Source of the DNA: Kutzneria viridogrisea
GTDB lineage: Bacteria > Actinomycetota > Actinomycetes > Mycobacteriales > Pseudonocardiaceae
DNA: 64,000 bases
Direction of reading: 5' to 3'
NCBI GenBank assembly: GCA_014138725.1
Contig: JACJID010000007.1
Span: 62,001 to 126,000, forward strand
The position numbers and the translations under genes were made by a program. Below the pieces are notes generated by a model. It saw nothing but the letters and a program-made list of their open reading frames with translations, had not been told where the DNA came from and did not search any database. Positions 1 to 64,000 of the stretch are shown in pieces. How positions within the stretch are numbered: position 1 is the first letter of the stretch; each line of letters starts with the position of its first letter.

Positions 1-244
1 CGACCAGCTCGGCCATGCGCAGCGTTCGCTGGCCGCCGAGCAGCGAAGCCCGCAGCATCAGCGCCTCGGCGTCGGCCACGCGCTCCCGCCAGGCCGCCGC
101 TGTCCGCCGTTCCCGGTCCAGGAACCGCTGCTGTTCACGACGGAGAACGCGTAGCTTCTGTTCGAGCGTCGCCGCGCCCCTGGTGGCGAGGTCCAGTCTG
201 TCCCGCAACCACAGACGGCCCGCCCGCCCCGGCGGTGTCCGCAT
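1..244 (-). CDS. A/V-type ATPase subunit D (5' part; continues beyond window)
   Basis: Central-stalk subunit D couples ATP hydrolysis or synthesis in the A3B3 head to ring rotation. The visible N-terminus (about 81 residues) is a basic, charged helix with LATRGAATLEQKLRVL, matching the first helix of the long antiparallel coiled coil of the D family. The ATG at 244 has GGGAGGTG about 6 bases upstream, so the start is well supported even though it lies inside the end of the subunit B reading frame (110-bp overlap, different frame). It is the last visible gene of the ATPase operon; the C-terminal part is outside the window. Confidence 0.85.
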   Translation of the reverse strand, partial: MRTPPGRAGRLWLRDRLDLATRGAATLEQKLRVLRREQQRFLDRERRTAAAWRERVADAEALMLRASLLGGQRTLRMAELV

Positions 245-1616
245 GCTGAGCACCTCCCTTCGCACGAATGCGGGCATCCACCTGTGCCGTCGGCATCATG
301 GCCAGCTCACGCCTGGGCAGCACGAGAGCCGTTTGCCAGCACCGTTCCAGGGTGTCGTCGATGTCCCGGGTCTCGTCCGGCCGCTGGTTGACCAGTTCGC
401 GGTCGAACGCCTCCTCGAAGCTCAGGTACGGCAGGTCGCGCTCGCTGACCGCGGCCTGCCCCACCAGATCGGCCAGCTCCCGCACCTGCCGGGCCTTGGC
501 CAGCGCCGAGAGCAACTGCGCGGCGAGGTCCAGGTGGTCGGCGCGAGTGTGGCCGGCACCGGCACCCCTGCGCATCAGCCGTGACAGTGAGGCCAGCGCG
601 TCCACCGGCGGATAGACGCCCCGGGCGTGCGCCTGGCTGGAGAGCACGATCTGCCCCTCGGTGATGTACCCGGTCAGGTCCGCGACCGGATGCGTGATGT
701 CGCCCGCGGGCATCGTCAACACGGGCAGCACGGTGACCGACCCCGGCCGGTCCCTGATCCGCCCGCAGCGCTCGTACAGCGAGGCGAGATCGCTGTAGAG
801 GTAACCGGGATACGCCCGGCGGGCCGGGATCTCGCCGCGGGCGGCGGAGACCTCCCGCAGCGCCTCGGCGTAGCTGGTCATGTCGGTCATGACCACCAGC
901 ACGTGCCTGCCACCGGTGAACGCCAGTTCCTCGGCGACGGTGAGGGCCAGCCTCGGGGTGATGACGCGCTCGATCACCGGGTCGTCGGCCAGGTTGAGCA
1001 GCAGCACCACCTCACCCTCGGCCGTCCGTGCCTCCAGCGCGTCACGGACCAGCGAGCCGTCGGCGTGGGTCAGGCCCATCCCGGCGAACACCACGCAGAA
1101 CGGCGCGCCACCCGCGGTCGCGTTGGCGGCGATCTGCGTGGCCAACTCCAGGTGCGGCAGCCCCGGCACGGAGAAGATCGGCAGCTTCTGGCCGCGGACG
1201 AGGGTGGTGAGCGCGTCCACGGCCGACACACCGGTCAGCACCGGCTCACTGGGCGGTTCCCGCCACGTCGGGTTGAGCGGGTACCCGGACACCGGCGCCG
1301 TGGTCGCGCTGAGCACCGGCGGGCCGCCGTCGATCGGGTCGCCGCGCCCGTCGCACACCCGGCCAAGCCACCCCGTCCCCACCGGAATGCGCATCGGGTG
1401 GCCCACGAAGGTCAGCCCGGTGCCGGTGGGGCTCATGCCCGCGGTGCCCTCCAGCACCTGCACCACGGCAGTGCCCCGATCGACCTCCAGTACCAGACCA
1501 TGCCTGGTTTCCCCTGAATCGAGACGAATGCTGACGGAATCATCCCATCCGACGCCCCGCACCCCGTCGACCACGACCAGCGGTCCCCGCAATTCGCCGA
1601 CGCCGGTGTACTCCAC
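135..1616 (-). CDS. A/V-type ATPase subunit B (non-catalytic)
   Basis: Regulatory B subunit of the A3B3 hexamer, cytoplasmic face of the membrane. It has the nucleotide-binding fold without a Walker A motif; recognisable pieces are IPVGTGWLGRVCDGRGDPIDGG, LTGVSAVDALTTLVRGQKLPIFS and DMTSYAEALREVSAARGEIP, all typical of the family. The start is the GTG at 1616, with GGAGGTG about 8 bases upstream and just after the stop of subunit A. An upstream in-frame start at 1667 would lie inside subunit A. Length is 493 residues, about 30 longer than usual: the last ~36 codons overlap the subunit D gene in another frame and give a Gly/Ala/Arg-rich tail with no family resemblance. Confidence 0.93.
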   Translation of the reverse strand: MEYTGVGELRGPLVVVDGVRGVGWDDSVSIRLDSGETRHGLVLEVDRGTAVVQVLEGTAGMSPTGTGLTFVGHPMRIPVGTGWLGRVCDGRGDPIDGGPPVLSATTAPVSGYPLNPTWREPPSEPVLTGVSAVDALTTLVRGQKLPIFSVPGLPHLELATQIAANATAGGAPFCVVFAGMGLTHADGSLVRDALEARTAEGEVVLLLNLADDPVIERVITPRLALTVAEELAFTGGRHVLVVMTDMTSYAEALREVSAARGEIPARRAYPGYLYSDLASLYERCGRIRDRPGSVTVLPVLTMPAGDITHPVADLTGYITEGQIVLSSQAHARGVYPPVDALASLSRLMRRGAGAGHTRADHLDLAAQLLSALAKARQVRELADLVGQAAVSERDLPYLSFEEAFDRELVNQRPDETRDIDDTLERCWQTALVLPRRELAMMPTAQVDARIRAKGGAQHADTAGAGGPSVVAGQTGPRHQGRGDARTEATRSPS

Positions 1617-1618
1617 GT

Positions 1619-3331
1619 CTACGACACCTCCGCCAAGCGGGCCAGCACGATGTCCCGGCGCTCGCACACCTCGTCGGCAGTGCGGGCCTCCTCACGGGCG
1701 CGCAGCAGCGGACCGAAGTCGAGCTTCTCGACGGCCTGCGCGGCGGTTCCGGAGCCGACGGCACGCCGGCAGCCCTCGATCACCGCGAGCACGGACGACA
1801 CCAGGGCCTCGGCCCGCTCGTCAGAACAGAAGGAGTCCACAGTAGACAGTGAACTCTGCTGGAGCACCGCCTCACGGATCAGGCGTCCGGCCAGCACCGC
1901 GACCCGTTCGTGATCGGGTAGTGCGCCGATCCCGACGAGCTCGGCGAGGCTGCCCACCCGGTCGGCCTCGCCGAGCAGGCTGACCAGGGTGACCCGCATG
2001 GAGACCCAGCCGGGATGGCCGGTGTTCGCCCGGTACACACCGATCGCGGCGGCGTCCCGGGAGAACGATCCCGACCACGAAACGGCCGGATAGTGCCTGG
2101 CATAGGCAAGATCGCGATCCAGCATCCACCGGCAGCGTACGAACCGCTCGGTGTGCGCGGTGACGGGTTCGGTCATGTCCCCGCTTTGGGGTGAGACCGC
2201 ACCGACGACCGTCACCGAGGCGTGTCGGCCGCCCAGCGTGACCACCTTGCCCGCGCGCTCGTAGAACGCGGCCAGCGCGGAGGCGAGTTCGGCCGGGTAG
2301 CCCTCCTCTGCGGGCAGCGCCCCCGTCCGGGAAGCGAACTCGCGCAACGCCTCCGCCCACCGGGAGGTCGAGTCGGCGATGACCACCGCGTGATAACCCA
2401 TGTCGCGGAAGTACTCCGCGACGGTGATCCCGGTGTGGACGCTGGCCTCACGAGCCATCATGGGCATGTTCGAGGTGTTGGCGATGACCACCGTGCGGTC
2501 GGCGAGGCGGCCACCGGTCCTCGGATCCGCCAGCTCGAACAGTTCGGCGACCACCTCAGCCATCTCGTTGCCGCGCTCGCCGCACCCGACGTACACGATG
2601 ACATCGGCATCGCACCACTTCGCGAGCTGCTGCAACAGAATCGTCTTTCCGGTGCCGAACCCGCCGGGGACCGCCGCGGTGCCGCCCTTGGCGACCGGGA
2701 ACAACAGGTCCAGGATGCGCTGACCGGTCCGCAGCGGCTCCCCGATGTCGGTGCGGGCCCGGCAGGGCCGTGGCCGCCGCACCGGCCAGCTGGTCGCCAT
2801 CGCGACATCGATCCCGTTGATCCTCGCGACCGGCTCGTCCTCGTTGTAGCTGCCAGGTGGCGCGATCGTGTCAACCGTGCCACCGGCCTGCGGTGGCACG
2901 AGCACCCGGTGCGGCAACAGGCCGCCATGACCCACAATGCCGACACAGTCGCCGGCCGAGACCTGGTCGCCGGAGTGGGCCGACGGTGTGAAGGACCAGG
3001 TGCGATCCGGGGCCTTCGCGTCGGCGGCTCCCGGAACCAGCCAGGTCGGCGCACCGGACAACGGTCGCAGCAGGCCGTCGAACACGTTGCCGAGCAGACC
3101 TGGCCCGAGCCTGGCGGACAACGGCTCACCACGGGTGGCGGCGGGCGCACCGGGACGGAGGCCACCGGTGTACTCGTAGGCCTGAACCGTCACCACCCCG
3201 CCGCGGATCGACACGACCTCACCGGGCAGTGCGTGATCGCCCAGTGCCACCAGGTCGGACATCGCCGCGTCGCCGAGATCCTCGACCTCGACCAGTGGCC
3301 CGGCGACCCGACGGACACGTCCGGTCGTCAT
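1619..3331 (-). CDS. A/V-type ATPase subunit A (catalytic)
   Basis: Catalytic subunit that binds and hydrolyses or makes ATP. 570 residues. The Walker A motif GGFGTGKT sits at about residues 223-230, followed by [17 protein letters not shown], the A-subunit signature, and later [10 protein letters not shown] and [10 protein letters not shown]. The long insertion before the P-loop (residues ~115-190) distinguishes A from F-type beta subunits. The ATG at 3331 overlaps the TGA of subunit E (ATGA), so the two are translationally coupled. An in-frame extension to 3499 lies inside subunit E and is rejected. Most family members have Pro rather than Gly early in the P-loop (GPFG). Confidence 0.95.
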
Positions 3332-3837
3332 GACGTCCAGAGCTCCGACAGCCGTCCGCTCAGGCGACCGAGCGCCGCGTCGGTAAGCGCTTCGGCGGTG
3401 TACGCGACCCGTCGGCCCGGAGCCTGCCCCAGGACGCCACCGCCGGGCAGTTCGGTGATGGCGGCATCCGGCCCGAGCTCGGTTCGGACTCGGGAACACA
3501 TCGTGTCCCGCAGGGCGTGGTCGCCGGACAGCAGGATGGCGCGCACCGCGGCGACGGCGCTGCTCCTGAGCTTGTCGTAGATCTCCCGCTGGGCGGAGAG
3601 GACAATGCCATGTGCCGTTCGCCGGGCTCGGGCCCGCTCAGCGGCCAGTGCCGTGGCCGCGTCTCGTTCGCCCTGGCCACGGGCCTCGGCCAGGATCTCG
3701 TCGGCCACCCGCTCGGCCTCGGCGATCCTGTCCTGGGCACTGGTCTCGGCCTCGGCGAGAGTGCGCGCGGCGTCGGCGCGTGCCCCACACAGCAGCGCCT
3801 CCCGCACGGGCATGAGCTCGTCGGTGGCCGCGGTCAT
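3328..3837 (-). CDS. A/V-type ATPase subunit E (peripheral stalk)
   Basis: 169-residue peripheral-stalk protein. The N-terminal 80 residues are an Ala/Glu/Arg-rich helix (AEAETSAQDRIAEAERVADEI) that would pair with subunit H as a coiled coil; the C-terminal globular half would contact the A3B3 head. The position between F and A matches the usual operon order. The start overlaps the stop of subunit F by 4 bp (ATGA), and its own stop overlaps the subunit A start the same way. Confidence 0.85.
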   Translation of the reverse strand: MTAATDELMPVREALLCGARADAARTLAEAETSAQDRIAEAERVADEILAEARGQGERDAATALAAERARARRTAHGIVLSAQREIYDKLRSSAVAAVRAILLSGDHALRDTMCSRVRTELGPDAAITELPGGGVLGQAPGRRVAYTAEALTDAALGRLSGRLSELWTS

Positions 3838-4055
3838 GACGGCAGCACCACCGAGAGCGGCCCACCAGGTTCATCGACGGCCGTACCGAGTACCCCGGCC
3901 GCGGCCGGGGTGAGCACGACGACCTCTACCCCGGCGGGCCGGGACTGCCAGGCACGTCGCACCTGCTCGGGTTCCGTGGCCGGGAGCACGACGGCGCCGG
4001 CCATCGCGAAGCCCTGAACCCGCAACGGTTCCCCTATGGCGCACAGTGATCCCAT
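3834..4055 (-). CDS. A/V-type ATPase subunit F (small central-stalk subunit)
   Basis: 73 residues. Begins MGSLCAIGEPLRVQGFAMAGA, the Gly-rich beta-alpha start of subunit F (NtpG/AtpF type), which binds subunit D on the rotor. It is shorter than typical members (~100 residues), with an abbreviated C-terminal helix. It lies 3 bp downstream of the K-subunit stop and overlaps the E start by 4 bp, so position strengthens a short-sequence call. Confidence 0.78.
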   Translation of the reverse strand: MGSLCAIGEPLRVQGFAMAGAVVLPATEPEQVRRAWQSRPAGVEVVVLTPAAAGVLGTAVDEPGGPLSVVLPS

Positions 4056-4058
4056 CGC

Positions 4059-5807
<1,749 letters not shown>

Positions 5808-5821
<14 letters not shown>

Positions 5822-6728
5822 CGAACGCCTCCAACGGCTTGCCGCCCCGTGCCGCGACCTCCAGCGCAGCCTGTACCCGCCAGGCATCCACCGCGAGCAT
5901 GCCGACCAGTCCCACCACCGGGCCCGCACCGAACTTGGCGCCGTGCACCAACGTGTACCCATCCCGGTCGACCCGACGCCACCAGGCACGTTCGGCTCGC
6001 CACAGGTCGGCGGGCTGGGAGATGCCAGTCAGCACCCATCGGGCGGACGTTGGAAGGCCGCGGGAGAACTCGACGAGGCTGCCCGTCCTCTCGGCGCCGC
6101 CGATGACCCGCCGTGCGAGCAGGCTCTGCCGGTCGGTCAACGGGCGCCTGAGCAGGAAAGTCTCGGTGGCGACGAGCAGCGCGGCAGCGCCGGCCGCCCA
6201 CTCGGCGGCCTCGGGCACGCGGGCGAGGACTCTGCGGGCCCAGACCAACCGCATCGCCACCGCGATCCCCGAAGCCGAATCGGTTCCGGGATCACGCCAT
6301 GCCGACGCGGCCATCACCCGTCGCAGCGAGGACAGTGAGTCGGCCGCCGCAAGCCGTGTCTCGGCGGTGCCGAGGATGCCCAGGTCAAACCGAGGGCCAG
6401 TCGACGGGCCCGCGAGCCGCCGAATGTCGTTGTCCACGTTGGCGATCTCGAATCCGGCCGCCAGTACCCGCACAACGGCGGCGCCGCCACGTGGCTGCCA
6501 GCCGGCCAACACCCGCATGTGCCACAGCAGGCTCGCCCACACCGCGTGTTGTGCCTGTTCAAGGCCGTGTCCGGCGCGCACGTCGTGCCCGTACGCCGTC
6601 CCGGTCAGCGTGCGTACCGCCTCCTCGAGCGATACCGAGGCAGCGAGCCTGCGGGCACCGTCAGGCCCGACGCGGCGGCTGAGCAAGGACTTGGCCCGTG
6701 TGCACCCCGCAACCCACTGTGCGCGCAT
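5808..6728 (-). CDS. A/V-type ATPase subunit C (rotor adaptor, AC39/d family)
   Basis: 306-residue helical protein that sits on the c ring and connects it to the central stalk D-F. The call rests on VLAAGFEIANVDNDIRRLAG (family motif for repeating helical units), overall length and operon position between H and I. It has Arg/Ala-rich helices throughout and no membrane segments. The ATG overlaps the stop of the upstream gene by one base (TGATG). Confidence 0.85.
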
Positions 6729-7156
6729 CAGCGCAGTCCAGAGGTTGCCTCGGCTACGACCAGGTCCAGGTAGTTCGGCATGAGTTTTCCGGCGCGCGCG
6801 AGCAGGCGTTCACGCGCGGCTTGTGCCTCGACGAGCACCGAAGACAGCTCTGAGCGTGCCGCGGCTCGAAGAGCCTGCATGCTCTCAGCACGGACCGTCC
6901 CTGCCCGCGACCGGGCCTGGTCAATGATCTCCTTCACACGGACGGCGGTCTCGCCCCGGCGCAACTCAACTTGCTCTGCGGCGCCCGCCCAGATGTGGTC
7001 CGCCTGTAGCTGAGCGTCGGCGAGCTGATCGAACAGTTCAGCGAGTTCAGTCTCGGACTCGGGCGGTCGTGTGGCAGGCACCGCGCCAGGCACGGGTGCG
7101 CCAGGAGTCCCGGCCGGGCGGAACCGTTCGAGGAAGTCCGCAAGTGCAACGCCCAT
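6728..7156 (-). CDS. A/V-type ATPase subunit H/G-like (peripheral stalk)
   Basis: 142 residues, first gene of the operon. After a Pro/Ala-rich N-terminus (residues ~12-32) the rest is a long charged helix (QLADAQLQADHIWAGAAEQVELRRGETAVRVKEIIDQARSRAG), as in subunit H/G that pairs with subunit E. Sequence identity in this family is low, so position and coiled-coil character carry the call. The region just upstream (7157-7386) has no gene and should hold the operon promoter, which I cannot pinpoint. Confidence 0.7.
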   Translation of the reverse strand: MGVALADFLERFRPAGTPGAPVPGAVPATRPPESETELAELFDQLADAQLQADHIWAGAAEQVELRRGETAVRVKEIIDQARSRAGTVRAESMQALRAAARSELSSVLVEAQAARERLLARAGKLMPNYLDLVVAEATSGLR

Positions 7157-7386
7157 GACCCGGTGCCCGTCTGTTGAGAACGAATGTCGCGACTAGCACG
7201 CTAGGTCCGGTGAGTTCACCGGTTCAGAGGCGCACGGACCAGGCGGACAAGGGCTTTGTCCTCTGCTGCCGGTGCTGGTCAGAGTGGGGTGGTTCGGGAG
7301 TCTCGGACAGGCCCTCTGAATGTTGATCACGTTGCGGTAGCTGCGGGCGAGTAGTCCAGACTGCTGTGGAGGCGTTTTGGGGACAC

Positions 7387-8553
7387 CTAATAATAGGACT
7401 TTGTCAGGTGCTGTTGAGTTGCGGTGGGGCGGTTGGTGTCCAGGTGGGGACGGGTTGTCGGCAGGTGTGGCGGATACCGGTCCAGGCGGCGAGTAATCGT
7501 TGGAGTTGGCGCAGGACGGCGTAGAGGCTCAAGCCCCGCAGGGGCTTGTGGGGTACGGCGGAGCTTCGTGCAGATGGCCTGGGCAACGGAGGCGAGGGTG
7601 ACGTGGCGGTGCCAGCTGGTCCAGGATCGGCCCGCGAAGTGGTCCAGCCCCAAGCCGTCGTTGAGTTCGCGGTAGTCGTGCTCGATGCGCCAGCGGATCT
7701 TGGCCAGTTGCACCATGTCTGGTAGTCCGATGTCGATCGGCAGGGTGGACAGCCATTGGTCGGTGGGTTCGGGCGTGCCGGTGGGCCACTCGGCCAGCAG
7801 CCAGCATTCGGGCGGACTGCCGTCTGCGGATTTGGGGAGGTGGCGGTCGGCCGGGCGAACCCGCAGGGCCAGGAAGCGGGATCGCATCCGGCCGGTGGGG
7901 TTGCCCGCGCTTGTGTAGGAGCCGTGGCGCCAGACCACGAACCGGCCCGCGGCCATCACGAGGGTCTTCAGTCGGTCGGCGGATCGGGGTAGCGGGGTTC
8001 GGGTCGTCGGCCGATGCCGCCGTAGTCGGGGGTGAACGGTGGCGATCGGGTTCACGGCCACCACTTAGGTCAGGCCGCGTTCGGTCAGCCCCTGACGGAA
8101 ACCGGCGGCGTCGCCGTAGCCGGTGTCGGCCACCGCCGGCCACGCTGGCAGCCCCCACTGCCTGAGTTCGTCAATCATGTCCAGTGCCAGCCGCCACTTC
8201 TCCCGGTGCCGCGCTTGGTCTGGGATCGCGCACCGCCTTCGCTGAGCACGGATCCGTTCGTCCTGCCGTTCGTCGGCGGTCGTGTGGTCGTCCCAGGACT
8301 TGGGCAGGAACAACCGCCAGTCCAGCGCCGCTGACGCCCAGTCGGTCACCGCGTGCACACTCACCCCGACCTGACAGTTACCCCGCTTGCTCAACGCCCC
8401 GCAGTACATCCGCCATGGGCTGCATCGACTTGCGCTTGCCGTCCATCAGCAGCCCACGCAGATACAGCTCCCCTTTGGACCGCTGGTCACGACGGGCGAA
8501 CCGCCGAGTAGGTCCCCGGCGAACTCCTCAATCACTGGGCGAACCAGTGCCAT
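7387..8553 (-). pseudogene. IS701-family transposase, multiply inactivated
   Basis: Remnant of a DDE transposase of IS701 type. From the N-terminus: VRPVIEEFAGDL, a frameshift, then RRDQRSKGELYLRGLLMDGKRKSMQPMA. The next segment recognised is YCGALSKRGNCQVGVSVHA, so roughly 75-80 codons that normally carry the first catalytic Asp (DDTGFPK region) are deleted. VADTGYGDAAGF follows (second Asp). An in-frame TAA at 8065-8067 replaces the Tyr codon of the usual ERGLxYVVAVK motif. The final part has IRWRIEHDYREL (catalytic Glu) and WHRHVTLASVAQA. Clean terminal repeats were not identified. The insertion abuts the 3' end of the neighbouring SnoaL-like gene. Confidence 0.85.
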
Positions 8554-8995
8554 GTAGAGGTGCGGCGTCGCCGAGTCCCTGTGACCAACTGCGCTGATGG
8601 CTGCGTCGGGAAATCCGCCAGCCCTGCGGTGTGCGGACGTACTCGTCGAGGTACCACAGGCCCTGCAGCGCGACCGATGGATCGCCGTCCTCAACTGGCA
8701 GTGCGAGCGAGTTCAGGCACATCACCCGCCCCGTTGCCCGGTCACCGTCGACCCGGATGTCCGGGTTGGCGATCAGATGCTGGATCGCGGGAAGCTGAGC
8801 CAGGCTCCGCGCGATCCATTCCTTGACCTCGGCGCGATTGCCCGCGATACCACCGAACGCCGTGTAGTCGAGGTGGGCATCGTCGGCGATTATCTGGTCC
8901 AGGGCGTCGAAATCTCGACTGTCGACGGCGGTCGCGTACGCCACCAGCAGATCCTGGATCTCCAGCCGGTCCGAAATCTCCTGAATGTTGAGCAT
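8528..8995 (-). CDS. SnoaL-like (NTF2-fold) protein, copy 1
   Basis: 155 residues. MLNIQEISDRLEIQDLLVAYATAVDSRDFDALDQI is the standard opening of SnoaL_4/NTF2-like proteins, a cone-shaped fold that includes polyketide cyclases and dehydratases but also many proteins of unknown role. AGGAGG sits 4 bases before the ATG. It is a close paralogue of the gene at 12501-12950: nearly every segment up to SQGLGD can be matched. After that the C-terminus (AAPLHGTGSPSD) differs and is probably read into the adjoining IS701 debris, so the native end may be lost. The natural substrate cannot be told from sequence. Confidence 0.75.
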   Translation of the reverse strand: MLNIQEISDRLEIQDLLVAYATAVDSRDFDALDQIIADDAHLDYTAFGGIAGNRAEVKEWIARSLAQLPAIQHLIANPDIRVDGDRATGRVMCLNSLALPVEDGDPSVALQGLWYLDEYVRTPQGWRISRRSHQRSWSQGLGDAAPLHGTGSPSD

Positions 8996-9398
8996 TTGTC
9001 CTCCTAGAACGCCATAACGCGTACGTAGATCATGCTGTCCACCGAAAACGCTGTTGGAAAAATCTTAGACGGCGCAGCATGGCACGCGCCGACTAGGAAC
9101 CTGACAACACCTTCGTTATCGAGCTGGTTGGAGCTGTCAGCCTGGAACGTCTGATACAGCTCCCTCTTCTGATCGGCCAAGCCGCAGACCCCTCACCAAC
9201 TCATCCAGCACACCTCCACCGGCTCGATCGGCGCCGGTGGTTGGCACCAGGCCCGTGCTGTCGAGCCACCTGACGGTGTCCGCGCGACCACGGCCAATAC
9301 GGGCTCCGCCAGTCCCGGCGAACTCGCCCTACTCGGCCTTACCGGATACCGGCCCCTGTGGATGAGCGACACCCTCGCAAGGGCTCGGAGCCCGTCCG
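8996..9398 (-). other. Intergenic stretch, no recognisable gene
   Basis: About 400 bases between the SnoaL-like gene and the acyl-CoA ligase. Short open frames exist on both strands but none has a ribosome site, a known motif or coherent hydrophobic/charged structure. The part next to 8996 should hold the promoter of the SnoaL-like gene. Confidence 0.5.
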
Positions 9399-11078
9399 TC
9401 AGCGGATCGCTGTCTGAGCCGGTGGTGTCCGGGGTTGTCGTTGTAGTTCCTGGAGCCCGACGTGATCGACTTGCTCGCGGAGTCGGTGTTTTTGGACCTT
9501 TCCGGAGCCGGTGAGGGGTAGCTCGGTGGTCTGGAACCAGCGAGTCGGTGTCTTGTGGGGTGCCAGTTGTGCGCGGCAGAAGTCGTGTAGCTCCGTCACC
9601 GTGGGTGTTTGGCCAGGCTCGGCAGGCACGAGCACGGCGGCGACGATCTCGCCCCAGGTAGGGTCTGGCAGGCCGATGACGGCGACGTCGCGCACTCCCG
9701 GATGGGTGAATAGCACCTGCTCGATGTCGGTGGCGTAGATGTTTTCCCCGCCCCGGATGATCATGTCTTTGAGCCGTCCGGTGACCTTGAGGTATCCACG
9801 TTCGTCGAAGGTACCCAGGTCGCCGGTGTGCACCCAGCCCGCCTGGTCGATGGTCTCGGCCGTGCGCTCGGGCATCTCGAAATAACCGAGCATGGCTTGG
9901 TAACCACGGGCACAGATCTCCCCAGGCTGCCCAACCGGGACGATGTCTCCGGTCTGCGGATCGCGGATAGTGATCTCGACCTGCGGCAGTGGACGTCCAG
10001 CGGTGTTGGCCTTGTCGTTGGGCGAATCGTCGGGGCTGGTTTGTGTTATCACGGGTGAGAGTTCGGTCTGGCCGTAGACGGCGGTGAACCGGGCGCCGAA
10101 GCGGTCCTCGACGTGACGGACCAACTCGGGCGGGATGGGGCTGCCACCGGAGAGCACCTGTGACAGGTGTGACATGTCGAACTGCTCGAAGTCGGGGTGG
10201 TTCAGTATCGCCGTGAGCATCGTCGGGACCCCGCCAAGCAGGTCCGCCCGATGATCCTGAGTCGCGGTGAGCACGAGCGTGGGGTCGAACAGCTGGCACA
10301 AGACGTAGGAAGCCCGTTGGTGGGCACTGCCGAGCACGCCCATCGCGCAGCCGGCCGTGTGGAAGAGCGGCGCGGCCGATGCCATAGTGCCCCGCTCGGG
10401 CAGTTGGGCCCGGTCGATCATGAACTTCGCGTTGGTCACTAGTCCGCGGTGGTGCAGCAACGCTCCCTTGGGAAACCCGGTGGTGCCGGAGGTGTACTGG
10501 ATCTGGGCAGGGTCACCGGGGCGTACCTCCGGCAGCGACCCGCTGTCCTGATGGGCACGCACGGTTGTCTGCCAGTCTGCGAAACAGACGGCCGCTCTGA
10601 GGTGCGGGAGTCCGCGCGCGGCGTCTTGAGCGATCGCGGTCATGTCACTGCCGCGGAACGCCGCGGTGTGGAAGAGCCCGGCCGAGCGGGATTGTTCGAG
10701 CACATAGCGCAGCTCCGCAGCCCGCAGCGCTGGGTTGGCGGTCACCACCACCAGACCGGTCAAGGCCGCCCCATACTGGAGAATGATCCATTCGGGGATA
10801 TTGGGAGCCCAGACGGTGATCCGCTCGCCCGGAGAAAACCGGGTCAGCAACCAGTGCGCGCATTGCTCGGCCTCGGCCAGCAGCTGCCGGTAGGTCCACT
10901 GGCGGTCGGTGCGTTCAGCGCCGGACAGCGACCGGGTATCCGGCGGTGCGATCTCGATCAGGGCGGTCTGGGACCCGGCGTCCCGCACGGCCTCACGCAA
11001 CAGGTCTCCGGTGGTCAGGTCCAACACGGGTGCGCTAGTGTCGGCAGGCCAGTACGACTCCGTCAAGGCTTTCAACAT
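9399..11078 (-). CDS. Acyl-CoA synthetase / AMP-dependent ligase (ANL superfamily)
   Basis: 559 residues, a full-length adenylate-forming enzyme activating a carboxylic acid with ATP and transferring it to CoA. Motifs in order: YTSGTTGFPKGA (phosphate-binding loop, ~residue 208), TAVYGQTELSPV (adenine binding), HTGDLGTFDERGYLKVTGRLKDMIIRGGENIY (hinge and C-terminal domain start) and TGSGKVQKHRLRE with the catalytic Lys. MGVLGSAHQRASYVLCQLFDP and PLFHTAGC are as in medium/long-chain fatty acyl-CoA ligases. AAGGAG precedes the ATG by 6 bases. It is isolated, and its chain-length preference is unknown. An involvement with the nearby PKS is possible but unsupported. Confidence 0.9.
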   Translation of the reverse strand: MLKALTESYWPADTSAPVLDLTTGDLLREAVRDAGSQTALIEIAPPDTRSLSGAERTDRQWTYRQLLAEAEQCAHWLLTRFSPGERITVWAPNIPEWIILQYGAALTGLVVVTANPALRAAELRYVLEQSRSAGLFHTAAFRGSDMTAIAQDAARGLPHLRAAVCFADWQTTVRAHQDSGSLPEVRPGDPAQIQYTSGTTGFPKGALLHHRGLVTNAKFMIDRAQLPERGTMASAAPLFHTAGCAMGVLGSAHQRASYVLCQLFDPTLVLTATQDHRADLLGGVPTMLTAILNHPDFEQFDMSHLSQVLSGGSPIPPELVRHVEDRFGARFTAVYGQTELSPVITQTSPDDSPNDKANTAGRPLPQVEITIRDPQTGDIVPVGQPGEICARGYQAMLGYFEMPERTAETIDQAGWVHTGDLGTFDERGYLKVTGRLKDMIIRGGENIYATDIEQVLFTHPGVRDVAVIGLPDPTWGEIVAAVLVPAEPGQTPTVTELHDFCRAQLAPHKTPTRWFQTTELPLTGSGKVQKHRLREQVDHVGLQELQRQPRTPPAQTAIR

Positions 11079-11193
11079 GGTTCACTCCTTGCTGAGTTCT
11101 GTCGTGGTGCGGGTCGGTCCTCCGCCGTCGGGAATCGGTGGACCCGCCACGCGCATACCGCCCATCCTGTCGCGCCGGTACGGCGGAATACCT

Positions 11194-11760
11194 TCAGCAA
11201 TCCGGGAACCCGTCACCTTTGCTGTGCTTGGTTAACCGTTCCGTGGCGGTGTTGTTCACGGTGCTCGACGGCGTGACGAGGCCGTGTTCGTAGGCGTACA
11301 CCACGGCCTGCAGCAGGTCACGCAGCTCCAGTTTGTCGAGTACCTGACCGAGATGGGTCTTCACCATGGTCCAGCCGATGAACAGCCGCTCGGCGATCTC
11401 GGCGTTGTTGAGTCCTCGCGCGACGAGCACGTCTCGTTCGCGGTCGGTGAGCCGGGTGAGACGCCGGTCGTCCGAGGGCACGGGGTGCGCGGCGAGGTAG
11501 CGTCGCATCATCCGGTCGACGACCGTCGACGCGAGCACGCGGTCGCCGCGCAGCACAGCACGCATCGCGATGAGCACCTCCTCGCCGCTCGCGTCCTTGA
11601 GCAGGAACCCACCCGCGCCCGCCCTGGTCGCGGCGAGGACCTATTCGTCGGGGTCGAAGGCGGTCCGCATGAGCACCTTCACCGTCGGATCCCGCCAGCA
11701 GATCCGCTCGGTCGCCTGCACACCGGGCGCCCGGCGGGGCGTACCTTGCCGCCGAGCGCG
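11194..11760 (-). pseudogene. NarL/LuxR-type response regulator, decayed
   Basis: Read from 11760 down: a damaged receiver domain (VQATERICWRDPTVKVLMRTAFDPDE), then an in-frame TAG at about 11642 where a Tyr codon is expected, then VLAATRAGAGGFLLKDASGEE, an obvious receiver C-terminus. The LuxR-type DNA-binding domain follows intact: LTRLTDRERDVLVARGLNNAEIAERLFI...TVKTHL, with MVKTHLGQVLDKLELRD. The part that should contain the phospho-acceptor Asp is missing or scrambled. A 127-residue output-domain fragment (11194-11577) remains open and could be translated on its own, but no good ribosome site is seen. Confidence 0.7.
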
Positions 11761-12030
11761 CCGACACCCGACTGAGGTTTTGTGCCGGTCTCGGATTCAC
11801 GCAGCAGACCGAGGATCCGCCTCAGTTCGGCGACGGCTTCCCGTCCGGTGACGCCGATCGTCCGCAGCGCGTCGGCCAGCTGCTACTTCCGGTTGCGCGT
11901 CAGCTCACCGGTGGCCACCGCGGCCACCATGATGGCGGTCTCCGCCACGAAGCAGCCCACGTCTGCTGATGCCCTCATACTGCGTCATGCAATTCAGCCT
12001 CCCCGGCCGACCACGTCGTCACCAACGCAA
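11761..12030 (-). pseudogene. Sensor histidine kinase remnant (NarL-family type)
   Basis: Directly upstream of the decayed response regulator on the same strand. ELHDAV resembles the phospho-acceptor H-box, followed after a frame change by VAETAIMVAAVATGELTRNRK, a stop, and then QLADALRTIGVTGREAVAELRRILGLLRESE, the typical dimerisation-domain end of HisKA_3 kinases. The ATPase domain is absent. Kinase and regulator in this order are the usual layout of such systems, so this is a fossil two-component pair, broken by stops and frameshifts in both genes. Confidence 0.6.
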
Positions 12031-12500
12031 ATTGCGCATCACTCAGATGCATCCGGCGCATGACACGCGTGCGGTTCGAGCTGTCGGTATCGGCTGACGC
12101 GGCCGATGCCGACGTCCACCCCGACGGCCGCTCCATGCTCCCCGCCGGGTTCGCGCTCGAAGGGCGGCGGCTCAGTGTCCGCAATGGACCGCCACCCGAG
12201 CCGCTGACCGACGGGGAAGTCGTGCGGGTCGGTATCGGACGGCATGTTGTCCTGTGGGCGGCGGAGCCCCAAGCGCGACGCCCCGCGGTCTCGACGCGAG
12301 CGAGCGCTCACTTACTCGCCGGGACCGAACGGCTCCGGCAGGGGTGCCGTGACAGGTCGGCTCCGGGCGGATGCGCGACTGGCACCTGCGAATGCGTAGT
12401 CGATGCCCATGACGTCATCGTCACGCAGCGGTGCGCTCCGGGACTTGGACAAATGGGAGCCCACGTTCGTCGTGGGCTCCCCGCCGCTCGGGAACGCGGG
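12031..12500. other. Unassigned stretch
   Basis: About 470 bases. A long plus-strand frame crosses it and continues antisense through the second SnoaL-like gene, but shows no domain and no ribosome site; it looks like a GC-bias artefact. The sequence may contain further, unrecognisable kinase remains. Confidence 0.4.
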
Positions 12501-12950
12501 TCAGCGTGTGTGTTCGGCGAGGTCGCCGAGCCCCTGCGTCCAGCTGCGCTCCTGGCTGCGCCGGGAAATCCGCCAGCCCTCCGGCGTGCGGGTGTACTCG
12601 TCGATGTACCACATGCCCAGCAACGCGATCCGCGGGTCGCCGTCCTTGACCGGAAACACGAGCGTGTTCAGGCACATCACCCGCCCCGTCGCGCGGTCGC
12701 CGTCGAAGCGGATCTCCGGGTTGGCGATCAGGTGCTGGCAAGCGGTGAACTGCGCCATGCTCGACGCAAGGAATTGCTTCATTTCGGCGCGGACACCCGC
12801 GATGCCGCCGAATGTCGTGTAGTCGATGTAGGCGTCGTCGGTGAATATCTGGTCCAGGGCGTCGAAATCCTGGCTGTCGATCGCGGTCGCGTAAGCCACC
12901 AGCAGCTCCTGGATCTCCAGCCGGTCGGAAATTTCCTGAATGTCGAGCAC
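12501..12950 (-). CDS. SnoaL-like (NTF2-fold) protein, copy 2
   Basis: 149 residues from the GTG at 12950, preceded by AGGAGG four bases away, the same arrangement as copy 1. The protein starts with LDIQEISDRLEIQELLVAYATAIDSQDFDALDQIF and ends RSWTQGLGDLAEHTR. It is similar throughout to the protein at 8528-8995 and is the intact member of the pair. Such single-domain NTF2-like proteins act as cyclases, dehydratases or ring-hydroxylation partners, or are uncharacterised; no catalytic assignment is possible here. A longer in-frame extension to 13277 runs through transposase debris and is rejected. Confidence 0.82.
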   Translation of the reverse strand: MLDIQEISDRLEIQELLVAYATAIDSQDFDALDQIFTDDAYIDYTTFGGIAGVRAEMKQFLASSMAQFTACQHLIANPEIRFDGDRATGRVMCLNTLVFPVKDGDPRIALLGMWYIDEYTRTPEGWRISRRSQERSWTQGLGDLAEHTR

Positions 12951-13101
12951 CTGACCTCCTAGGATACTGCAGTGGTTCACGATCACCCTACCCAGCGAAT
13001 ACGTCAGGGCCGTTGTCGCGCGGAGAACGGGCAGAAGGGTGTACCCGTTGGTGCAGCCGTGCCCGCACCGGCCGAACGGCGGGGTTATAACTGAGCCTTT
13101 T

Positions 13102-13265
13102 TCATCCTGCGGCGAGCTCGCGGTCCTGTAGGACGCGGATGGCTTTGGCCAGGTGACAGGCACGGTGCGGGCCGCACCGCAGCTTGCGGAGCACGCGCCA
13201 GGTCTTGAGTTGAGCGTTGGCGCGTTCGACCGGCCCGCGGAGCTGGACATGTGCACGGCTGGCCT
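13102..13265 (-). pseudogene. IS5/DDE-type transposase C-terminal fragment
   Basis: Reads RGPVERANAQLKTWRVLRKLRCGP..ACHLAKAIRVLQDRELAAG then TGA. The ERxNAxLKxWRxL pattern is the conserved catalytic-Glu region of IS5/DDE_Tnp_4 transposases. Everything upstream of about 13265 is missing. The sequence just after the stop (GGCTCAGTTATAAC) may be the element's outer end. Confidence 0.65.
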
Positions 13266-13330
13266 CCTCGGACACACTCGCTAACCATACGAGGCGAAAC
13301 CTTCACACCGCCGGTTCGCTCAGCAGGGTG

Positions 13331-13486
13331 TTAGCCCAGCTCCAGCCGAAGATCCCGGTAGAGCCGACTCAGGTTCTCCGGGGTTTCTAGTTTCAGAGCC
13401 CTCCTCACATCACCCAATGAGTCGATCATCGCGTGCACCTCGGCTACCGTGAGAGCGTTCGGCGCAGGCATTCCTTCCAACTCGGC
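13331..13486 (-). pseudogene. Serine recombinase C-terminal fragment
   Basis: An open stretch of about 50 codons reading ELEGMPAPNALTVAEVHAMIDSLGDVRRALK... and ending RLYRDLRLELG. This resembles the extreme C-terminus of large serine recombinases (the helix following the recombinase and zinc-ribbon domains). An in-frame stop lies just upstream and the catalytic domain is absent. The call is from pattern only. Confidence 0.45.
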
Positions 13487-13538
13487 TCACGCTGCTGCAC
13501 GGCGCTGCCATGGCTCTGCGAAGGCTCGGTGCGGTATT

Positions 13539-14441
13539 TCAGAGTTCCGCCACTGCCTCCCGCAGGTACACCTCCAGCCTCCTGATCGACGCGGATACGC
13601 CTGTCGTGTCGAGTCGGCAGGTGTAGAGACGACGGAGGAGTTCGGGCTGCCGCATGGGGAGGACCACCACGCTCGGGGGAGCGTCCAGCAACAACAACCG
13701 CGGCAGTAGCGCGACACCGAGGCCCGCCGCTACGAGATTGAGTGCGGTGCGGAAGTCCGTACCGTCGAAGTCCAGACGATGTCCGCTTCCCCGGTCGCCG
13801 TCGGCGGCTGACGCTGTCAAGCCGGCGACGTCGACCTCGGTGTTGATCCACGCGTCCGACGGTAGGTCGGCCGGGGCGACACTGTCGGCTCCCGCGAGGG
13901 GGTGACCGACGGGAAGGACGACCAAGATCGGATCGTCCATGAGGTGTTCTTGCACGAGCCCGGCTGGCGCTGACTCGGGAGCGTGTTCGTAGTCGAAGGT
14001 GATGGCCAGGTCGATCTCACCCCGGAACAACAGGGCATGCGTGTCGCGCTGCTCCAGTTCCCGGAGCGTGATGTGGACGGCCGGATGGCTCGCACGCAGG
14101 CGTGCGAGCGCAGGAGGGACGATCGAGGCTGCCGCCGAGATGAACGCACCGAGCCGCACCTCGCCGCCGGTGCCCTCCGCGAGCGCCGCAAGTTCGGTGG
14201 CAGCGCGGCTCATCGAGGCGCTGATCGCGGCCTCGGCGTCGAGAAGGACCTGTCCGGCTTCGGTCGCACGGACGGGACGCCGGACCACGACTCGCGCGCC
14301 GACCCTTCGTTCCAGTTCCGCGACCTGCTGCGAGACCGCCGACTGGGTGTAGCCCAGCTCCTCCGCAGCAGCGGCGAACGAGCCGAGCCGCACGACAGCC
14401 GCAAGGGTCAGCAGATGGCGCGGGTCGAACAGCCAGGACAT
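13539..14441 (-). CDS. LysR-family transcriptional regulator
   Basis: 300 residues. Winged-helix DNA-binding domain at 1-65 (HLLTLAAVVRLGSFAAAAEELGYTQSAVSQQVAELERRVG) and a periplasmic-binding-like effector domain from ~90, with LGVALLPRLLLLDAP near the end. It is divergent from the split PLP-dependent deaminase gene that starts 77 bases away, the classic position for a LysR regulator controlling its neighbour. The AT-richer gap around 14442-14500 likely contains the shared operator, but I could not define a clean T-N11-A palindrome. Confidence 0.9.
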   Translation of the reverse strand: MSWLFDPRHLLTLAAVVRLGSFAAAAEELGYTQSAVSQQVAELERRVGARVVVRRPVRATEAGQVLLDAEAAISASMSRAATELAALAEGTGGEVRLGAFISAAASIVPPALARLRASHPAVHITLRELEQRDTHALLFRGEIDLAITFDYEHAPESAPAGLVQEHLMDDPILVVLPVGHPLAGADSVAPADLPSDAWINTEVDVAGLTASAADGDRGSGHRLDFDGTDFRTALNLVAAGLGVALLPRLLLLDAPPSVVVLPMRQPELLRRLYTCRLDTTGVSASIRRLEVYLREAVAEL

Positions 14442-14518
14442 GTAGTTAAGCCTAACTTATCGACCAAGAAGAAATCATCGCTTGTGCTTATCTGAAGGCC
14501 TGGTTGACGCTGGACCGC

Positions 14519-14860
14519 ATGGACTTCACGCAATTCGACACCGCCATCGACAAACTCCCCCGACGTCGGGTCGGGTTCTATCCCACTCCGTTCCACGCCT
14601 TGCCCAACCTGTCGGCGGCGTACGGGATCAACCTCTTCATGAAGCGCGAGGACCTGGCCGGCCCCAGCGCGATCAGCGGGAGCAAGACGCGTCTGGCTGA
14701 GTTCATCCTGGGGCGGGCCGTCGAGGAGGGGGTGACGCACCTGATCACCCAGGGCGCGTACCTGACCAACTCGGGTCTACAGTTCGCTGCCGCCTGCCTG
14801 AGCGCGAGGATCACGCCGATCCTGGTCCTGACGCGGAACGTGCCCCGGCACGGTGAGCTA
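14519..14860 (+). pseudogene. ACC deaminase / D-cysteine desulfhydrase family, N-terminal half
   Basis: PLP-dependent fold-type II enzyme. YPTPFHALPNLSAAYGINLFMKREDL is the family opening and SGSKTRLAEFILG contains the PLP Lys (GSKxR). It ends RNVPRHGEL, where the codon CTA (14858-14860) meets the left end of an IS630 element. The remainder of the same reading frame resumes at 19278 with an identical CTA codon. The two halves together give about 358 residues, a normal family length. An upstream TTG at 14504 is an alternative start. The gene is inactive as it stands. Confidence 0.85.
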
Positions 14861-16094
14861 GTGCTGCGTTCCTGAATGTGCGTGGTAATTGGCCCCTGGT
14901 TGTGATCTTCGACCAGGGGCATCGTGCATGGTAGGAGGCGTTAGCCATGCCCAAGCTGCTGCGCGCGCGTCCACCGCGCGACGCCGAGGAAGAACGCGTG
15001 GTTCGCAAGCTTGCCGGGGCGCGGCACGCTCCGGGTGATTGGATGCAGCGGGCCCGGATCGTCGTGTTGAGCTGGGACGGGGTGCGCGGTCCGGAGATCG
15101 CCGCCCGGCTGGGCTGCCACCCAGAGACGGTGCGTCGCCGGCTGCACCGGTTCAATCAGGACGGTGTGGACGGGTTAAGTGATTGGCCTGGGTGCGGCCG
15201 CAAGCGCAGAATCACCGAGGACCAGCGGTCTCGGATCATCGCCTTGGTGAAGATGTTCCCGCCGGGTCGGTTGCTTCCCTGTACGTGGGAGGAGGGGCTG
15301 GTGGCCGCGGATGAGGACGGTCCCCGGCACTGGACGTTGAACACGGTGACCGAGGCCGCCCGTGCTGAGGGGATCGAGGTGGGGCGCAGTCAGGTACGGC
15401 GGATCCTATTGGCGGAGGGCGTGCGGTGGCGACGCACGCGGTCCTGGATCATGAGCACGGATCCTGAGTTCGTCCCAAAAGGACGCGGATCGTCGGTCTC
15501 TACACTGATCCGCCGGAGGGTGCGACGGTAGTCTGCGCCGACGAGTTGGGTCCGGTGATTCCCCGCGCGTACCCTGCCACCCCGGGCTGGTCGCCGGACG
15601 GGCACCGCATCAAGTCCGAACTGGACTATTCCCGTGGCCCGGAGAAGACATGGGTGTACGGCGGGTTACGTGTCCGGGATGGACAGGAAGTCACATGCAC
15701 GGCGTCCTCTCGTAACAGCGCGAACTACCAACGGTTTCTGCGCTTGGTGGAGGAGGCCAACCCCGAGGGGGAGATCGTGATCGTCACCGACAACCTGTCC
15801 AGCCACAACAGCAAGTCCACTCGCGAATGGCTGATCGATCATCCCCGGATCCAGCACGCGTTCATCCCCGTGGCCGCGTGTTGGCTCAACCTCCAAGAGG
15901 GGTGGTGGCGGCTGTTCCGCCGTACTGCCCTTGCCGGGCAGTCCTTCGCCGGCCCCGACGACATCGACCATGCCACCCGAGTGGCAACTGCCCAGCTCAA
16001 CGCCCGTGCCAAGCCCTGGATCTGGGGGCGGCCGCCTCTCCCGCCGAGGACACTGCGACGCCGGTTTATCTACTGCCTATAAGGAACGCAGCAC
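14861..16094 (+). mobile_element. IS630-family insertion sequence, complete
   Basis: 1,234 bp. Terminal inverted repeats GTGCTGCGTTCCT (14861-14873) and AGGAACGCAGCAC (16082-16094) are perfect complements over 13 bases. TA flanks both ends (14859-14860 and 16095-16096), each within CTAG. It encodes one transposase in two overlapping frames. A shortened relative lies at 58720-59377. Confidence 0.9.
14947..16082 (+). CDS. IS630 transposase, two frames joined by a -1 shift
   Basis: The first frame (14947-15531) has an N-terminal helix-turn-helix (VRGPEIAARLGCHPETVRRRLHRF) and runs to PEFVPKGRG. The catalytic part continues in the -1 frame as RTRIVGLYTDPPEGATVVCADELGP (first Asp), then IVIVTDNLSSHNS (second Asp), WLNLQEGWWR (Glu position) and the C-terminus ending RRRFIYCL at 16082. 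The frame changes at CCCAAAAGG (about 15475), a plausible slippery run. The same frame break occurs at the same place in the degenerate copy at 58.9 kb. That favours programmed frameshifting, or inheritance from an already shifted ancestor, over a recent mutation. Confidence 0.8.
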
Positions 16095-16096
16095 TA

Positions 16097-16381
16097 GGCG
16101 TGGGTGAACGCGAGCCCGTCGAGATGGAGCCCGTACCCCTCGGCGTAGGCGAGGCCGAACCGCGCGGCGTAGGCCGCGGCGTTGGCGAAGCAGGCCTTGG
16201 CCGGCCCGAGGTGCCACCCCTGGGGGAGCGGGCTGGGCTCGAACCAGTGGCCGCGGGTGGCCAGGAGGTCTTCCAGGGACCGGTGCCGCCACCCGGCGGT
16301 GCCGAGTGCGTCCTCGCGGTCGTCGCTGATCGCGCGCAGCATCGACACCGCGAACTCCCTCGCGTCGTGCCGTTGCAGTAC
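16097..16381 (-). pseudogene. Fragment of a conserved hypothetical protein
   Basis: Minus-strand frame reading LQRHDAREFAVSMLRAISDDREDALGTAGWRHRSLEDLLATRGHWFEPSPLPQGW...CFANAAAYAARFG, a coherent globular protein resembling a family of actinomycete hypotheticals. The C-terminus ends artificially at the CTAG next to the IS630 right end (stop at 16094-16096). Upstream the coding sense stops at the CTAG of the 17-bp repeat at 16368-16384. Both ends are therefore truncated at IS630-type target sites. Confidence 0.6.
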
Positions 16382-16384
16382 TAG
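16368..16384 (+). repeat. 17-bp repeat, copy 1 (IS630-end-like with CTAG)
   Basis: TGCCGTTGCAGTACTAG, identical to 19265-19281. Its last bases GCAGTACTAG match the right end plus target of the IS630 relative at 59377 (GCAGTACTAG). It may be a solo or surrogate transposon end. Confidence 0.7.
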
Positions 16385-16432
16385 GTGTATTTGGCCAGGA
16401 CGTCACGTGCCGAGCTGATGGCCATCGGCTTG

Positions 16433-17272
16433 TCACTGGCTGGAATGCGCGCTGCGGGCGTCCAGCAGAAACTCGGTCAGTGACGTGGCGTCGGCCGAGC
16501 CCGGGTCTGCCGTGAACACCACCGCCCTCAGGTCGCCGTCGGGAATGTGGACGGTGTCGCAGTCCAGTGCGATCTGCCCCAGATCCTCGTGCCGCAGCAG
16601 CATCCGGCTGTCGTGCTGCCCGGCGGTGGGCGTGCACGTCCAGAGCTCGGCGAACTCGGCGCTGGCGCGCTGGAGGTCGGCGGTCAAAGACGCCAGGTCT
16701 TCGTCCGCGGGGTAGCGGGTCGAGGCCGCATGCAGCTCGGCCACCAACAGGCGCTGGAAGCGCGCGTCGTCACCCGGCGACCGCATCACTTGGCCGCCCT
16801 GGCCAACGAACACCCGCCAGGGAATGTTGCCCTCGCGCGGGTGGAGCGAGGGCACCCCGCAGGCCAGCGCTTCCCAAGCCCGGTTCCAGCCGACGACCGT
16901 CCACGTGGCGTCGAGCACGCACACCGGCGTGCTCGCTATCCGGTCCACGAGCCGGCGCGCGCCATCACTGAGCCGCCGTGGCACCCGCCCTTCCACCGGC
17001 GCGTAACCGGCCAGCGTGCACAGGTGCTCGTACTCGGCCCTGCTCACCCGGAGTGCTCGGGCCAAGGCGTTCAACACACCGGGCGAGGGATGCCTACGCC
17101 CCTGCTCCATGCGTTTCAGGTGGTCCGTCGACACGCCGGCCAATTCGGCGAGCTCCTCCCGGCGCAGGCCGCCCGTGCGCCTGCGGCCGTGACCGACGAC
17201 ACCCACCTGTTCGGGTCGGGTGCGTTCACGTCGCTCCCGCAACACCGTTCCCAAAGTGCTCGCGTCCGACAT
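16433..17272 (-). CDS. XRE-family regulator with MmyB-like ligand-binding domain
   Basis: 279 residues. Helix-turn-helix in the first ~75 residues (LRREELAELAGVSTDHLKRMEQGRRHPSPGVLNALARAL) and an MmyB-like PAS-type domain from about 100 (STPVCVLDATWTVVGWNRAWEAL). This architecture is abundant in actinomycetes and often controls a neighbouring oxidoreductase gene. It is divergent from the double SnoaL/NAD(P)-binding pair, 173 bp away, which it probably regulates (inference from arrangement). Confidence 0.88.
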   Translation of the reverse strand: MSDASTLGTVLRERRERTRPEQVGVVGHGRRRTGGLRREELAELAGVSTDHLKRMEQGRRHPSPGVLNALARALRVSRAEYEHLCTLAGYAPVEGRVPRRLSDGARRLVDRIASTPVCVLDATWTVVGWNRAWEALACGVPSLHPREGNIPWRVFVGQGGQVMRSPGDDARFQRLLVAELHAASTRYPADEDLASLTADLQRASAEFAELWTCTPTAGQHDSRMLLRHEDLGQIALDCDTVHIPDGDLRAVVFTADPGSADATSLTEFLLDARSAHSSQ

Positions 17273-17445
17273 GACCGAAGAATATCAGCGGCATCCGTCA
17301 GGAGGGGACATCCTGGCCCCTGCTACGGCGGCCGAAACCCGGAAGAATGACCACCAGGAAGGCGGAGACAGCGCACGCGAATCTGCGTTGACACGCTTCC
17401 CTCTCTCGATGTTCTACCGATCGTGTTCTCAAAGAAGGAATTTTC

Positions 17446-18336
17446 ATGACTGATGTCAACCACCTCGCCGATCGGGTCGCTGTCGCCGAGACCGTGGCCC
17501 GTTTCGCTTGGTCACAGGACCTCAAGGACTGGGACGGTCTGCGTGCGATCCTCGCCGACACCGTTACGATGGACGTTTCCGAGCACCTGGGCGCGCCGTC
17601 GCAAGAATTGAGTGCCGATGATTTCGTGATCGCCAGCCGGGCGGTGCTGGAAGGGTTCCAGAGTACTCACCATTCGACCTCCAACATCCTCATCGAGCTT
17701 GCGGGCGACAACGCCACCTACCGGAGTTTCGTGGTGGCCTACCACCACGCTCCCGCCGACGAGGTCGACTGGCTCGTCGTGCGTGCTTTCTGGCACGTCG
17801 ACCTGCGGCGGGTCGATAATGAATGGCGACTGAGGCGCATCCGTGTCATACGGAAAGCCCCTTTCACGGGCAACCCTGGGCTTTACACGATCGCCAAGGG
17901 GTCCGCGGACAAGGCGGGCGAGAAAATGAGTGCATCGACCGACGACGTGCGCGCCGTTCCGTTGCGAATGGCCGCGGCGATGTCCGATCGTGACGTCGAA
18001 AAGCTGGTGGCCAACTACACCGACGACTTCGACTGCGTGATGCCGGTGCACCCCGATCGCTCCTTCTGCGGTGCCGACCAGGTTCGCGCGAACTACACGA
18101 CGATCTTCGCCCGGTATTCACACGGCCTGGACGCCAGGGTCATCGACTCCGTGGTGGACGGTGACCGGGTGTGGACGGAGTGGGAGATGATCGGCACGCG
18201 GGCCGACGGGGTCGTCGAGACCATCCGCGGCACAGTCATCATCCGGGTCGAGGACGGCCGCGCCGCAGCGGTCCGCTTCTACCTCGATCCGGTCGATGCC
18301 CCGGACGCATCGGCGCAGCTGAACATCCTCGGCTGA
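17446..18336 (+). CDS. Tandem SnoaL/NTF2-like two-domain protein
   Basis: 296 residues holding two NTF2-like domains: residues ~1-150 (MTDVNHLADRVAVAETVARFAWSQDLKDWDGLRAIL, a SnoaL_4-type start) and ~160-296 (VRAVPLRMAAAMSDRDVEKLVANYTDDFDCVMP, a SnoaL-type start). AAGGA lies upstream of the ATG. Single-domain versions are common; the fusion is less so and would form an internal pseudo-dimer. The function is unknown: family members include cyclases, isomerases and dehydratases. It sits with a NAD(P)-binding protein gene, suggesting a small two-gene pathway or detoxification unit. Confidence 0.82.
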   Translation: MTDVNHLADRVAVAETVARFAWSQDLKDWDGLRAILADTVTMDVSEHLGAPSQELSADDFVIASRAVLEGFQSTHHSTSNILIELAGDNATYRSFVVAYHHAPADEVDWLVVRAFWHVDLRRVDNEWRLRRIRVIRKAPFTGNPGLYTIAKGSADKAGEKMSASTDDVRAVPLRMAAAMSDRDVEKLVANYTDDFDCVMPVHPDRSFCGADQVRANYTTIFARYSHGLDARVIDSVVDGDRVWTEWEMIGTRADGVVETIRGTVIIRVEDGRAAAVRFYLDPVDAPDASAQLNILG

Positions 18337-18521
18337 AATCCGGCTCGGCAGATGACGTCCGATGCTTTGCTGGGCGACTGGGAGTTGCCGCAGTGGGACA
18401 TCCGCACGGTCATGCTGCTGTTCGAGGACTCACGCCTCGACCGGGACCTCGCAGTACTGGCGCGCTGGGTCGCCGGTGGGGAGTGGACATCGTTCGCGTT
18501 GACCCCCAGGAGTAGATTTTC

Positions 18522-19136
18522 ATGCACCTCACCGTTCTCGCCGCGTCCGGCCCGACCGGACTTTGCCTCACCCGGCAGGCACTCGAACGTGGCCACATCG
18601 TCAGGGCCATCGCCCGCAATCCGGACCGGATAACCGTTCCGGACGCCCCGGGGCTGACCAAGATCGTCGCGGACGTGTTCCACACTGACGAGATTGACTC
18701 GGCGCTCGCAGGCAGTGAACTGGTGCTGTCCGGACTGGGCGTGCCCAAGGGGACGAAGCCGGGCGTGCTGACCGCGGGCGCCCGGTCGGCGGTGGCGTCG
18801 GGCGCCCGCGTCATTTGGCTGGGTGCTTACGGCACGGGCCCCTCGGCCGCGGCGGCAAGCGCGCTCAACCGGCTGGTCCTCAAGGGACTCGGAGCGGAGG
18901 TCGCCGACAAGGTCGAGTCTGACGCCGTGGTCACCGAAGCCGGCGGGACGGTTTTCCACGCCGGGCCCCTGTCGAACAAACCGATCAGCCCGGACCGGCG
19001 CACCGTCGGGCTCGATGCCTCCCCCAAGAGCATCTTCCGCATCATGGTGAGCCGGGACACCGTTGCCGCCGCGATGCTTGACGAAGCGGAGAACCCGCGG
19101 TTCCCCGGCCGGATCGCTGTCCCACTCACGCGCTGA
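18522..19136 (+). CDS. NAD(P)-binding oxidoreductase-like protein (atypical SDR/NmrA type)
   Basis: 204 residues. MHLTVLAASGPTGLCLTRQALERGHIVRAIARNP is a Rossmann start with ASGPTG in place of GATGxxG; NAD(P)H-binding family. AAAASALNRLVLKGLGAEVADKVESDAVV and FHAGPLSNKP fit biliverdin-reductase-B-like or NmrA-like proteins. AGGAG precedes the ATG, with the same GATTTTC spacing seen before the SnoaL gene, so both may be co-regulated. The 185 bases between the two genes hold no convincing ORF. Confidence 0.8.
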   Translation: MHLTVLAASGPTGLCLTRQALERGHIVRAIARNPDRITVPDAPGLTKIVADVFHTDEIDSALAGSELVLSGLGVPKGTKPGVLTAGARSAVASGARVIWLGAYGTGPSAAAASALNRLVLKGLGAEVADKVESDAVVTEAGGTVFHAGPLSNKPISPDRRTVGLDASPKSIFRIMVSRDTVAAAMLDEAENPRFPGRIAVPLTR

Positions 19137-19264
19137 CCTGAAGGCCCATGGGCGGCTCGCCTGCGGGTCGCTCATGCCGCACGCGGGATTCGGAGACCCA
19201 AGGTGGCGGCCGATCACCCGGGGAAGCTGTCCCCGTCGGCGACGAGGTCACCCCCTCATCCAAC

Positions 19265-19281
19265 TGCCGTTGCAGTACTAG
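19265..19281 (+). repeat. 17-bp repeat, copy 2 (right boundary of the 4.4-kb insertion)
   Basis: TGCCGTTGCAGTACTAG, identical to 16368-16384. The TA at 19279-19280 is the duplicated target dinucleotide at the right junction with the interrupted PLP enzyme gene. Confidence 0.75.
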
Positions 19282-20015
19282 CCGAGTTCCGCGGCAACTA
19301 CCTGCTCAACAAGACGATGGGTGTGGAGACCCACGTCATCAACGTCAGCGGCAACGTCTGGACGGTCCCAGAAGCGGCCGCGCGGATCACCGACGCCATC
19401 ACCGGCCGCAGGGCCGAACTTGAGGCGCAGGGGCACAAGGTCCTCGTCGTCGGAACCGGTGGTGCGCACCCCGACGGTTTCATCGCGCACGCCCTGACGT
19501 TCCGGGAGATGCTGGAGCAGTCCGGTTCCGCGGGAGTCGACCTCGACTTCGTCTACCACACGATCGGCACCGGGACCGCGCTACCGGGGATGCTGGCCGC
19601 CAAGCTGAGTCTGGGTCACCCGGTGAAGTTCCGGTCGATCTCGATCCAGCAGTGCAACGACGGAGACTGGATGAACCCCGGCGTGATCGTGGAGCGGACC
19701 AAGGCCGTTCTGGCCACGTTGGGCGCTCCCGTGCCCGACGACGCGACTATCCGCGCCGAGATCGACATCGACCAACGCTTCATCGGCGAGGACTACGCCG
19801 TCGCGTCCCCCGAGAGCTCGGCCGCCATCCGCGAGCTGGCCAGGGCAGAGGGCATCCTCGTCGGCCCCGTCTACACCGGCAAGGGACTCGCGGGATTGCT
19901 CGACCACGCCCGCAGCGGACGGATCCCCGTCGACAGCAACGTCGCGTTCCTGCACACAGGAGACACCGGCAACCTGTTCGAGATCCCCGAAGTCGTCGGC
20001 CACATCACCGACTGA
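19278..20015 (+). pseudogene. ACC deaminase / D-cysteine desulfhydrase family, C-terminal half
   Basis: Continues the frame cut at 14860: CTA then AEFRGNYLLNKTMGVETHVINVSG, the family region following RNxPRHG. KVLVVGTGGAHPDG, YHTIGTGTALPGMLAAKL and GPVYTGKGLAGLLDHARSGRIP (substrate and PLP-phosphate contacts) and the end FLHTGDTGNLFEIPEV are all present, so the half is intact. A frame opening upstream at a GTG (19203) comes from the insertion and is not a native start. A translated C-terminal half would lack the PLP Lys. Confidence 0.85.
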
Positions 20016-20129
20016 GCCCACAGCCCATCAGTCGCGATCGGCAACGCGCTGCTGCCCGCCGGCCTGGGAGACAACCGCGCCAACGCTTCGTGAGAAGCTC
20101 GTCAGTTCCATCGGGCTGCAAAAGGCAAA

Positions 20130-20153
20130 GGCAAGGAGAGCCCTCTCCTTGCC
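20130..20153 (+). terminator. Hairpin terminator candidate
   Basis: GGCAAGGAGAG and CTCTCCTTGCC form a perfect stem with a tiny loop, about 115 bases after the PLP enzyme stop and before the RAE. There is no strong T-run, as is common in actinomycetes. Confidence 0.6.
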
Positions 20154-20176
20154 ACTTTCAATATATAGCGCGCTGG

Positions 20177-20195
20177 GGGGCTTGCCGCAAGACCC
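20177..20195 (+). promoter_or_regulatory. Rifamycin-associated element (RAE)
   Basis: GGGGCTTGCCGCAAGACCC is a 19-bp near-perfect inverted repeat (GGGGCTTGC/GCAAGACCC around a central C). It matches the RAE known from actinomycetes, which lies upstream of rifamycin-inactivating genes and is needed for rifamycin induction. It lies about 80 bases before the glycosyltransferase remnant and 220 bases before rph. The match is from memory of the published consensus. Confidence 0.85.
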
Positions 20196-20258
20196 GGGTC
20201 ACGGCGCAGAATCGTCGGCCGATGCCACAACCTGCGGAAATGAGGGCACGACGTTCAT

Positions 20259-20365
20259 GTGTTGTTGTCGACGTATGGGGGGCGCGGTGACGTCGAACCA
20301 GTGGTGGGACCAGCAGTGCGGTTGCGGGTGCTCGGGTCGGAGGTGCGGAGGTGCGCCGGTGATCC
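20259..20365 (+). pseudogene. Glycosyltransferase N-terminal remnant (rifamycin glycosyltransferase-like)
   Basis: From the GTG at 20259: LLSTYGGRGDVEPVVGPAVRLRVLGSEVRRCAG, the invariant opening of macrolide/glycopeptide-type GT1 glycosyltransferases. The frame continues without a stop into the rph start but loses glycosyltransferase character after about 35 codons. RAE elements are known in front of both rgt and rph genes, so a deletion appears to have removed most of an RAE-controlled rgt and brought rph under the element (inference). Confidence 0.65.
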
Positions 20366-20414
20366 GATCGGCCACCGCAGTGCAACAGAGCACGGCTGCC
20401 TTGGAGGCATCGCA

Positions 20415-23012
20415 ATGATTGAGCAGTACGTGTTGGACCTTCAAGAGGTCGACGAGAAGCAGGTCGCGGTCGTTGGCGGCAAGGGCGCGCACCTGGGCGG
20501 GCTGTCGCGGATCGAAGGCATCCGCGTGCCGGGTGGCTTTTGCGTGACGACGGACGCCTTCCGGCGGATCATGGCGGAAGCGCCGTCGATCGACGATCGG
20601 CTCGATCAGCTGTCACGCTTGAACCCGGACGACCGGGAGGCGATCCGCACGCTCAGCGCGCAGATTCGCCGGACCATCGAAGGGATCGCCATCCCGGGCG
20701 ATCTCGCGGCGGCGATCACCCGCGCGCTCGCCCAGCTCGGCGAGCAAGCCGCCTACGCCGTCCGATCCAGCGCGACGGCAGAGGACCTGCCGACGGCCTC
20801 CTTCGCCGGCCAGCAGGACACGTACCTGAACATCGTGGGGCCGACGGCGATCCTCCAGCACGTCAGCCGGTGCTGGGCCTCGCTGTTCACCGAGCGGGCC
20901 GTGACCTACCGCCAGCGCAACGGCATCGACCACCGTACGGTCCACATGGCCGTGGTCGTGCAGCAGATGGTCTTTCCGCATGCGGCCGGCATCCTGTTCA
21001 CGGCCGACCCCGTCACGGGCAACCGGAAGGTCGCCACCGTGGACGCCAGCTTCGGCCTCGGCGAGGCGCTGGTCTCCGGCCTGGTGAACCCGGACGTCTT
21101 CAAGGTGCGACACGGCGAAGTCCTCACCAAGGCGATCGCCGCCAAAGCGCGTGCCGTTCACGCCCTGCCGGCCGGCGGTACGCAGGAAGTGGTGATCGAC
21201 TCGCAGCGGCAGGAGCAGCCGGCGCTGACGGATGCGCAGGTCGTGCGGCTCGTGCAGCTCGGGCGGCGGATCGAAGCGCACTTCGGCCGCCCGCAGGACA
21301 TCGAATGGTGCTTGGTCGATGATGGCTTCCAGATCGTTCAGAGTCGGCCGATCACGACGCTGTTCCCCATCCCCGAGACCGGCGACCAGGAGAATCACGT
21401 CTACGTCTCCGTTGGTCATGGGCAGATGATGACCGACCCCATGAAGCCCCTGGGGCTGTCCGTGTGGCATCTGACGGCCATGGCGCCGATGCACGAGGCC
21501 GGCGGGAGGCTGTTCGTCGACGTCACCCGGCGCCTGGCCTCGCCCGCGAGCCGCGCCAGCCTCCTGGACGTCATGGGGCGAGGCGATCCACTGATCAGGG
21601 ACGCTCTGGAGACCGTCCTCGACCGCGAGGATTTCGTCCCGTCGCTCCCGGACGCGGGTCCCGGCGGGCGGCCGGCCAGCGGTGCGCCCGCCCCGATCGA
21701 GACCGATCCGGCCATCGTCACCGAGCTGATCGAGCGCAGCCAGGCGTCCATCGCCGCCCTGGAACGCGACATCCGGACGTTGACCGGACCGGCGCTGTTC
21801 GACTTCCTGCTGGAGGCTTTCGAGGAGCACAAGCGAGTCCTCAGTGATCCGCTGAGCCTGCAGGCGATCATGGCGGGGATGGAGGCCACGTGGTGGCTCA
21901 ACGACAAACTGCAGGAGTGGCTTGGCGAGAAGAACGCGGCTGACACGCTCACGCTGTCCGCCCCCGACAACGTCACGTCGGAGATGGGACTGGCGCTGCT
22001 CGACGTCGCGGACGTGATCCGCCCGCAGCCGGAGGTGGTGGCGTTCCTGCAGGGCGTCGAGGACGAGGGCTTCCTGGACGAGCTGGCGAAGCTCGCGGGC
22101 GGGACCGAAGCGCGCGACGCCATAGAGGCCTACCTCGACCGGTACGGCATGCGCTGCGTCGGCGAGATCGACATCACGAGGCCGCGTTGGCGCGAGCGCC
22201 CCACCACACTCGTGCCCGCGATCCTCGACAACGTCAGGAACTTCGAGCCGGGCGCCGCCGAGCGGCGCTTCGAGCAAGGGCGGCAGAAGGCGCAGCAGAA
22301 GGAACAGGAGGTGCTGTCACGCTTGCGGGCCCTGCCGGACGGGGACCAGAAAGCCGACGAGGCCAAGCGGATGATCGACCGGGTCCGAACCTTCATCGGG
22401 TACCGGGAGTACCCGAAGTACGGCATCATCAGCCGCTACTTCGTCTACAAGCAGGCCTTGCTGGAGGAGGCCGAACGCCTCGTGCGGGCCAACGTGGTTG
22501 CTGAGAAGGAGGACATCTTCTACCTCACGTTCCAGGAGCTCCACGAAGTCGTGCGCTCGAACCAGGTGGATGGCCAGCTCATCCAACAGCGCAAGGACGC
22601 GTTCCGGTCGTACCACGCGCTCACGCCGCCCCGGGTGCTCACCTCGGATGGCGAGGCCGTCACCGGGGCGTACCGGCGCGAGGACGTGCCAGCCGGCGCC
22701 CTGATCGGCCTACCGGTTTCCGCAGGGACCATCGAGGGGCGTGCCCGCGTCATCCTTGACATGGCGGAGGCCGATCTCGAAGCGGGCGACATCCTGGTCA
22801 CGACCTTCACGGACCCCAGCTGGTCGCCACTGTTCGTCGGAATCGCGGGCCTGGTGACGGAGGTGGGCGGCCTGATGACCCACGGCGCAGTGATCGCCCG
22901 GGAGTACGGCTTGCCTGCCGTCGTGGGCGTGGAGCAGGCCACCCGGCTGATCCGGGACGGGCAGCGGATCCGCGTGCACGGAACCGACGGGTACGTCGAG
23001 ATCCTGCCTTGA
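20415..23012 (+). CDS. rph: Rifampin phosphotransferase (rifamycin-inactivating)
   Basis: 865 residues, the normal Rph length. Rph transfers the beta-phosphate of ATP to the C21 hydroxyl of rifamycins, releasing AMP and Pi. The ATP-grasp domain is at 1-~320 (VVGGKGAHLGGLSRIEGIRVPGGFCVTTDAF; YAVRSSATAEDLPTASFAGQ; DIEWCLVDDGFQIVQSRPI). The rifamycin-binding domain follows (~330-760). The C-terminal swivelling domain carries the catalytic His at about 823 (GGLMTHGAVIAREYGLPAVVG). Related PEP synthases have a C-terminal TIM barrel, absent here. The ATG at 20415 follows GGAGGCATCGCA; the in-frame extension to 20259 is the glycosyltransferase remnant. The RAE upstream predicts rifamycin induction. 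Confidence 0.93.
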   Translation: MIEQYVLDLQEVDEKQVAVVGGKGAHLGGLSRIEGIRVPGGFCVTTDAFRRIMAEAPSIDDRLDQLSRLNPDDREAIRTLSAQIRRTIEGIAIPGDLAAAITRALAQLGEQAAYAVRSSATAEDLPTASFAGQQDTYLNIVGPTAILQHVSRCWASLFTERAVTYRQRNGIDHRTVHMAVVVQQMVFPHAAGILFTADPVTGNRKVATVDASFGLGEALVSGLVNPDVFKVRHGEVLTKAIAAKARAVHALPAGGTQEVVIDSQRQEQPALTDAQVVRLVQLGRRIEAHFGRPQDIEWCLVDDGFQIVQSRPITTLFPIPETGDQENHVYVSVGHGQMMTDPMKPLGLSVWHLTAMAPMHEAGGRLFVDVTRRLASPASRASLLDVMGRGDPLIRDALETVLDREDFVPSLPDAGPGGRPASGAPAPIETDPAIVTELIERSQASIAALERDIRTLTGPALFDFLLEAFEEHKRVLSDPLSLQAIMAGMEATWWLNDKLQEWLGEKNAADTLTLSAPDNVTSEMGLALLDVADVIRPQPEVVAFLQGVEDEGFLDELAKLAGGTEARDAIEAYLDRYGMRCVGEIDITRPRWRERPTTLVPAILDNVRNFEPGAAERRFEQGRQKAQQKEQEVLSRLRALPDGDQKADEAKRMIDRVRTFIGYREYPKYGIISRYFVYKQALLEEAERLVRANVVAEKEDIFYLTFQELHEVVRSNQVDGQLIQQRKDAFRSYHALTPPRVLTSDGEAVTGAYRREDVPAGALIGLPVSAGTIEGRARVILDMAEADLEAGDILVTTFTDPSWSPLFVGIAGLVTEVGGLMTHGAVIAREYGLPAVVGVEQATRLIRDGQRIRVHGTDGYVEILP

Positions 23013-23411
23013 CCGACCACACCGAGAAGCCCCATCGGCGTGTCGGTCCTGTGTGGACCGGTGCTGGCTGCTGATCATGTCTGTCGATCTGGCGGGCGTA
23101 GTCACTCGGTGTGGGAACCTCGGTCGCGTCGTCTGGCCTGCCGTTCTCCTCAGAGGCGCTGCGCCCTGGCGTGGACAGCGGGCCGTTGTCAGACACGCGC
23201 ACGCCGACGCTGTCGTGCGCATGGTTGGTGCCTGTCGGCTCACCGATACCGTCATCGGCGCATGTGCGACGGGGGCGACCGGGCCAGCCCGGTCGCCCCT
23301 GGGCGCCCCACCGGATCGGCGAGGTGCTGCGTGCGTGGGCATGTCCCTGGGAAGCTGACCTTCCGACCGGCTTACCAACGACGATCCGTTCTGGATGGTG
23401 GTGACCGTGCC
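23013..23411. other. Intergenic stretch, nothing recognised
   Basis: About 400 bases between rph and the DUF6461 gene. An open plus frame continues into the latter, but it has no ribosome site or conserved motif before 23412. Confidence 0.5.
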
Positions 23412-24074
23412 ATGACCGCGTCCGAGTCGGCGTGGAGCTGGGTCCTGGACGCCAGCGACGGGGCGTTGTTCAGCCTGGCCGGATGCCTGACCTTCGTGCG
23501 CGGCCGGTCCGCGTGGCAGGTGTTCGACGGATTCGGTATCGACCCGCGGACCGCGCGCGAGATGACGCACGACCAGCTGTGCGCCGACCCGCTGTTCGTC
23601 GACGCTGGTTTCGACGCGGGCCCGTTCTGGGTACGGGTCGCCGAGGTCGGGGACTGGGCGGTCGGGATCGAGTACCTGCAACTACGCGGCTGGTTGGGCA
23701 ACATCGGCTGCAAATTGTCCCGCGGCACCGAGGCGGTGACGGTGGCCCGCACCATCAAGGGCCCGGGAACCATCAACTACTTCCGAGACCGCGAATGGGT
23801 CACGTCCTTCCGCATCGGCGAGGGGTACGACACCCGCGCCGGAGTGCGACCGGACCACTTCTATGACGCCCTGGCCGCGCACGGGCTCGCGGGCCTGGAC
23901 GATGGGACGCTGCCGCAGGACGGCCCGGGGCTGCGGGAGCAGCTGATCGGTGTGCTGGAGATGGTCACCGGCGAGCTGGGAATCCGGCTGCCCTACGACA
24001 GGTTCGCCGGGCCGCTGCCGGCCGGGTACCGCAGCGCGCCCTACACCTTTCACCCCGCCCACCCCGACGACTGA
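23412..24074 (+). CDS. DUF6461-type hypothetical protein
   Basis: 220 residues. WSWVLDASDGALFSLAGCLTFVRG, followed by VAEVGDWAVGIEYLQLRGWLGNIGCKLSRGTEAVTVARTIKGPGTINYFRDREWVTSFRIGEGYDTRAG, matches the actinomycete family of ankyrin-adjacent DUF6461 proteins: a short Glu-containing helical start and Trp-rich beta middle. No catalytic or membrane features are visible and the function is unknown. The ATG at 23412 is chosen because similarity begins there. Confidence 0.7.
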   Translation: MTASESAWSWVLDASDGALFSLAGCLTFVRGRSAWQVFDGFGIDPRTAREMTHDQLCADPLFVDAGFDAGPFWVRVAEVGDWAVGIEYLQLRGWLGNIGCKLSRGTEAVTVARTIKGPGTINYFRDREWVTSFRIGEGYDTRAGVRPDHFYDALAAHGLAGLDDGTLPQDGPGLREQLIGVLEMVTGELGIRLPYDRFAGPLPAGYRSAPYTFHPAHPDD

Positions 24075-24259
24075 GCAAGTATGCGCGGCAGGCCTGGCCC
24101 GTACACGTTCTCGCGCCACCAACTGCCGCCAGTGTCCTCGCGCGCCAGCCCGGCTCGAGCCCGTCGCCGGGCACCCCTTCTCCCCCACCGTGATCCCGAG
24201 ATACTGGGCAACGTATGCACGCGCCACGTCGTGTGAGCTGCTGACCGCACAACAGTTGG

Positions 24260-24579
24260 CGAGCGTGGGCACGCCGGCCACGAGGTGGTCTGGGTTCCCA
24301 CCCGTCTGACCGCGCGTCCTGGTCGACTACCGAACCGACCTCCTCAAGCGCCGCACCATGGCGATCAACCAGCTCAAAGCCCAACTGCACGTCTGGCTCG
24401 ACCACACACCCGGCGACCTGTCCCGAGCCAGGAACCTGGCGTCAGTGACCGCACTGGTGAACACCGCGACGATCAGGCCCCACGTCCACCAGGCACTGAC
24501 CGACATGATCTCCGAGATCGCCGAGGTCAACCGTCGGGTCCACGACCTTGGTGCCCACACCGCACCGACGGCAGGCTGA
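24260..24579 (+). pseudogene. IS110-family transposase fragments
   Basis: The first fragment, 24260-24312, reads RGHAGHEVVWVPTRL, like the end of the IS110 N-terminal DEDD domain. In another frame, 24310-24579 reads PRVLVDYRTDLLKRRTMAINQLKAQLHVWLDHTPGDLSRARNLASV, the coiled middle region of IS110 transposases. The stretch usually between them (GKxDPxDA) and the C-terminal Transposase_20 domain are missing. Not functional. Confidence 0.65.
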
Positions 24580-25051
24580 TCAAGGACGCCTCTGGAAGCA
24601 AGCCCAGGTCAGCCGGGCCACCATGAACCGCGCCCACCAGCTCCTGGCCGAGTGGGACGCCCGAGTTACCGAATGCGGCGGGCTCACCAAGGGCGAGGCG
24701 CGCAAACACGACGAGATCACCGAACTGCGCACGAAACTGGCCGAGCGGACCCGCGAACGCACCGACCTCCACCGTCAGTTGGACGCCGCCGCCACCGCGA
24801 TCGCGGCCCTGCACCACGACAACACCCTGCTGCGCCAAGAACTCGACGCCACCGGCATCTTGGTCACGCTCGACTCTCACCGTCCCCGATCGGAAGACGT
24901 CATGTTTGCCCGTTCGACCCCTCGCCGCGCGAGCAGCGCCGGACCTGAGGTTTGCTGTGGCAACGCCTTGTCATGCCGAATTGAGGACGATCTCAGAGCG
25001 CCCGTTGGCTGGGGCTTGCAGCCTGGTCATGACCGGCGGTCGGGTACCTGA
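24573..25051 (+). CDS. DUF6262-like recombination-associated protein, probably partial
   Basis: LWKQAQVSRATMNRAHQLLAEWDARV is a short helix-turn-helix, followed by a coiled coil (DEITELRTKLAERTRERTDLHRQLDAAATAIAALHHDNTLLRQEL) from about residue 50 to 105. This resembles the DUF6262 proteins that accompany tyrosine recombinase pairs in actinomycete and firmicute transposons. The 5' end merges with IS110 debris, no ribosome site is visible and the last ~45 residues look random. Probably a remnant of a lost recombinase module. Confidence 0.5.
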
Positions 25052-25508
25052 TCCTCGGTGAATGCGGGACCAGTCGCCGCGGCATCCGACGCGCTGTTGC
25101 TCGATGCCGACCCCTACGTGGACATCGCGCACCTGATCGACCGTTCCCACCACGTCGGGACGTTGCGGGCTGGCCGGCCAAGCTGGGATGAGGGCCACCC
25201 CGCAGCCTGACACGGCCGATTCCAAGCCCAGATGCGCCAGCACGGCAGCTGAGGGCTCTTCGAACCCTCCACGTTGACAATCTCCTGCGTGACACAGATC
25301 TTGTCGTCAAGAAGCCGGTCACAGTGTCGAGGGATCTCCGATTCCTCGATGCGCTCGGCGCGCCGTGTCCGCCGGACAGCCGCCCGCGTCGAGGCAGGCG
25401 AGACAACGGTTCCTGGTCTCAGCGCTACGAGCACGCGTTGCCGGTGACCGATCTCCTCCCGATCACCGCGGACAGATCCAACGGGTCCTCGCCGCTTCCA
25501 GGCGCTCG
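25052..25508. other. Intergenic/degenerate stretch
   Basis: About 450 bases with only short frames. One plus frame near 25060-25210 (GPVAAASDALLLDADPYVDIAHLIDRSHHVG) looks protein-like but has no start signal and ends quickly; it may be another transposon remnant. Confidence 0.4.
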
Positions 25509-27086
25509 TCAGGCCGTGGCGCCGAGGATGCGGGTGGCGGACCGCTCGGCGATCATGATCGTCGGCGCCTGAGTGTTGCCCCGGGTGATGGTGGGCATGA
25601 CGGAGGCGTCGGCGACGAACAGGCCGGCCACGTCGTGCACGGCCATGGTCCGCGGGTCGACGACGGCGCCGGCGTCGGTGCCCATCCGGCAGGTGCCGAC
25701 CGGGTGCCACTCGCTGCCGACGTTGCCGCTGATCCAGGCGTCGAGGTCGTCGTCGGACCAGTCCTGTGGGGTGCGGGGCTCGCCGCCGGTGGCCTTGGCC
25801 AGCGTGGGGGTGCGGAACAACTCCCGCGCCCGCCGCAGCCCGGCCCGTAGCCGCGCCCGGTCGTTGTCCTCGGTGAGGAAGCCGGGGTCGGCCAGTGGGG
25901 CGCTGGCCGGGTCGGCGTCGGCCAGCCGCACCGTGCCCCGGCTGTCCGGATCGAGCAGGCTGACCGCGCAGGTCACGACCGGGTCCTCGATCAGGGTCAT
26001 CTCAGCGGTCATGCCGAGCAGGGTCAGCGTCAGCTGGATGTCGGCCACCGGGCGGTCGGCTCCGCTGCGCAGCAGGCCGGCCGCCTGGGTGAGCGAGGCC
26101 AGCGGACCGCGGCGCAGCAGCTGGTAGTCACGGACATCGGCCTCGGTCAGGGTGTTCCACAGTGGACTGCCGTCGAGGACCGGCCAGACCGGCGTTACCA
26201 TCGGGTGGTCCTGCAGGTTGGCGCCGACGCCGGCGAGGTCGCGGACCACGGGGATGCCGTGCTCGGCAAGGTGGCCGGCCGGGCCGAGGCCGGAGAGCAT
26301 CAACAGCTGCGGGCTGCGCAGCGCGCCCGCGCACAGCACCACGCCCCGGCGGGCGAGGACCTCGGTGTCGCCGACGCGCACGCCGAGAGCGCGCTCGCCG
26401 TCCAGGATGATCGAAGTGACCTGCTGGCCGGTGGCGACGACCAGGTTCTCCCGGCTGCGGGCCGGCTTGAGGTAGCCGTGCACGACGCTGTGCCGCCGCC
26501 CGTCGCGGGTGTTGCTCTGCGCGAGGCCCACGCCCTCGTCGAACGCGCCGTTGAAGTCCTCGACCAGCGGCAGCCCGTGCTCGACCCCGCCCGCCACGAA
26601 GGTGAGCGGCAGAGCGCCGGCGTCGCGCACCGAGCTGATCGCCATCGGCCCACCGGTGCCATGCCGGTCGTCGCCGCCGCGGTCGTTGTCCTCGATGTCG
26701 CGCAGCATGGGCCGCACGTCGTCCCAGGCCCAGCCGGTCGCGCCCTGGGTCAGCCAGGCGTCGTAGTCCTCGGGACGGCCGTGGAACCACGCCATCATGT
26801 TCATGCTGCTGCCGCCGCCCAGCCCGCGGCCCTGCGCCAGCCCGATCCGGCGCCCGCCGAGCGCGGACTGCGGCGTGGTCAGGTCGCCCCACGACATGGG
26901 GCCGGTGAGCAGTTGGAACGCGTTCCCCGGCGTGATGGCCTCGGGCTCCTCGCCGGTGGTCGTCCCGGCCTCCAGCAGCAGGACCCGGCAGCGCGGGTCC
27001 GCGCTCAGCCGGGCCGCCAGCACGCACCCGGCCGCGCCAGCCCCCACCACGACGAAGCCCGCATCCGTGGGTATGTCTCGGATCAC
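25509..27086 (-). CDS. GMC-family FAD oxidoreductase
   Basis: 525 residues. FAD-binding GxGxxG at the N-terminus (FVVVGAGAAGCVLAARLS, ~10-28) and LLLEAG, then GRGLGGGSSMNMMAW (GMC signature 1, ~85-100) and LCAGALRSPQLLMLSGLGP (signature 2). The C-terminal HPVGTCRMG and NTQAPTIMIAERSA supply the usual active-site His/Asn pair. It most resembles choline dehydrogenase/alcohol oxidase-like members; the substrate is unknown. Divergent from a TetR gene across 96 bases containing nested inverted repeats, so expression is likely repressed by that TetR. Confidence 0.92.
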   Translation of the reverse strand: MIRDIPTDAGFVVVGAGAAGCVLAARLSADPRCRVLLLEAGTTTGEEPEAITPGNAFQLLTGPMSWGDLTTPQSALGGRRIGLAQGRGLGGGSSMNMMAWFHGRPEDYDAWLTQGATGWAWDDVRPMLRDIEDNDRGGDDRHGTGGPMAISSVRDAGALPLTFVAGGVEHGLPLVEDFNGAFDEGVGLAQSNTRDGRRHSVVHGYLKPARSRENLVVATGQQVTSIILDGERALGVRVGDTEVLARRGVVLCAGALRSPQLLMLSGLGPAGHLAEHGIPVVRDLAGVGANLQDHPMVTPVWPVLDGSPLWNTLTEADVRDYQLLRRGPLASLTQAAGLLRSGADRPVADIQLTLTLLGMTAEMTLIEDPVVTCAVSLLDPDSRGTVRLADADPASAPLADPGFLTEDNDRARLRAGLRRARELFRTPTLAKATGGEPRTPQDWSDDDLDAWISGNVGSEWHPVGTCRMGTDAGAVVDPRTMAVHDVAGLFVADASVMPTITRGNTQAPTIMIAERSATRILGATA

Positions 27087-27127
27087 GTCCAGTCACCACA
27101 TTCAGCTCGGTCAACGAGCTGAAGCGT

Positions 27128-27166
27128 AGCTCATCTCAGATGAGTCCGACTTCAGTGAGGTGAGCT
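27128..27166. promoter_or_regulatory. Putative TetR-family operator between GMC oxidoreductase and tetR-type gene
   Basis: CTCATCTCAGATGAG (27130-27144) is a perfect 6-3-6 palindrome. A larger imperfect inverted repeat, AGCTCATCTCA versus TGAGGTGAGCT, spans 27128-27166. It is located midway between the divergent starts. Assignment to the adjacent regulator is inference. Confidence 0.6.
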
Positions 27167-27182
27167 TGTACGATGTCGTCCC

Positions 27183-27836
27183 ATGGCTACTGGCACGCAG
27201 GGACGGCGGGCGGACTACGCGGAGGCGACCCGTCGAGCGATCATCGATGCGGCCCGGGAGTTGTTTGACCGCAAGGGGTTCTTCGGCACGAAGGTCGACG
27301 AGATCGCGGAGCTGGCCCGCGTCGCGGCGGGCACCGTCTACGCGGCCGGCGGCAAGCAGGGACTGCTGCGGATCCTGGTCAACGAGTGGGGCACCGCGCC
27401 GATCTTGCGGGAGAGCCGGACGCGACTGGCCGAGCTGAGCGACCCGCGGGAGGTGCTGGCGCTGGTGGCCTCGGCCAGCCGCGCGGTGCGCGAGGACCAC
27501 GGGAGCGTCATCCGCGTGCTGCTGGCGGCCGCCCCGCATGACGAGACGGCCGCCGAGGGGTTGCACGGCACCACCAAGCGCTACCGGGGCACGCTGGCCG
27601 CGGTCGCGGAGCACCTGCACGGACTGGGCGCACTCGCCGAGGGCCTGGACGCCCGGCAGGCCACCGACGTGCTGTGGTTCTACTTCGGGTACAGCGGCTA
27701 CCTGTGCCTCACCGAGGACAACGGGTGGCCGCTCGCGAAGGCCGAGCGCTGGTTGCTCGAGCAGTGCGCCGGAGCGCTGCTGCGGGCAGACACCGGTCAG
27801 CAGACCGAGGCGATGGACGAGGCCCAGCCCCAGTAG
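27183..27836 (+). CDS. TetR/AcrR-family regulator
   Basis: 217 residues. N-terminal helix-turn-helix (ATRRAIIDAARELFDRKGFFGTKVDEIAELARVAAGTVYAAGGKQGLLRIL), with the recognition helix slightly unusual (AAGTVYAAGGKQGLL where YxHFxxKxxLL is typical). The C-terminal ligand domain has VLWFYFGYSGYLCLTEDNGWPLAKAERWL. Its divergence from the GMC oxidoreductase gene over a palindrome suggests local repression of that gene and itself. Confidence 0.88.
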   Translation: MATGTQGRRADYAEATRRAIIDAARELFDRKGFFGTKVDEIAELARVAAGTVYAAGGKQGLLRILVNEWGTAPILRESRTRLAELSDPREVLALVASASRAVREDHGSVIRVLLAAAPHDETAAEGLHGTTKRYRGTLAAVAEHLHGLGALAEGLDARQATDVLWFYFGYSGYLCLTEDNGWPLAKAERWLLEQCAGALLRADTGQQTEAMDEAQPQ

Positions 27837-27957
27837 GGGACGGCCGGAGTACGCCCAGAACCTGTGCGGTCCACCCAGCGCGCGGGCTCAAGGTCGGTGT
27901 GGTCCTCCACCAGTGTGCGCCGCCCCGGCGGTACTCGGCGTGCGCCTGCATGCAACT

Positions 27958-28578
27958 TCACGCTCGTGTCGAGTCAGCCAAGATGGCTTCACTGATGATG
28001 CGCACCGCGCGTTCGACGCTCTGCGATGTCGCTTCGGAGGAAGCCTGCTCGGATTCGTAGATGAACGCGGTGGCGCCGCGCCTGCTGCCACAGTAGTCGA
28101 TGATGCCATGCTCGATCTGTGTTCGTAGGGCCTTCTCGTACCCGTGGCGCTCGAATTCTCCAGAATCGGCGCCGGCGACGGGCAAAAGATGTGTAGTGAG
28201 CCCCTGAAGCCTCGGTCGCAGACCCGAAGAAACGGAGTAATCGAAGGCCCAGCCGTTGATGAAAACACGATCGATCCAGCCCTTCAGCAGTGCGGGCATT
28301 GACCACCAGTACACAGGAAAGATCAATACGAGATCGGTGGCGCGTTCGAGACGACGGTGCTCACGGACAATCTCGGCTGGGTAGTTGCCACCCTCCTGAT
28401 ATGTCCGGCGATCCGCCAAGGTGAATTTGGGGTCGAACTGCTCCTCGTGCAGGTCGGCGACCTCGACCGCCCGAGGGTGTAGTGCTGTCTTGAGGGTTCC
28501 AAGCACGTGATGTGTCAGGGACTGAGGGTCTGGGTTCGCGGCGACTAGCAAGGTCCGCGAGCTGGTGGCGGTGCTCAT
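27958..28578 (-). CDS. NAD(P)H:quinone reductase-like flavoprotein (flavodoxin fold)
   Basis: 206 residues from the ATG at 28578 (GGAAGGAC upstream). TLLVAANPDPQSLTHHVLGTL is an FMN/FAD phosphate-loop start of the NQO1/MdaB/KefF group. VLIFPVYWWSMPALLKGWIDRVFINGWAFDY is its core signature for flavin and substrate binding. It probably performs two-electron reduction of quinones or azo/nitro compounds in the cytoplasm. Next gene on the same strand is an NmrA-like protein 77 bases upstream, so the two may be co-transcribed. In-frame extensions upstream of 28578 show no similarity. Confidence 0.88.
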   Translation of the reverse strand: MSTATSSRTLLVAANPDPQSLTHHVLGTLKTALHPRAVEVADLHEEQFDPKFTLADRRTYQEGGNYPAEIVREHRRLERATDLVLIFPVYWWSMPALLKGWIDRVFINGWAFDYSVSSGLRPRLQGLTTHLLPVAGADSGEFERHGYEKALRTQIEHGIIDYCGSRRGATAFIYESEQASSEATSQSVERAVRIISEAILADSTRA

Positions 28579-28655
28579 CACAGTCCTTCCGGTATCTGAA
28601 GAAAATGGTTCGTGTCTTTGAACGAGGCGTCCTACGGGCCTGAACCGCCAGGCGA

Positions 28656-29495
28656 TCACCGCCGTTGCCACGCTCCGGCCGCCGCGGCCCGTACGACGTA
28701 TTCCTCGAAGGTTCGGGGCTCGCGTCCCAGCACGGTGGCAAGGTCATCCGTGGTCTCGGCGGCCAGCCTGCGTTCCATCAGCACGAACATCTCGGAGACG
28801 TGATCGGCGTCCTCCTTGCTCAAACCTTCCTCGACCAGCGTCGCCGCGTATTCGGCCGGGGTGATCTGCCGGAAGGCGATGGGCTGTCCGGAGGCCCGGG
28901 AGATCAGCTCGACGGCCTCCCTGAAGGTGAGTGCACGTGGTCCGCTCAGCTCGTAGATCCGTCCGGCGTGTCGGCCGCTCTCGGTCAATGCCGCGGTCGC
29001 GGCGTCGGCCACGTCCTCGATGTCGATGAACGGCTCGGGGACCTCCCCGGCTGGAAGCGCCAGCTCACCGGCGATCAGCGGCGGGTGAAAGACGTCCTCG
29101 TCGAAGTTCTGATCGAAGTTCGACGGCCGTAGGACGGTCCACTCCAGCGAGGAACCACGTACGGCCTCCTCGGCCGACCGCATGTCCAGTCCGAATGTGG
29201 AGTCGCCCCAGGTGTCGGCGCCGCGCCCGGAGAGCAGGACCAGCCGGCGCACGCCGGCGGCCTCAGCCCGTACCACGAATTCGTGCACCGGGCCCGGCAC
29301 TCTCGGGGCTACCACGTAGGCGACGGCGACGTCCTGAAGGGCGGCATCCCAGGTGTCTGGATCGGACCAGTCGAACGGGGTCCGGCTCGATCGGGACGCG
29401 GTACGCACCGGTGTGCCGCGCAGCCGCAGCCGGGCGGCGATCCTTCGGCCCGTCTTGCCTGTCGCGCCGAGGACGAGAGTGGCGTCTTTGCTCAT
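28656..29495 (-). CDS. NmrA/NAD(P)H-binding protein
   Basis: 279 residues from the ATG at 29495. TLVLGATGKTGRRIAARLRLRG is the Rossmann GATGxTG loop. WTVLRPSNFDQNFDED and GRIYELSGPRALTFREAVELISRASGQPI are typical of the NmrA/QOR2-like atypical SDR family, either quinone reductases or redox-sensing regulators. The active-site YxxxK is absent, as is usual here. Divergent from the AraC regulator at 29578, which probably controls it and the flavoprotein downstream. Confidence 0.88.
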   Translation of the reverse strand: MSKDATLVLGATGKTGRRIAARLRLRGTPVRTASRSSRTPFDWSDPDTWDAALQDVAVAYVVAPRVPGPVHEFVVRAEAAGVRRLVLLSGRGADTWGDSTFGLDMRSAEEAVRGSSLEWTVLRPSNFDQNFDEDVFHPPLIAGELALPAGEVPEPFIDIEDVADAATAALTESGRHAGRIYELSGPRALTFREAVELISRASGQPIAFRQITPAEYAATLVEEGLSKEDADHVSEMFVLMERRLAAETTDDLATVLGREPRTFEEYVVRAAAAGAWQRR

Positions 29496-29577
29496 GGCAC
29501 CGATGAAACACGGCCGGATCGGACGATTCCATGGGTAAGAAGCCGGAATACCTGTGCAGTCGTCTAACCTGGCTGAG

Positions 29578-30579
29578 GTGGACGTGTTCAGTGACCTGAT
29601 CCGCGGGGTGCGAGCCCACGGCTCGCTGTTCGGTAGCTCGACCCTGTCCCCGCCCTGGGCACTGCACTTCGTGGACGGCGCACCGCTGACCTTGTGCACT
29701 GTCCTCACTGGGGCGGGCTGGATCGTGCCCGAACACCATCAGCCCGAACCGCTTCGCGCCCGCGAGACGATCGTTGTGCGCGGGCCTGCGACGTTCACTT
29801 TCGTTGACGAGCTCGGGACCCGGGCCGAGCCGATCGCCTGCGGCGAGCACTGCGCGACGCCCGAGCAAGGCGGGACCCGGTACCGGCTCGGGTGGCACGA
29901 CTCTGGCGAGGGCACCGGTGACAGTCACGGCGCGACGACCCTGATCGTCGGCGCCTATCCGGTCCGCGGCGAGATCAGCCGTCGGCTGCTGGACGCGCTG
30001 CCCGTCGTGTTGCGCGTGGACGCCGGGGGCACGGGTGACCCCGTGCTGGACCATCTCGCCGCCGAGGTCTCCCTCGACACACCGGGCCAGCAGGTGGTGC
30101 TCGATCGGCTGCTGGACTGGATGCTGGTCTGCACGCTGCGCGAATGGTTGGACCGGCCCGGTGGACAGCCCCCCGCTTGGTGGACCGCCCAGCGAGATCC
30201 GGTGGTCGGAGTCGCATTGCGCCTGCTGCACGCCGAACCAGCGGCACCATGGACGGTCAGCGCGCTGGCCCAACGCACCGGGGTGTCGCGTTCGACACTA
30301 GCCAAACGGTTCGCCGACCTGGTCGGCGAACCGCCGCTGGCCTACCTCACCCGTTGGCGTATGACGCTCGCGGCAGACCTACTGGTCGAGCAGAAGTCCT
30401 CGACCATCGCTCACGTTGCCCGCAGCGTGGGCTACTCCGACCCGTTCGCGTTCAGTGCAGCCTTCAAACGGATCCGAGGCGCCAACCCGAGCGAGTTCCG
30501 GCGCGGCGCGACCACAGCCTTCCCAGCAGCTGAGCGGACCGCCCTGGCCCGCACTGGCTCTGGCAGTCAGGACAGCTGA
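29578..30579 (+). CDS. AraC-family transcriptional regulator
   Basis: About 333 residues. N-terminal cupin-type sensor domain (VDVFSDLIRGVRAHGSLFGSSTLSPPWALHFVDG, AraC_binding_2 type). The C-terminal double helix-turn-helix starts near 230 (WTVSALAQRTGVSRSTLAKRFADLVGEPPLAYLTRWRM; IAHVARSVGYSDPFAFSAAFKRIRGANPSEFR). GTG at 29578 is chosen because family proteins begin MDVFSDL; GTG at 29554 in the same frame is an alternative. Neither has a strong ribosome site, and the message may be nearly leaderless. It faces the NmrA-like/flavoprotein pair. Confidence 0.9.
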   Translation: MDVFSDLIRGVRAHGSLFGSSTLSPPWALHFVDGAPLTLCTVLTGAGWIVPEHHQPEPLRARETIVVRGPATFTFVDELGTRAEPIACGEHCATPEQGGTRYRLGWHDSGEGTGDSHGATTLIVGAYPVRGEISRRLLDALPVVLRVDAGGTGDPVLDHLAAEVSLDTPGQQVVLDRLLDWMLVCTLREWLDRPGGQPPAWWTAQRDPVVGVALRLLHAEPAAPWTVSALAQRTGVSRSTLAKRFADLVGEPPLAYLTRWRMTLAADLLVEQKSSTIAHVARSVGYSDPFAFSAAFKRIRGANPSEFRRGATTAFPAAERTALARTGSGSQDS

Positions 30580-30794
30580 GATTCCCGGACGGGCAAGAAG
30601 TCGTCCACCTGCGCGAGCAGTGATCGGCCTGAGCGGCTACGGATTTGCTGTGCCCGTCGCACCAGGTGCTCGCCGACGGCCGGGAGGATGTGGACGACGC
30701 GGGTTGCCTCGTCTGCCGAGACTCCCTCGTCAACCAGGAGGAACAGGGCGATCAGCGCGGCGTGCGGGCAGTAGTGCCAGCCGGCGAGGGTCAA
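30567..30794 (-). CDS. Small hypothetical protein
   Basis: 75 residues from a TTG. GWHYCPHAALIALFLLVDEGVSADEATRVVHILPAVGEHLVRRAQQIRSRSGRSL reads like a helical protein fragment rather than noise, but I do not recognise a family. No ribosome site is evident. It may be the end of a decayed gene, since the protein-like sense continues a little upstream of the start. Confidence 0.3.
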   Translation of the reverse strand: MTLAGWHYCPHAALIALFLLVDEGVSADEATRVVHILPAVGEHLVRRAQQIRSRSGRSLLAQVDDFLPVRESQLS

Positions 30795-30870
30795 CGCCGT
30801 CTCGGGCCAGGCTGTCCTACCGCCGCGCGGCCGATGGCGTGCCTCGTCGGTCCTCGTGGCTGGGTAGCTG

Positions 30871-31791
30871 CTACTTCGTGGCCTTGTCGAGGGTGCCGCT
30901 GACGTAGAGCAGGCCGCCCATGCGCAAGTCGTCGTTCTTGAGGGGTGGAAGGTCGTTGGCGGCGAACAGGTCTCGGGTGCTGATTGCGTTCAGCGCCCAG
31001 CCGTGGTCGGTCAGATAGGGAGCAGCTTCGTTGCGCTCACCGAAATAACGCAGCCTCGCCATGTCGGGATCGAAACCGTGCGCACGCCAGCGTTCGGAGA
31101 TGCGATGCAGGCCTTCCTTCGTCTTGTCCTCGTCGCCCGGTCGTGGGTTGGGCCTGCTTTCGGTGGCCACCCGGCTTCCCGACGCGCTGAGTTCGGTGAT
31201 GGTGTCCAACAGGCGGTCCTGCGCCTCAGGCGGCAGGTAGCCCAGCAGGCCTTCGGCGCTCCACGCGCTCGGCCGGGCCGGGTCGAACCCGGCGGTACGC
31301 AGTGCGGTGGGCCAATCCTCGCGCAGATCGACCGCGGCCACCCTCCGATCGGCGGTGGGCACAGCACCCAACTCGGCCAGCGCGCGAGTCTTGAACTCGA
31401 TAACCTGTGGCTGGTCGACCTCATACACCACGGTCCCGGTCGGCCAGGGCAGTCGGTACGCGCGGGAATCCAACCCCGAGGCCAGGATCACGACCTGCGT
31501 GATGCCCGAGTTCGTCGCATCGAGGAAGAACTCGTCGTAGAACTTGGTACGCACCTTGGCTCCGTCGATCGCCACCTGCTCGACCAAGTCCTCGGGGGGC
31601 AGTTCACCGGTCGCCAGCCGGGTGAGGAGGTCGATGCCGACCGCCCGGACGAGCGGTTCGGCGAACGGGTCGTCGATGAGCGAACGATCCGCGCGGGTCG
31701 CTATCGCCCGGGTCATCGCGGCCATGGTCGCGGTCGCGCCGACGCTGGATGCCAGGTCCCAGGTGTCTCCGTCGTACCTGGTGGGAGTCAT
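30871..31791 (-). CDS. Class I SAM-dependent methyltransferase (LCMT/PF04072 type)
   Basis: 306 residues from the ATG at 31791. [25 protein letters not shown] is the characteristic start of the actinobacterial leucine-carboxymethyltransferase-like family, with motif [21 protein letters not shown] (~110-130), [13 protein letters not shown] (acidic SAM-ribose contact) and [21 protein letters not shown]. Several polyketide O-methyltransferases belong here. It lies after the P450 at the end of the PKS operon with a ~120-base gap, so it may be transcribed separately. It is the natural candidate for an O-methylation (inference). Confidence 0.85.
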
Positions 31792-31913
31792 GTTCTGCCC
31801 CAGCTTTCTTTGGACACAGGTCGTGTTCGAGAAGTGGCGTACCACTTTTCAAGGTGCGGCCAGTGACGGTACTCGGCGACGCGGACGGCTTCGCCACGGC
31901 GGCAACCTACGCC

Positions 31914-33140
31914 TCAGCCCGTGGTGAACTGGACTGGGAGTTCCACCAGGCCGCGAAACGGTGAGGCCGGCGGCAGCCGGTGGAGTTCGTCGACCGCCAC
32001 CGCGAGCCGCAGCCCAGGCAGGCGGCGCAGCAGCGCCCCGATGCCTATCTGTGCCTCCATCCTGGCCAGCGAGACGCCGAGGCAGTAGTGGACTCCGTAG
32101 CCGAAGCCGACGTGCGAGCCGCCCTGCCTGCACAGGTCCAGTTTGTCAGGGTCGGCGAAGTGCGCGGGATCGTGGTTGGCCGCGTTGATCACCACACCGA
32201 CGATCGAACCACGCGGGATGCGCACTCCCTGGTACTCGACGTCCTCGGTGGCGATCCTGGGACTGGCCACCGGGAGCGGTCCGTCGAACCGCAGGAGCTC
32301 CTCGACCGCCGAGGACAGCAACTCCGGGTTGGCCCGAAGCAGTGCCAGCTGGTCGGGGTTGGACAGCAACGCCACCATCGCGTTGCCCAGGAAGTCCGCC
32401 GTGGTCTGGTGCCCGGCGAACAGCAACAGGAACGTGGTGGCCACGAGTTCCTGCTCTGACAGCGTCCCATCGCGGTCACAGGCATCGACCAGCGCGCTGA
32501 TGATGTCGTCACCTGGGTGTGCGCGCTTGTCCCGCACCAGGTCGGCAAGGTAGTGGTGCAGTCGCAGCTGGGCCTGCTGCACCGCCGCCCTGTCATCCTC
32601 GGGCCTGCGGCTCGCTCCGGACTTCCTGATCACTTCAGTCCAGCCGATGAGCTGCTTGTGGTCGTTTTCCGGTACCCCGAGCAGTTCACAGATCACCATC
32701 ATCGGCAGGGGTATGGCGAACTCGCTCATCAGCTCGGACCGGCCGTGTGGGAAGAACGCGTCGACCAGTTCGTCCACGATCTCCACCACACGGGGCCGCA
32801 GCGCCTCGATCCGGCGCGCCGCGAACGCCTGGGACACAAGCCGGCGCAGCCTGCTGTGCTCGGGGGGATCCGAGTTGAGCATGTTCTTGTTCAACGAAGC
32901 CGAGTTCGGGCCGAAGATCCGGAGGTAGTGCTCGCCGGGGCCGTAGAGGTCCTTGGACAGCCTGGGGTCGGTCAGCGCCGCCTTGGCGTCGTCCATCCCA
33001 GTGATCAGGTAGGAGTCGAACCGGGGCGAGCCGACCAGGCACACCGGTGTCGTGTCGCGCATCCGCGCGTAAGCAGGATACGGATCGGTGGCGAATTCGC
33101 GGGTGTAGAGCTCTGACGCGGGTACGGCGTGCTCGGTCAC
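31914..33140 (-). CDS. Cytochrome P450 (PKS tailoring)
   Basis: 408 residues from GTG 33140, which overlaps the preceding stop (GTGA). I-helix LLLFAGHQTTADFLGN (oxygen-binding Thr), EELLRF (ExxR), PVASPRIATEDVEYQGVRIPRG and heme loop FGYGVHYCLG with Cys353: a complete class I bacterial P450 of CYP105/107-like layout. It needs a ferredoxin and reductase, neither of which is in the window. Last of the tightly coupled PKS genes, so it probably hydroxylates or cross-links the aromatic product. Confidence 0.93.
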   Translation of the reverse strand: MTEHAVPASELYTREFATDPYPAYARMRDTTPVCLVGSPRFDSYLITGMDDAKAALTDPRLSKDLYGPGEHYLRIFGPNSASLNKNMLNSDPPEHSRLRRLVSQAFAARRIEALRPRVVEIVDELVDAFFPHGRSELMSEFAIPLPMMVICELLGVPENDHKQLIGWTEVIRKSGASRRPEDDRAAVQQAQLRLHHYLADLVRDKRAHPGDDIISALVDACDRDGTLSEQELVATTFLLLFAGHQTTADFLGNAMVALLSNPDQLALLRANPELLSSAVEELLRFDGPLPVASPRIATEDVEYQGVRIPRGSIVGVVINAANHDPAHFADPDKLDLCRQGGSHVGFGYGVHYCLGVSLARMEAQIGIGALLRRLPGLRLAVAVDELHRLPPASPFRGLVELPVQFTTG

Positions 33141-33457
33141 CTGGGCTCCTCGGTGTCGCCTCGCAGGCTGTGCAGGACGTGGTAGGTGTTGCGGTGCGCG
33201 GAGTCACGGAGCTCACCGACCACGCGCAGCAGCTGGTCGCGGTGCTCGCTGCGGCCGAAGGCGTCCAGCCGTTCGCGGTCGGCCCAGTCACTGATGATCA
33301 GGTAGCTGCGCGGGTCGTTGATGTCGCGGAGCAGGTCCTGGCGCAGACATCCGTCCAGGGTGCCGATCTGGGTGGCCGCCGAGAGCCACGCCTCCTCGAA
33401 CTGCTGCTCGCAGCCCTCCCTGGTGCGCATCGCGAGCACGGTACGCACCCTGGTCAT
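33137..33457 (-). CDS. Antibiotic biosynthesis monooxygenase (ABM) domain protein
   Basis: 106 residues, a ferredoxin-like alpha+beta barrel of the ABM/ActVA-Orf6 type: VRTVLAMRTREGCEQQFEEAWLSAATQIGTLDGCLRQDLLRDINDPRSYLIISDWADRERLDAF. Such cofactor-free enzymes oxidise phenols to quinones in aromatic polyketide pathways. It is coupled at both ends: ATG over the stop of the fused monooxygenase, stop within the P450 GTG. It resembles the first half of the ABM pair fused to that monooxygenase. Confidence 0.85.
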   Translation of the reverse strand: MTRVRTVLAMRTREGCEQQFEEAWLSAATQIGTLDGCLRQDLLRDINDPRSYLIISDWADRERLDAFGRSEHRDQLLRVVGELRDSAHRNTYHVLHSLRGDTEEPR

Positions 33458-35727
33458 CGCGCACCTGCGAAGACCAGGCCCAGGGTGCTCCTGAGCGCGT
33501 CGGCGTCGATCGGGTGACTGCGGAACCCAACGTGTCCGTCCGGACGGACCAGGTACAGGGCTGTGCCCGTGACACCGTAGGTCACGCGGAACTCCTCCCC
33601 GTTGTCGCGCAGCACTGGGGGGTTGAGCATCTGCGGCACGCGGACATCCGGGCTGAGCAGCAGGTACGTGTCGAGTTCCCCGCACGCCTGCTCACGGACC
33701 TCGGCGCACAGCTTCTCCGCGGCGACCACCGTGGACTCGTCGGCCGAGCCGTCCGCGTAGATCAGCAGCGTGTGCCTGGTGCCGCGGAGCAGGTCGCGCA
33801 ACCGCAGCGGGTGCCCGACACCCTGCCGGTGCAGACCGCCGACATCGGGAGCGCGGTCACCGGGCCGTGGGCCGCTGCCCAGCGCATCGGGGGCGGACAC
33901 GGACTCGCCGACCAGCGGACTGTCGGGGTAGCTGAGCAGCAAGGACATCTCTTGCAGGAACTGGCGTTTCAGGTCATCGCGGTCCAGCTCGTCGGTGAAG
34001 GCCATGCGCACCGCACGCCCGACCACCTCCTGGCCCGCCGGGCGCCGTTCGATCTCGTAGCTGTCCAGCAGCCCGGGCGCGGCGATCCCCCGCACCGCCA
34101 GTGCCAGCTTCCAGGCCAGGTTGTAGGCGTCCTGGATCCCGGTGTTCATGCCCTGGCCGCCTGCGGGGGGATGCAGGTGCGCTGCGTCGCCGGCGACGAA
34201 CACCCGCCCGTCGCCGTACCGGTCCACGATCCCGTGGCTGATCCGGAACACCGAGGACCAGCGCAGGTTGGACGCGCGCGTGCCGGTCGGAGCGAGCTGG
34301 TCCAGCGCCGCCTGGACCTCGGCGAGGGTGGGTTCGGCGAGTTCCTCGCTGAACCCTGGCGGGGCGTCCTGCTCGCCGGTCTGCTCGAGGAACCGGGGCG
34401 GCGCCATCGTCGCGATCCGGTACCGGGACTCACCGCGCAGCGGGACACACACCAGCATGTTGTCCATCCGGCCGTCGGTTTCGCGGATGAACCGCAGCAA
34501 GTGGCCGTCGGGCATGTCCCACTCCACGTCCACGTCGCCGAGCAGGAACAGCTGCGGGAACCGGCCCAGACCGCCCGCGAAGGTCAACCCGAGCAACTCG
34601 CGGACCTTGCTGTGCGCACCGTCGCACCCGACCAGGTACTTCGCCCGAACCGTCTCCAGCCCGGCACCGGTTGTCGCGAGCGTGGCCAGCACACCGTCCT
34701 CGTCCTGGGTGAACGCGATCAGTTCAGCACCGCGTTGCGGGCGCACTCCCAGGGTGGCCAGCCGTTCGGAGAGGATGCGCTCGGTCTCGTACTGGGGCAG
34801 GCCGAGGTGTGCATAGGGCAGCTCCGGCAGCTCCCAGCTCATCCGGTGGACCTCCACGCCGTTGACGAACACCGCCTGGCCGGTCAGCCAGGTCCCGGCG
34901 TCCATCGCCTCCCGCGCGATGTCCTGGTCCTCCCAGATCTCCATGGTGCGGCAGTGCACGCCGATCGCCTTGTCGGCCTGCGCGGGCGGTGCGGCCAGCC
35001 TGTCCACCACTCGGCACTCGATGCCGCGCCGGGCCAACTCGATGGCGGTGGTCAGCCCGGTGGGGCCTGCCCCGACGACGAGTACGTCTGTTGTCCTGTG
35101 CACGTCGGTCTCCCTGGCCTGGGGCACTCGGTTGGTCACGGGCTGAGCCGCGAGGTGGAAGATGCGGCGCCGGAACTCGCGGAGGAACGGCGCGATCGGC
35201 TGGGCCTGCTCGGCGTGTGCTGGATCGTCGACCCACTCGGAGAACGCCGCCTCGCTGGCCCACTCGGCGAAGATGTGGTAAGCGTCAGCATCGGCCTCGC
35301 GCAGCAATTCCTCGTGAACGTGTCCGGGGACGGCGCCCATCCTGGCGGCGACTTCGGCGTACCCGCGTTCGAACTCCCGGCGCCTGGGTGTCGGTACGGC
35401 GACCGTGAGATCCACGCAGATTGCCGATCCGCTGCCGTCGAGAGCGCGCATCACTTGGTAGCTCGGGGCTTCATCGGTCTCGCACAGTGGACGAACGGCG
35501 TCGGCCAGGCACGCGGCGACCGGTCCGTTCTGGTAGTCGCGCAATGCGGATTCGTCGGTCCAGTCAGTGACGAGGACGAACACGCGCGGATCGACGGCGT
35601 CGCGGAGCGCGTTGCGGGTGAGGTTGCCGGCAAGCACGCCGATCTGCCCGGCGACCTCACGCCACACCGCTCGCACGGCGTCTTCGCACCCCGGACGCGC
35701 GCGCACCCTGAGCACTGCCCTGATCAT
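33454..35727 (-). CDS. Fused ABM-ABM-FAD monooxygenase (PKS tailoring)
   Basis: 757 residues. Two ABM-type domains come first: ~1-100 (AVLRVRARPGCEDAVRAVWREVAGQIG; DPRVFVLVTDWTDESALRDYQ) and ~105-200 (REFERGYAEVAARMGAVPGHVHEELL; YHIFAEWASEAAFSEWVDDP). A class A flavin monooxygenase starts at ~215 (VLVVGAGPTGLTTAIELARRG). The DG motif is VGCDGAHSKVRELLGL, and GD motif RVFVAGDAAHLHPPAGGQGMNTGIQDAYNLAWKLA; the end is the thioredoxin-like tail of PgaE/RdmE-type enzymes. Start ATG overlaps the CLF stop. It probably carries out one or more ring oxidations, possibly Baeyer-Villiger-type. Fused enzymes of this kind occur in polycyclic polyphenol pathways (from memory). Confidence 0.9.
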   Translation of the reverse strand: MIRAVLRVRARPGCEDAVRAVWREVAGQIGVLAGNLTRNALRDAVDPRVFVLVTDWTDESALRDYQNGPVAACLADAVRPLCETDEAPSYQVMRALDGSGSAICVDLTVAVPTPRRREFERGYAEVAARMGAVPGHVHEELLREADADAYHIFAEWASEAAFSEWVDDPAHAEQAQPIAPFLREFRRRIFHLAAQPVTNRVPQARETDVHRTTDVLVVGAGPTGLTTAIELARRGIECRVVDRLAAPPAQADKAIGVHCRTMEIWEDQDIAREAMDAGTWLTGQAVFVNGVEVHRMSWELPELPYAHLGLPQYETERILSERLATLGVRPQRGAELIAFTQDEDGVLATLATTGAGLETVRAKYLVGCDGAHSKVRELLGLTFAGGLGRFPQLFLLGDVDVEWDMPDGHLLRFIRETDGRMDNMLVCVPLRGESRYRIATMAPPRFLEQTGEQDAPPGFSEELAEPTLAEVQAALDQLAPTGTRASNLRWSSVFRISHGIVDRYGDGRVFVAGDAAHLHPPAGGQGMNTGIQDAYNLAWKLALAVRGIAAPGLLDSYEIERRPAGQEVVGRAVRMAFTDELDRDDLKRQFLQEMSLLLSYPDSPLVGESVSAPDALGSGPRPGDRAPDVGGLHRQGVGHPLRLRDLLRGTRHTLLIYADGSADESTVVAAEKLCAEVREQACGELDTYLLLSPDVRVPQMLNPPVLRDNGEEFRVTYGVTGTALYLVRPDGHVGFRSHPIDADALRSTLGLVFAGAR

Positions 35728-36965
35728 GACATCTCCTCAGATGGCCTGCGCAGCACGATGGAGCTGTTGAACCCGCCGTAGCCGCGCGCGGTGACCAGGA
35801 CGACGTCGACGGGCATCCGGCGAGGCTCGCGAACGAAGTCGAGGCCGTAGGTGGGAACGGGGTTGGTGAGGTTGCCGACTGCCGGGACCACGCCGTCCCG
35901 CATGGCGAGCACCCCTACGACCAGGTTCAGCGCGGACCCGCCCGCGCAGAGCCGCCCGATGAGGCCCTGCGGCGCCGTCACCGGAACGCTCTCGGCGCGG
36001 GGGCCGAAGGTGTCCCGGATCGCGCGCACCTCCAGTGCGTCGAGGTCAGGGCTGCCCGCTCCGTCGGCGAGCACGAGGTCTACGGCCTCCGGCGAGAGCC
36101 CGGCGTCCTCGATGGCCAGCCGCATGCACCTGGTCAACTGCGTGCTGTCCTCGGCCGGGCGCCAGAGGTGGTGCGCGTCGTGTGTGGCCGCGTAGCCGGC
36201 CACCTCGGCGTACACCCGCGCGGTGCCCCTGCCTTTGGCCTCGGCGGCGTCCTCGAGAACCAGGACGGCGCCGCCCTCTCCCGGCGCGTACCCGTTGGCC
36301 TCGACGTCGAATGGCTTGTAGCCGCCTCGCGGATCGCGGCTGGTGGTCATCCGCCCGCTGGCCGACTGGCAGGCGAGCGAGTACGGGCACAGCGGTGCCT
36401 CGGTGCCGCCGACGAGCATGACCGACGTACCGCGCCGGATGGACCTGCGCGCCTGGCCGACGCTGTCCAGTCCGCCCGCGCCGTCGGTGACGACCACACT
36501 GGACGGACCTTTGGTTCCGTGCCTGATCGACACCTGCCCGGTGTTCGCCGCGTAGAACCAGGCGATCGACTGGTAGGCGCTGACCGCTCGCCGGCCCTGC
36601 GCCCACAGCGCCTGGATCTCCCGCTGGCCGAACTCCACCCCGCCGGAGCCGCTGCCGAAGGCGACACCGATGTCGTACTGGTCCTGTCCGGCCACGTCGT
36701 AGCCGGCATCGGTGAGGGCGAGCTCCGTGGCGGCCAGTGCCATTTGGGTCCACCGGTCGGTCTGCACGGCGAGGCGGTTGTCGATGTAGTCCTCGACGCG
36801 GAAACCGTGCACCTGACCTGCGATGCAGGTGTCGTACCCGCTCGCGTCGAATGCCTCGATCGGGCTGACGTGCAGCTCGCCGCCCATGGTGGACCGCCAG
36901 TACGCTTCGGTCCCGATGCCGCTGGGTGCGAGGACACCGACTCCGGTGATCACCGTCGCGTTCAC
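35724..36965 (-). CDS. Type II PKS ketosynthase beta / chain length factor
   Basis: 413 residues, partner of KS-alpha in the heterodimer that sets polyketide length. Thiolase fold with [12 protein letters not shown] start, FAAxN-type [21 protein letters not shown] and C-terminal [14 protein letters not shown]. At the position of the KS Cys this family normally has Gln (EQAGGLD); here the sequence is [11 protein letters not shown], giving Gly162. Conserved LRPAED-type [11 protein letters not shown] and [14 protein letters not shown] are present. The GTG start overlaps the KS-alpha stop, the standard translational coupling of KS/CLF pairs. Confidence 0.95.
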
Positions 36966-38242
36966 CGCGACCAGCCCGGCTTGGCCAACAGGATCGCCGA
37001 CTGGAAGCCGCCGAAGCCGCTGCCCACGGACAGCACGACGTCAACCGCCTGGTCGCGCGCTGTCCTGGGTACGTAGTCCAGGTCGCACAACGGATCCGGC
37101 TGTTCGTAGTTGGCGGTGGGCGGGACCACCCCGTTCTCGATTGCGAGCGCGCACGCGGCGAGCTCGATCGCGCCGATCGCGCCGAGCGAGTGCCCGACCA
37201 TGGACTTGATCGAGCTCACCGGTACCTGGTAGGCGTGCTCCCCCAGGCTGCGCTTGAACGCCGCGGTCTCGTGCACGTCGTTCTGCCTGGTGCCGGATCC
37301 GTGTGCGTTGACGTAGCTGATGTCCTCGGCTCGCATCCGCGCCTGACCCAGTGCGCGGCTGATCGCCTCGGCCATCTCGGCGCCGTCGGGCCGGAGCCCG
37401 GTCATGTGGAAGGCGTTGCAGCGGTTGGCGTACCCGGTGATTGTGCAGTACACGTGCGCACCGCGGCGCCTGGCGTGCTCGGCGTCCTCGACCACGAGCA
37501 CCGCGGCGCCCTCCCCCATCACGAACCCGTCCCTGGTGGCGTCGAAGGGGCGGGAGGCGTGGGCCGGATCGCTGTTGCGCGCCGAGGTCGCCTTGATGGC
37601 GTCGAAGCAGGCCATGGTGATCGGGGAGATCGGTGCGTCACTCGCGCCCGCGATCACCACGTCGGCATCGCCGTCCTCGACCAGCTGGTGGGCGTATCCC
37701 ACCGCGTCGATGCCGGAGGTGCACCCGGTGGAGATCACGGCGGCCGGGCCGTTGGCGCCGAACCGGATGGCGACCTCGGCCGCCATGCTGCTGGGCACCA
37801 GCGCCTCGTACAGGAACCTACTGGCGTAGCGGGGATCCACCAGCCACTTGCGGCCACCATCGGAGAGCGCCACGTACTCGTCCTCGAGCCGGGTGGTGGC
37901 ACCGACGGCGCTGCCCATGGCGACGGCCAGCCGGTTGTGGTCGACCGAGCCCTTGGTGAGTTCGAGCCCACTGTCGGCGACCGCCTCGCTCGCGGCGACC
38001 AGCGCGAACTGGATGAAGCGGTCGTTGCGGTGGATCTCCTGTGGGGTGAGCCCGGCCGCGAGTGGGTCGAAGTCGCATTCGGCTGCGATCTGGGAACGGA
38101 ACGGTTCCGGGTCGAAGAACGAGATCCGGCGGGTCGCGGTCCGGCCACTAGTGATCAACTGCCAGAATTCCTTGCACCCGTTGCCCCCTGGGGCCACCAC
38201 ACCGACGCCAGTGATCACTGACGCCCGCCCGCGCCTGGTCAT
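36962..38242 (-). CDS. Type II PKS ketosynthase alpha
   Basis: 426 residues, catalytic condensing enzyme working with CLF and ACP on malonyl units. The active-site Cys174 is in [12 protein letters not shown]; His314 in [17 protein letters not shown] and His351 in [15 protein letters not shown] complete the triad. Also [19 protein letters not shown] and [13 protein letters not shown]. The ATG overlaps the cupin stop (ATGA). All catalytic residues are intact, so the minimal PKS looks functional. Product class cannot be read directly, but the absence of a ketoreductase gene nearby indicates a non-reduced chain. Confidence 0.97.
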
Positions 38243-38670
38243 CCCGAGACCTCGCCTGGCAGGGGCTCGGTGTCGACGTGGCCGAGTTCGGGCCGGGGCG
38301 CGAGCGGGCTCAGGCTGAACACCAGGAATGCCGTGGCACCACTGTCGTTGACCAGCCGGTGCCGGACGCCGACGGGGATGAGCACGCCCTCCTCGGCCCC
38401 CAGTTGCCGCGGGTTCCCGTCCAACCGCAACGTGATCGCGCCACGCACGCAGTAGAGGAACTCCTCGGAGTACGGGTGCCAGTGCTCGGTGACCACCTCG
38501 CCGGGGTCGAGTGTCAGGGTGCCGAGAAAGCCGGAGGTGGCGCCGGTCGTGGCGGGGGACAGCAGGGTCCTGATGTCGCCGCCACGGCGCCGGTTCGGTG
38601 GGACGTCGTGACGGGACACGATGCGGATGTCATCGGCCCGGTTGGCCTTGTTTGGCGGAGTGGTGCTCAT
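38239..38670 (-). CDS. Cupin-fold polyketide cyclase/accessory protein
   Basis: 143 residues, single cupin: [27 protein letters not shown] (metal-binding HxHxxxxE motif) and [17 protein letters not shown] (second motif with His). Comparable cupins sit beside the ketosynthase in spore-pigment and tetracenomycin-type clusters (WhiE-II, TcmJ) and are believed to assist cyclisation or stabilise the complex. Coupled by 4-bp overlaps to both neighbours. Start ATG 38670 is chosen because it overlaps the aromatase/cyclase stop. Confidence 0.88.
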
Positions 38671-39125
38671 GAGGCCCGTCCCGCGGCGCGCTCGACCCTG
38701 CGCGCGATGATGTCCAGTTGGATCCGGGAGTTCTTGTTGATGCGGTCGGTCATCGCGGCGTCGTCGAGCGGTGCGTCCGGGCGCATCGCGAAGTCCTGCA
38801 CCCACCGCATCTGGGTTGCCCCACCGACTTCCTGATAGATCCACTCGATGTCCATGTACTGGAACGGCCCCTTCTCGACCCGGTGCGCCACCACCTTGTA
38901 CTGCTCGGGATACATGGTCCGTTCGGACACCCAGCTCCAGACGGTGCCGTTCTCGTCGGGGTGCATGGAAAGCCTGAACGTCAGGGTGTTTCCCTCGTGG
39001 GCAAGGATTTCCGCCGAGGCGTACTCGGTGAACAGGTTCGGCCAGGACGCCACGTCGTTGGTCATGAACCAGACCACGTCGATCGGTGCCTTGATGAGCA
39101 CCGAGTTGTCGGTGTGTCCGCTCAT
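38667..39125 (-). CDS. SRPBCC-type aromatase/cyclase (single domain)
   Basis: 152 residues, START/Bet v1-like fold: DNSVLIKAPIDVVWFMTNDVASWPNLFTEYASAEIL and YMDIEWIYQEVGGATQMRWVQDFAMRPDAPLDD are the hallmarks of monodomain aromatase/cyclases like TcmN N-terminal domain and WhiE-VI. It would direct first-ring closure (C9-C14 type in non-reducing systems) and aromatisation. ATG overlaps the ACP stop; its own stop overlaps the cupin start. Confidence 0.93.
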   Translation of the reverse strand: MSGHTDNSVLIKAPIDVVWFMTNDVASWPNLFTEYASAEILAHEGNTLTFRLSMHPDENGTVWSWVSERTMYPEQYKVVAHRVEKGPFQYMDIEWIYQEVGGATQMRWVQDFAMRPDAPLDDAAMTDRINKNSRIQLDIIARRVERAAGRAS

Positions 39126-39382
39126 GCCACGTTCACCTGGTCGAGCCGCTCGTTGACGGCGGCGACGAGATCGGCGAACGGGGCGTGTTGCAGGCCCTCG
39201 TCGGGCAGCTCGAACCCGTATCGCGTCTCGAGCGCTGCCTGCACGGCCAGGAATGCCAGCGAATCCAGCCCGGCCGCCTCGAGTGTCAGGCTCGCGTCCG
39301 TGGTGCGGTCGGCTGCCGGGAGCCCAGCTTTGTCCTCGAGGATGTCCATCAGGTCCTCGAGGTGGAACGGTTGCGCGCTCAT
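39122..39382 (-). CDS. Acyl carrier protein of type II PKS
   Basis: 86 residues. The phosphopantetheine attachment site is Ser41 in EAAGLDSLAFLAVQAALE, followed by the acidic recognition helix (LETRYGFELPDEGL). It carries the growing poly-beta-keto chain. The start overlaps the stop of the small upstream ORF, the end overlaps the aromatase/cyclase start. No second ACP or holo-ACP synthase is present in the window. Confidence 0.95.
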   Translation of the reverse strand: MSAQPFHLEDLMDILEDKAGLPAADRTTDASLTLEAAGLDSLAFLAVQAALETRYGFELPDEGLQHAPFADLVAAVNERLDQVNVA

Positions 39383-39546
39383 GGTGCCGCAGCTTCCTTC
39401 TCCTGGGTCGCCCTCGCGTCGGCGAGATGGACCGTGTGCTCGTCGCCCTGGTTGCGTGAGAGCGACCTCGGGCGGCCCGGGAGCACCTGTCGGCTTTCCG
39501 CAAGCCCTTCAGGCGCGGGGGTAAGTTCGATCGTGGCCATGGTCAT
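39379..39546 (-). CDS. Small translationally coupled ORF in the PKS operon (55 aa)
   Basis: Starts MTMATIELTPAPEGLAES at 39546, where its ATG overlaps the cyclase stop as TGATG. It ends ATQEKEAAAP with TGA overlapping the ACP ATG. Every other gene junction in this operon is coupled the same way, supporting real translation. A second ATG lies at 39540. The peptide is hydrophilic and Pro/Glu/Arg-rich, has no Cys, no hydrophobic segment and no family I recognise. It could be a small accessory protein or merely a coupling leader. Confidence 0.6.
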   Translation of the reverse strand: MTMATIELTPAPEGLAESRQVLPGRPRSLSRNQGDEHTVHLADARATQEKEAAAP

Positions 39547-40217
39547 CAGCCGTCAACGCGCCAGCGGTAGAACTCCTTGGCCACCGCGTCCACAGGACTG
39601 CGCCAGCTCTGCGGGTTGTACGCGCTGATGAACGGGCTCAGGTCGTCCACGATCTTGGCGAACGCCGGCTTGCCGTGGTTGTCCTGCACGGCGCGGGCGA
39701 GCGATGCGTCGGTCCGCTCCATCAGGTGCAGGTAGACGTCCTCCAGCGAGTACAGCCAGCGTCCGGCGACACCCATCTCGACCGGCAGCGGCCCGGCGTC
39801 GGACTCGCCGAAGATACGGGCGACATCGGGCTCGGCACCGGGTTTGATGCGTGCCACGATGACCGTTTGAAATGTGGGACCTGGTGCTGCTTTCGTCGCA
39901 GGAACCCAGTTGTAGAACTCCTTGGAGACGGCGTCGGCCGGCACTTTCCAGTTCTTCGAGTACGGCGTCACGTACGGCGCGATGGCCTCGCCGATCTGTT
40001 TGAAGGTGGGTAGCCCGCGGGCCTTGCTCAACGAGGTCTTCGGGTCTACGTTGCGCTCGATCACGTGCACGTAGAGGTCATCCAGCGAGTACAGGGCACG
40101 CCCAATCACACCGAAGTCCTGCGGTCGCGTCGTCCTGTCATTGTGGGCAAAGACCTCGGCAACCTTGTCCTCGCTACCCGGAACGATGCGCGCAACAATA
40201 ACGCTTCGATAGTTCAT
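39546..40217 (-). CDS. Tandem TcmI-type polyketide cyclase (two fused domains)
   Basis: 223 residues from ATG 40217. Two repeats of the ~105-residue dimeric ferredoxin-like cyclase fold: the first begins YRSVIVARIVPGSEDKVAEVFAHNDRTTRPQDFGVIGRALYSLDDLYVHVIER, the second FQTVIVARIKPGAEPDVARIFGESDAGPLPVEMGVAGRWLYSLEDVYLHLMER. Both end with SKEFYNW / AKEFYRW. TcmI and WhiE-VII catalyse late-ring closure and are normally single-domain homodimers; this fusion would be a covalent dimer. It is the first gene of the PKS operon. Upstream in-frame ATGs at 40235 and beyond are possible but the family similarity begins at 40217. Confidence 0.9.
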   Translation of the reverse strand: MNYRSVIVARIVPGSEDKVAEVFAHNDRTTRPQDFGVIGRALYSLDDLYVHVIERNVDPKTSLSKARGLPTFKQIGEAIAPYVTPYSKNWKVPADAVSKEFYNWVPATKAAPGPTFQTVIVARIKPGAEPDVARIFGESDAGPLPVEMGVAGRWLYSLEDVYLHLMERTDASLARAVQDNHGKPAFAKIVDDLSPFISAYNPQSWRSPVDAVAKEFYRWRVDG

Positions 40218-41247
40218 ACCACCCGTCCATGTCATCATCTGCCATGCCATCATCTGCGGCCAGAAAATTCTCACGCTACTTGCGGCCGTACGCAGCAGAA
40301 AAAGTGGGCGCCCAGCACTGAACTCACGGGCACCTAGAGCACACTTGGAAAGTTTCTTGAAATTCTGCGGACACCTTGGCTTTGGCAGCGCAAGTCAGGA
40401 GAGTCCAGGCGGCACCGAAGACGCGCACGTGCTCCCCCGCAGCTCAGGCGCCCATGGCGGCCACCGTGCCTACCGGGAGAAATCGTATTCTCGCCCCACA
40501 GAATCCCCGGGCGTACCGACCATCACCGCCGCGAGCCGAGCCAGTCCGATCGCAGTGGTTCCAGGACGCCGGTCGAGCCCTGCTGTCGACAACAGCCGGC
40601 CAACCGCACCGTTCGCAACGCCCATCCCACTGTCATTACTCCTCGCTAAATCAGCACGCCTATTCCAGTTTCTCGCCGAGGTGGCCACACGGCAAGAAGC
40701 CGCCTTCCTGGCCCCTCTCCAAATTCTCCTTCACCTGGAGGGAGCTCGCCTCGGGCTTGGTTCACCTTCCTTTGCCGACTCGATCGGCTGGCGCCAGCCG
40801 CCGCAACAGGCCGCCTGGTTCGTTGGCCAAGTCAGCTCACTTCGCATGTCACCGAGAGGCGAATCGCCCGTAGCCGGTGAACATCTCGTTTTCAAACTCA
40901 CGTAGTGGTGTTGGGGTGTACTGGCCCAGGCACCCACACCCGATCAGGCGACGCACCTGCAGCCGATCCTGGTGCCCGGCATCCACTCGCAATCCCTGCC
41001 CCATCGCATTGACCAGTTCAACCCAGTCAGCACCTGCGAGTTTCCCCACGGCCTCGCCACCCCGCTTGCCTGCCCTGGACGACGCCGACTGGCTCACCCG
41101 CACCCAGCGCACCATTCGGGCCGCCAACCCTCCGCGATCCTGTTCGGCCCCAACGCAAGCCGCACGTCCCCGTGTCGGCACGGGTGCAGGATCCTCAACG
41201 CGGTGGTGTCCGCGATCGCGTCGCCGAAGATGTCGGTCGTCGCCTCA
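40218..41247. other. Long non-coding or degenerate stretch upstream of PKS operon
   Basis: About 1 kb. 40218-40330 is AT-richer than its surroundings and should contain the PKS operon promoter. Open frames on both strands beyond that (for example 40345-40905 plus, 40849-41181 minus) have no ribosome site, no recognisable motif and read like compositional artefacts. No pathway regulator is found here. Confidence 0.5.
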
Positions 41248-41784
41248 CTAGCCCGCGGCCAGTCGCGGCGCCACCGGCCGGTGTCCGCGTCGAGGCGAGG
41301 CCGGTGCCCACGGGGTCTTGCCCCACGGCTTGGCCACCGACAGCCAGGTCATGAACAGAAACGCGGCGATGTTCAAGCCTGCGCCGTAGGCCAGTTGACC
41401 GGCGACCGGGCTCTCCACTCCCCGCGTGCTCGCGGCGATGCTGTCTTCCACCCAGGTCCCCAAGCCGAACGTGCTGTAGCCGATGACGGCCACGGTGAGC
41501 ACCAGCTTGACCAGAACCCACCAGTACCGGGCCAGTCCCCACGGCGTCACCAGGCACAGCAACACCCCGCTGGCCAGCGCAGCGAACGCGATCGGGATGA
41601 CCACGAACCCATCGACCTGGTCGATCATCTGGTAGCACACCTGTCGGACCTCGGCACTGGCGGTGTACCCGGCCGTCATCGCCAGCACCACGTTCGCGGC
41701 GCCGGCGCCCATCCAGCCCACCGACACCGCCACGTGCACGAACACCAACAGCTGACGAGTCCGCTTCCCCACCCCACGCCCCAT
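41248..41784 (-). CDS. DUF2269-like integral membrane protein
   Basis: 178 residues from ATG 41784. Four hydrophobic segments: LLVFVHVAVSVGWMGAGAANVVLAM (~10-35), VIPIAFAALASGVLLCLVTPW (~65-85), WWVLVKLVLTVAVIGYSTFGL (~90-110) and AGLNIAAFLFMTWLSVAKPWG (~140-160). The His in the first helix (FVHVxxxVGWMG) and overall topology match the DUF2269/heme-binding-like membrane family. Function unknown. It stands alone. Confidence 0.75.
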   Translation of the reverse strand: MGRGVGKRTRQLLVFVHVAVSVGWMGAGAANVVLAMTAGYTASAEVRQVCYQMIDQVDGFVVIPIAFAALASGVLLCLVTPWGLARYWWVLVKLVLTVAVIGYSTFGLGTWVEDSIAASTRGVESPVAGQLAYGAGLNIAAFLFMTWLSVAKPWGKTPWAPASPRRGHRPVAPRLAAG

Positions 41785-41852
41785 GGCAACTAGTGTGCTG
41801 GGGCGCAGGCTCACCCGCACAACGATGGTTCAGGACCCCCGCAGCGGCTGGG

Positions 41853-41961
41853 GCAGGCAAGTCGAAGTACCCCGCCGAGCAGTTCCGCAGGGACGCGGTC
41901 GAGCTCGCTCGTTCCTCGGATCATCCGCTGCGGCAGGTCGCCCGCGAGCTGGACGGACATA
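41853..41961 (+). pseudogene. IS3-family OrfA N-terminal fragment
   Basis: Reads KSKYPAEQFRRDAVELARSSDHPLRQVARELDG, the start of an IS3-type transposase OrfA helix-turn-helix. It stops abruptly where the hairpin and tmRNA-end sequence begin (about 41961). Confidence 0.65.
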
Positions 41962-41976
41962 TTTCTCGGCACGTAC

Positions 41977-42019
41977 CGGGATCCCCATGTCTGCGCTTTT
42001 CGTAGACATGGGGATCCCG
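41977..42019 (-). terminator. Strong hairpin after the tmRNA 3' end
   Basis: CGGGATCCCCATGTCT (41977-41992) and AGACATGGGGATCCCG (42004-42019) pair perfectly over 16 bp with an 11-base loop. Relative to the tmRNA remnant on the minus strand it lies about 10 bases downstream, where a terminator is expected. Confidence 0.7.
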
Positions 42020-42028
42020 GGGTTCGTG

Positions 42029-42051
42029 TGGAGCTGAGGGGAATCGAACCC
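42029..42051 (-). ncRNA. ssrA: tmRNA (ssrA) 3'-end fragment, probable attachment-site remnant
   Basis: The minus strand reads GGGTTCGATTCCCCTCAGCT then CCA: a T-loop TTCGATT and acceptor end CAGCTCCA as in bacterial tmRNA. The T-stem pairs for only three bases before homology is lost upstream, and no alanine-tRNA-like 5' half (GGGGCTG) is present nearby. Integrative elements commonly use the ssrA 3' end as attB, so this looks like an att copy. A tRNA end is the alternative. Confidence 0.55.
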
Positions 42052-42141
42052 TGCCTGTACGTCGACGGGACAGCACGGTCAGGCCCCGCACCGCAGCCAG
42101 CCGAGCCCGACGCTTGGGAGGTTCCGCGGTGTCAATGCCAC

Positions 42142-42516
42142 CTATACATGCAGATCGGATTCGATGCGCTTGAGGTGATGCCGAGCCAATGCGAGGTTCG
42201 CCGAGTCTCTTTCCAGCACCAGGTACAGGAACAGTGAACTTCTGGACTTCACGTTGTCCAGCAGCCGGACCAGGTGGTACTGACGGTGCAACGTGATCAG
42301 AATATCTTCGATGCTGTCATTGAGCGCGAGCGCGGACATCACCCGGAGCTCCGACCGAACGACCTCGGTGTTGCCGGCCGCCGCGATCTCCAGGTTCAGC
42401 CAGTCACCTCCGCCACTGGCGCCGAGCGACATTCCGCTTTCATAGTCAACCAGCGCAACACCGATAGCGCCGGCGATGGACATGGCTTCCTTCAATGCCG
42501 TATCGATGTTCATCAT
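42142..42516 (-). CDS. Roadblock/LC7-domain protein
   Basis: 124 residues. MNIDTALKEAMSIAGAIGVALVDYESGMSLG, AAAGNTEVVRSELRVMSALALNDSIEDILITLHRQYHLVRLL and LFLYLVLERDSANLALARHHLKRIE cover the complete roadblock fold. In actinomycetes these proteins serve as modules of GTPase or signalling systems (conservon-like), but no G-protein gene is adjacent here. GGAAG lies about 10 bases before the ATG at 42516. It is AT-richer in its flanks than the neighbouring genes. Confidence 0.85.
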   Translation of the reverse strand: MMNIDTALKEAMSIAGAIGVALVDYESGMSLGASGGGDWLNLEIAAAGNTEVVRSELRVMSALALNDSIEDILITLHRQYHLVRLLDNVKSRSSLFLYLVLERDSANLALARHHLKRIESDLHV

Positions 42517-42632
42517 CAAACGTCACTTCCTTCAATCAACTGGCGGTCGAGGCGGCGCGGCAAAACACGCCACACCTCGACCGCGTACTGATACATCTCG
42601 GCGCAGACAGCGCCATCGACGAGAGCGAAGAA

Positions 42633-43135
42633 TCAAAGACGAACACATGCGCGATGCTCTCCCGCCACCCCACACGCGGGCACCACACATTCCCGGTAAA
42701 GCGACGAGGAAAACAGAGGCGAGGCAAGTGCGTCCAGCAGGCGTGATGTTCCCCGTAGCAGGGCCGGGGCGACGTCGTCCGCTGCGGACGGCAGCACATC
42801 GATGAATTCGACGACGACGTGTTCATTGATGTCGCCGGCTGCGGTGGCGAACGTCCCGTCCCGCACTGCCGCCACGGCAAGGATCTGAAGTTCGGTGGAC
42901 GCGACGGTACCGCGGATGACAAGCGCCGCTTGACGGGGCCGCGTCCTGACGCTCGCTCGCAGACCTTGTTCTGCTCCCCCTCACCGATCCTGCCCGAGCG
43001 CAGCAGCAGCGTCTCCGCTCCGGGCGAGCCGGGGCCGTACTCCGCCAAAGCGTGTGCCAGGGCATCGAATGTGGCTCGATAGTCGCGTCTCAGAGGGCCC
43101 TCCGCGCAAACTCGAGGTCTACAGAACGGGGACAT
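42633..43135 (-). pseudogene. Frameshifted gene upstream of the roadblock gene
   Basis: The start (RATFDALAHALAEYGPGSPGAETLLLRSGRIGEG) is in one frame. Near 42950 the protein-like sense passes to another frame: QAALVIRGTVASTELQILAVAAVRDGTFATAAGDINEHVVVEFIDVLPSAADDVAPALLRGTSRLLDALASPL, ending at 42633. The combined protein would be ~165 residues with no recognised domain. Its position immediately upstream on the same strand suggests a former operon partner of the roadblock protein. Confidence 0.4.
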
Positions 43136-44140
43136 CCAGCGAACTGGTCATTTAATCGCGTTTACCCTTTCATCGAAAAAGCTACCACGAGCGTTACTTC
43201 CCATCTGCGCATTACACGATCGGGTGAACAATTCAGTTCGGGTAACACATTCACGACTGACTTGTCGCCGACTACCTACCTCAGACACAACCTGAATACT
43301 TCTGATTTGCCGTGAACCGCGAGTCTGGTGTCAGACAACCAACGGACATGGCGAGGCGCCACAACGCTCGACCGACGGGTCGGGCCAAAACTCCATGTCA
43401 GAAGCCTGGGGCAGTGCCCCCAGATCGGGGGCGGGTTCCACCCAACAAACGACGAGAGGCCCATACTCGCATTTTCCAGCGAGCATCGGTCCCTTAGACT
43501 CGAGTGGAGCCGAAATGAGAGATCGCGCCAGAAGAACCGGACCGAGACCCCACGTAAACAATCAATGGGACCGTCATGACGTCGGCTCCATCGTTCGTGC
43601 GGTGAGCTGGTCCGGCACCGAGTGCCTCCACGTGCAGCAGGGTGTGGTCATGGCCTGGCAGAGCGTCCCGATCATCCGCGGTTGGCGCTCACGGTGGCCA
43701 GCGGCGCGGCCCGTAGCGAACGTGCGGTGGTCTCGATGCTGTCGCGCAGCACCGCCGCGAACTCGCCTGTCATCTCCACACCCCTTGCTGCCAACAGACG
43801 CGCAGGCATCCGCCGACGCGACCGCCCGATGATCCCAAGACTTAAAGAATTTCGCAAGTACCGAGTTGTGCGGAACGTATCACAGCAGCGAGGTGGGGAC
43901 GTCGACGGGTGGGTCGCGCATGCCGAAAACCGCATCCGCACAGGTCAAGCGGCATCTCAACCCATCGATGACTCCGCCGGGACAGGTCAGGCGGACTGCA
44001 TGCTCAGCCGCCGTAAACGATCAGCAGGCTGTACGCAGCGGGGACCGCCTCGCCCTTGCATCGCGACTGGCCGGTCGGTGGCCGAGGTGGAGGCCGCGCT
44101 GCGGCCCTCACACCGTCGCTGGCGCCTGCCGCACCAGGCG
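43136..44140. other. 1-kb stretch without a convincing gene
   Basis: Relatively AT-rich between 43140 and 43320, then GC-rich short frames on both strands without ribosome sites. A minus-strand piece near 43680-43800 (VEMTGEFAAVLRDSIETTARSLRAA) has some protein character but no clear start or family. Confidence 0.45.
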
Positions 44141-44809
44141 TCAGACCGCGGAGAGCAGGGCGTCCAGCGGCTGCGGCATCTGGTCAAGGTTGATCGTCTC
44201 GGTCAGCAGGCGGGCGTAGCGGAGCTTGCGCTGCGAGCCTGCACCGAGGAAGCGCCGCAACTGCGCCGCCTCGTCCTTTCCCCGCCACGCGGGCTGCCGC
44301 TGGATGGTGCGGAACGCCCCGAGATCCCCGTGCGCGGCGAGGACTTCCATGACCTGTGCGGGTCCGGCGGTGCGGATGAGCTCATCCTCCAAGTCCTCGA
44401 CACAGACGAAGAAGCCCAGTCGCTCCAGGTCGGCGCGCGAGCTGGGCGTCCCGAGGCCGGCCGTAGCTAGGCCCCGCTGGACGATGTGTGCCTCGCCGGC
44501 GTCGCAGAGCCCGGCGAGGCGTGCACCGGTCCCCTCAGGGCCGAATCGCCGCAGGTAACGTGCGACGCCATGGGCTCCGCCGACGGGCAGGACCACGATG
44601 CCCTCGGCCGCCAGATCCCGGCCACGCCGTACGGCGAGAGTCTCGACGGCGATCTGGTCGCTCACCCCCTCGACAAGCACAACGACACGGGCGCTTTCCG
44701 CCCGAGCCGGCGCCACAGCCGTCGCCTCGGTCGCCGCCGCTGGCCCGGTCACGTAACCGGCGAGGAGATCCTTGCCGCCGTCCGCCCGCATTGCTCCACT
44801 GTCAACCAT
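44141..44809 (-). CDS. Stand-alone TOPRIM-domain protein (OLD-nuclease-like)
   Basis: 222 residues. VVVLVEGVSDQIAVETLAVRRGRDL supplies the TOPRIM Glu; GIVVLPVGGAHGVARYLRRFGP and LAGLCDAGEAHIV provide the acidic DxxE-like metal site, as in the C-terminal TOPRIM of OLD-family nucleases. The AAA+/ABC ATPase half of OLD is missing and no ATPase or UvrD gene (as in Gabija) adjoins, so this is a minimal TOPRIM protein of unknown role. Actinomycete relatives exist as single-domain proteins. ATG at 44791 is an alternative start. Confidence 0.75.
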   Translation of the reverse strand: MVDSGAMRADGGKDLLAGYVTGPAAATEATAVAPARAESARVVVLVEGVSDQIAVETLAVRRGRDLAAEGIVVLPVGGAHGVARYLRRFGPEGTGARLAGLCDAGEAHIVQRGLATAGLGTPSSRADLERLGFFVCVEDLEDELIRTAGPAQVMEVLAAHGDLGAFRTIQRQPAWRGKDEAAQLRRFLGAGSQRKLRYARLLTETINLDQMPQPLDALLSAV

Positions 44810-44928
44810 GACCGCTGGCAGGCGCTACTCGGTTTCGCGGGAGGCAGCACAGCCGTTTGCCCTGCCCACCGCAAGAAGGCTGAGTCGGGAACCAGCTGAC
44901 ACAGCGGAAGTACGGTGAACAGCCCTCA

Positions 44929-45969
44929 TCATGTTTCCGGTAGCCGCCCGGGGTGCCAGACGGCCGAGGGCGATCGCGAGCCGCCGCTTCTTCGTTCGTG
45001 GCAGGCATCCAGCAGCTTTTCGCCGAGCTCGGTCACGATGTGGCGCATGAGGTTGCCGCGACGGACACTGCAGATCAGGCCAGCGTGGCGCAGCACGGTG
45101 GCGTGCTTGCTCGCGGCGGCGGGTGAGGCATGAATGCACTCGGCCAGGTCCGTGGTGGAGCGCGGCACGCGCAGTGCCCGCAGGACCTGCGCTCGGGTAC
45201 CGCCGAGGAGACTGGCCAGTGCTGCCGGATCCTCGGCTGGGGCGGCGGCGTCGGTGATGGGGTAGACCAGCACGGGTGGGAGCTCGGGGTCGATGAAGGC
45301 CACCGGAGCGCCCCAGCAGAAGTACGAGGGAATGAGCGTCAAGCCGCGCCCGCCCAACTGGATCTCGCGATCAACGAGGTAGTCGGCGTGCAGGACGGGC
45401 GGGACCCACCAAATGCACTCCGACAGGTTGTTGAGCAGCCCCTCGATGCCCTTGGCTGCGATGTCCTGAGACCGCAGGGTCCGGTCGTTGCGGACCACTC
45501 GGTCGATGCCGGACCAGTGCGGGGCCAGGACCAGGTCGTGGTACCAGGACATCGCGTCTCCCAATGCGTGCACCGCGTCAAGATCGCCGGTGCCGAGCCG
45601 GCAGACCTCGGCTGATGGCTGTCGGCCGAGGTAGGGCGACGTCAGTTCGACGGCCAGCCGGCTGACCGGGGTGCTGAGCACGGTGTCCAGTGAGGTGGTG
45701 AAGTCGTCGGTGTCCTGGTACGGCGTGAGGAAGTCCGGGAAGGATCCCCGTGCCGGTGTCAGTTCGGTGAGCAGCGTGAGGTGATGGCGGCTGTGAGGAT
45801 GGTGGTTCAGGCGTTCGAGCGCCGAGGTTCGCCACAGACTGTGGCGGGCCGGGATGTGGCGGTGCTGGATGACATGCAGGCTGAGCACCAGCTCCCAGGT
45901 TGGGTGTGGGTGGGTGGCGATGCGGGTACGTGCCAGATCGCCGGCGGTGAAATGCAGCCGCAGCGCCAT
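44929..45969 (-). CDS. ArsR-type winged-helix regulator (long form, DUF5937-like)
   Basis: 346 residues. The N-terminal ~250 residues are a helical domain (LHFTAGDLARTRIATHPHPTWELVLSLHVIQ; GLTLIPSYFCWGAPVAF). The C-terminal ArsR-like winged helix begins near 265 (LASLLGGTRAQVLRALRVPRSTTDLAECIHASPAAASKHATVLRHAGLI). This architecture is common in actinomycetes; the ligand is unknown. GAGGGA precedes the ATG. No obvious divergently transcribed target; the tandem repeats at 46.1 kb lie upstream. Confidence 0.85.
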   Translation of the reverse strand: MALRLHFTAGDLARTRIATHPHPTWELVLSLHVIQHRHIPARHSLWRTSALERLNHHPHSRHHLTLLTELTPARGSFPDFLTPYQDTDDFTTSLDTVLSTPVSRLAVELTSPYLGRQPSAEVCRLGTGDLDAVHALGDAMSWYHDLVLAPHWSGIDRVVRNDRTLRSQDIAAKGIEGLLNNLSECIWWVPPVLHADYLVDREIQLGGRGLTLIPSYFCWGAPVAFIDPELPPVLVYPITDAAAPAEDPAALASLLGGTRAQVLRALRVPRSTTDLAECIHASPAAASKHATVLRHAGLICSVRRGNLMRHIVTELGEKLLDACHERRSGGSRSPSAVWHPGRLPET

Positions 45970-46072
45970 GATGATCCCTCGGTTCGCCTCCGTGTCGCGT
46001 TGTGGCCACCGAGTTTTCCACCTCGTTCAATACTGTGGACCGCCGATCGGCGCAACAGCACTCTGGTGTCAC

Positions 46073-46260
46073 TGGTCCCGACGTGATGAGGGGTACGCCG
46101 GGGCCGAATGTGATAGTGGATCACTTTCGTCATGCTGCTGGTCCCGACGCGTCGAGGGGGCGCCGGGGCCGCATACGACAGGGAATCACTTTCATCACGT
46201 GTCTGGTTCCGGCACTCCGAGGAGGCTGCCGGAACCAGACACGACAATGACGCATTTCGG
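46073..46260. repeat. Three degenerate ~65-bp tandem repeats
   Basis: Units begin at about 46073, 46138 and 46203. Each opens with CTGGTCCCGACG or CTGGTTCCGGCA, then a GAGG block, CGCCGGGGCCG (diverged in unit 3), and in units 1 and 2 GATCACTTTCGTCA / AATCACTTTCATCA. Located upstream of the ArsR-type gene, between it and the DUF218-like gene. Confidence 0.7.
46201..46241. terminator. Perfect 14-bp stem hairpin within repeat unit 3
   Basis: GTCTGGTTCCGGCA pairs with TGCCGGAACCAGAC around a 12-base loop. It lies about 80 bases past the DUF218-like gene stop on the minus strand, so it may terminate that transcript. Confidence 0.55.
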
Positions 46261-46321
46261 CCATACGCCCGTGATGCAGCAGGGCACTGGGCAGGACGTA
46301 ACTGGTTGACCGCAGGATCGC

Positions 46322-47266
46322 TTATCGACCTGGTCTTCCTGACTCGACCGCGGTGACGAGCCGCAGGCCTGCCAGGAGAGTACTGCGCACCTCCTGCAGG
46401 TACACGGCGGTAGACCAGATCCGGCCCCCGACCTTCGGCGGTGCGCCGATGGTTTCGACGCACAACTCGTGCGGCAGACCCAACACGCGAACAGCGTCGA
46501 AGTGCTGGTACGTCGCGTACAGGTGCGTGGTCACCACCAACAGTCGTGCTTTCGGGGGGAACGCCAGCACGCTTGCTGCCTGCTGGTAGGTGTCGGCGGT
46601 ATTGGCCACGCGTTGCTCGGGCTGGCTGCTGCGAGCAGCGAACACGTGCATCTCAGGGTGACCGGTTCGCCGAGCGTGCAGCTGAGCCAAACGCGGCGCT
46701 GATGCCCGATCACCGTCGAGCTCGATGGTCCACGCCCGTTCGGACGGGAACTCCCGCGTGGCGAGCTCAAGCAACAGGTCAACTTCGGTCGTGGCGTTCG
46801 GCGCGAACTCAGCCGCCACGGCGAATTCCGCCTCCCGCAGGTCGCGGAACGATCCGAGCAAGCAGATGCCCCCTGTCTCGATATGGGCTTCCGTCAGTAG
46901 CCTGGACAGGTGCTCGGTTCGTCTGCGGCAGCCCGCTGCCAGGCCGCCGAGGACGAACACCCAGTCGTAGTGCGCCTCCGCCGGTAGTGCGTGGTCGCAG
47001 AGGCCGAGCTGCTCGACCGCCACCATGGCGCGCTCGCTGTCGAAGCCGCCGCCGTCCTGGATGTCCAGCCGACTGGCTCCCTGGCGGCGGTCCCACACAG
47101 CCGAGAACTCGACCAATGTCGCCAGCACCTCCGGCAGCTCGCCCCCTGGCCAGGTGCCCCCGAACTGCTCGACCAACCCGCGCAGCGCCGGGTTTCTGAC
47201 GAACTCGCGCACGCGGCTGACTGGGTCGTCGCCTGGGACGAACCTCAGTGGCCGGGGCGCGATCAT
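46322..47266 (-). CDS. DUF218/YdcF-like hypothetical protein
   Basis: 314 residues from ATG 47266, which has GGAGGA about 7 bases upstream. HYDWVFVLGGLAAGCRRRTEHLSRLL, then ICLLGSFRDL and TYQQAASVLAFPPKARLLVVTTHLYATYQHFDAVRVLGLPHELCVETIG follow the pattern of DUF218 proteins (VLGGG..R...A..L......ILLSG; T..N......VVTS..H..R). The match is distant, and several signature residues differ. No membrane segments or signal peptide. Function unknown. Confidence 0.55.
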   Translation of the reverse strand: MIAPRPLRFVPGDDPVSRVREFVRNPALRGLVEQFGGTWPGGELPEVLATLVEFSAVWDRRQGASRLDIQDGGGFDSERAMVAVEQLGLCDHALPAEAHYDWVFVLGGLAAGCRRRTEHLSRLLTEAHIETGGICLLGSFRDLREAEFAVAAEFAPNATTEVDLLLELATREFPSERAWTIELDGDRASAPRLAQLHARRTGHPEMHVFAARSSQPEQRVANTADTYQQAASVLAFPPKARLLVVTTHLYATYQHFDAVRVLGLPHELCVETIGAPPKVGGRIWSTAVYLQEVRSTLLAGLRLVTAVESGRPGR

Positions 47267-47751
47267 CGAGAACTCCTCCAAACTGGCGGCTGCTTACCTC
47301 GTGGACGTGGTATAGCAGCACAGTGCGGCACGCCCTGACCGGCCCGGCAGGTCGGTTGGTGCGAGAGCGGGCCGCGCCATGAACCTCACAATCGTCGACA
47401 TCTGCTCACCACGACACCCAACCCACTATGAGGCAACCCTCCGCTCAGCCTGACGGGCGGTACCGGTCGGGTGATCGCCCTTGTCCCAGTACTGGACGCC
47501 CAGGCTCACGAGTGCGTTGGCGTGGTGGTAGCGGTGGCTGTGGTTGGTGGGTTCGGCGCGTTCCAGCTGGTCGAAATCGATCGACACCGTCACGAATGGA
47601 CAGACACTGAACCTCTACATCCCGCCCCGACAAAGTACCGCTAGCCGAGCACACCGACGAGCCAGCAGCCACAAGGGCGGTACACAGACATACAGGCTCG
47701 CGAGGGAATTCGACCCTGAGCCGAACTCACGGCACGGCCGCAACAAATCAA
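47267..47751. other. Intergenic stretch with one possible small ORF
   Basis: About 480 bases. On the minus strand 47426-47593 is a 55-codon frame from GTG (VSIDFDQLERAEPTNHSHRYHHANALVSLGVQYWDKG), protein-like but without a ribosome site or known family. Nothing else stands out. Confidence 0.3.
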
Positions 47752-48111
47752 TTAGTGGCATGGACCTTGAAGCTCATCCGCGGAAATGAATCCATTGAGA
47801 ATAGCAGCCTTTCCAAGGCCGACTTCCTGCCACGGGTAAACGCAGTACGTTCCGTCATCGGTAACGTGATGCGGGTTCTCGTAGGTGATAGTGGAGTGGA
47901 TGAGCTGGATTGATGCGCCACAGTTCTTGTAGTAGACCTGACCATACCAGGTGACATACCGCCCGCAGTCAGCTACTTGCGGCGCCGTTCGATTACCTTC
48001 AGCGAAAGCCGCGGGCGCGAAAATGACACTGGCGATGAGCGCGGAACTTACCAGCACCCCCTGGACAGATTGACCAGACTTCGGGACATGAGGACCACTT
48101 CCTTGTTTCAT
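47752..48111 (-). CDS. Small secreted protein
   Basis: 119 residues. N-terminal Sec signal: basic start, hydrophobic core VLVSSALIASVIFAPAAFA, cleavage after AFA (about residue 38). The mature ~80 residues contain four Cys (ADCGRY, KNCGAS, TYCVYP, GPCH), compatible with two disulfides, and are Tyr/Trp-rich (YVTWYGQVYYKNCG). No family recognised. Lower GC than its neighbours, suggesting a different origin. Confidence 0.65.
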   Translation of the reverse strand: MKQGSGPHVPKSGQSVQGVLVSSALIASVIFAPAAFAEGNRTAPQVADCGRYVTWYGQVYYKNCGASIQLIHSTITYENPHHVTDDGTYCVYPWQEVGLGKAAILNGFISADELQGPCH

Positions 48112-49054
48112 AGTTTCAATTAATTGACACCGACCACCCGGCAGGCGCCTCGGTTTCGACAGCGTCAAGACCTGATCGAACCCGCCACTAACCCGCGGGG
48201 CAGACTCGCGGGAGTCACCTGCCACAGCGCGTGCATGACCGGGTCACGTTGCAGGGCTGCCTGATGCGGCCACGGCGCCAGCTCCTGTTTACGCCAAACG
48301 GGTTGTTCAGTGTCGGGCGCTGAATGCTGAACGCTCAGTTCTGAACAACGAGGAGCGCCGGAAGGAGTAGCCCCACGACCCCTTCGCAGCTGTAGCGCGA
48401 TGGGCTGATGGCACTGTGGGTGTTGTCGCGTGCCTGATCCAGTGCGGACACGAGCACCTGGCGGCAGGTCAGCCGGGAGAACCGACTCCCCGCGGGCAGC
48501 AGTTGTCGTGCGCGTTCGCGCAGCCATCGCCAGCGGTCCTCACCCGGATGCTCACCGCATCCCGCCCCTGCGCCGATCCGGCTTCGATCACGAGCAGTCC
48601 GAAAGTGCGAGCCCTCGATGGGCTCAGATCGGGCTGCGGCTCGACTTCTTGACCAGATCGGAGGTCTATCAGCGGTCCCTCGATGCCATCAGGTCCGGTG
48701 CCCACCGGATAGTGCGTTCGACTGGGGGCGTCATTCATGCTGGACCTGGCGACCACGGCTCCTTGAGCAGGAACTACAAGAAGGTAACGGGTGCTCTCCA
48801 CGTCCGTGGAGGTGGATCAGCGCTGGGACGCCGAAGCCGGATCTCGTTCGGTGCTCTTCACGGGCGTGGGCGTCACTCGGGCGAGGGGAGCATCTGGCGG
48901 GTACGGGTCAGGGGTTGCGTGGCGCCTGCTGGGATCACTGGTGCACCGAGTCGGCCTGCGGCGACGTTGCTGGCGGGGCTGGGCGAATGGCCTCGCGTGT
49001 ACGTAGCGATGCTCTACCATCACCCCGTGTCACCAGTAACGCTGGCGGCGCCGC
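48112..49054. other. Long intergenic stretch
   Basis: About 940 bases. GTTGTTCAG (48302-48310) and CTGAACAAC (48341-48349) form an inverted repeat. Open frames across the region on both strands lack starts and domains, so I assign no gene. Confidence 0.45.
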
Positions 49055-49198
49055 ATGGCGGTGGAAGGCCTGCGGGCACATCAGGGGCCCGACGGCCAGT
49101 GGTACTACCGCCCGATCGAGCCCAGCCCACCCTCGCAGACGCCGCAGGATCCGCCCTACCCTCCGCCCCCGGGACCGGACTACTTCGGCCGTCCCTAG
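49055..49198 (+). CDS. Small proline-rich ORF (47 aa)
   Basis: ATG 49055 to TAG 49198. VEGLRAHQGPDGQWYYRPIEPSPPSQTPQ, with a Pro-rich end PPYPPPPGPDYFGRP. The GPDGQWYYR segment recalls short actinomycete DUF2510-like WxDP motifs that precede membrane proteins. The next gene, a membrane protein, starts 20 bases downstream, so this may be its separated cytoplasmic head. No clear ribosome site. Confidence 0.45.
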   Translation: MAVEGLRAHQGPDGQWYYRPIEPSPPSQTPQDPPYPPPPGPDYFGRP

Positions 49199-49218
49199 AA
49201 CCCCGCAGGAGACCGAAC

Positions 49219-49623
49219 GTGTCACCACGAGCCCTCGCCGTCCTGGCCTGGATTCTGCTCGCCACCGGGGTATTGGCGGTCGTCGCGGGCGGGATGGTGG
49301 AGTTCACCACGATCTCCCGCACCGTGGACACCCCGCACGGACCCGCCGTCATCACCTGCGGCACCCCCTGGCCACCAGGGCACACCTCAGCTCTGCGCTG
49401 GCATTCCGAGGTCCTTGACGCCCTGCAGGCGTACCCGGTCGAGATGCGCGAGATCGCCGCCAACGCCTGGGACGCCGACTGCACCACCGCGGTCGGGCTG
49501 TCCGGCGCGCTCGGCGCCACCCTGTTCGCGGGCGGTCTCCTGCTGGCCCTGGGCGGCGGTGTGCTCCTAGTGGTCCGCGCTCAGCGCAGGCCACCAACAG
49601 CCTGGATCCAGCCACCCGCGTGA
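49219..49623 (+). CDS. Hypothetical membrane protein, two transmembrane segments
   Basis: 134 residues from GTG 49219 with AGGAG eight bases upstream. Transmembrane segments ALAVLAWILLATGVLAVVAGGMV (~5-27) and GALGATLFAGGLLLALGGGVLLVV (~95-120) flank an extracytoplasmic loop with two Cys (VITCGTPWPP and DADCTTAV) that could form a disulfide. Family not recognised. Confidence 0.65.
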   Translation: MSPRALAVLAWILLATGVLAVVAGGMVEFTTISRTVDTPHGPAVITCGTPWPPGHTSALRWHSEVLDALQAYPVEMREIAANAWDADCTTAVGLSGALGATLFAGGLLLALGGGVLLVVRAQRRPPTAWIQPPA

Positions 49624-49700
49624 CCCACTTGGCCATGGACGCGGCATCAGCGCAGGCCAGCCCGATGGCTGAGCCAGACTCGGTGCGACTGTCGATTCGG

Positions 49701-50660
49701 TCAGCGGTAGTCCTGGATGGCGTCGTCCCAGACGATTTCTCCTCGCTCGAACACCTGATGATAGGCGCGGCCGTCCTCGACCTCGTCGGCGACCGGGTAG
49801 CCATAGTCACCGGCCTCCGCGCCGTGCCGCTGCCACTTCTCGTAGATCTTGAGCATTACCGCATGTGCTCCGTTCGAGCGCGCGGGGTGAGCGATGATCG
49901 TTCCGCCCTGGAAGTCCTGGTGCCGGCCGGCGCCGTCTGAGGTGGCCTGCACGTCGCTGACGGGATAGCCGAGCGGTCCCGTCTCGTTTTTCCTCGCTGC
50001 CCAGGTCGCGAAGAACTCGTCGGAGATCGGGTGCGCTCCGTGGGAACGCTGCGGGTGCCAGTACAGCTGGCCGTGCTGAAATTTCTGGCGGCGGCCATCC
50101 TGGTCCGGGTTGCGCTCCTCGTCGCCTGTCGGGAATCCGAGTTGTCCGATCTCTGCCTGCAGCGCAGCCCACTTCAGGCCGATCTCGCCCAAGATGGTGT
50201 GCGCGCCGGTGTCCTGGCTCCAGTAGATCCTGTCGGAGTACCGCGTGTCGGGGGTGTCGAAGACCGCGAACTGGCCACGGCCGTCCGCGGTGGCGGTCAC
50301 GGGCCCCAGCGGGCAGCCAAGTGTGGCATCTTTACGCGCCCGTTCCTGTAGGTACTTCTCCAGAATCGGCCCGTGGGCCAGCCACGGCCCACCGCACGAC
50401 CGGCGCTGCCCGTCTGCCAGTGCCGCCGGCGCGGGGATGGTGGTGTCGCTGCTGACGGTCAGCGCCACGATGACGGTGGCGGCGGCGATGAGCAGTGTCC
50501 TCTTCATGCCGGGGGTTAGCCCGGTGTGGAAGTTGACGCCGCCGTACACGTCGCGGGCCTGCATCACCGGGCCGGTCACGTGGGCGGCTACGTTTTTGTG
50601 GACCTGCGGTGCACTGCCGGGCACGGGTTCGTTCGGCCGTTGCGGCTGGTTCACCGCCAC
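49701..50660 (-). CDS. LGFP-repeat protein with membrane anchor and GGVxFH-type N-terminus
   Basis: 319 residues. The N-terminus holds the motif VTGPVMQARDVYGGVNFHTG (~30-48), a short module common at termini of actinomycete signalling proteins. Then a transmembrane segment LLIAAATVIVALTVS (~57-72), and four or five ~50-residue LGFP repeats (IGQLGFPTGDEERNPDQDGRRQKFQHGQLYWHPQRSHGAHPI; TGPLGYPVSDVQ...). LGFP repeats usually bind cell-wall material outside the membrane. GTG start with GGGGGTGG upstream. Topology N-in, repeats out is inferred. Confidence 0.85.
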   Translation of the reverse strand: MAVNQPQRPNEPVPGSAPQVHKNVAAHVTGPVMQARDVYGGVNFHTGLTPGMKRTLLIAAATVIVALTVSSDTTIPAPAALADGQRRSCGGPWLAHGPILEKYLQERARKDATLGCPLGPVTATADGRGQFAVFDTPDTRYSDRIYWSQDTGAHTILGEIGLKWAALQAEIGQLGFPTGDEERNPDQDGRRQKFQHGQLYWHPQRSHGAHPISDEFFATWAARKNETGPLGYPVSDVQATSDGAGRHQDFQGGTIIAHPARSNGAHAVMLKIYEKWQRHGAEAGDYGYPVADEVEDGRAYHQVFERGEIVWDDAIQDYR

Positions 50661-50854
50661 CCCCGATCATGTTGGGCGCCAGGCGTCCAGGGTCCTCCAG
50701 GGGAACCCTCAGTGCGCCGAATACACCGGAGTTCACCCGTCCGCATCAGATCTGTCTGTTGCCCATGGAGATCGTCGACGTGTCGAGGTTCAAACCCATG
50801 TCGGAACAGGAGTCGATGGCAGCGGGACAACCTTCACTGACACCAGGCAACGCC

Positions 50855-51517
50855 TCAGGCGACCAGGCGCAGCCAAGCCGCCGCGAGGGCGGCGTGACCG
50901 GCCGGTGTCGGGTGCACGCCGTCCGCGGCCCAGTACTCCGGCCCGGTCGTCACGGCGAGTTCGGCGAACATGTCGTCGGCGGCGAGCAGGTGCGCGCCGT
51001 ACTTGCGGGCGAGCTCGTGCACGGCCTGGATTTTCGGGTCCAGGTCGGCGCGCCACTCCTTCCGCTCAGTCTCGCCAACGTGCGTGTCGACGACCTGGAT
51101 CAGGACGCGGATCGGCAGGAGGAACGGCTCGATGAGGATCAGCTCCGTGCCCGCCTCGGCCAGCGGCGCGAGCAGGCGGTCGTAACCTGCGGCGTAGTCC
51201 TCAGCGGGGATCACGTAGCCGTCCGGGTCGTACGTGTGCCAGCCCATGTCATTGACGCCGACGAGGATCGACACCACGTCCGGGCGCGCGTCGAGCACGT
51301 CCGCCTGCCAGCGGGCTTCGAGGTCCATCACCTTGTGGCCAGCGATCCCGGTGTTCAGCCAGGTCACGGCCCGGTCCGGGTGCTGGAGTCCCCACTCGCC
51401 CGCGATGCGCAGCGGGTAGCCGAACCCGAGGCCGTCCTCGCTCTCCAACCGCTGGCAGTCGGTGATCGAATCGCCGGTGAACATCACGGTGGTTCCCGGG
51501 CGAAGAGTGATCGTCAT
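50855..51517 (-). CDS. SGNH/GDSL-family hydrolase
   Basis: 220 residues from ATG 51517 (AGGAG six bases upstream). Block I VMFTGDSITDCQR (nucleophile Ser), block II Gly in NTGIAGHKVMDL, block III SILVGVNDMGWH (Asn) and block V AADGVHPTPAGHAALA (Asp and His) are all present: a complete SGNH esterase catalytic set. No signal peptide, so cytoplasmic. Probably an acetyl-/carbohydrate esterase or lipase-like enzyme. It lies just downstream of the FAD monooxygenase gene on the same strand (34-base gap), suggesting a two-gene operon. Confidence 0.9.
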   Translation of the reverse strand: MTITLRPGTTVMFTGDSITDCQRLESEDGLGFGYPLRIAGEWGLQHPDRAVTWLNTGIAGHKVMDLEARWQADVLDARPDVVSILVGVNDMGWHTYDPDGYVIPAEDYAAGYDRLLAPLAEAGTELILIEPFLLPIRVLIQVVDTHVGETERKEWRADLDPKIQAVHELARKYGAHLLAADDMFAELAVTTGPEYWAADGVHPTPAGHAALAAAWLRLVA

Positions 51518-51551
51518 GTGTGCTCCTGGAACTCGATTACGGGGTAGCTGT

Positions 51552-53078
51552 TCAGATCTGGATTTCCGGGCTGCCAAACCATTGGCTGACGGCCCGCTCG
51601 AACCCGTCACGATCAGGGTTGCGATCACCAGCCCAGGCGATTACGCCGTCAGGTCGGACAAGCACGGCGCCCAATCCGAGGTCGTTTCGCGCCGGCCCTG
51701 CCGCGTACCGCATCCGGCTCTCCCAGCCCATCGTTGAATCGCGCAGGTATCGGTCGGTGCTGAAATCGAGCGCGACGCCTCGTCCGTCCTGCAACAGCTC
51801 GCCGAGGCGAGTGCCGTCCTCAAGGCGGAGGTCCGGGGCGTTGCGGCCGACCAGTGGCTGCTCGCTGCCGAGGTCGTAGCGGATCGACAATCCCGACACC
51901 TTGTCGAACACGTGGGTCGTTCCGTCACGGGTCCAGAGCAGCTCGCGAATCACTCCTTGGAGCGCCTGCGCATGCGAGTCCGGCCTCATCACCAACGCCT
52001 GGGCGCGCGTCCAATCGAGCACCCAAGCGCCGATCGGATGCCGCTCGCGGGTATAGGTGTCGAGAAGCCCGTCCGGCGCGTGCCCGCGCGCGGTCGCCGC
52101 GAGCTTCCACCCCAGGTTCAAGGCGTCGCCAATGCCGAGGTTGAGTCCCTGTCCGCCAAGGGGAGAGTGGATGTGCGCGGCGTCGCCCGCGAGCAGGACG
52201 CGCCCAAGCCGGTAGGTCGTCGTCTGCATCGCCCGATCGGTGAAGCTCGAGGCGAGGTGGACCTCGCTCAGCGTCACGTCGGTGCCGGAGACACGGCGTA
52301 GCACCGCCTGGAGGTGGTCGCGGGTCGGCTGCTGCGAGCGATCGAACGCGCCGCCGTCGAAGTCCATCATGCCGAGGTGCCCCTCGGTGAACAGCCGGAG
52401 ATACATCCCCGTCGGCGTCAGGTTGAACCCGGGGTTCAGCTTGTCGAGATCGGGGGCAGTGGCGAGCATGACGTAGCCGGTGAACAGCGGCTCGGTGCCG
52501 ACGAACTCGAAGCCCGCGAGCTTGCGCACCGCGCTGCGTCCGCCATCGCAGCCGACGAGCCAGCGCGCCGCGTACTCGTGCTCGCCGGCGTATGCGACCA
52601 CGCTCGCATCGTCCTGCGCGATGGCGTCCACCGTGACGCCGCGCCTGATCTCCACGCCGAGCTTGGCAGCCCGCTCGGACAGCACCGTCTCGACCGCTTC
52701 GAGGTTCGTCTGCACGCCGTCCATCGCGGGGCTGGGCAGCCGAAACGGCAGGGCGGCGAGGTCAACCTTGGCAGGATCGAGCACCATGCCGGCGAAGTGG
52801 CCCACGCCCAGAGGAGGTGACGGCTCGTCCGCATCGGGGTTCGGGCCGGGATCCTCGCTGACGCCCGACGCCGTCAGCAGTGGGTCCAGCATCCCGCGGC
52901 GGTAGAACGCCTCGACCGACCCGGCGGACAGGCCCCGCATCCCGAGCGGGTCCGCCCGCCACGGGGAGCCGGGCTCCGGCTCCCGCTCGAGCACCAGGAC
53001 AGAGCAGCCCGCGAGGCCGAGTTCGCAGGCAAGGAACAGACCGACCGGGCCAGCGCCCACGATCACCACGTCATGCAC
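51552..53078 (-). CDS. Class A FAD-dependent aromatic monooxygenase
   Basis: 508 residues from GTG 53078 (AAGGGG upstream). VVIVGAGPVGLFLACELGLAG (FAD loop), WLVGCDGGRSAVRKLAGFEF (DG motif) and RVLLAGDAAHIHSPLGGQGLNLGIGDALNLGWKLAATARG (GD motif), with the thioredoxin-like tail (GRNAPDLRLEDGTRLGELLQDGRGVALDF). PgaE/RdmE/rifampicin-monooxygenase-like architecture. Natural substrate unknown: it could tailor an aromatic compound or inactivate an antibiotic. Divergent from the AfsR-type regulator, which may have controlled it. Confidence 0.92.
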   Translation of the reverse strand: MHDVVIVGAGPVGLFLACELGLAGCSVLVLEREPEPGSPWRADPLGMRGLSAGSVEAFYRRGMLDPLLTASGVSEDPGPNPDADEPSPPLGVGHFAGMVLDPAKVDLAALPFRLPSPAMDGVQTNLEAVETVLSERAAKLGVEIRRGVTVDAIAQDDASVVAYAGEHEYAARWLVGCDGGRSAVRKLAGFEFVGTEPLFTGYVMLATAPDLDKLNPGFNLTPTGMYLRLFTEGHLGMMDFDGGAFDRSQQPTRDHLQAVLRRVSGTDVTLSEVHLASSFTDRAMQTTTYRLGRVLLAGDAAHIHSPLGGQGLNLGIGDALNLGWKLAATARGHAPDGLLDTYTRERHPIGAWVLDWTRAQALVMRPDSHAQALQGVIRELLWTRDGTTHVFDKVSGLSIRYDLGSEQPLVGRNAPDLRLEDGTRLGELLQDGRGVALDFSTDRYLRDSTMGWESRMRYAAGPARNDLGLGAVLVRPDGVIAWAGDRNPDRDGFERAVSQWFGSPEIQI

Positions 53079-53211
53079 GAGAAATCCCCTTCCGAAGTCG
53101 CGCCAAGATTGCTGCGGGCCGCTCACACGGGGCACACATGGCGCTGACACGGGGATGCACCGGCGCTGCCCTGATGTGGGGACCCGACGGTGCGTACGCG
53201 AAGATCGTGGA

Positions 53212-56200
53212 ATGGACGGGGGTGCGCGGCTTTGCGTCACGCTGCTCGGTGCCTTTCAGGTGGCACGCGGTGACGCCGCACTGCCCGTCCCGGGCGCGCG
53301 GTTGCAGGGGCTGGTCGCACGACTGGCGCTGACAGGCGGGCGCGCGGTCGACCAGAGCGTCCTGATCGACGCGATCTGGGCCGAGGACCCGCCGGCCGAC
53401 CCCGCCCACGCCTTGCAGGCCCTCGTCTCGCGGCTGCGCCGGACCCTCGGCTCGGCCAGCGACGTCGCGCAGGTCGCGGGCGGCTACCGGCTGGCCGTGG
53501 ACGCGGCCGACGTGGACGCACTGCGGTTCGAGCAGCTTGCCGCCGCCGGCCGTGACCGCCTGCGCGCCGGTGACCCGAACGCCGCGGCAGCCGTGCTCGG
53601 CGAGGCCGTGGCGCTGTGGGGCGACCGCCCCGGCGCCGAGCCCGCAGGCGTCGCCGCGGTAGCGCCCGCCACCGCCACCCGGCTGGTCCACGCCTCGATC
53701 GAGGCCGTCACCGACCTCGCTGAGGCCGAGCTGGCGCTGGGCCGTGCCGACGCGGCCGCCGCCCGCCTGACCGCACTGCTCGCCGAGCACCCCGTCCACG
53801 AGCGGGCGGCCGCGCTGCTCATGGACGCGCTCGCCGCCCAAGGTCGCCAGGCCGAGGCCCTGGCCCTGTACGAGCGGGTCCGCGAAACCCTGGCCGACGA
53901 CCTCGGCACCGACCCGGGCACCGCCCTGCGCGAGCGCCACCTGAGCCTGCTGCGCGCCGACCGGCCCGCCCCGGACGTCGCGCGGCTCAGCCCGAGCAAC
54001 CTGCCCGCGCCGCTGACCAGCTTCGTCGGGCGCGACGACGACCTCGCTCGGATAGACACGCTGCTCGCCGCCGGGCGCCTGGTCACGGTGCTCGGTCCCG
54101 GCGGCGCCGGCAAGACCCGGCTCGCCGTGGAGGCCACCCGCCGCCACCGCCACGAGTACCGCGACGGCGCCTGGATGATCGACCTCGCCTCGGTCACCGA
54201 GCCGGCCAAGGTCGGCGCGGCCGTGCTCGCCGGGATCGGGCTGCGCGGCGGCGCGAGGTTCTAGGCCCCGATACGCCTCGATGGCGACGAGTTCCATGTG
54301 CTCGTCGACCAGCTCGGCGGCCGGGAGAGCCTGCTGCTGGTCGACAACTGCGAGCACCTGATCGACGCCGTGGCCCACCTGGTCGCGGCGCTGCTGTCCC
54401 ACTGCTCCGGGCTGCGTGTGCTCGCCACCAGCCGTGAACCCCTCGCGGTCGACGGCGAGGCGTTGGTGCCGCTCGGCCCGCTCGCGCTGCCCGGCCCGGA
54501 CGACGACGTCGAGCAGGCCCGGCGGGCGGCCTCGCTACGCCTGTTCACCGAGCGGGCCGCGGCCGTGCGCCCCGGCTTCGAGGTCGACGAGACGACGCTG
54601 CCCGAGGTCCGGCGGGTGGTCCGCAGCCTGGACGGGATGCCGCTGGCACTGGAGCTGGCCGCGGCCCGGCTGCGGACGCTGTCGCTGCCCGAGCTCGCCG
54701 ATGGGCTCTCCGACCGGTTTCGGCTGCTCACCACGGGTAGCCGCACCGCGCTGCCCCGGCACCGCACGCTGCGCGCGGTCATCGCCTGGAGCTGGGACCT
54801 GCTGAGCGAGCACGAGCGCACGGTCGCCGAACGCGTCTCGCCCCTGCCCGGCGGCGTCACGCTGGCCTCGGCCACCGCGGTCTGCGCCGGTACCGCGGTG
54901 CTGGCCGCTGAGATCCCCGAGCTGCTCGCCGGTCTGGTCGACCGGTCGCTGTTGCAGCTCGCGCCCGACCCGGGCCGCTACCGCATGCTGGAGACGCTGC
55001 GCGAGTACGGCACCGACCGCCTGGCCGAGACCGGCGACCTCGGCACCGTCCGCGACCTGGCCGCCGGGTACTTCGCCGAGTTGATGGCCCGGTACGACCC
55101 GCAGTTGCGCGGGTCCGGCCAGCTGGCGGCCATGCGGGTCATCAGCGCCGAGTACGACAACGCGCTGGCCGCCCTGCGCTGGCGATGCGATACCGGCGAC
55201 GCCACCGGCGCGGTCGCCCTCGCCCTGGACCTGACCTGGTACTGGGTGATGTTGGGCCGGCAATCCGACGCGGCCTACTGGCTGGGCGAGGCGCTGGCGG
55301 TGCCTGGCGGCGAGCCCACGCCCGACCGCGACTGCGCCCGCGCGCTCTACCTGCTCAACCGGGCCGACATCCGGCCGGGCATGACCGCCAAGGACGCCGC
55401 CGAGGACCGGGCCGAGATACGCGAGCTGGCCGACCGGCTGCTCGCGTACCCGGCGCTGCCGGGGCGGGCCAGCGCGCTCGCCGCGCTACCGCTCGCGATC
55501 CTGCGGGAGGAGGAGACCGCGCTCGTGATCATCCAGCGGCTGGTCGACGGCGACGACGTTTGGCTGTCCGGGTTGGCCCGCGTGTTCCGGGCCCAGATCG
55601 CCGAGAACGCGGGCGAGCTGGACGAGGTGCGCACCGACGTGGAGGCGGCGCTGGCCTGCTTCCGGCAGACCGACGACCGCTGGGGCCAGGCCACCACCCT
55701 GCCGATGCGCGCTCAGCTGCGGAGGTACGAGGACCTCGACGGCGCGCTGGCCGACCTGCGCGAGGCCCGGTCGCTGGCCGCCGAGTTCGGCGTGATCAGC
55801 CTCGGTGACGAGGTGTTCGTGGACCTGCGCTGGATCGACCTGTACCTGCGGCGCGGCGACACCGACCTGACGGCCGCGGCGATCGGCTCGGCCCGGGAGC
55901 GGGCGCTGCGCGCGAACTCGCAGCACATGCTGGTCATGGTCGACACGTGGGAGGCCGTCTTCTGGCTGCGGCTCGGCGACCTGGACCGGGCGCGGGAACT
56001 GCTCGACGGCGCCGAACGGGGTCTGCACGAGGACACCACGTTCCCCGGCGACCACGCGCGGACGCTGGTCGGCAGCGTGCGGACTTCGCTGTGCCTGGAG
56101 CTGGGCGACCTGGCCGGCGCGGACGAGGCGCTGGAACAGGCGTACGCGGCGGCGCTAAAGACCAGGGACCTGCCGATCCTGTCGCTGGTGGCGGTGAACG

Positions 56201-56463
56201 CGGCCGCGCTCGCCGAGGCGCACGGGTGCCATCACGAGTCGGCCGTCCTGCTCGGCGCCGCCTCCCGGCTGCGCGGCGCTCACGACCGCACCGATCAGCA
56301 GGTTCGCGAGCTCACCCGCCGAGGGCGGGCCGCGCTGGGCGAGGAAACCTTCGCCGCGGCGTACCGCAAGGGGTGGCAGCTGGACAGGACGACGGCCGTG
56401 ACCAAAGTCGCCCCAGCTCGGCTGCTCCGGGAACTCAGGACGGCGCACCCAGTTCCCGAGTGA
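53212..56463 (+). pseudogene. AfsR/SARP-type regulator split by one in-frame amber codon
   Basis: Residues ~1-90 form the OmpR-like DNA-binding domain (VTLLGAFQVARGDAALPVPGARLQGLVARLAL). The bacterial transcriptional activator domain follows to ~245 (LRFEQLAAAGRDRL; VRETLADDLGTDPGTALRERH), then an NB-ARC ATPase with Walker A VLGPGGAGKTRLAVE. TAG at 54262-54264 ends the first frame at 350 residues. The same frame continues (LLLVDNCEHLIDAVAHLVAAL, Walker B; PLALELAAARLRTLSL) to 56463 with TPR-like repeats. Repair of one codon would give ~1,083 residues. The N-terminal piece alone resembles a small SARP and may still be active. Start ATG 53212 chosen over 53155 by domain alignment. Confidence 0.85.
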
Positions 56464-56634
56464 TGCTGATGGCGCTACGCCCAGCAGGACGGGCACCGTG
56501 TGGCAGCCACGAATGCCGAGTCGAGTTCTTCCCTACAGCGGACCCGGGTGCTGTTGCCGGACCCCGCGGACACTGGCCCCACCGTTCGGGTTCCCGTTCC
56601 AGCGGCGGCACACAGCACCCGGTCCCTGGGCGAG

Positions 56635-57279
56635 TCAGTTGGTGCATTCCTGGTGTGCCAAGGCCAACTCGAACACGGTCACCTTCCCGGCCGGGTCCAG
56701 GTTGAAGCGGTACACCGCGCGGGCGTTGCCGGGCACCGAGGCGTGCGCGCCGTTGGTGTTGACCACCAAGTCCGGGTAGGCGGCCCTGACCTGAGCCTTG
56801 CTGGCGCCGATGCCGATGCGCTCGGGAGTGCGCCATCCGGCGGTCGCGGCGATCTGCACAACGCCCTGGGTCGGCGAGACGTAGACACCCACCGAATCAG
56901 CGCCGGTGGCGTGCCCGACGATGTCGTGCCCGGTGCATCCGGCCGGGTCGGAGGCGACCGGCTTGGCCGGCGACAACACGCCACTGGCCAGCGCGGCCGA
57001 GCGGCTCATCCCCAGTTTCAGCGCGCCGTACCCGTCCGGACCCAACACACTCGTGTCCGCAGCACCCGTTCGCGACATCGCACTCGACCCCACCTCAACT
57101 GCGGGCGCCGTGGTCCGCGTTTCCGTGGCCGACGGTGATGCCGCCGAAGCGCCCGGTGTGGGCTGCTGCGCGGCGGTCGAGCACGCCGACAGCACCACCC
57201 CGCACACCGCGGCCAGACACGCCGTCCCCCTGATCCCCCTTCGACGGCCTCCCCTGGCCGCCTCCCCCACTACCGCCAC
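56635..57279 (-). CDS. Putative lipoprotein
   Basis: About 214 residues from GTG 57279 (GGAG six bases upstream). Basic n-region, hydrophobic ACLAAVCGVVL, lipobox LSAC followed by a Ser/Thr/Pro-rich linker, hence exported and lipid-anchored. The globular part has LKLGMSRSAALASG, CTGHDIVG and YVSPTQGVVQIAATAGWRTPERIGIGASKAQVRAAYPDL, resembling actinomycete small lipoproteins with a GIxxGxSxxxVxxxYP repeat. Function unknown; an upstream TTG would extend it by 13 residues. Confidence 0.78.
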   Translation of the reverse strand: MAVVGEAARGGRRRGIRGTACLAAVCGVVLSACSTAAQQPTPGASAASPSATETRTTAPAVEVGSSAMSRTGAADTSVLGPDGYGALKLGMSRSAALASGVLSPAKPVASDPAGCTGHDIVGHATGADSVGVYVSPTQGVVQIAATAGWRTPERIGIGASKAQVRAAYPDLVVNTNGAHASVPGNARAVYRFNLDPAGKVTVFELALAHQECTN

Positions 57280-57520
57280 CGCGTACTCCGTTCGTTGATC
57301 ACCGTTGTCTGCCAGCAAGACGCGTCACCCGAGGCGAGGTTGCCTCACCGGCCGCCAGGTTGTCGCCCGCTGTCGGACACGGGTCCCGGGTGGCCGCACC
57401 CGGGCCACGGCTACGGGCGAGGGTGTCGGTGTCGAAATGCCATGAGCCCATGCGTGACAACCCTTTCGCGTGTCGGCGAAACAGTGAACACGGCCCCGGG
57501 CCGCTCCGAGAATTCGACGC

Positions 57521-58720
57521 ATGCGCAGCTACCGCTCCCTGTTCCGCACCCCGGAGTTCACCCCGTTCCTGCTCTCCTTCGCCGCTTCTGCCGCAGCCCA
57601 GACGATCAGCGGCCTGGCCCTCGGCACGCTGGTCTTCCGGGCCACCGGCTCCCCCCTCCTGTCGGCGGTGAGCATGTTCGGCCCGCAGCTGGCACAGTTG
57701 ATGGGGGCCACGTTCCTGCTCTCGGGCGCCGACCGTCTGCCCCCGCGCGCGATCCTGTCCGGCCTCGCCCTCGCCTTCGCGGCCGGTACGGCGGTGCTGG
57801 CGCTGCCCGGTCTGCCGGTCTGGGCGGTTTTCGCCGTCCTACTCTTCCAGGGCCTGGTCGCGTCGCTGGGCAGCGGAGTGCGTGGGGGCCTGCTGAACGA
57901 GATCCTGTCCAAGGATGGCTACGTCCTTGGCCGTTCGGTGTACAACATGCTCTGGGGCCTGACGCAGATGGCCGGTTTCGCGACGGGCGGCGCACTGTTG
58001 GCTCTCCTGTCCCCACAGACCTGCCTGCTCCTCGCGGCGGCGCTGTACGTGCTGGCGGCCCTGGGCACCCGCCTGGGCCTCACGGCCCGCCCACCGCGCT
58101 CCGCCGGCCGCCCGTCCGTGTCGGCGACCTGGCGTACCAACGCCTTCCTGTGGTCCTCACGCCCCCGCCGTCTGACGTACCTGGGCCTGTGGGTCCCCAA
58201 CGGCCTGATCGTCGGCAGCGATTCGCTCTACGTCTCCTACGCGCCTCACGCCGCCGGCATGCTGTACGCGTTCGGGGCGCTGGGCATGTTCGTGGGCGAC
58301 ATGGCGGTGGGCCGCCTGGTACCGCCCGCGGTGCGCCCCCGTCTCGCGACCCCGCTGCGTCTGCTGCTGGCGGTTCCCTACCTGTTCTTCGTCCTGCGGC
58401 CGGGAGTGGAGCTGTCGGCAGTGGCCGTCACCGTGGCCTCCGTCGGCTTCGCCGCGACCCTGGTCCTCCAGGAACGCCTGATGTCCCTCACCCCCGACGA
58501 CCTCGCGGGCCAAGCACTCGGCCTGCACGCCACCGGCATGACCGCCCTGCAGGGCGTCGGCGCTGCCCTCGCGGGCACGCTGGCCCAACTGGCCTCTCCG
58601 GCCACGGCGATGACGCTGATGGCGGCCGGATCCGTCACCGTGACCCTGATCCTCGCGGCGCTGGGCAGGCACGAGGAACGACAGTCGGCCATCCAGTCGG
58701 AACCCGCCGCCACGGACTAG
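57521..58720 (+). CDS. Major facilitator superfamily transporter
   Basis: 399 residues with about ten to twelve hydrophobic segments, e.g. FLLSFAASAAAQTISGLALGTLVF, AVFAVLLFQGLVASLGSGVRGG, CLLLAAALYVLAALGTRLGL, LLLAVPYLFFVL and TAMTLMAAGSVTVTLILAALG. Layout fits the MFS_1 drug-efflux-like group; substrate unknown. The TAG stop (58718-58720) uses the TA target and first base of the adjoining IS630 relative; without the insertion the stop would still be CTAG. It converges with the TetX-like gene. Confidence 0.85.
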   Translation: MRSYRSLFRTPEFTPFLLSFAASAAAQTISGLALGTLVFRATGSPLLSAVSMFGPQLAQLMGATFLLSGADRLPPRAILSGLALAFAAGTAVLALPGLPVWAVFAVLLFQGLVASLGSGVRGGLLNEILSKDGYVLGRSVYNMLWGLTQMAGFATGGALLALLSPQTCLLLAAALYVLAALGTRLGLTARPPRSAGRPSVSATWRTNAFLWSSRPRRLTYLGLWVPNGLIVGSDSLYVSYAPHAAGMLYAFGALGMFVGDMAVGRLVPPAVRPRLATPLRLLLAVPYLFFVLRPGVELSAVAVTVASVGFAATLVLQERLMSLTPDDLAGQALGLHATGMTALQGVGAALAGTLAQLASPATAMTLMAAGSVTVTLILAALGRHEERQSAIQSEPAATD

Positions 58721-59377
58721 CACTGCGTTCCTGAATGCGGGTGGCGATTGGCCCCTGATCGCGATCCGCCAGGCCGGCTGGGGCCCCGTTGATGGGAGGA
58801 GGGCCTGGTCGCGGCCGATGAGACCGGACCGGCGTACTGGACACTGGACGCACTGACCGAAGCCGCCCGCGCGGAGGGAATCGAGATCGGCCGTAGCCAG
58901 GTGCGGCGGATCCTGCTGGCCGAGGGAGTGCGCTGGAGACGCACGCGCTCCTGGACCATCAGCAGGGATCCCGAGTTCGCCCCACAAGAACACGGATCGT
59001 CAGTCTCTACACGGATCCGACGCCCGACACCACGGTAGTCTGCGCCGACGAGCTGGGCCCAGTCATCCCCCGAGCGTTGCCTGCGGAACAGCGTTAACTA
59101 CCAACGGTTTCTGCAACTGGTAGAAGACGCCAATCCCGAGGGTGAGGTCGTGATCGTCACCGACAACCTGTCCAGTCACAACAGCAAGTCCGCCCGCGAA
59201 TGGCTGGTCGATCATCCCCGGATCCAGCACGCGTTCATCCCGGTCGCCGCGTGCTGGCTGAACCTTCAGCAGGGGCGGTGGCGACTGTTCCGCCGTACCG
59301 CTATTTGGGGGCGTCCGCATCCGCAGCCCCGGAAGCTGCGACGCAGGTTTGTCTACCGCCTTTGAGGAACGCAGTAC
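58720..59377 (+). mobile_element. Internally deleted IS630-family copy
   Basis: 658 bp. Ends GCACTGCGTTCCT (58720-58732) and AGGAACGCAGTAC (59365-59377), flanked by TA within CTAG on both sides. The transposase lacks the N-terminal helix-turn-helix, a central block and ~30 residues near the C-terminus. What remains (EEGLVAADETGPAYWTL, GRSQVRRILLAEGVRWRRTRSW, VVIVTDNLSSHNSKSAREWL, RRRFVYRL) is clearly related to the element at 14861-16094. Non-autonomous; could be mobilised by the intact copy (inference). Confidence 0.88.
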
Positions 59378-60627
59378 TAGGCCTTGAGGGTGTGGGAGTA
59401 GTTCGGAAGCTGCCAGTCGCCGCCACGGTCTTCTTTTGCGAACCGTGCTGCCAGTTCGGGAAGCCGCAGGAACGTGGCTACCGCGCCCATGGCGCGGATG
59501 ATGTTGATCCCCAGCTTGCCTTGCGGGAAACCGAAGCGCAGCAATTTCGGGTTGACCTCGCCCTGAACGTGATCGACGAACGGTTGCAGCGTCGCGTGAT
59601 ACTGCGCGAACGCGGCCGGGATGTCACCCGGGTGCCGGTTGATCTCCCCGGCCAGGACGTAGGCGCCGACCAGGGCGGCGGAGGTGCCCATGCCGCTGTA
59701 GGGGGAGCCGCAGTATCCGGCGTCACCGACGAGCGCGACCCGGCCTTGTGACCAGGTCTCGGTCCGGACCTGGACGACCTCCTGGGAGTAGAAGAACTCG
59801 GTCTCCCACATGCCGGCGAGGAACCGCTGGGTCTGCCAGCCGGCGTCGCGGAACCGGTCAGTCCAGAACTGCTTCTGCTGCTCGACCGGTTGCCGGTGCA
59901 CCGCGGTCGCTTCCTCGGAGTTCTCCCACAGCGCGAAGTAGACCTGGGTCTGGGTGGGGTTGTGGCTGCGGCGCATGATCATGCGTCCGCCGGGAGCGTT
60001 GTAGGTCTCGCGAATACTGTCATCGGTCGCGTCGCGTGGAATGAACCAGTACGCCATGTGGATGCCGACCGGCCAGTACGGGGTGGGGGCGTCGGCCGCG
60101 AGGATGTCCCGGCGGATGCGCGAGCCCTGCCCATCGGCGCCGATCAGTATGTCGAACTCCCCCGACGTGCCATCGGAGAAGTGCGCGCGGACACGGTCGC
60201 TGTCCTGCTGGAAGCTCTCGACACCCATCCCGAACACGAAGCGCACGTCATCTTTGGTTGCCCCGTGCAGGACGCGCACCAGGTCTCCGCGCATGATCTC
60301 GTACTCCGAGGTCATGGTCTGGCCGCCCTTGCCGGAAGTGTTGGCCAGCACGGTGCCCCACCGGCGGCCCCGTCCGTCCACGAACGCCACACCCGGCTCG
60401 TCGACGCGGATGCCACGCACCGTGTCGAGCAGTCCCATCCGATCGATCGCCTCGATGCCCTGTCCGCGCAGGTCGATCTGCGCGCCCGTGGCCCGCAGCA
60501 CCGGGTGGCGTTCGACGACTGTGACCTGGTGACCACCTCGCACCAGCCAGTAGGCGAGCGCTTGACCGGCGATGCCACCCCCACACACGAGAACCTTCAG
60601 TGCTTTCGCGCCTGTCGTGACTGCCAT
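59377..60627 (-). CDS. TetX-like FAD-dependent monooxygenase
   Basis: 416 residues. LKVLVCGGGIAGQALAYWLVRGGHQVTVVERH (FAD loop), DLRGQGIEAIDRMGLLDTV, ILIGADGQGSRIRRDI (DG motif) and RVALVGDAGYCGSPYSGMGTSAALVGAYVLAGEI (GD motif). Class A monooxygenase of the UbiH/TetX group. Divergent from a close TetR homologue across two tetO-like operators, so tetracycline-type compounds are plausible inducers and substrates; TetX itself hydroxylates tetracycline at C11a. Enzyme specificity is inferred from context. AAGGGAG and GGAG lie upstream of the ATG. The stop is in the CTAG shared with the IS630 relative. Confidence 0.82.
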   Translation of the reverse strand: MAVTTGAKALKVLVCGGGIAGQALAYWLVRGGHQVTVVERHPVLRATGAQIDLRGQGIEAIDRMGLLDTVRGIRVDEPGVAFVDGRGRRWGTVLANTSGKGGQTMTSEYEIMRGDLVRVLHGATKDDVRFVFGMGVESFQQDSDRVRAHFSDGTSGEFDILIGADGQGSRIRRDILAADAPTPYWPVGIHMAYWFIPRDATDDSIRETYNAPGGRMIMRRSHNPTQTQVYFALWENSEEATAVHRQPVEQQKQFWTDRFRDAGWQTQRFLAGMWETEFFYSQEVVQVRTETWSQGRVALVGDAGYCGSPYSGMGTSAALVGAYVLAGEINRHPGDIPAAFAQYHATLQPFVDHVQGEVNPKLLRFGFPQGKLGINIIRAMGAVATFLRLPELAARFAKEDRGGDWQLPNYSHTLKA

Positions 60628-60671
60628 GACTCCATCTCCCTTTCAGTGATAGGCGATGCGGTCAGCATCAT

Positions 60672-60684
60672 CTATCACCGATAG
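60672..60684. promoter_or_regulatory. tetO-like operator 1
   Basis: CTATCACCGATAG, palindrome CTATC-ACC-GATAG. It is the exact reverse complement of operator 2 and matches the CTATCANTGATAG-type core of classical tet operators. Closer to the monooxygenase start. Confidence 0.8.
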
Positions 60685-60694
60685 GCTGTCAACC

Positions 60695-60707
60695 CTATCG
60701 GTGATAG
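60695..60707. promoter_or_regulatory. tetO-like operator 2
   Basis: CTATCGGTGATAG, with flanks CC..AGAG giving CCCTATCGGTGATAGAG, very near the Tn10 tetO sequence CCCTATCAGTGATAGAG. It ends 9 bases before the repressor ATG; centre-to-centre distance from operator 1 is 23 bp. Confidence 0.82.
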
Positions 60708-60716
60708 AGTTCTGGG

Positions 60717-61307
60717 ATGGCGAAGTTGGACCGCGAGACCATCGTCAACGAGGCACTCGCCCTCCTCGACGAACTCGGACTCGATGAAGTGAGCACCCGA
60801 CGCCTGGCGAAACGGCTGGGGGTCGAACAGCCCTCGCTCTACTGGCACTTCCCCAGCAAAGCCGCGCTGCTCACCGCCATGGCGGACGCCGCCATGGCAC
60901 CCCACGCGACAGCTCCCCTGCCCGCGCCGTCAGACGACTGGCGCGACTGGCTCCGGGAGAACTCCCGCAGCTTCCGCCGCGCGCTGCTAGCGCACCGCGA
61001 CGGGGCACGGCTGCACGCAGGCACCAGTCCCCAGGGCGCAGGACTCTCCCGCGCCCTCCACAAGGTGGACTTCCTGGTCGCCGCGGGACTGTCCGAGCAG
61101 GACGCGCAGATGGCGATGCTCACCACCAGCCATTTCACCGTCGGGAGCGTGCTGGAAGAACAGGCCGGCGCCGAACACGACGGACACGCCCCGCAACTGG
61201 CCAGGCACCCCAGCCTGGACCCCGCGTCCGCGTTCGACCAAGGGCTGGCGCTGATCATCGATGGCCTGGCGCAACGCACCCACTCCGGCACAACACGGCG
61301 CCGTTGA
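60717..61307 (+). CDS. TetR-type repressor (tetracycline-repressor-like)
   Basis: 196 residues. It aligns along its length with Tn10/class B TetR: LDRETIVNEALALLDELGLDEVSTRRLAKRLGVEQPSLYWHF for the DNA-binding domain. LRENSRSFRRALLAHRDGARLHAGTSP keeps the positions of the inducer contacts Asn82, Phe86, His100 and Thr103, and HFTVGSVLEEQ matches the region around Glu147. Known TetR binds tetracycline-Mg2+ and releases tetO. The two tetO-like palindromes between it and the TetX-like gene fit autoregulation and repression of the monooxygenase. Confidence 0.9.
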   Translation: MAKLDRETIVNEALALLDELGLDEVSTRRLAKRLGVEQPSLYWHFPSKAALLTAMADAAMAPHATAPLPAPSDDWRDWLRENSRSFRRALLAHRDGARLHAGTSPQGAGLSRALHKVDFLVAAGLSEQDAQMAMLTTSHFTVGSVLEEQAGAEHDGHAPQLARHPSLDPASAFDQGLALIIDGLAQRTHSGTTRRR

Positions 61308-61319
61308 CTCATCTCGTGT

Positions 61320-61787
61320 TCAAGGCGCTTCAGGCGGACGCCGCACCCAGTGCGCGCAACATGGTGTCGGTGACCCGGTCGAGGTAGTCCGGCTCGACCG
61401 GGGCCTGGCGCACCACCATCCGCCAGTAGACCAGCGCGTCCGCATGGTCCTCGCGATGCCTTCGGCCAGCTCCGGCGTGCGCGTGGCCTCGGCTACCAGG
61501 TCGGGGACGATCCGGGAGAACGGCGGTTCGGTCAACCACTCGGCGACAGCCACCACCGTGGCGTGGAGATCCCCGCGCAGCGTGCCGGTGTCCGCGACAT
61601 CAGCCATCGGTACGCCGATCCCGGCGAGGACCGCCAGCACCATCTCCTGCTTGGTGCGCCACCGGCGGTACAGGGCGCTCTTGCCCGAGCCGGCGCGCTT
61701 GGCCACGCCTTCCATGGACAGCCGCGCATAACCTCGTTCGACCAGCTCGGCGAGCACGGCTTCGGTGATGGCGGTAGGAAGCACCAT
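61320..61787 (-). pseudogene. TetR-family regulator, frameshifted/internally deleted
   Basis: The N-terminal helix-turn-helix is present (ITEAVLAELVERGYARLSMEGVAKRAGSGKSALYRRWRTKQEMVLAVL). After LAEGIARTMR, roughly 30-45 residues usual for the family are missing. The typical C-terminus (DALVYWRMVVRQAPVEPDYLDRVTDTMLRALG) is found only in another frame, so a deletion near 61440 has shifted the frame. The shifted product (to 61320) ends in an Arg/Thr/Ser-rich random tail. The DNA-binding half may still be made. Confidence 0.7.
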
Positions 61788-61812
61788 GCAGACCAATTCA
61801 CCACAAGCCGTG

Positions 61813-64000
61813 CTACGAGTGACCGGCCGTCGCGAGGGTGTCCTCGATGAGGTCACGCAGTTGGGACCGGGCGGTGATGCCCAGCTTCGGGAAGCTGCGG
61901 TAGAGGTGCGAGCTGACCGTGCGCGGGGAGAGGAAGAGTCTTTCGCCGATTTCGCGGTTGGTCAGCCCGCGGGCGGCGAGCCTGATGATCTGCTGCTGTT
62001 GCGGGGAGAGTGCGGCAAGCGCGTCGGGGGCAGTGTCCGTGACGTCGAGGCCGGCGGCGCGCGATTCGGCCCGGGCGCGCTCGATCCACGGGTGCGCGCC
62101 CAGGCGGCGGAAGGTCTCCAGCGCCTCAGTGAGCGGCGTCCGTGCTTCGGCGATGCGCCGACGGCGTCGCAGCCACTCGGCGAGGTCGAGCAGGGTCTGT
62201 GCGCGTTCGAAAGGCCAGTGCGCCAGTACCGGGTCCGCCAGGGACGCCCGGAAGTGCGGCTCGGCGTCCTCGGGGTCCGCCAACAGGCCACGGGCTCGGT
62301 TGATCAGCGCACGCAGGCGGGGGGAAGCGTTCTCCGCGAGCGCCCGTGCGCAACGCTCGACGATCACGGCAGCCTCCTCACGTCTGCCACAGCGCACAGC
62401 GGCGGCGGCCAGATCCGCGACGGCCGGGTAGGAGGCGTGGTAGTGCAGGGGCGCGCCATCTGCCGTGAAGACCATGCGGAGTTGGTCGTACGCGGTCTCG
62501 TACGCACCTTCCGCGGCTGCCGCGGCACCGAGCGCACGACGGGCATAGACGCAGACCGAGCGGCTTTCCAGCGGATCGATCAGGGCGAGCGCCTCCTCGG
62601 CCCGGGCGCGGGCTGCCGTCGCGTCCCCCTGGTAGGCCAGCACGGCGGCGTCCACGGTGGCCGCACAGGCCACGGCGTGGTCGAGGCCGACCGACCGGCC
62701 GACCGCGATGGTGCGGGCGCAGGCCTCGCGGGCCTGTTCCCACCTTCCTCGTTCCACATAGGCCCAGGCGACCGCGCCGCCCAGCCCCTCCGGCAGCGTT
62801 CCCTGCAACTCCCAGCTGGCGAAGGCCTCGTCGAAGGCGCGGACGGCCTGCGGGGTCTCGTCCAGGAGCCACGCCATGATCCCGACGGTGGTGAGCTGCT
62901 CCGGCCGGGCGTGCGCCTCGGCGGCCAACTGTGGGAGGAGGGAGACGAGTTCGCTCCGGTCGCCGAAAGGATCGCACACGGCCCTCACCCAGGTACGCAA
63001 GCCTGCGTATGAGGCATCCTCGGTTAGGCTCCGCAGGATGTCCTGGATGCGGTGCCGCTGGGTGTCCGCTCCGGAGTAGAAGCGGACCACGGCGGCGTGG
63101 GCCAGGAGTTCCAGCCCGGCGGCGGGCTGGCGGGCCGCCAACTCCTCGGCGGCGTCGGCCAGTCGGGAGAAGACCACGGAGTGGCGCACGGTCAGAACCG
63201 CCAGCCGTCCGGCCTGTACGGCGGCAGCGGCCAGTAGCGACGCGTCATCCGTGCGCGCGCGTACTGCGGCGGCCAGCTCCTTGACCCAGGCGATGTCCCC
63301 GGTGAACACGGCCGCCGCAGCGGCTTCGACCAGCAGCCGGGCACTGTTCTCTCGCTGCGGTGCGAGTTCCGCGGCGCGTTGCAGGGCCTTGGCCGCCGCC
63401 GCATGGCCGCCGCGTCGGCGAGCCCGGGCGGCGGTCCGCTCCAGCTCCGCCGATACGGCCGCGTCCGGGCGCGGGCAGGCGGCGGCCAGGTGCCAGGCAC
63501 GCCGATCCGGTTCGTCCCGCAGCATCGCGGCGAGCGCGAGGTGAGCCTCGCGCCGGGCACCCAAGGACGCGGCGTGATACACGGCGGACCGGACCAGTGG
63601 ATGGCGGAACCGAACGTCACGGCCAGTCCGCCGGATCAGCCGGGCCTGCTCGGCGGGCAGCCAGGCGTCGTCCTCGGCGTTCGGCAGCCCGGCAGAGGCG
63701 GCGATCGTGAAGTCGACGCTGTCCATGGCGGCCAGGAGCAGCAGGGCCCGCGCAGTGGCGGCGGGCAGGCCGTTCAGGCGAGTGGCGAAGATCCGCTCCA
63801 GGTGATCGCTGAGCGGGAGCGGACCTGCGGTCGGCAGCCCGGTGGCCGCGTCGGCGGCGGTGGCTGTCCTTGTCAGTTCCACCAGTGCCAGTGGGTTGCC
63901 GCCCGCTTGGTCAAGGATTCGCGTCCTGGTGTGGCCGGTGGGGCTTTTCGGTTGCAGGTCAAGGAGCTGATTGGCCGCGGCGTTGTCCAGCGGCCCCAGG
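61813..64000 (-). CDS. LuxR-family (LAL-type) regulator, 5' part outside the window
   Basis: At least 728 residues, open to the right edge. The visible N-terminal part follows the ATPase domain (ILDQAGGNPLALVELTR, the sensor-like GGNPLALxEL motif of large ATP-binding LuxR regulators), then a long helical TPR-like region (REAHLALAAMLRDEPDRRAWHLAAA; AAKALQRAAELAPQRENSARLLVEAA). The C-terminal LuxR domain reads LAALSPQQQQIIRLAARGLTNREIGERLFLSPRTVSSHLYRSFPKLGI. The P-loop lies beyond 64000. Such regulators often control antibiotic or catabolic clusters. Confidence 0.9.
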   Translation of the reverse strand, partial: LGPLDNAAANQLLDLQPKSPTGHTRTRILDQAGGNPLALVELTRTATAADAATGLPTAGPLPLSDHLERIFATRLNGLPAATARALLLLAAMDSVDFTIAASAGLPNAEDDAWLPAEQARLIRRTGRDVRFRHPLVRSAVYHAASLGARREAHLALAAMLRDEPDRRAWHLAAACPRPDAAVSAELERTAARARRRGGHAAAAKALQRAAELAPQRENSARLLVEAAAAAVFTGDIAWVKELAAAVRARTDDASLLAAAAVQAGRLAVLTVRHSVVFSRLADAAEELAARQPAAGLELLAHAAVVRFYSGADTQRHRIQDILRSLTEDASYAGLRTWVRAVCDPFGDRSELVSLLPQLAAEAHARPEQLTTVGIMAWLLDETPQAVRAFDEAFASWELQGTLPEGLGGAVAWAYVERGRWEQAREACARTIAVGRSVGLDHAVACAATVDAAVLAYQGDATAARARAEEALALIDPLESRSVCVYARRALGAAAAAEGAYETAYDQLRMVFTADGAPLHYHASYPAVADLAAAAVRCGRREEAAVIVERCARALAENASPRLRALINRARGLLADPEDAEPHFRASLADPVLAHWPFERAQTLLDLAEWLRRRRRIAEARTPLTEALETFRRLGAHPWIERARAESRAAGLDVTDTAPDALAALSPQQQQIIRLAARGLTNREIGERLFLSPRTVSSHLYRSFPKLGITARSQLRDLIEDTLATAGHS

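Follow-up and report, generated by a model that had tools for sequence, protein, structure and literature searches.

How does a piece of foreign DNA come to lie in the middle of an enzyme gene when its two borders belong to different kinds of insertion sequence? The question is raised by a locus of Kutzneria viridogrisea at positions 14519–20015 of the 64,000-nucleotide stretch analyzed here (the window, which falls within contig 7 of the 10.25-Mb host genome), where 4.4 kb of foreign DNA, the insert, separate the two halves of a gene for a PLP-dependent enzyme (Table 1). The halves match consecutive parts of the 295-position PALP profile, and each aligns, without overlap, to an intact ortholog on the linear Streptomyces plasmid NZ_CP109170. 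Together they amount to 1077 nt, exactly the length of that ortholog, which bears out the first-pass annotation in its view of a cleanly split gene whose halves rejoin to normal length. The annotation had also proposed a search for an empty site. The plasmid copy provides an uninterrupted gene and fixes position and frame, but it reads CTCG where the host has CTAG, so that the empty site does not give the original four bases.

Judged from its sequence, the ortholog falls in the D-cysteine desulfhydrase/ACC deaminase/D-cysteate sulfo-lyase group, where it scores below every curated cut-off (eight models in the list). At E 1e-60 or better, the 3' half was found in 3 of 249 family genomes, namely the host and two others at 74–75%, both of which lie outside the host's genus. 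The gene is about 89% identical to the copy on the Streptomyces linear plasmid, and a LysR gene adjoins it in both places. Given this plasmid match and the absence of the gene at that level from the sampled relatives, the interrupted gene looks horizontally acquired.

Table 1. Features of the interrupted gene and its insert, in window coordinates (dot, no strand).
Feature	Coordinates	Strand	Basis
5' half of PLP-dependent deaminase/desulfhydrase-like gene	14519..14857	+	PALP 5-90/295; alignment to intact ortholog
Left CTAG, TA read as IS630 target duplication	14858..14861	.	
IS630-family element A, perfect 16-bp inverted repeats, CTAG at both edges, split transposase ORF	14858..16097	+	
Gene X remnant, 3' side cut by the IS630 junction, 17-bp IS701 end near putative start	16098..16425	-	homologs; start region putative
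First IS701-type terminal repeat copy, within broken gene X	16368..16384	+	
XRE regulator with MmyB-like ligand-binding domain	16433..17272	-	Pfam
Double SnoaL-like protein	17446..18336	+	Pfam
NAD(P)H-binding protein	18522..19136	+	Pfam
Second IS701-type terminal repeat copy, right border of insert, ends in right CTAG	19265..19281	+	
3' half of PLP-enzyme gene	19278..20015	+	PALP 97-295/295; alignment to intact ortholog

On its left, the insert begins with a member of the IS630 family, element A. The perfect IS630 end noted earlier at the start of the insert is one of the two termini of this complete, 1240-bp element, whose ends are complementary at 16 of 16 positions and flanked by TA inside CTAG. 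Its transposase is encoded in two ORFs (14947–15531 and 15546–16082), the second of which passes the Pfam DDE_3 cut-off (60.2 vs 28.6). Against the IS630 model the ORFs score 77.8 and 93.8 bits; with the frame split, neither alone attains the cut-off of 100, which is set for the whole protein. The second ORF is read in the -1 frame following the word CCCAAAA, a possible site of programmed frameshifting, with damage as the alternative; an 82% relative of element A elsewhere in the host genome is without CCCAAAA. This relative is the sole other match in the host genome at a limit of E 1e-200, and no second identical copy, as would serve recombination between copies, was found there at that limit. 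In its DDE_3 transposase, its perfect terminal repeats and its TA target within CTAG, element A resembles other IS630/Tc1-mariner elements; a preference of IS630 for TA within CTAG is named in the title of a paper listed among the references of PMC2170065. Element A differs from them in that, on the reading preferred here, it did not drive the insert, in which it sits complete as a guest. Elsewhere, the window holds a CTAG-bounded, internally deleted-looking 664-bp relative of element A (58717–59380), the ends of which differ by one and two bases, and a broken IS701-type transposase of another lineage (about 7387–8500).

The right border is of a different type, as the first-pass annotation had recognized, and it ends in the 17-mer TGCCGTTGCAGTACTAG. 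This 17-mer matches the window twice at up to three mismatches, against a chance expectation of 0.03, which led us to reject a chance match for the copy at 16368–16384, a copy that the annotation had missed. In the host genome it occurs in 12 places at up to two mismatches, with fewer than two mismatches at the two window copies only. Of 297 family genomes, 35, counting the host, contain its 15-base core, which forms 11 inverted pairs that span 1,356–1,452 bp in 10 genomes (counted from the listed places); one further inverted pair, in genome G089, spans 3,720 bp. In a genome of the host's genus (G003, locus L087), a core pair brackets a 380-amino-acid protein that carries DDE_5 (Pfam) and scores 467 bits against the NCBI IS701 model (cut-off 150); tblastn also placed this transposase inside the core pairs of L116 and L123. 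These pairs, with an IS701 transposase within them where checked, identify the right border of the insert as an IS701 terminal repeat.

How much of an IS701 element is left there bears on how the insert arose. By eye, a stretch of about 33 bp that starts near 19249 looks like IS701 tips, for instance that of L070, and the best automatic match scored 28 over 45 bp. Donor DNA in common with A. xylanica reaches 19212, which leaves no more than 69 bp for IS701. So short a remnant speaks for a piecemeal assembly, in which the gene would first have received a plain IS701 element, and the DNA of gene X and the passenger genes would have come to lie between that element's right tip and IS630 through subsequent deletions and illegitimate recombination; IS remnants elsewhere in the window point the same way. 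Several independent joins would be needed for this, however, and traces of an IS701 interior were not recognized, and we regard such a course of events as unlikely.

The annotation had attributed movement of the passengers to IS630, acting through its own left end with a surrogate on the right. It had noted only the last seven bases as common to the right terminus and IS630 ends; in fact 9 of the 10 outermost bases agree, with one mismatch at the sixth position from the end. It is because of this agreement that the proposal retains any weight, and a TA duplication would here be indistinguishable from a duplication of CTAG. Yet the right repeat has its own cognate family in IS701, and element A retains an intact right end of its own; since IS630 thus owns both its ends, a surrogate is unnecessary. 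Two further results given below also stand against the proposal, namely that TA is not expected in gene X at the junction and that five genomes hold the passenger genes without IS630 ends. We consider it very improbable and the least supported of the readings.

The four bases CTAG tie the two insertion sequences together. The left copy recurs at 19278–19281, the right junction of the insert, and every one of the four CTAGs between 14858 and 19281 is a junction, in a window where the word is scarce (26 found vs 73.5 expected). CTAG at both borders would fit a 4-bp duplication by IS701, but the left copy doubles as the IS630 target, and CTCG stands in the ortholog. A passage of PMC2266710 states that almost all of the 27 IS701 elements considered there duplicate exactly 4 bp, and the tip consensus in a table of that paper fits with a tip at TAG, so that the line between element and duplication within CTAG is not fixed by the consensus as tabulated. 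Against an IS701 insertion at CTAG, a passage of PMC8024623 describes 4–9-bp duplications and a target without consensus for two Geobacillus IS701 elements. Elsewhere, 4 of 21 retrieved loci, belonging to three genomes, have IS701-type ends that meet over a single CTAG; abutting IS ends on one CTAG were not enriched in the family (5 of 249 genomes), and a reversed-pattern control matched many more.

The passenger genes seem to have a history of their own. Pfam agrees with the annotation on the XRE regulator, the double SnoaL-like protein and the NAD(P)-binding protein, and the three-gene module was found in five genomes besides the host (G089, G090, A. azurea, A. xylanica and Nocardia colli), where its nucleotide identity is 91–96%. 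The A. azurea locus is matched without a difference over 8001 bp by genome G110 of the sampled family, and Amycolatopsis azurea belongs to the Pseudonocardiaceae. In the regions retrieved, those of G089, G090 and A. xylanica have the module alone in common. One flank is common to A. azurea and G089; N. colli has an SDR-gene stretch in common with both of them (about 80%), and with A. azurea also one of 640 bp (87%). With flanks partly in common, the five contexts are only partly independent. None of the five loci contains GCAGYACTAG or, at up to three mismatches, the IS630 end, and the 17-mer gave one match each in three of them at up to four mismatches. For the four loci other than that of G089, eight proteins were searched against Pfam; four matched non-transposase families, and the other four gave no match. 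As it occurs elsewhere without these IS ends, the module seems mobile on its own, and the insert would be one of several routes by which it has traveled. Two mutually similar SnoaL-like proteins (by eye) are also encoded near the insert, at 8528–8995 and 12501–13277.

Between element A and the module lies the remnant of gene X, which carries information on the left junction. Outside the host, homologs gave nine matches, spread over 8 of 200 family genomes, and His-Ala-Trp is present in all seven homolog ORFs examined (of the other two matches, one gave no alignment and one was left out), exactly where the IS630 junction cuts X. The sole Trp codon is without TA, which makes a simple TA insertion of IS630 into X improbable, provided that host X once had the conserved Trp. 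A ready-made unit of IS630 and X would itself require a prior deletion. At E 1e-12 or better, close relatives showing the base after the broken His-Ala codon were not found among 394 class genomes besides the host, and a single weak plasmid match was obtained (E 6e-3). The first copy of the IS701-type repeat puts the two sides of gene X out of frame. X and the XRE gene are neighbors on one strand, and we infer that 16098–19212 is one continuous donor piece with a small IS701 scar inside it.

Taken together, we put at somewhat better than even, roughly 0.55, the chance that an IS701-ended segment inserted at a CTAG of the PLP gene, that IS630 later entered the left copy of this CTAG, and that the segment lost its original left end. 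A segment with an IS701 terminal repeat on its right would have carried gene X and the module, and an IS701-type transposase would have put it into the CTAG, presumably duplicating these four bases. An IS630-family element would next have inserted at the TA of the left copy, and the left end of the segment would have been lost along with part of gene X, leaving CTAG beside the middle of X. As the insert holds no IS701 transposase, the acting enzyme can only be inferred; the host genome matches PF13546 in nine places, all outside the insert, which counts against this order of events. So does the left border, for which no inverted copy of the 17-mer was found in the window at up to three mismatches. 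That the loss began exactly at CTAG must likewise be counted against it, as an unforced coincidence. The genomes searched yielded no intermediate states of the insert.

Both the deletion and the coincidence at CTAG are dispensed with if the right repeat alone was used: a single-ended IS701 insertion would have taken an arbitrary left terminus in X and duplicated CTAG, and IS630 would then have entered the left CTAG. This requires the fewest events, and it agrees with a segment that has CTAG on both sides and an IS701 end on the right only, as well as with a left terminus inside a coding sequence that continues in the homologs. Parallels are few, however. To our knowledge, IS701 offers no precedent, although the literature was not searched for single-ended insertion by name. 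Of the 21 loci examined, eight were without a transposase match, comprising two short paired elements and six loci with a lone exact end (L105, L106, L109, L113, L117 and L122; L106 has a partner with four mismatches 7.2 kb away), and lone ends may simply be decayed elements. We rejected these loci as parallel single-ended units, as a flanking ORF is cut at the end in only one of the six (L117); the cut ORF matched no Pfam family, and the other half of its gene was not recognized. The Pfam scan of the lone-end loci covered nine proteins from five of them, leaving out L109. Single-ended insertion at this locus thus appears quite unlikely, more so than piecemeal assembly. More doubtful again is its general form, in which IS701-type transposases could insert single-ended DNA with the other terminus at will, duplicating CTAG and carrying neighboring genes; IS630 and IS701 would then build on each other, because each insertion would make a fresh CTAG where CTAG is rare.

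Known kinds of mobile unit match the insert in part. Like members of the IS701 family, it ends on the right in an IS701 terminal repeat and has CTAG flanks that would fit a 4-bp duplication; unlike a family member, it has passenger genes in place of a transposase and a left end. Mobile insertion cassettes and transporter-IS carry passenger genes with IS ends. The insert likewise borders its passengers with an IS-type end and has no cognate transposase inside, but it has only the right IS701 end, the left being absent. For movement in trans by a cognate transposase, the host offers other IS701-type transposase matches, but a pair of these ends was not found in its genome at up to two mismatches. 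IS630-associated composite transposons with a preference for CTAG have reportedly been described (Tenzen and Ohtsubo in 1991, by its title). The insert resembles such transposons in having IS DNA at both passenger borders and a CTAG target. It differs in that its borders come from two unrelated families, the right one only a tip: where a composite transposon has two copies of one IS, the insert has IS630 on the left and an IS701 tip on the right. Literature joining IS701, composite transposons and Streptomyces was not found.

A closer parallel comes from genome G089, where a 3.7-kb unit (L086:999–4718) has exact IS701 ends at both borders and an ABC-transporter ATPase gene between them, together with permease and TetR genes (by eye) and a weak transposase match (36% over 55 residues). 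At one of its borders, two inverted ends are fused into 39 bp, and a similar 39-bp fusion occurs at L124:1875–1913. This unit is consistent with the existence of IS701-ended passenger units in the family. Other loci show further arrangements of such ends. L107:5187–7990, possibly a hybrid-ended unit, is bounded by two unlike ends of IS701 type that enclose a transposase remnant and an ORF, and L108:2032–2195 and L121:1932–2280 are short, with near-perfect inverted IS701 ends and no transposase match, like miniature elements.

The locus is mostly ordinary genome traffic, and what is unusual is the one-sided border. It offers a concrete place to test single-ended IS701 insertion. The module it contains is a small gene set that occurs at 91–96% identity in both Amycolatopsis and Nocardia, and the locus as a whole illustrates how unrelated IS families with a common, rare target word can stack and move gene modules in high-GC actinobacteria.
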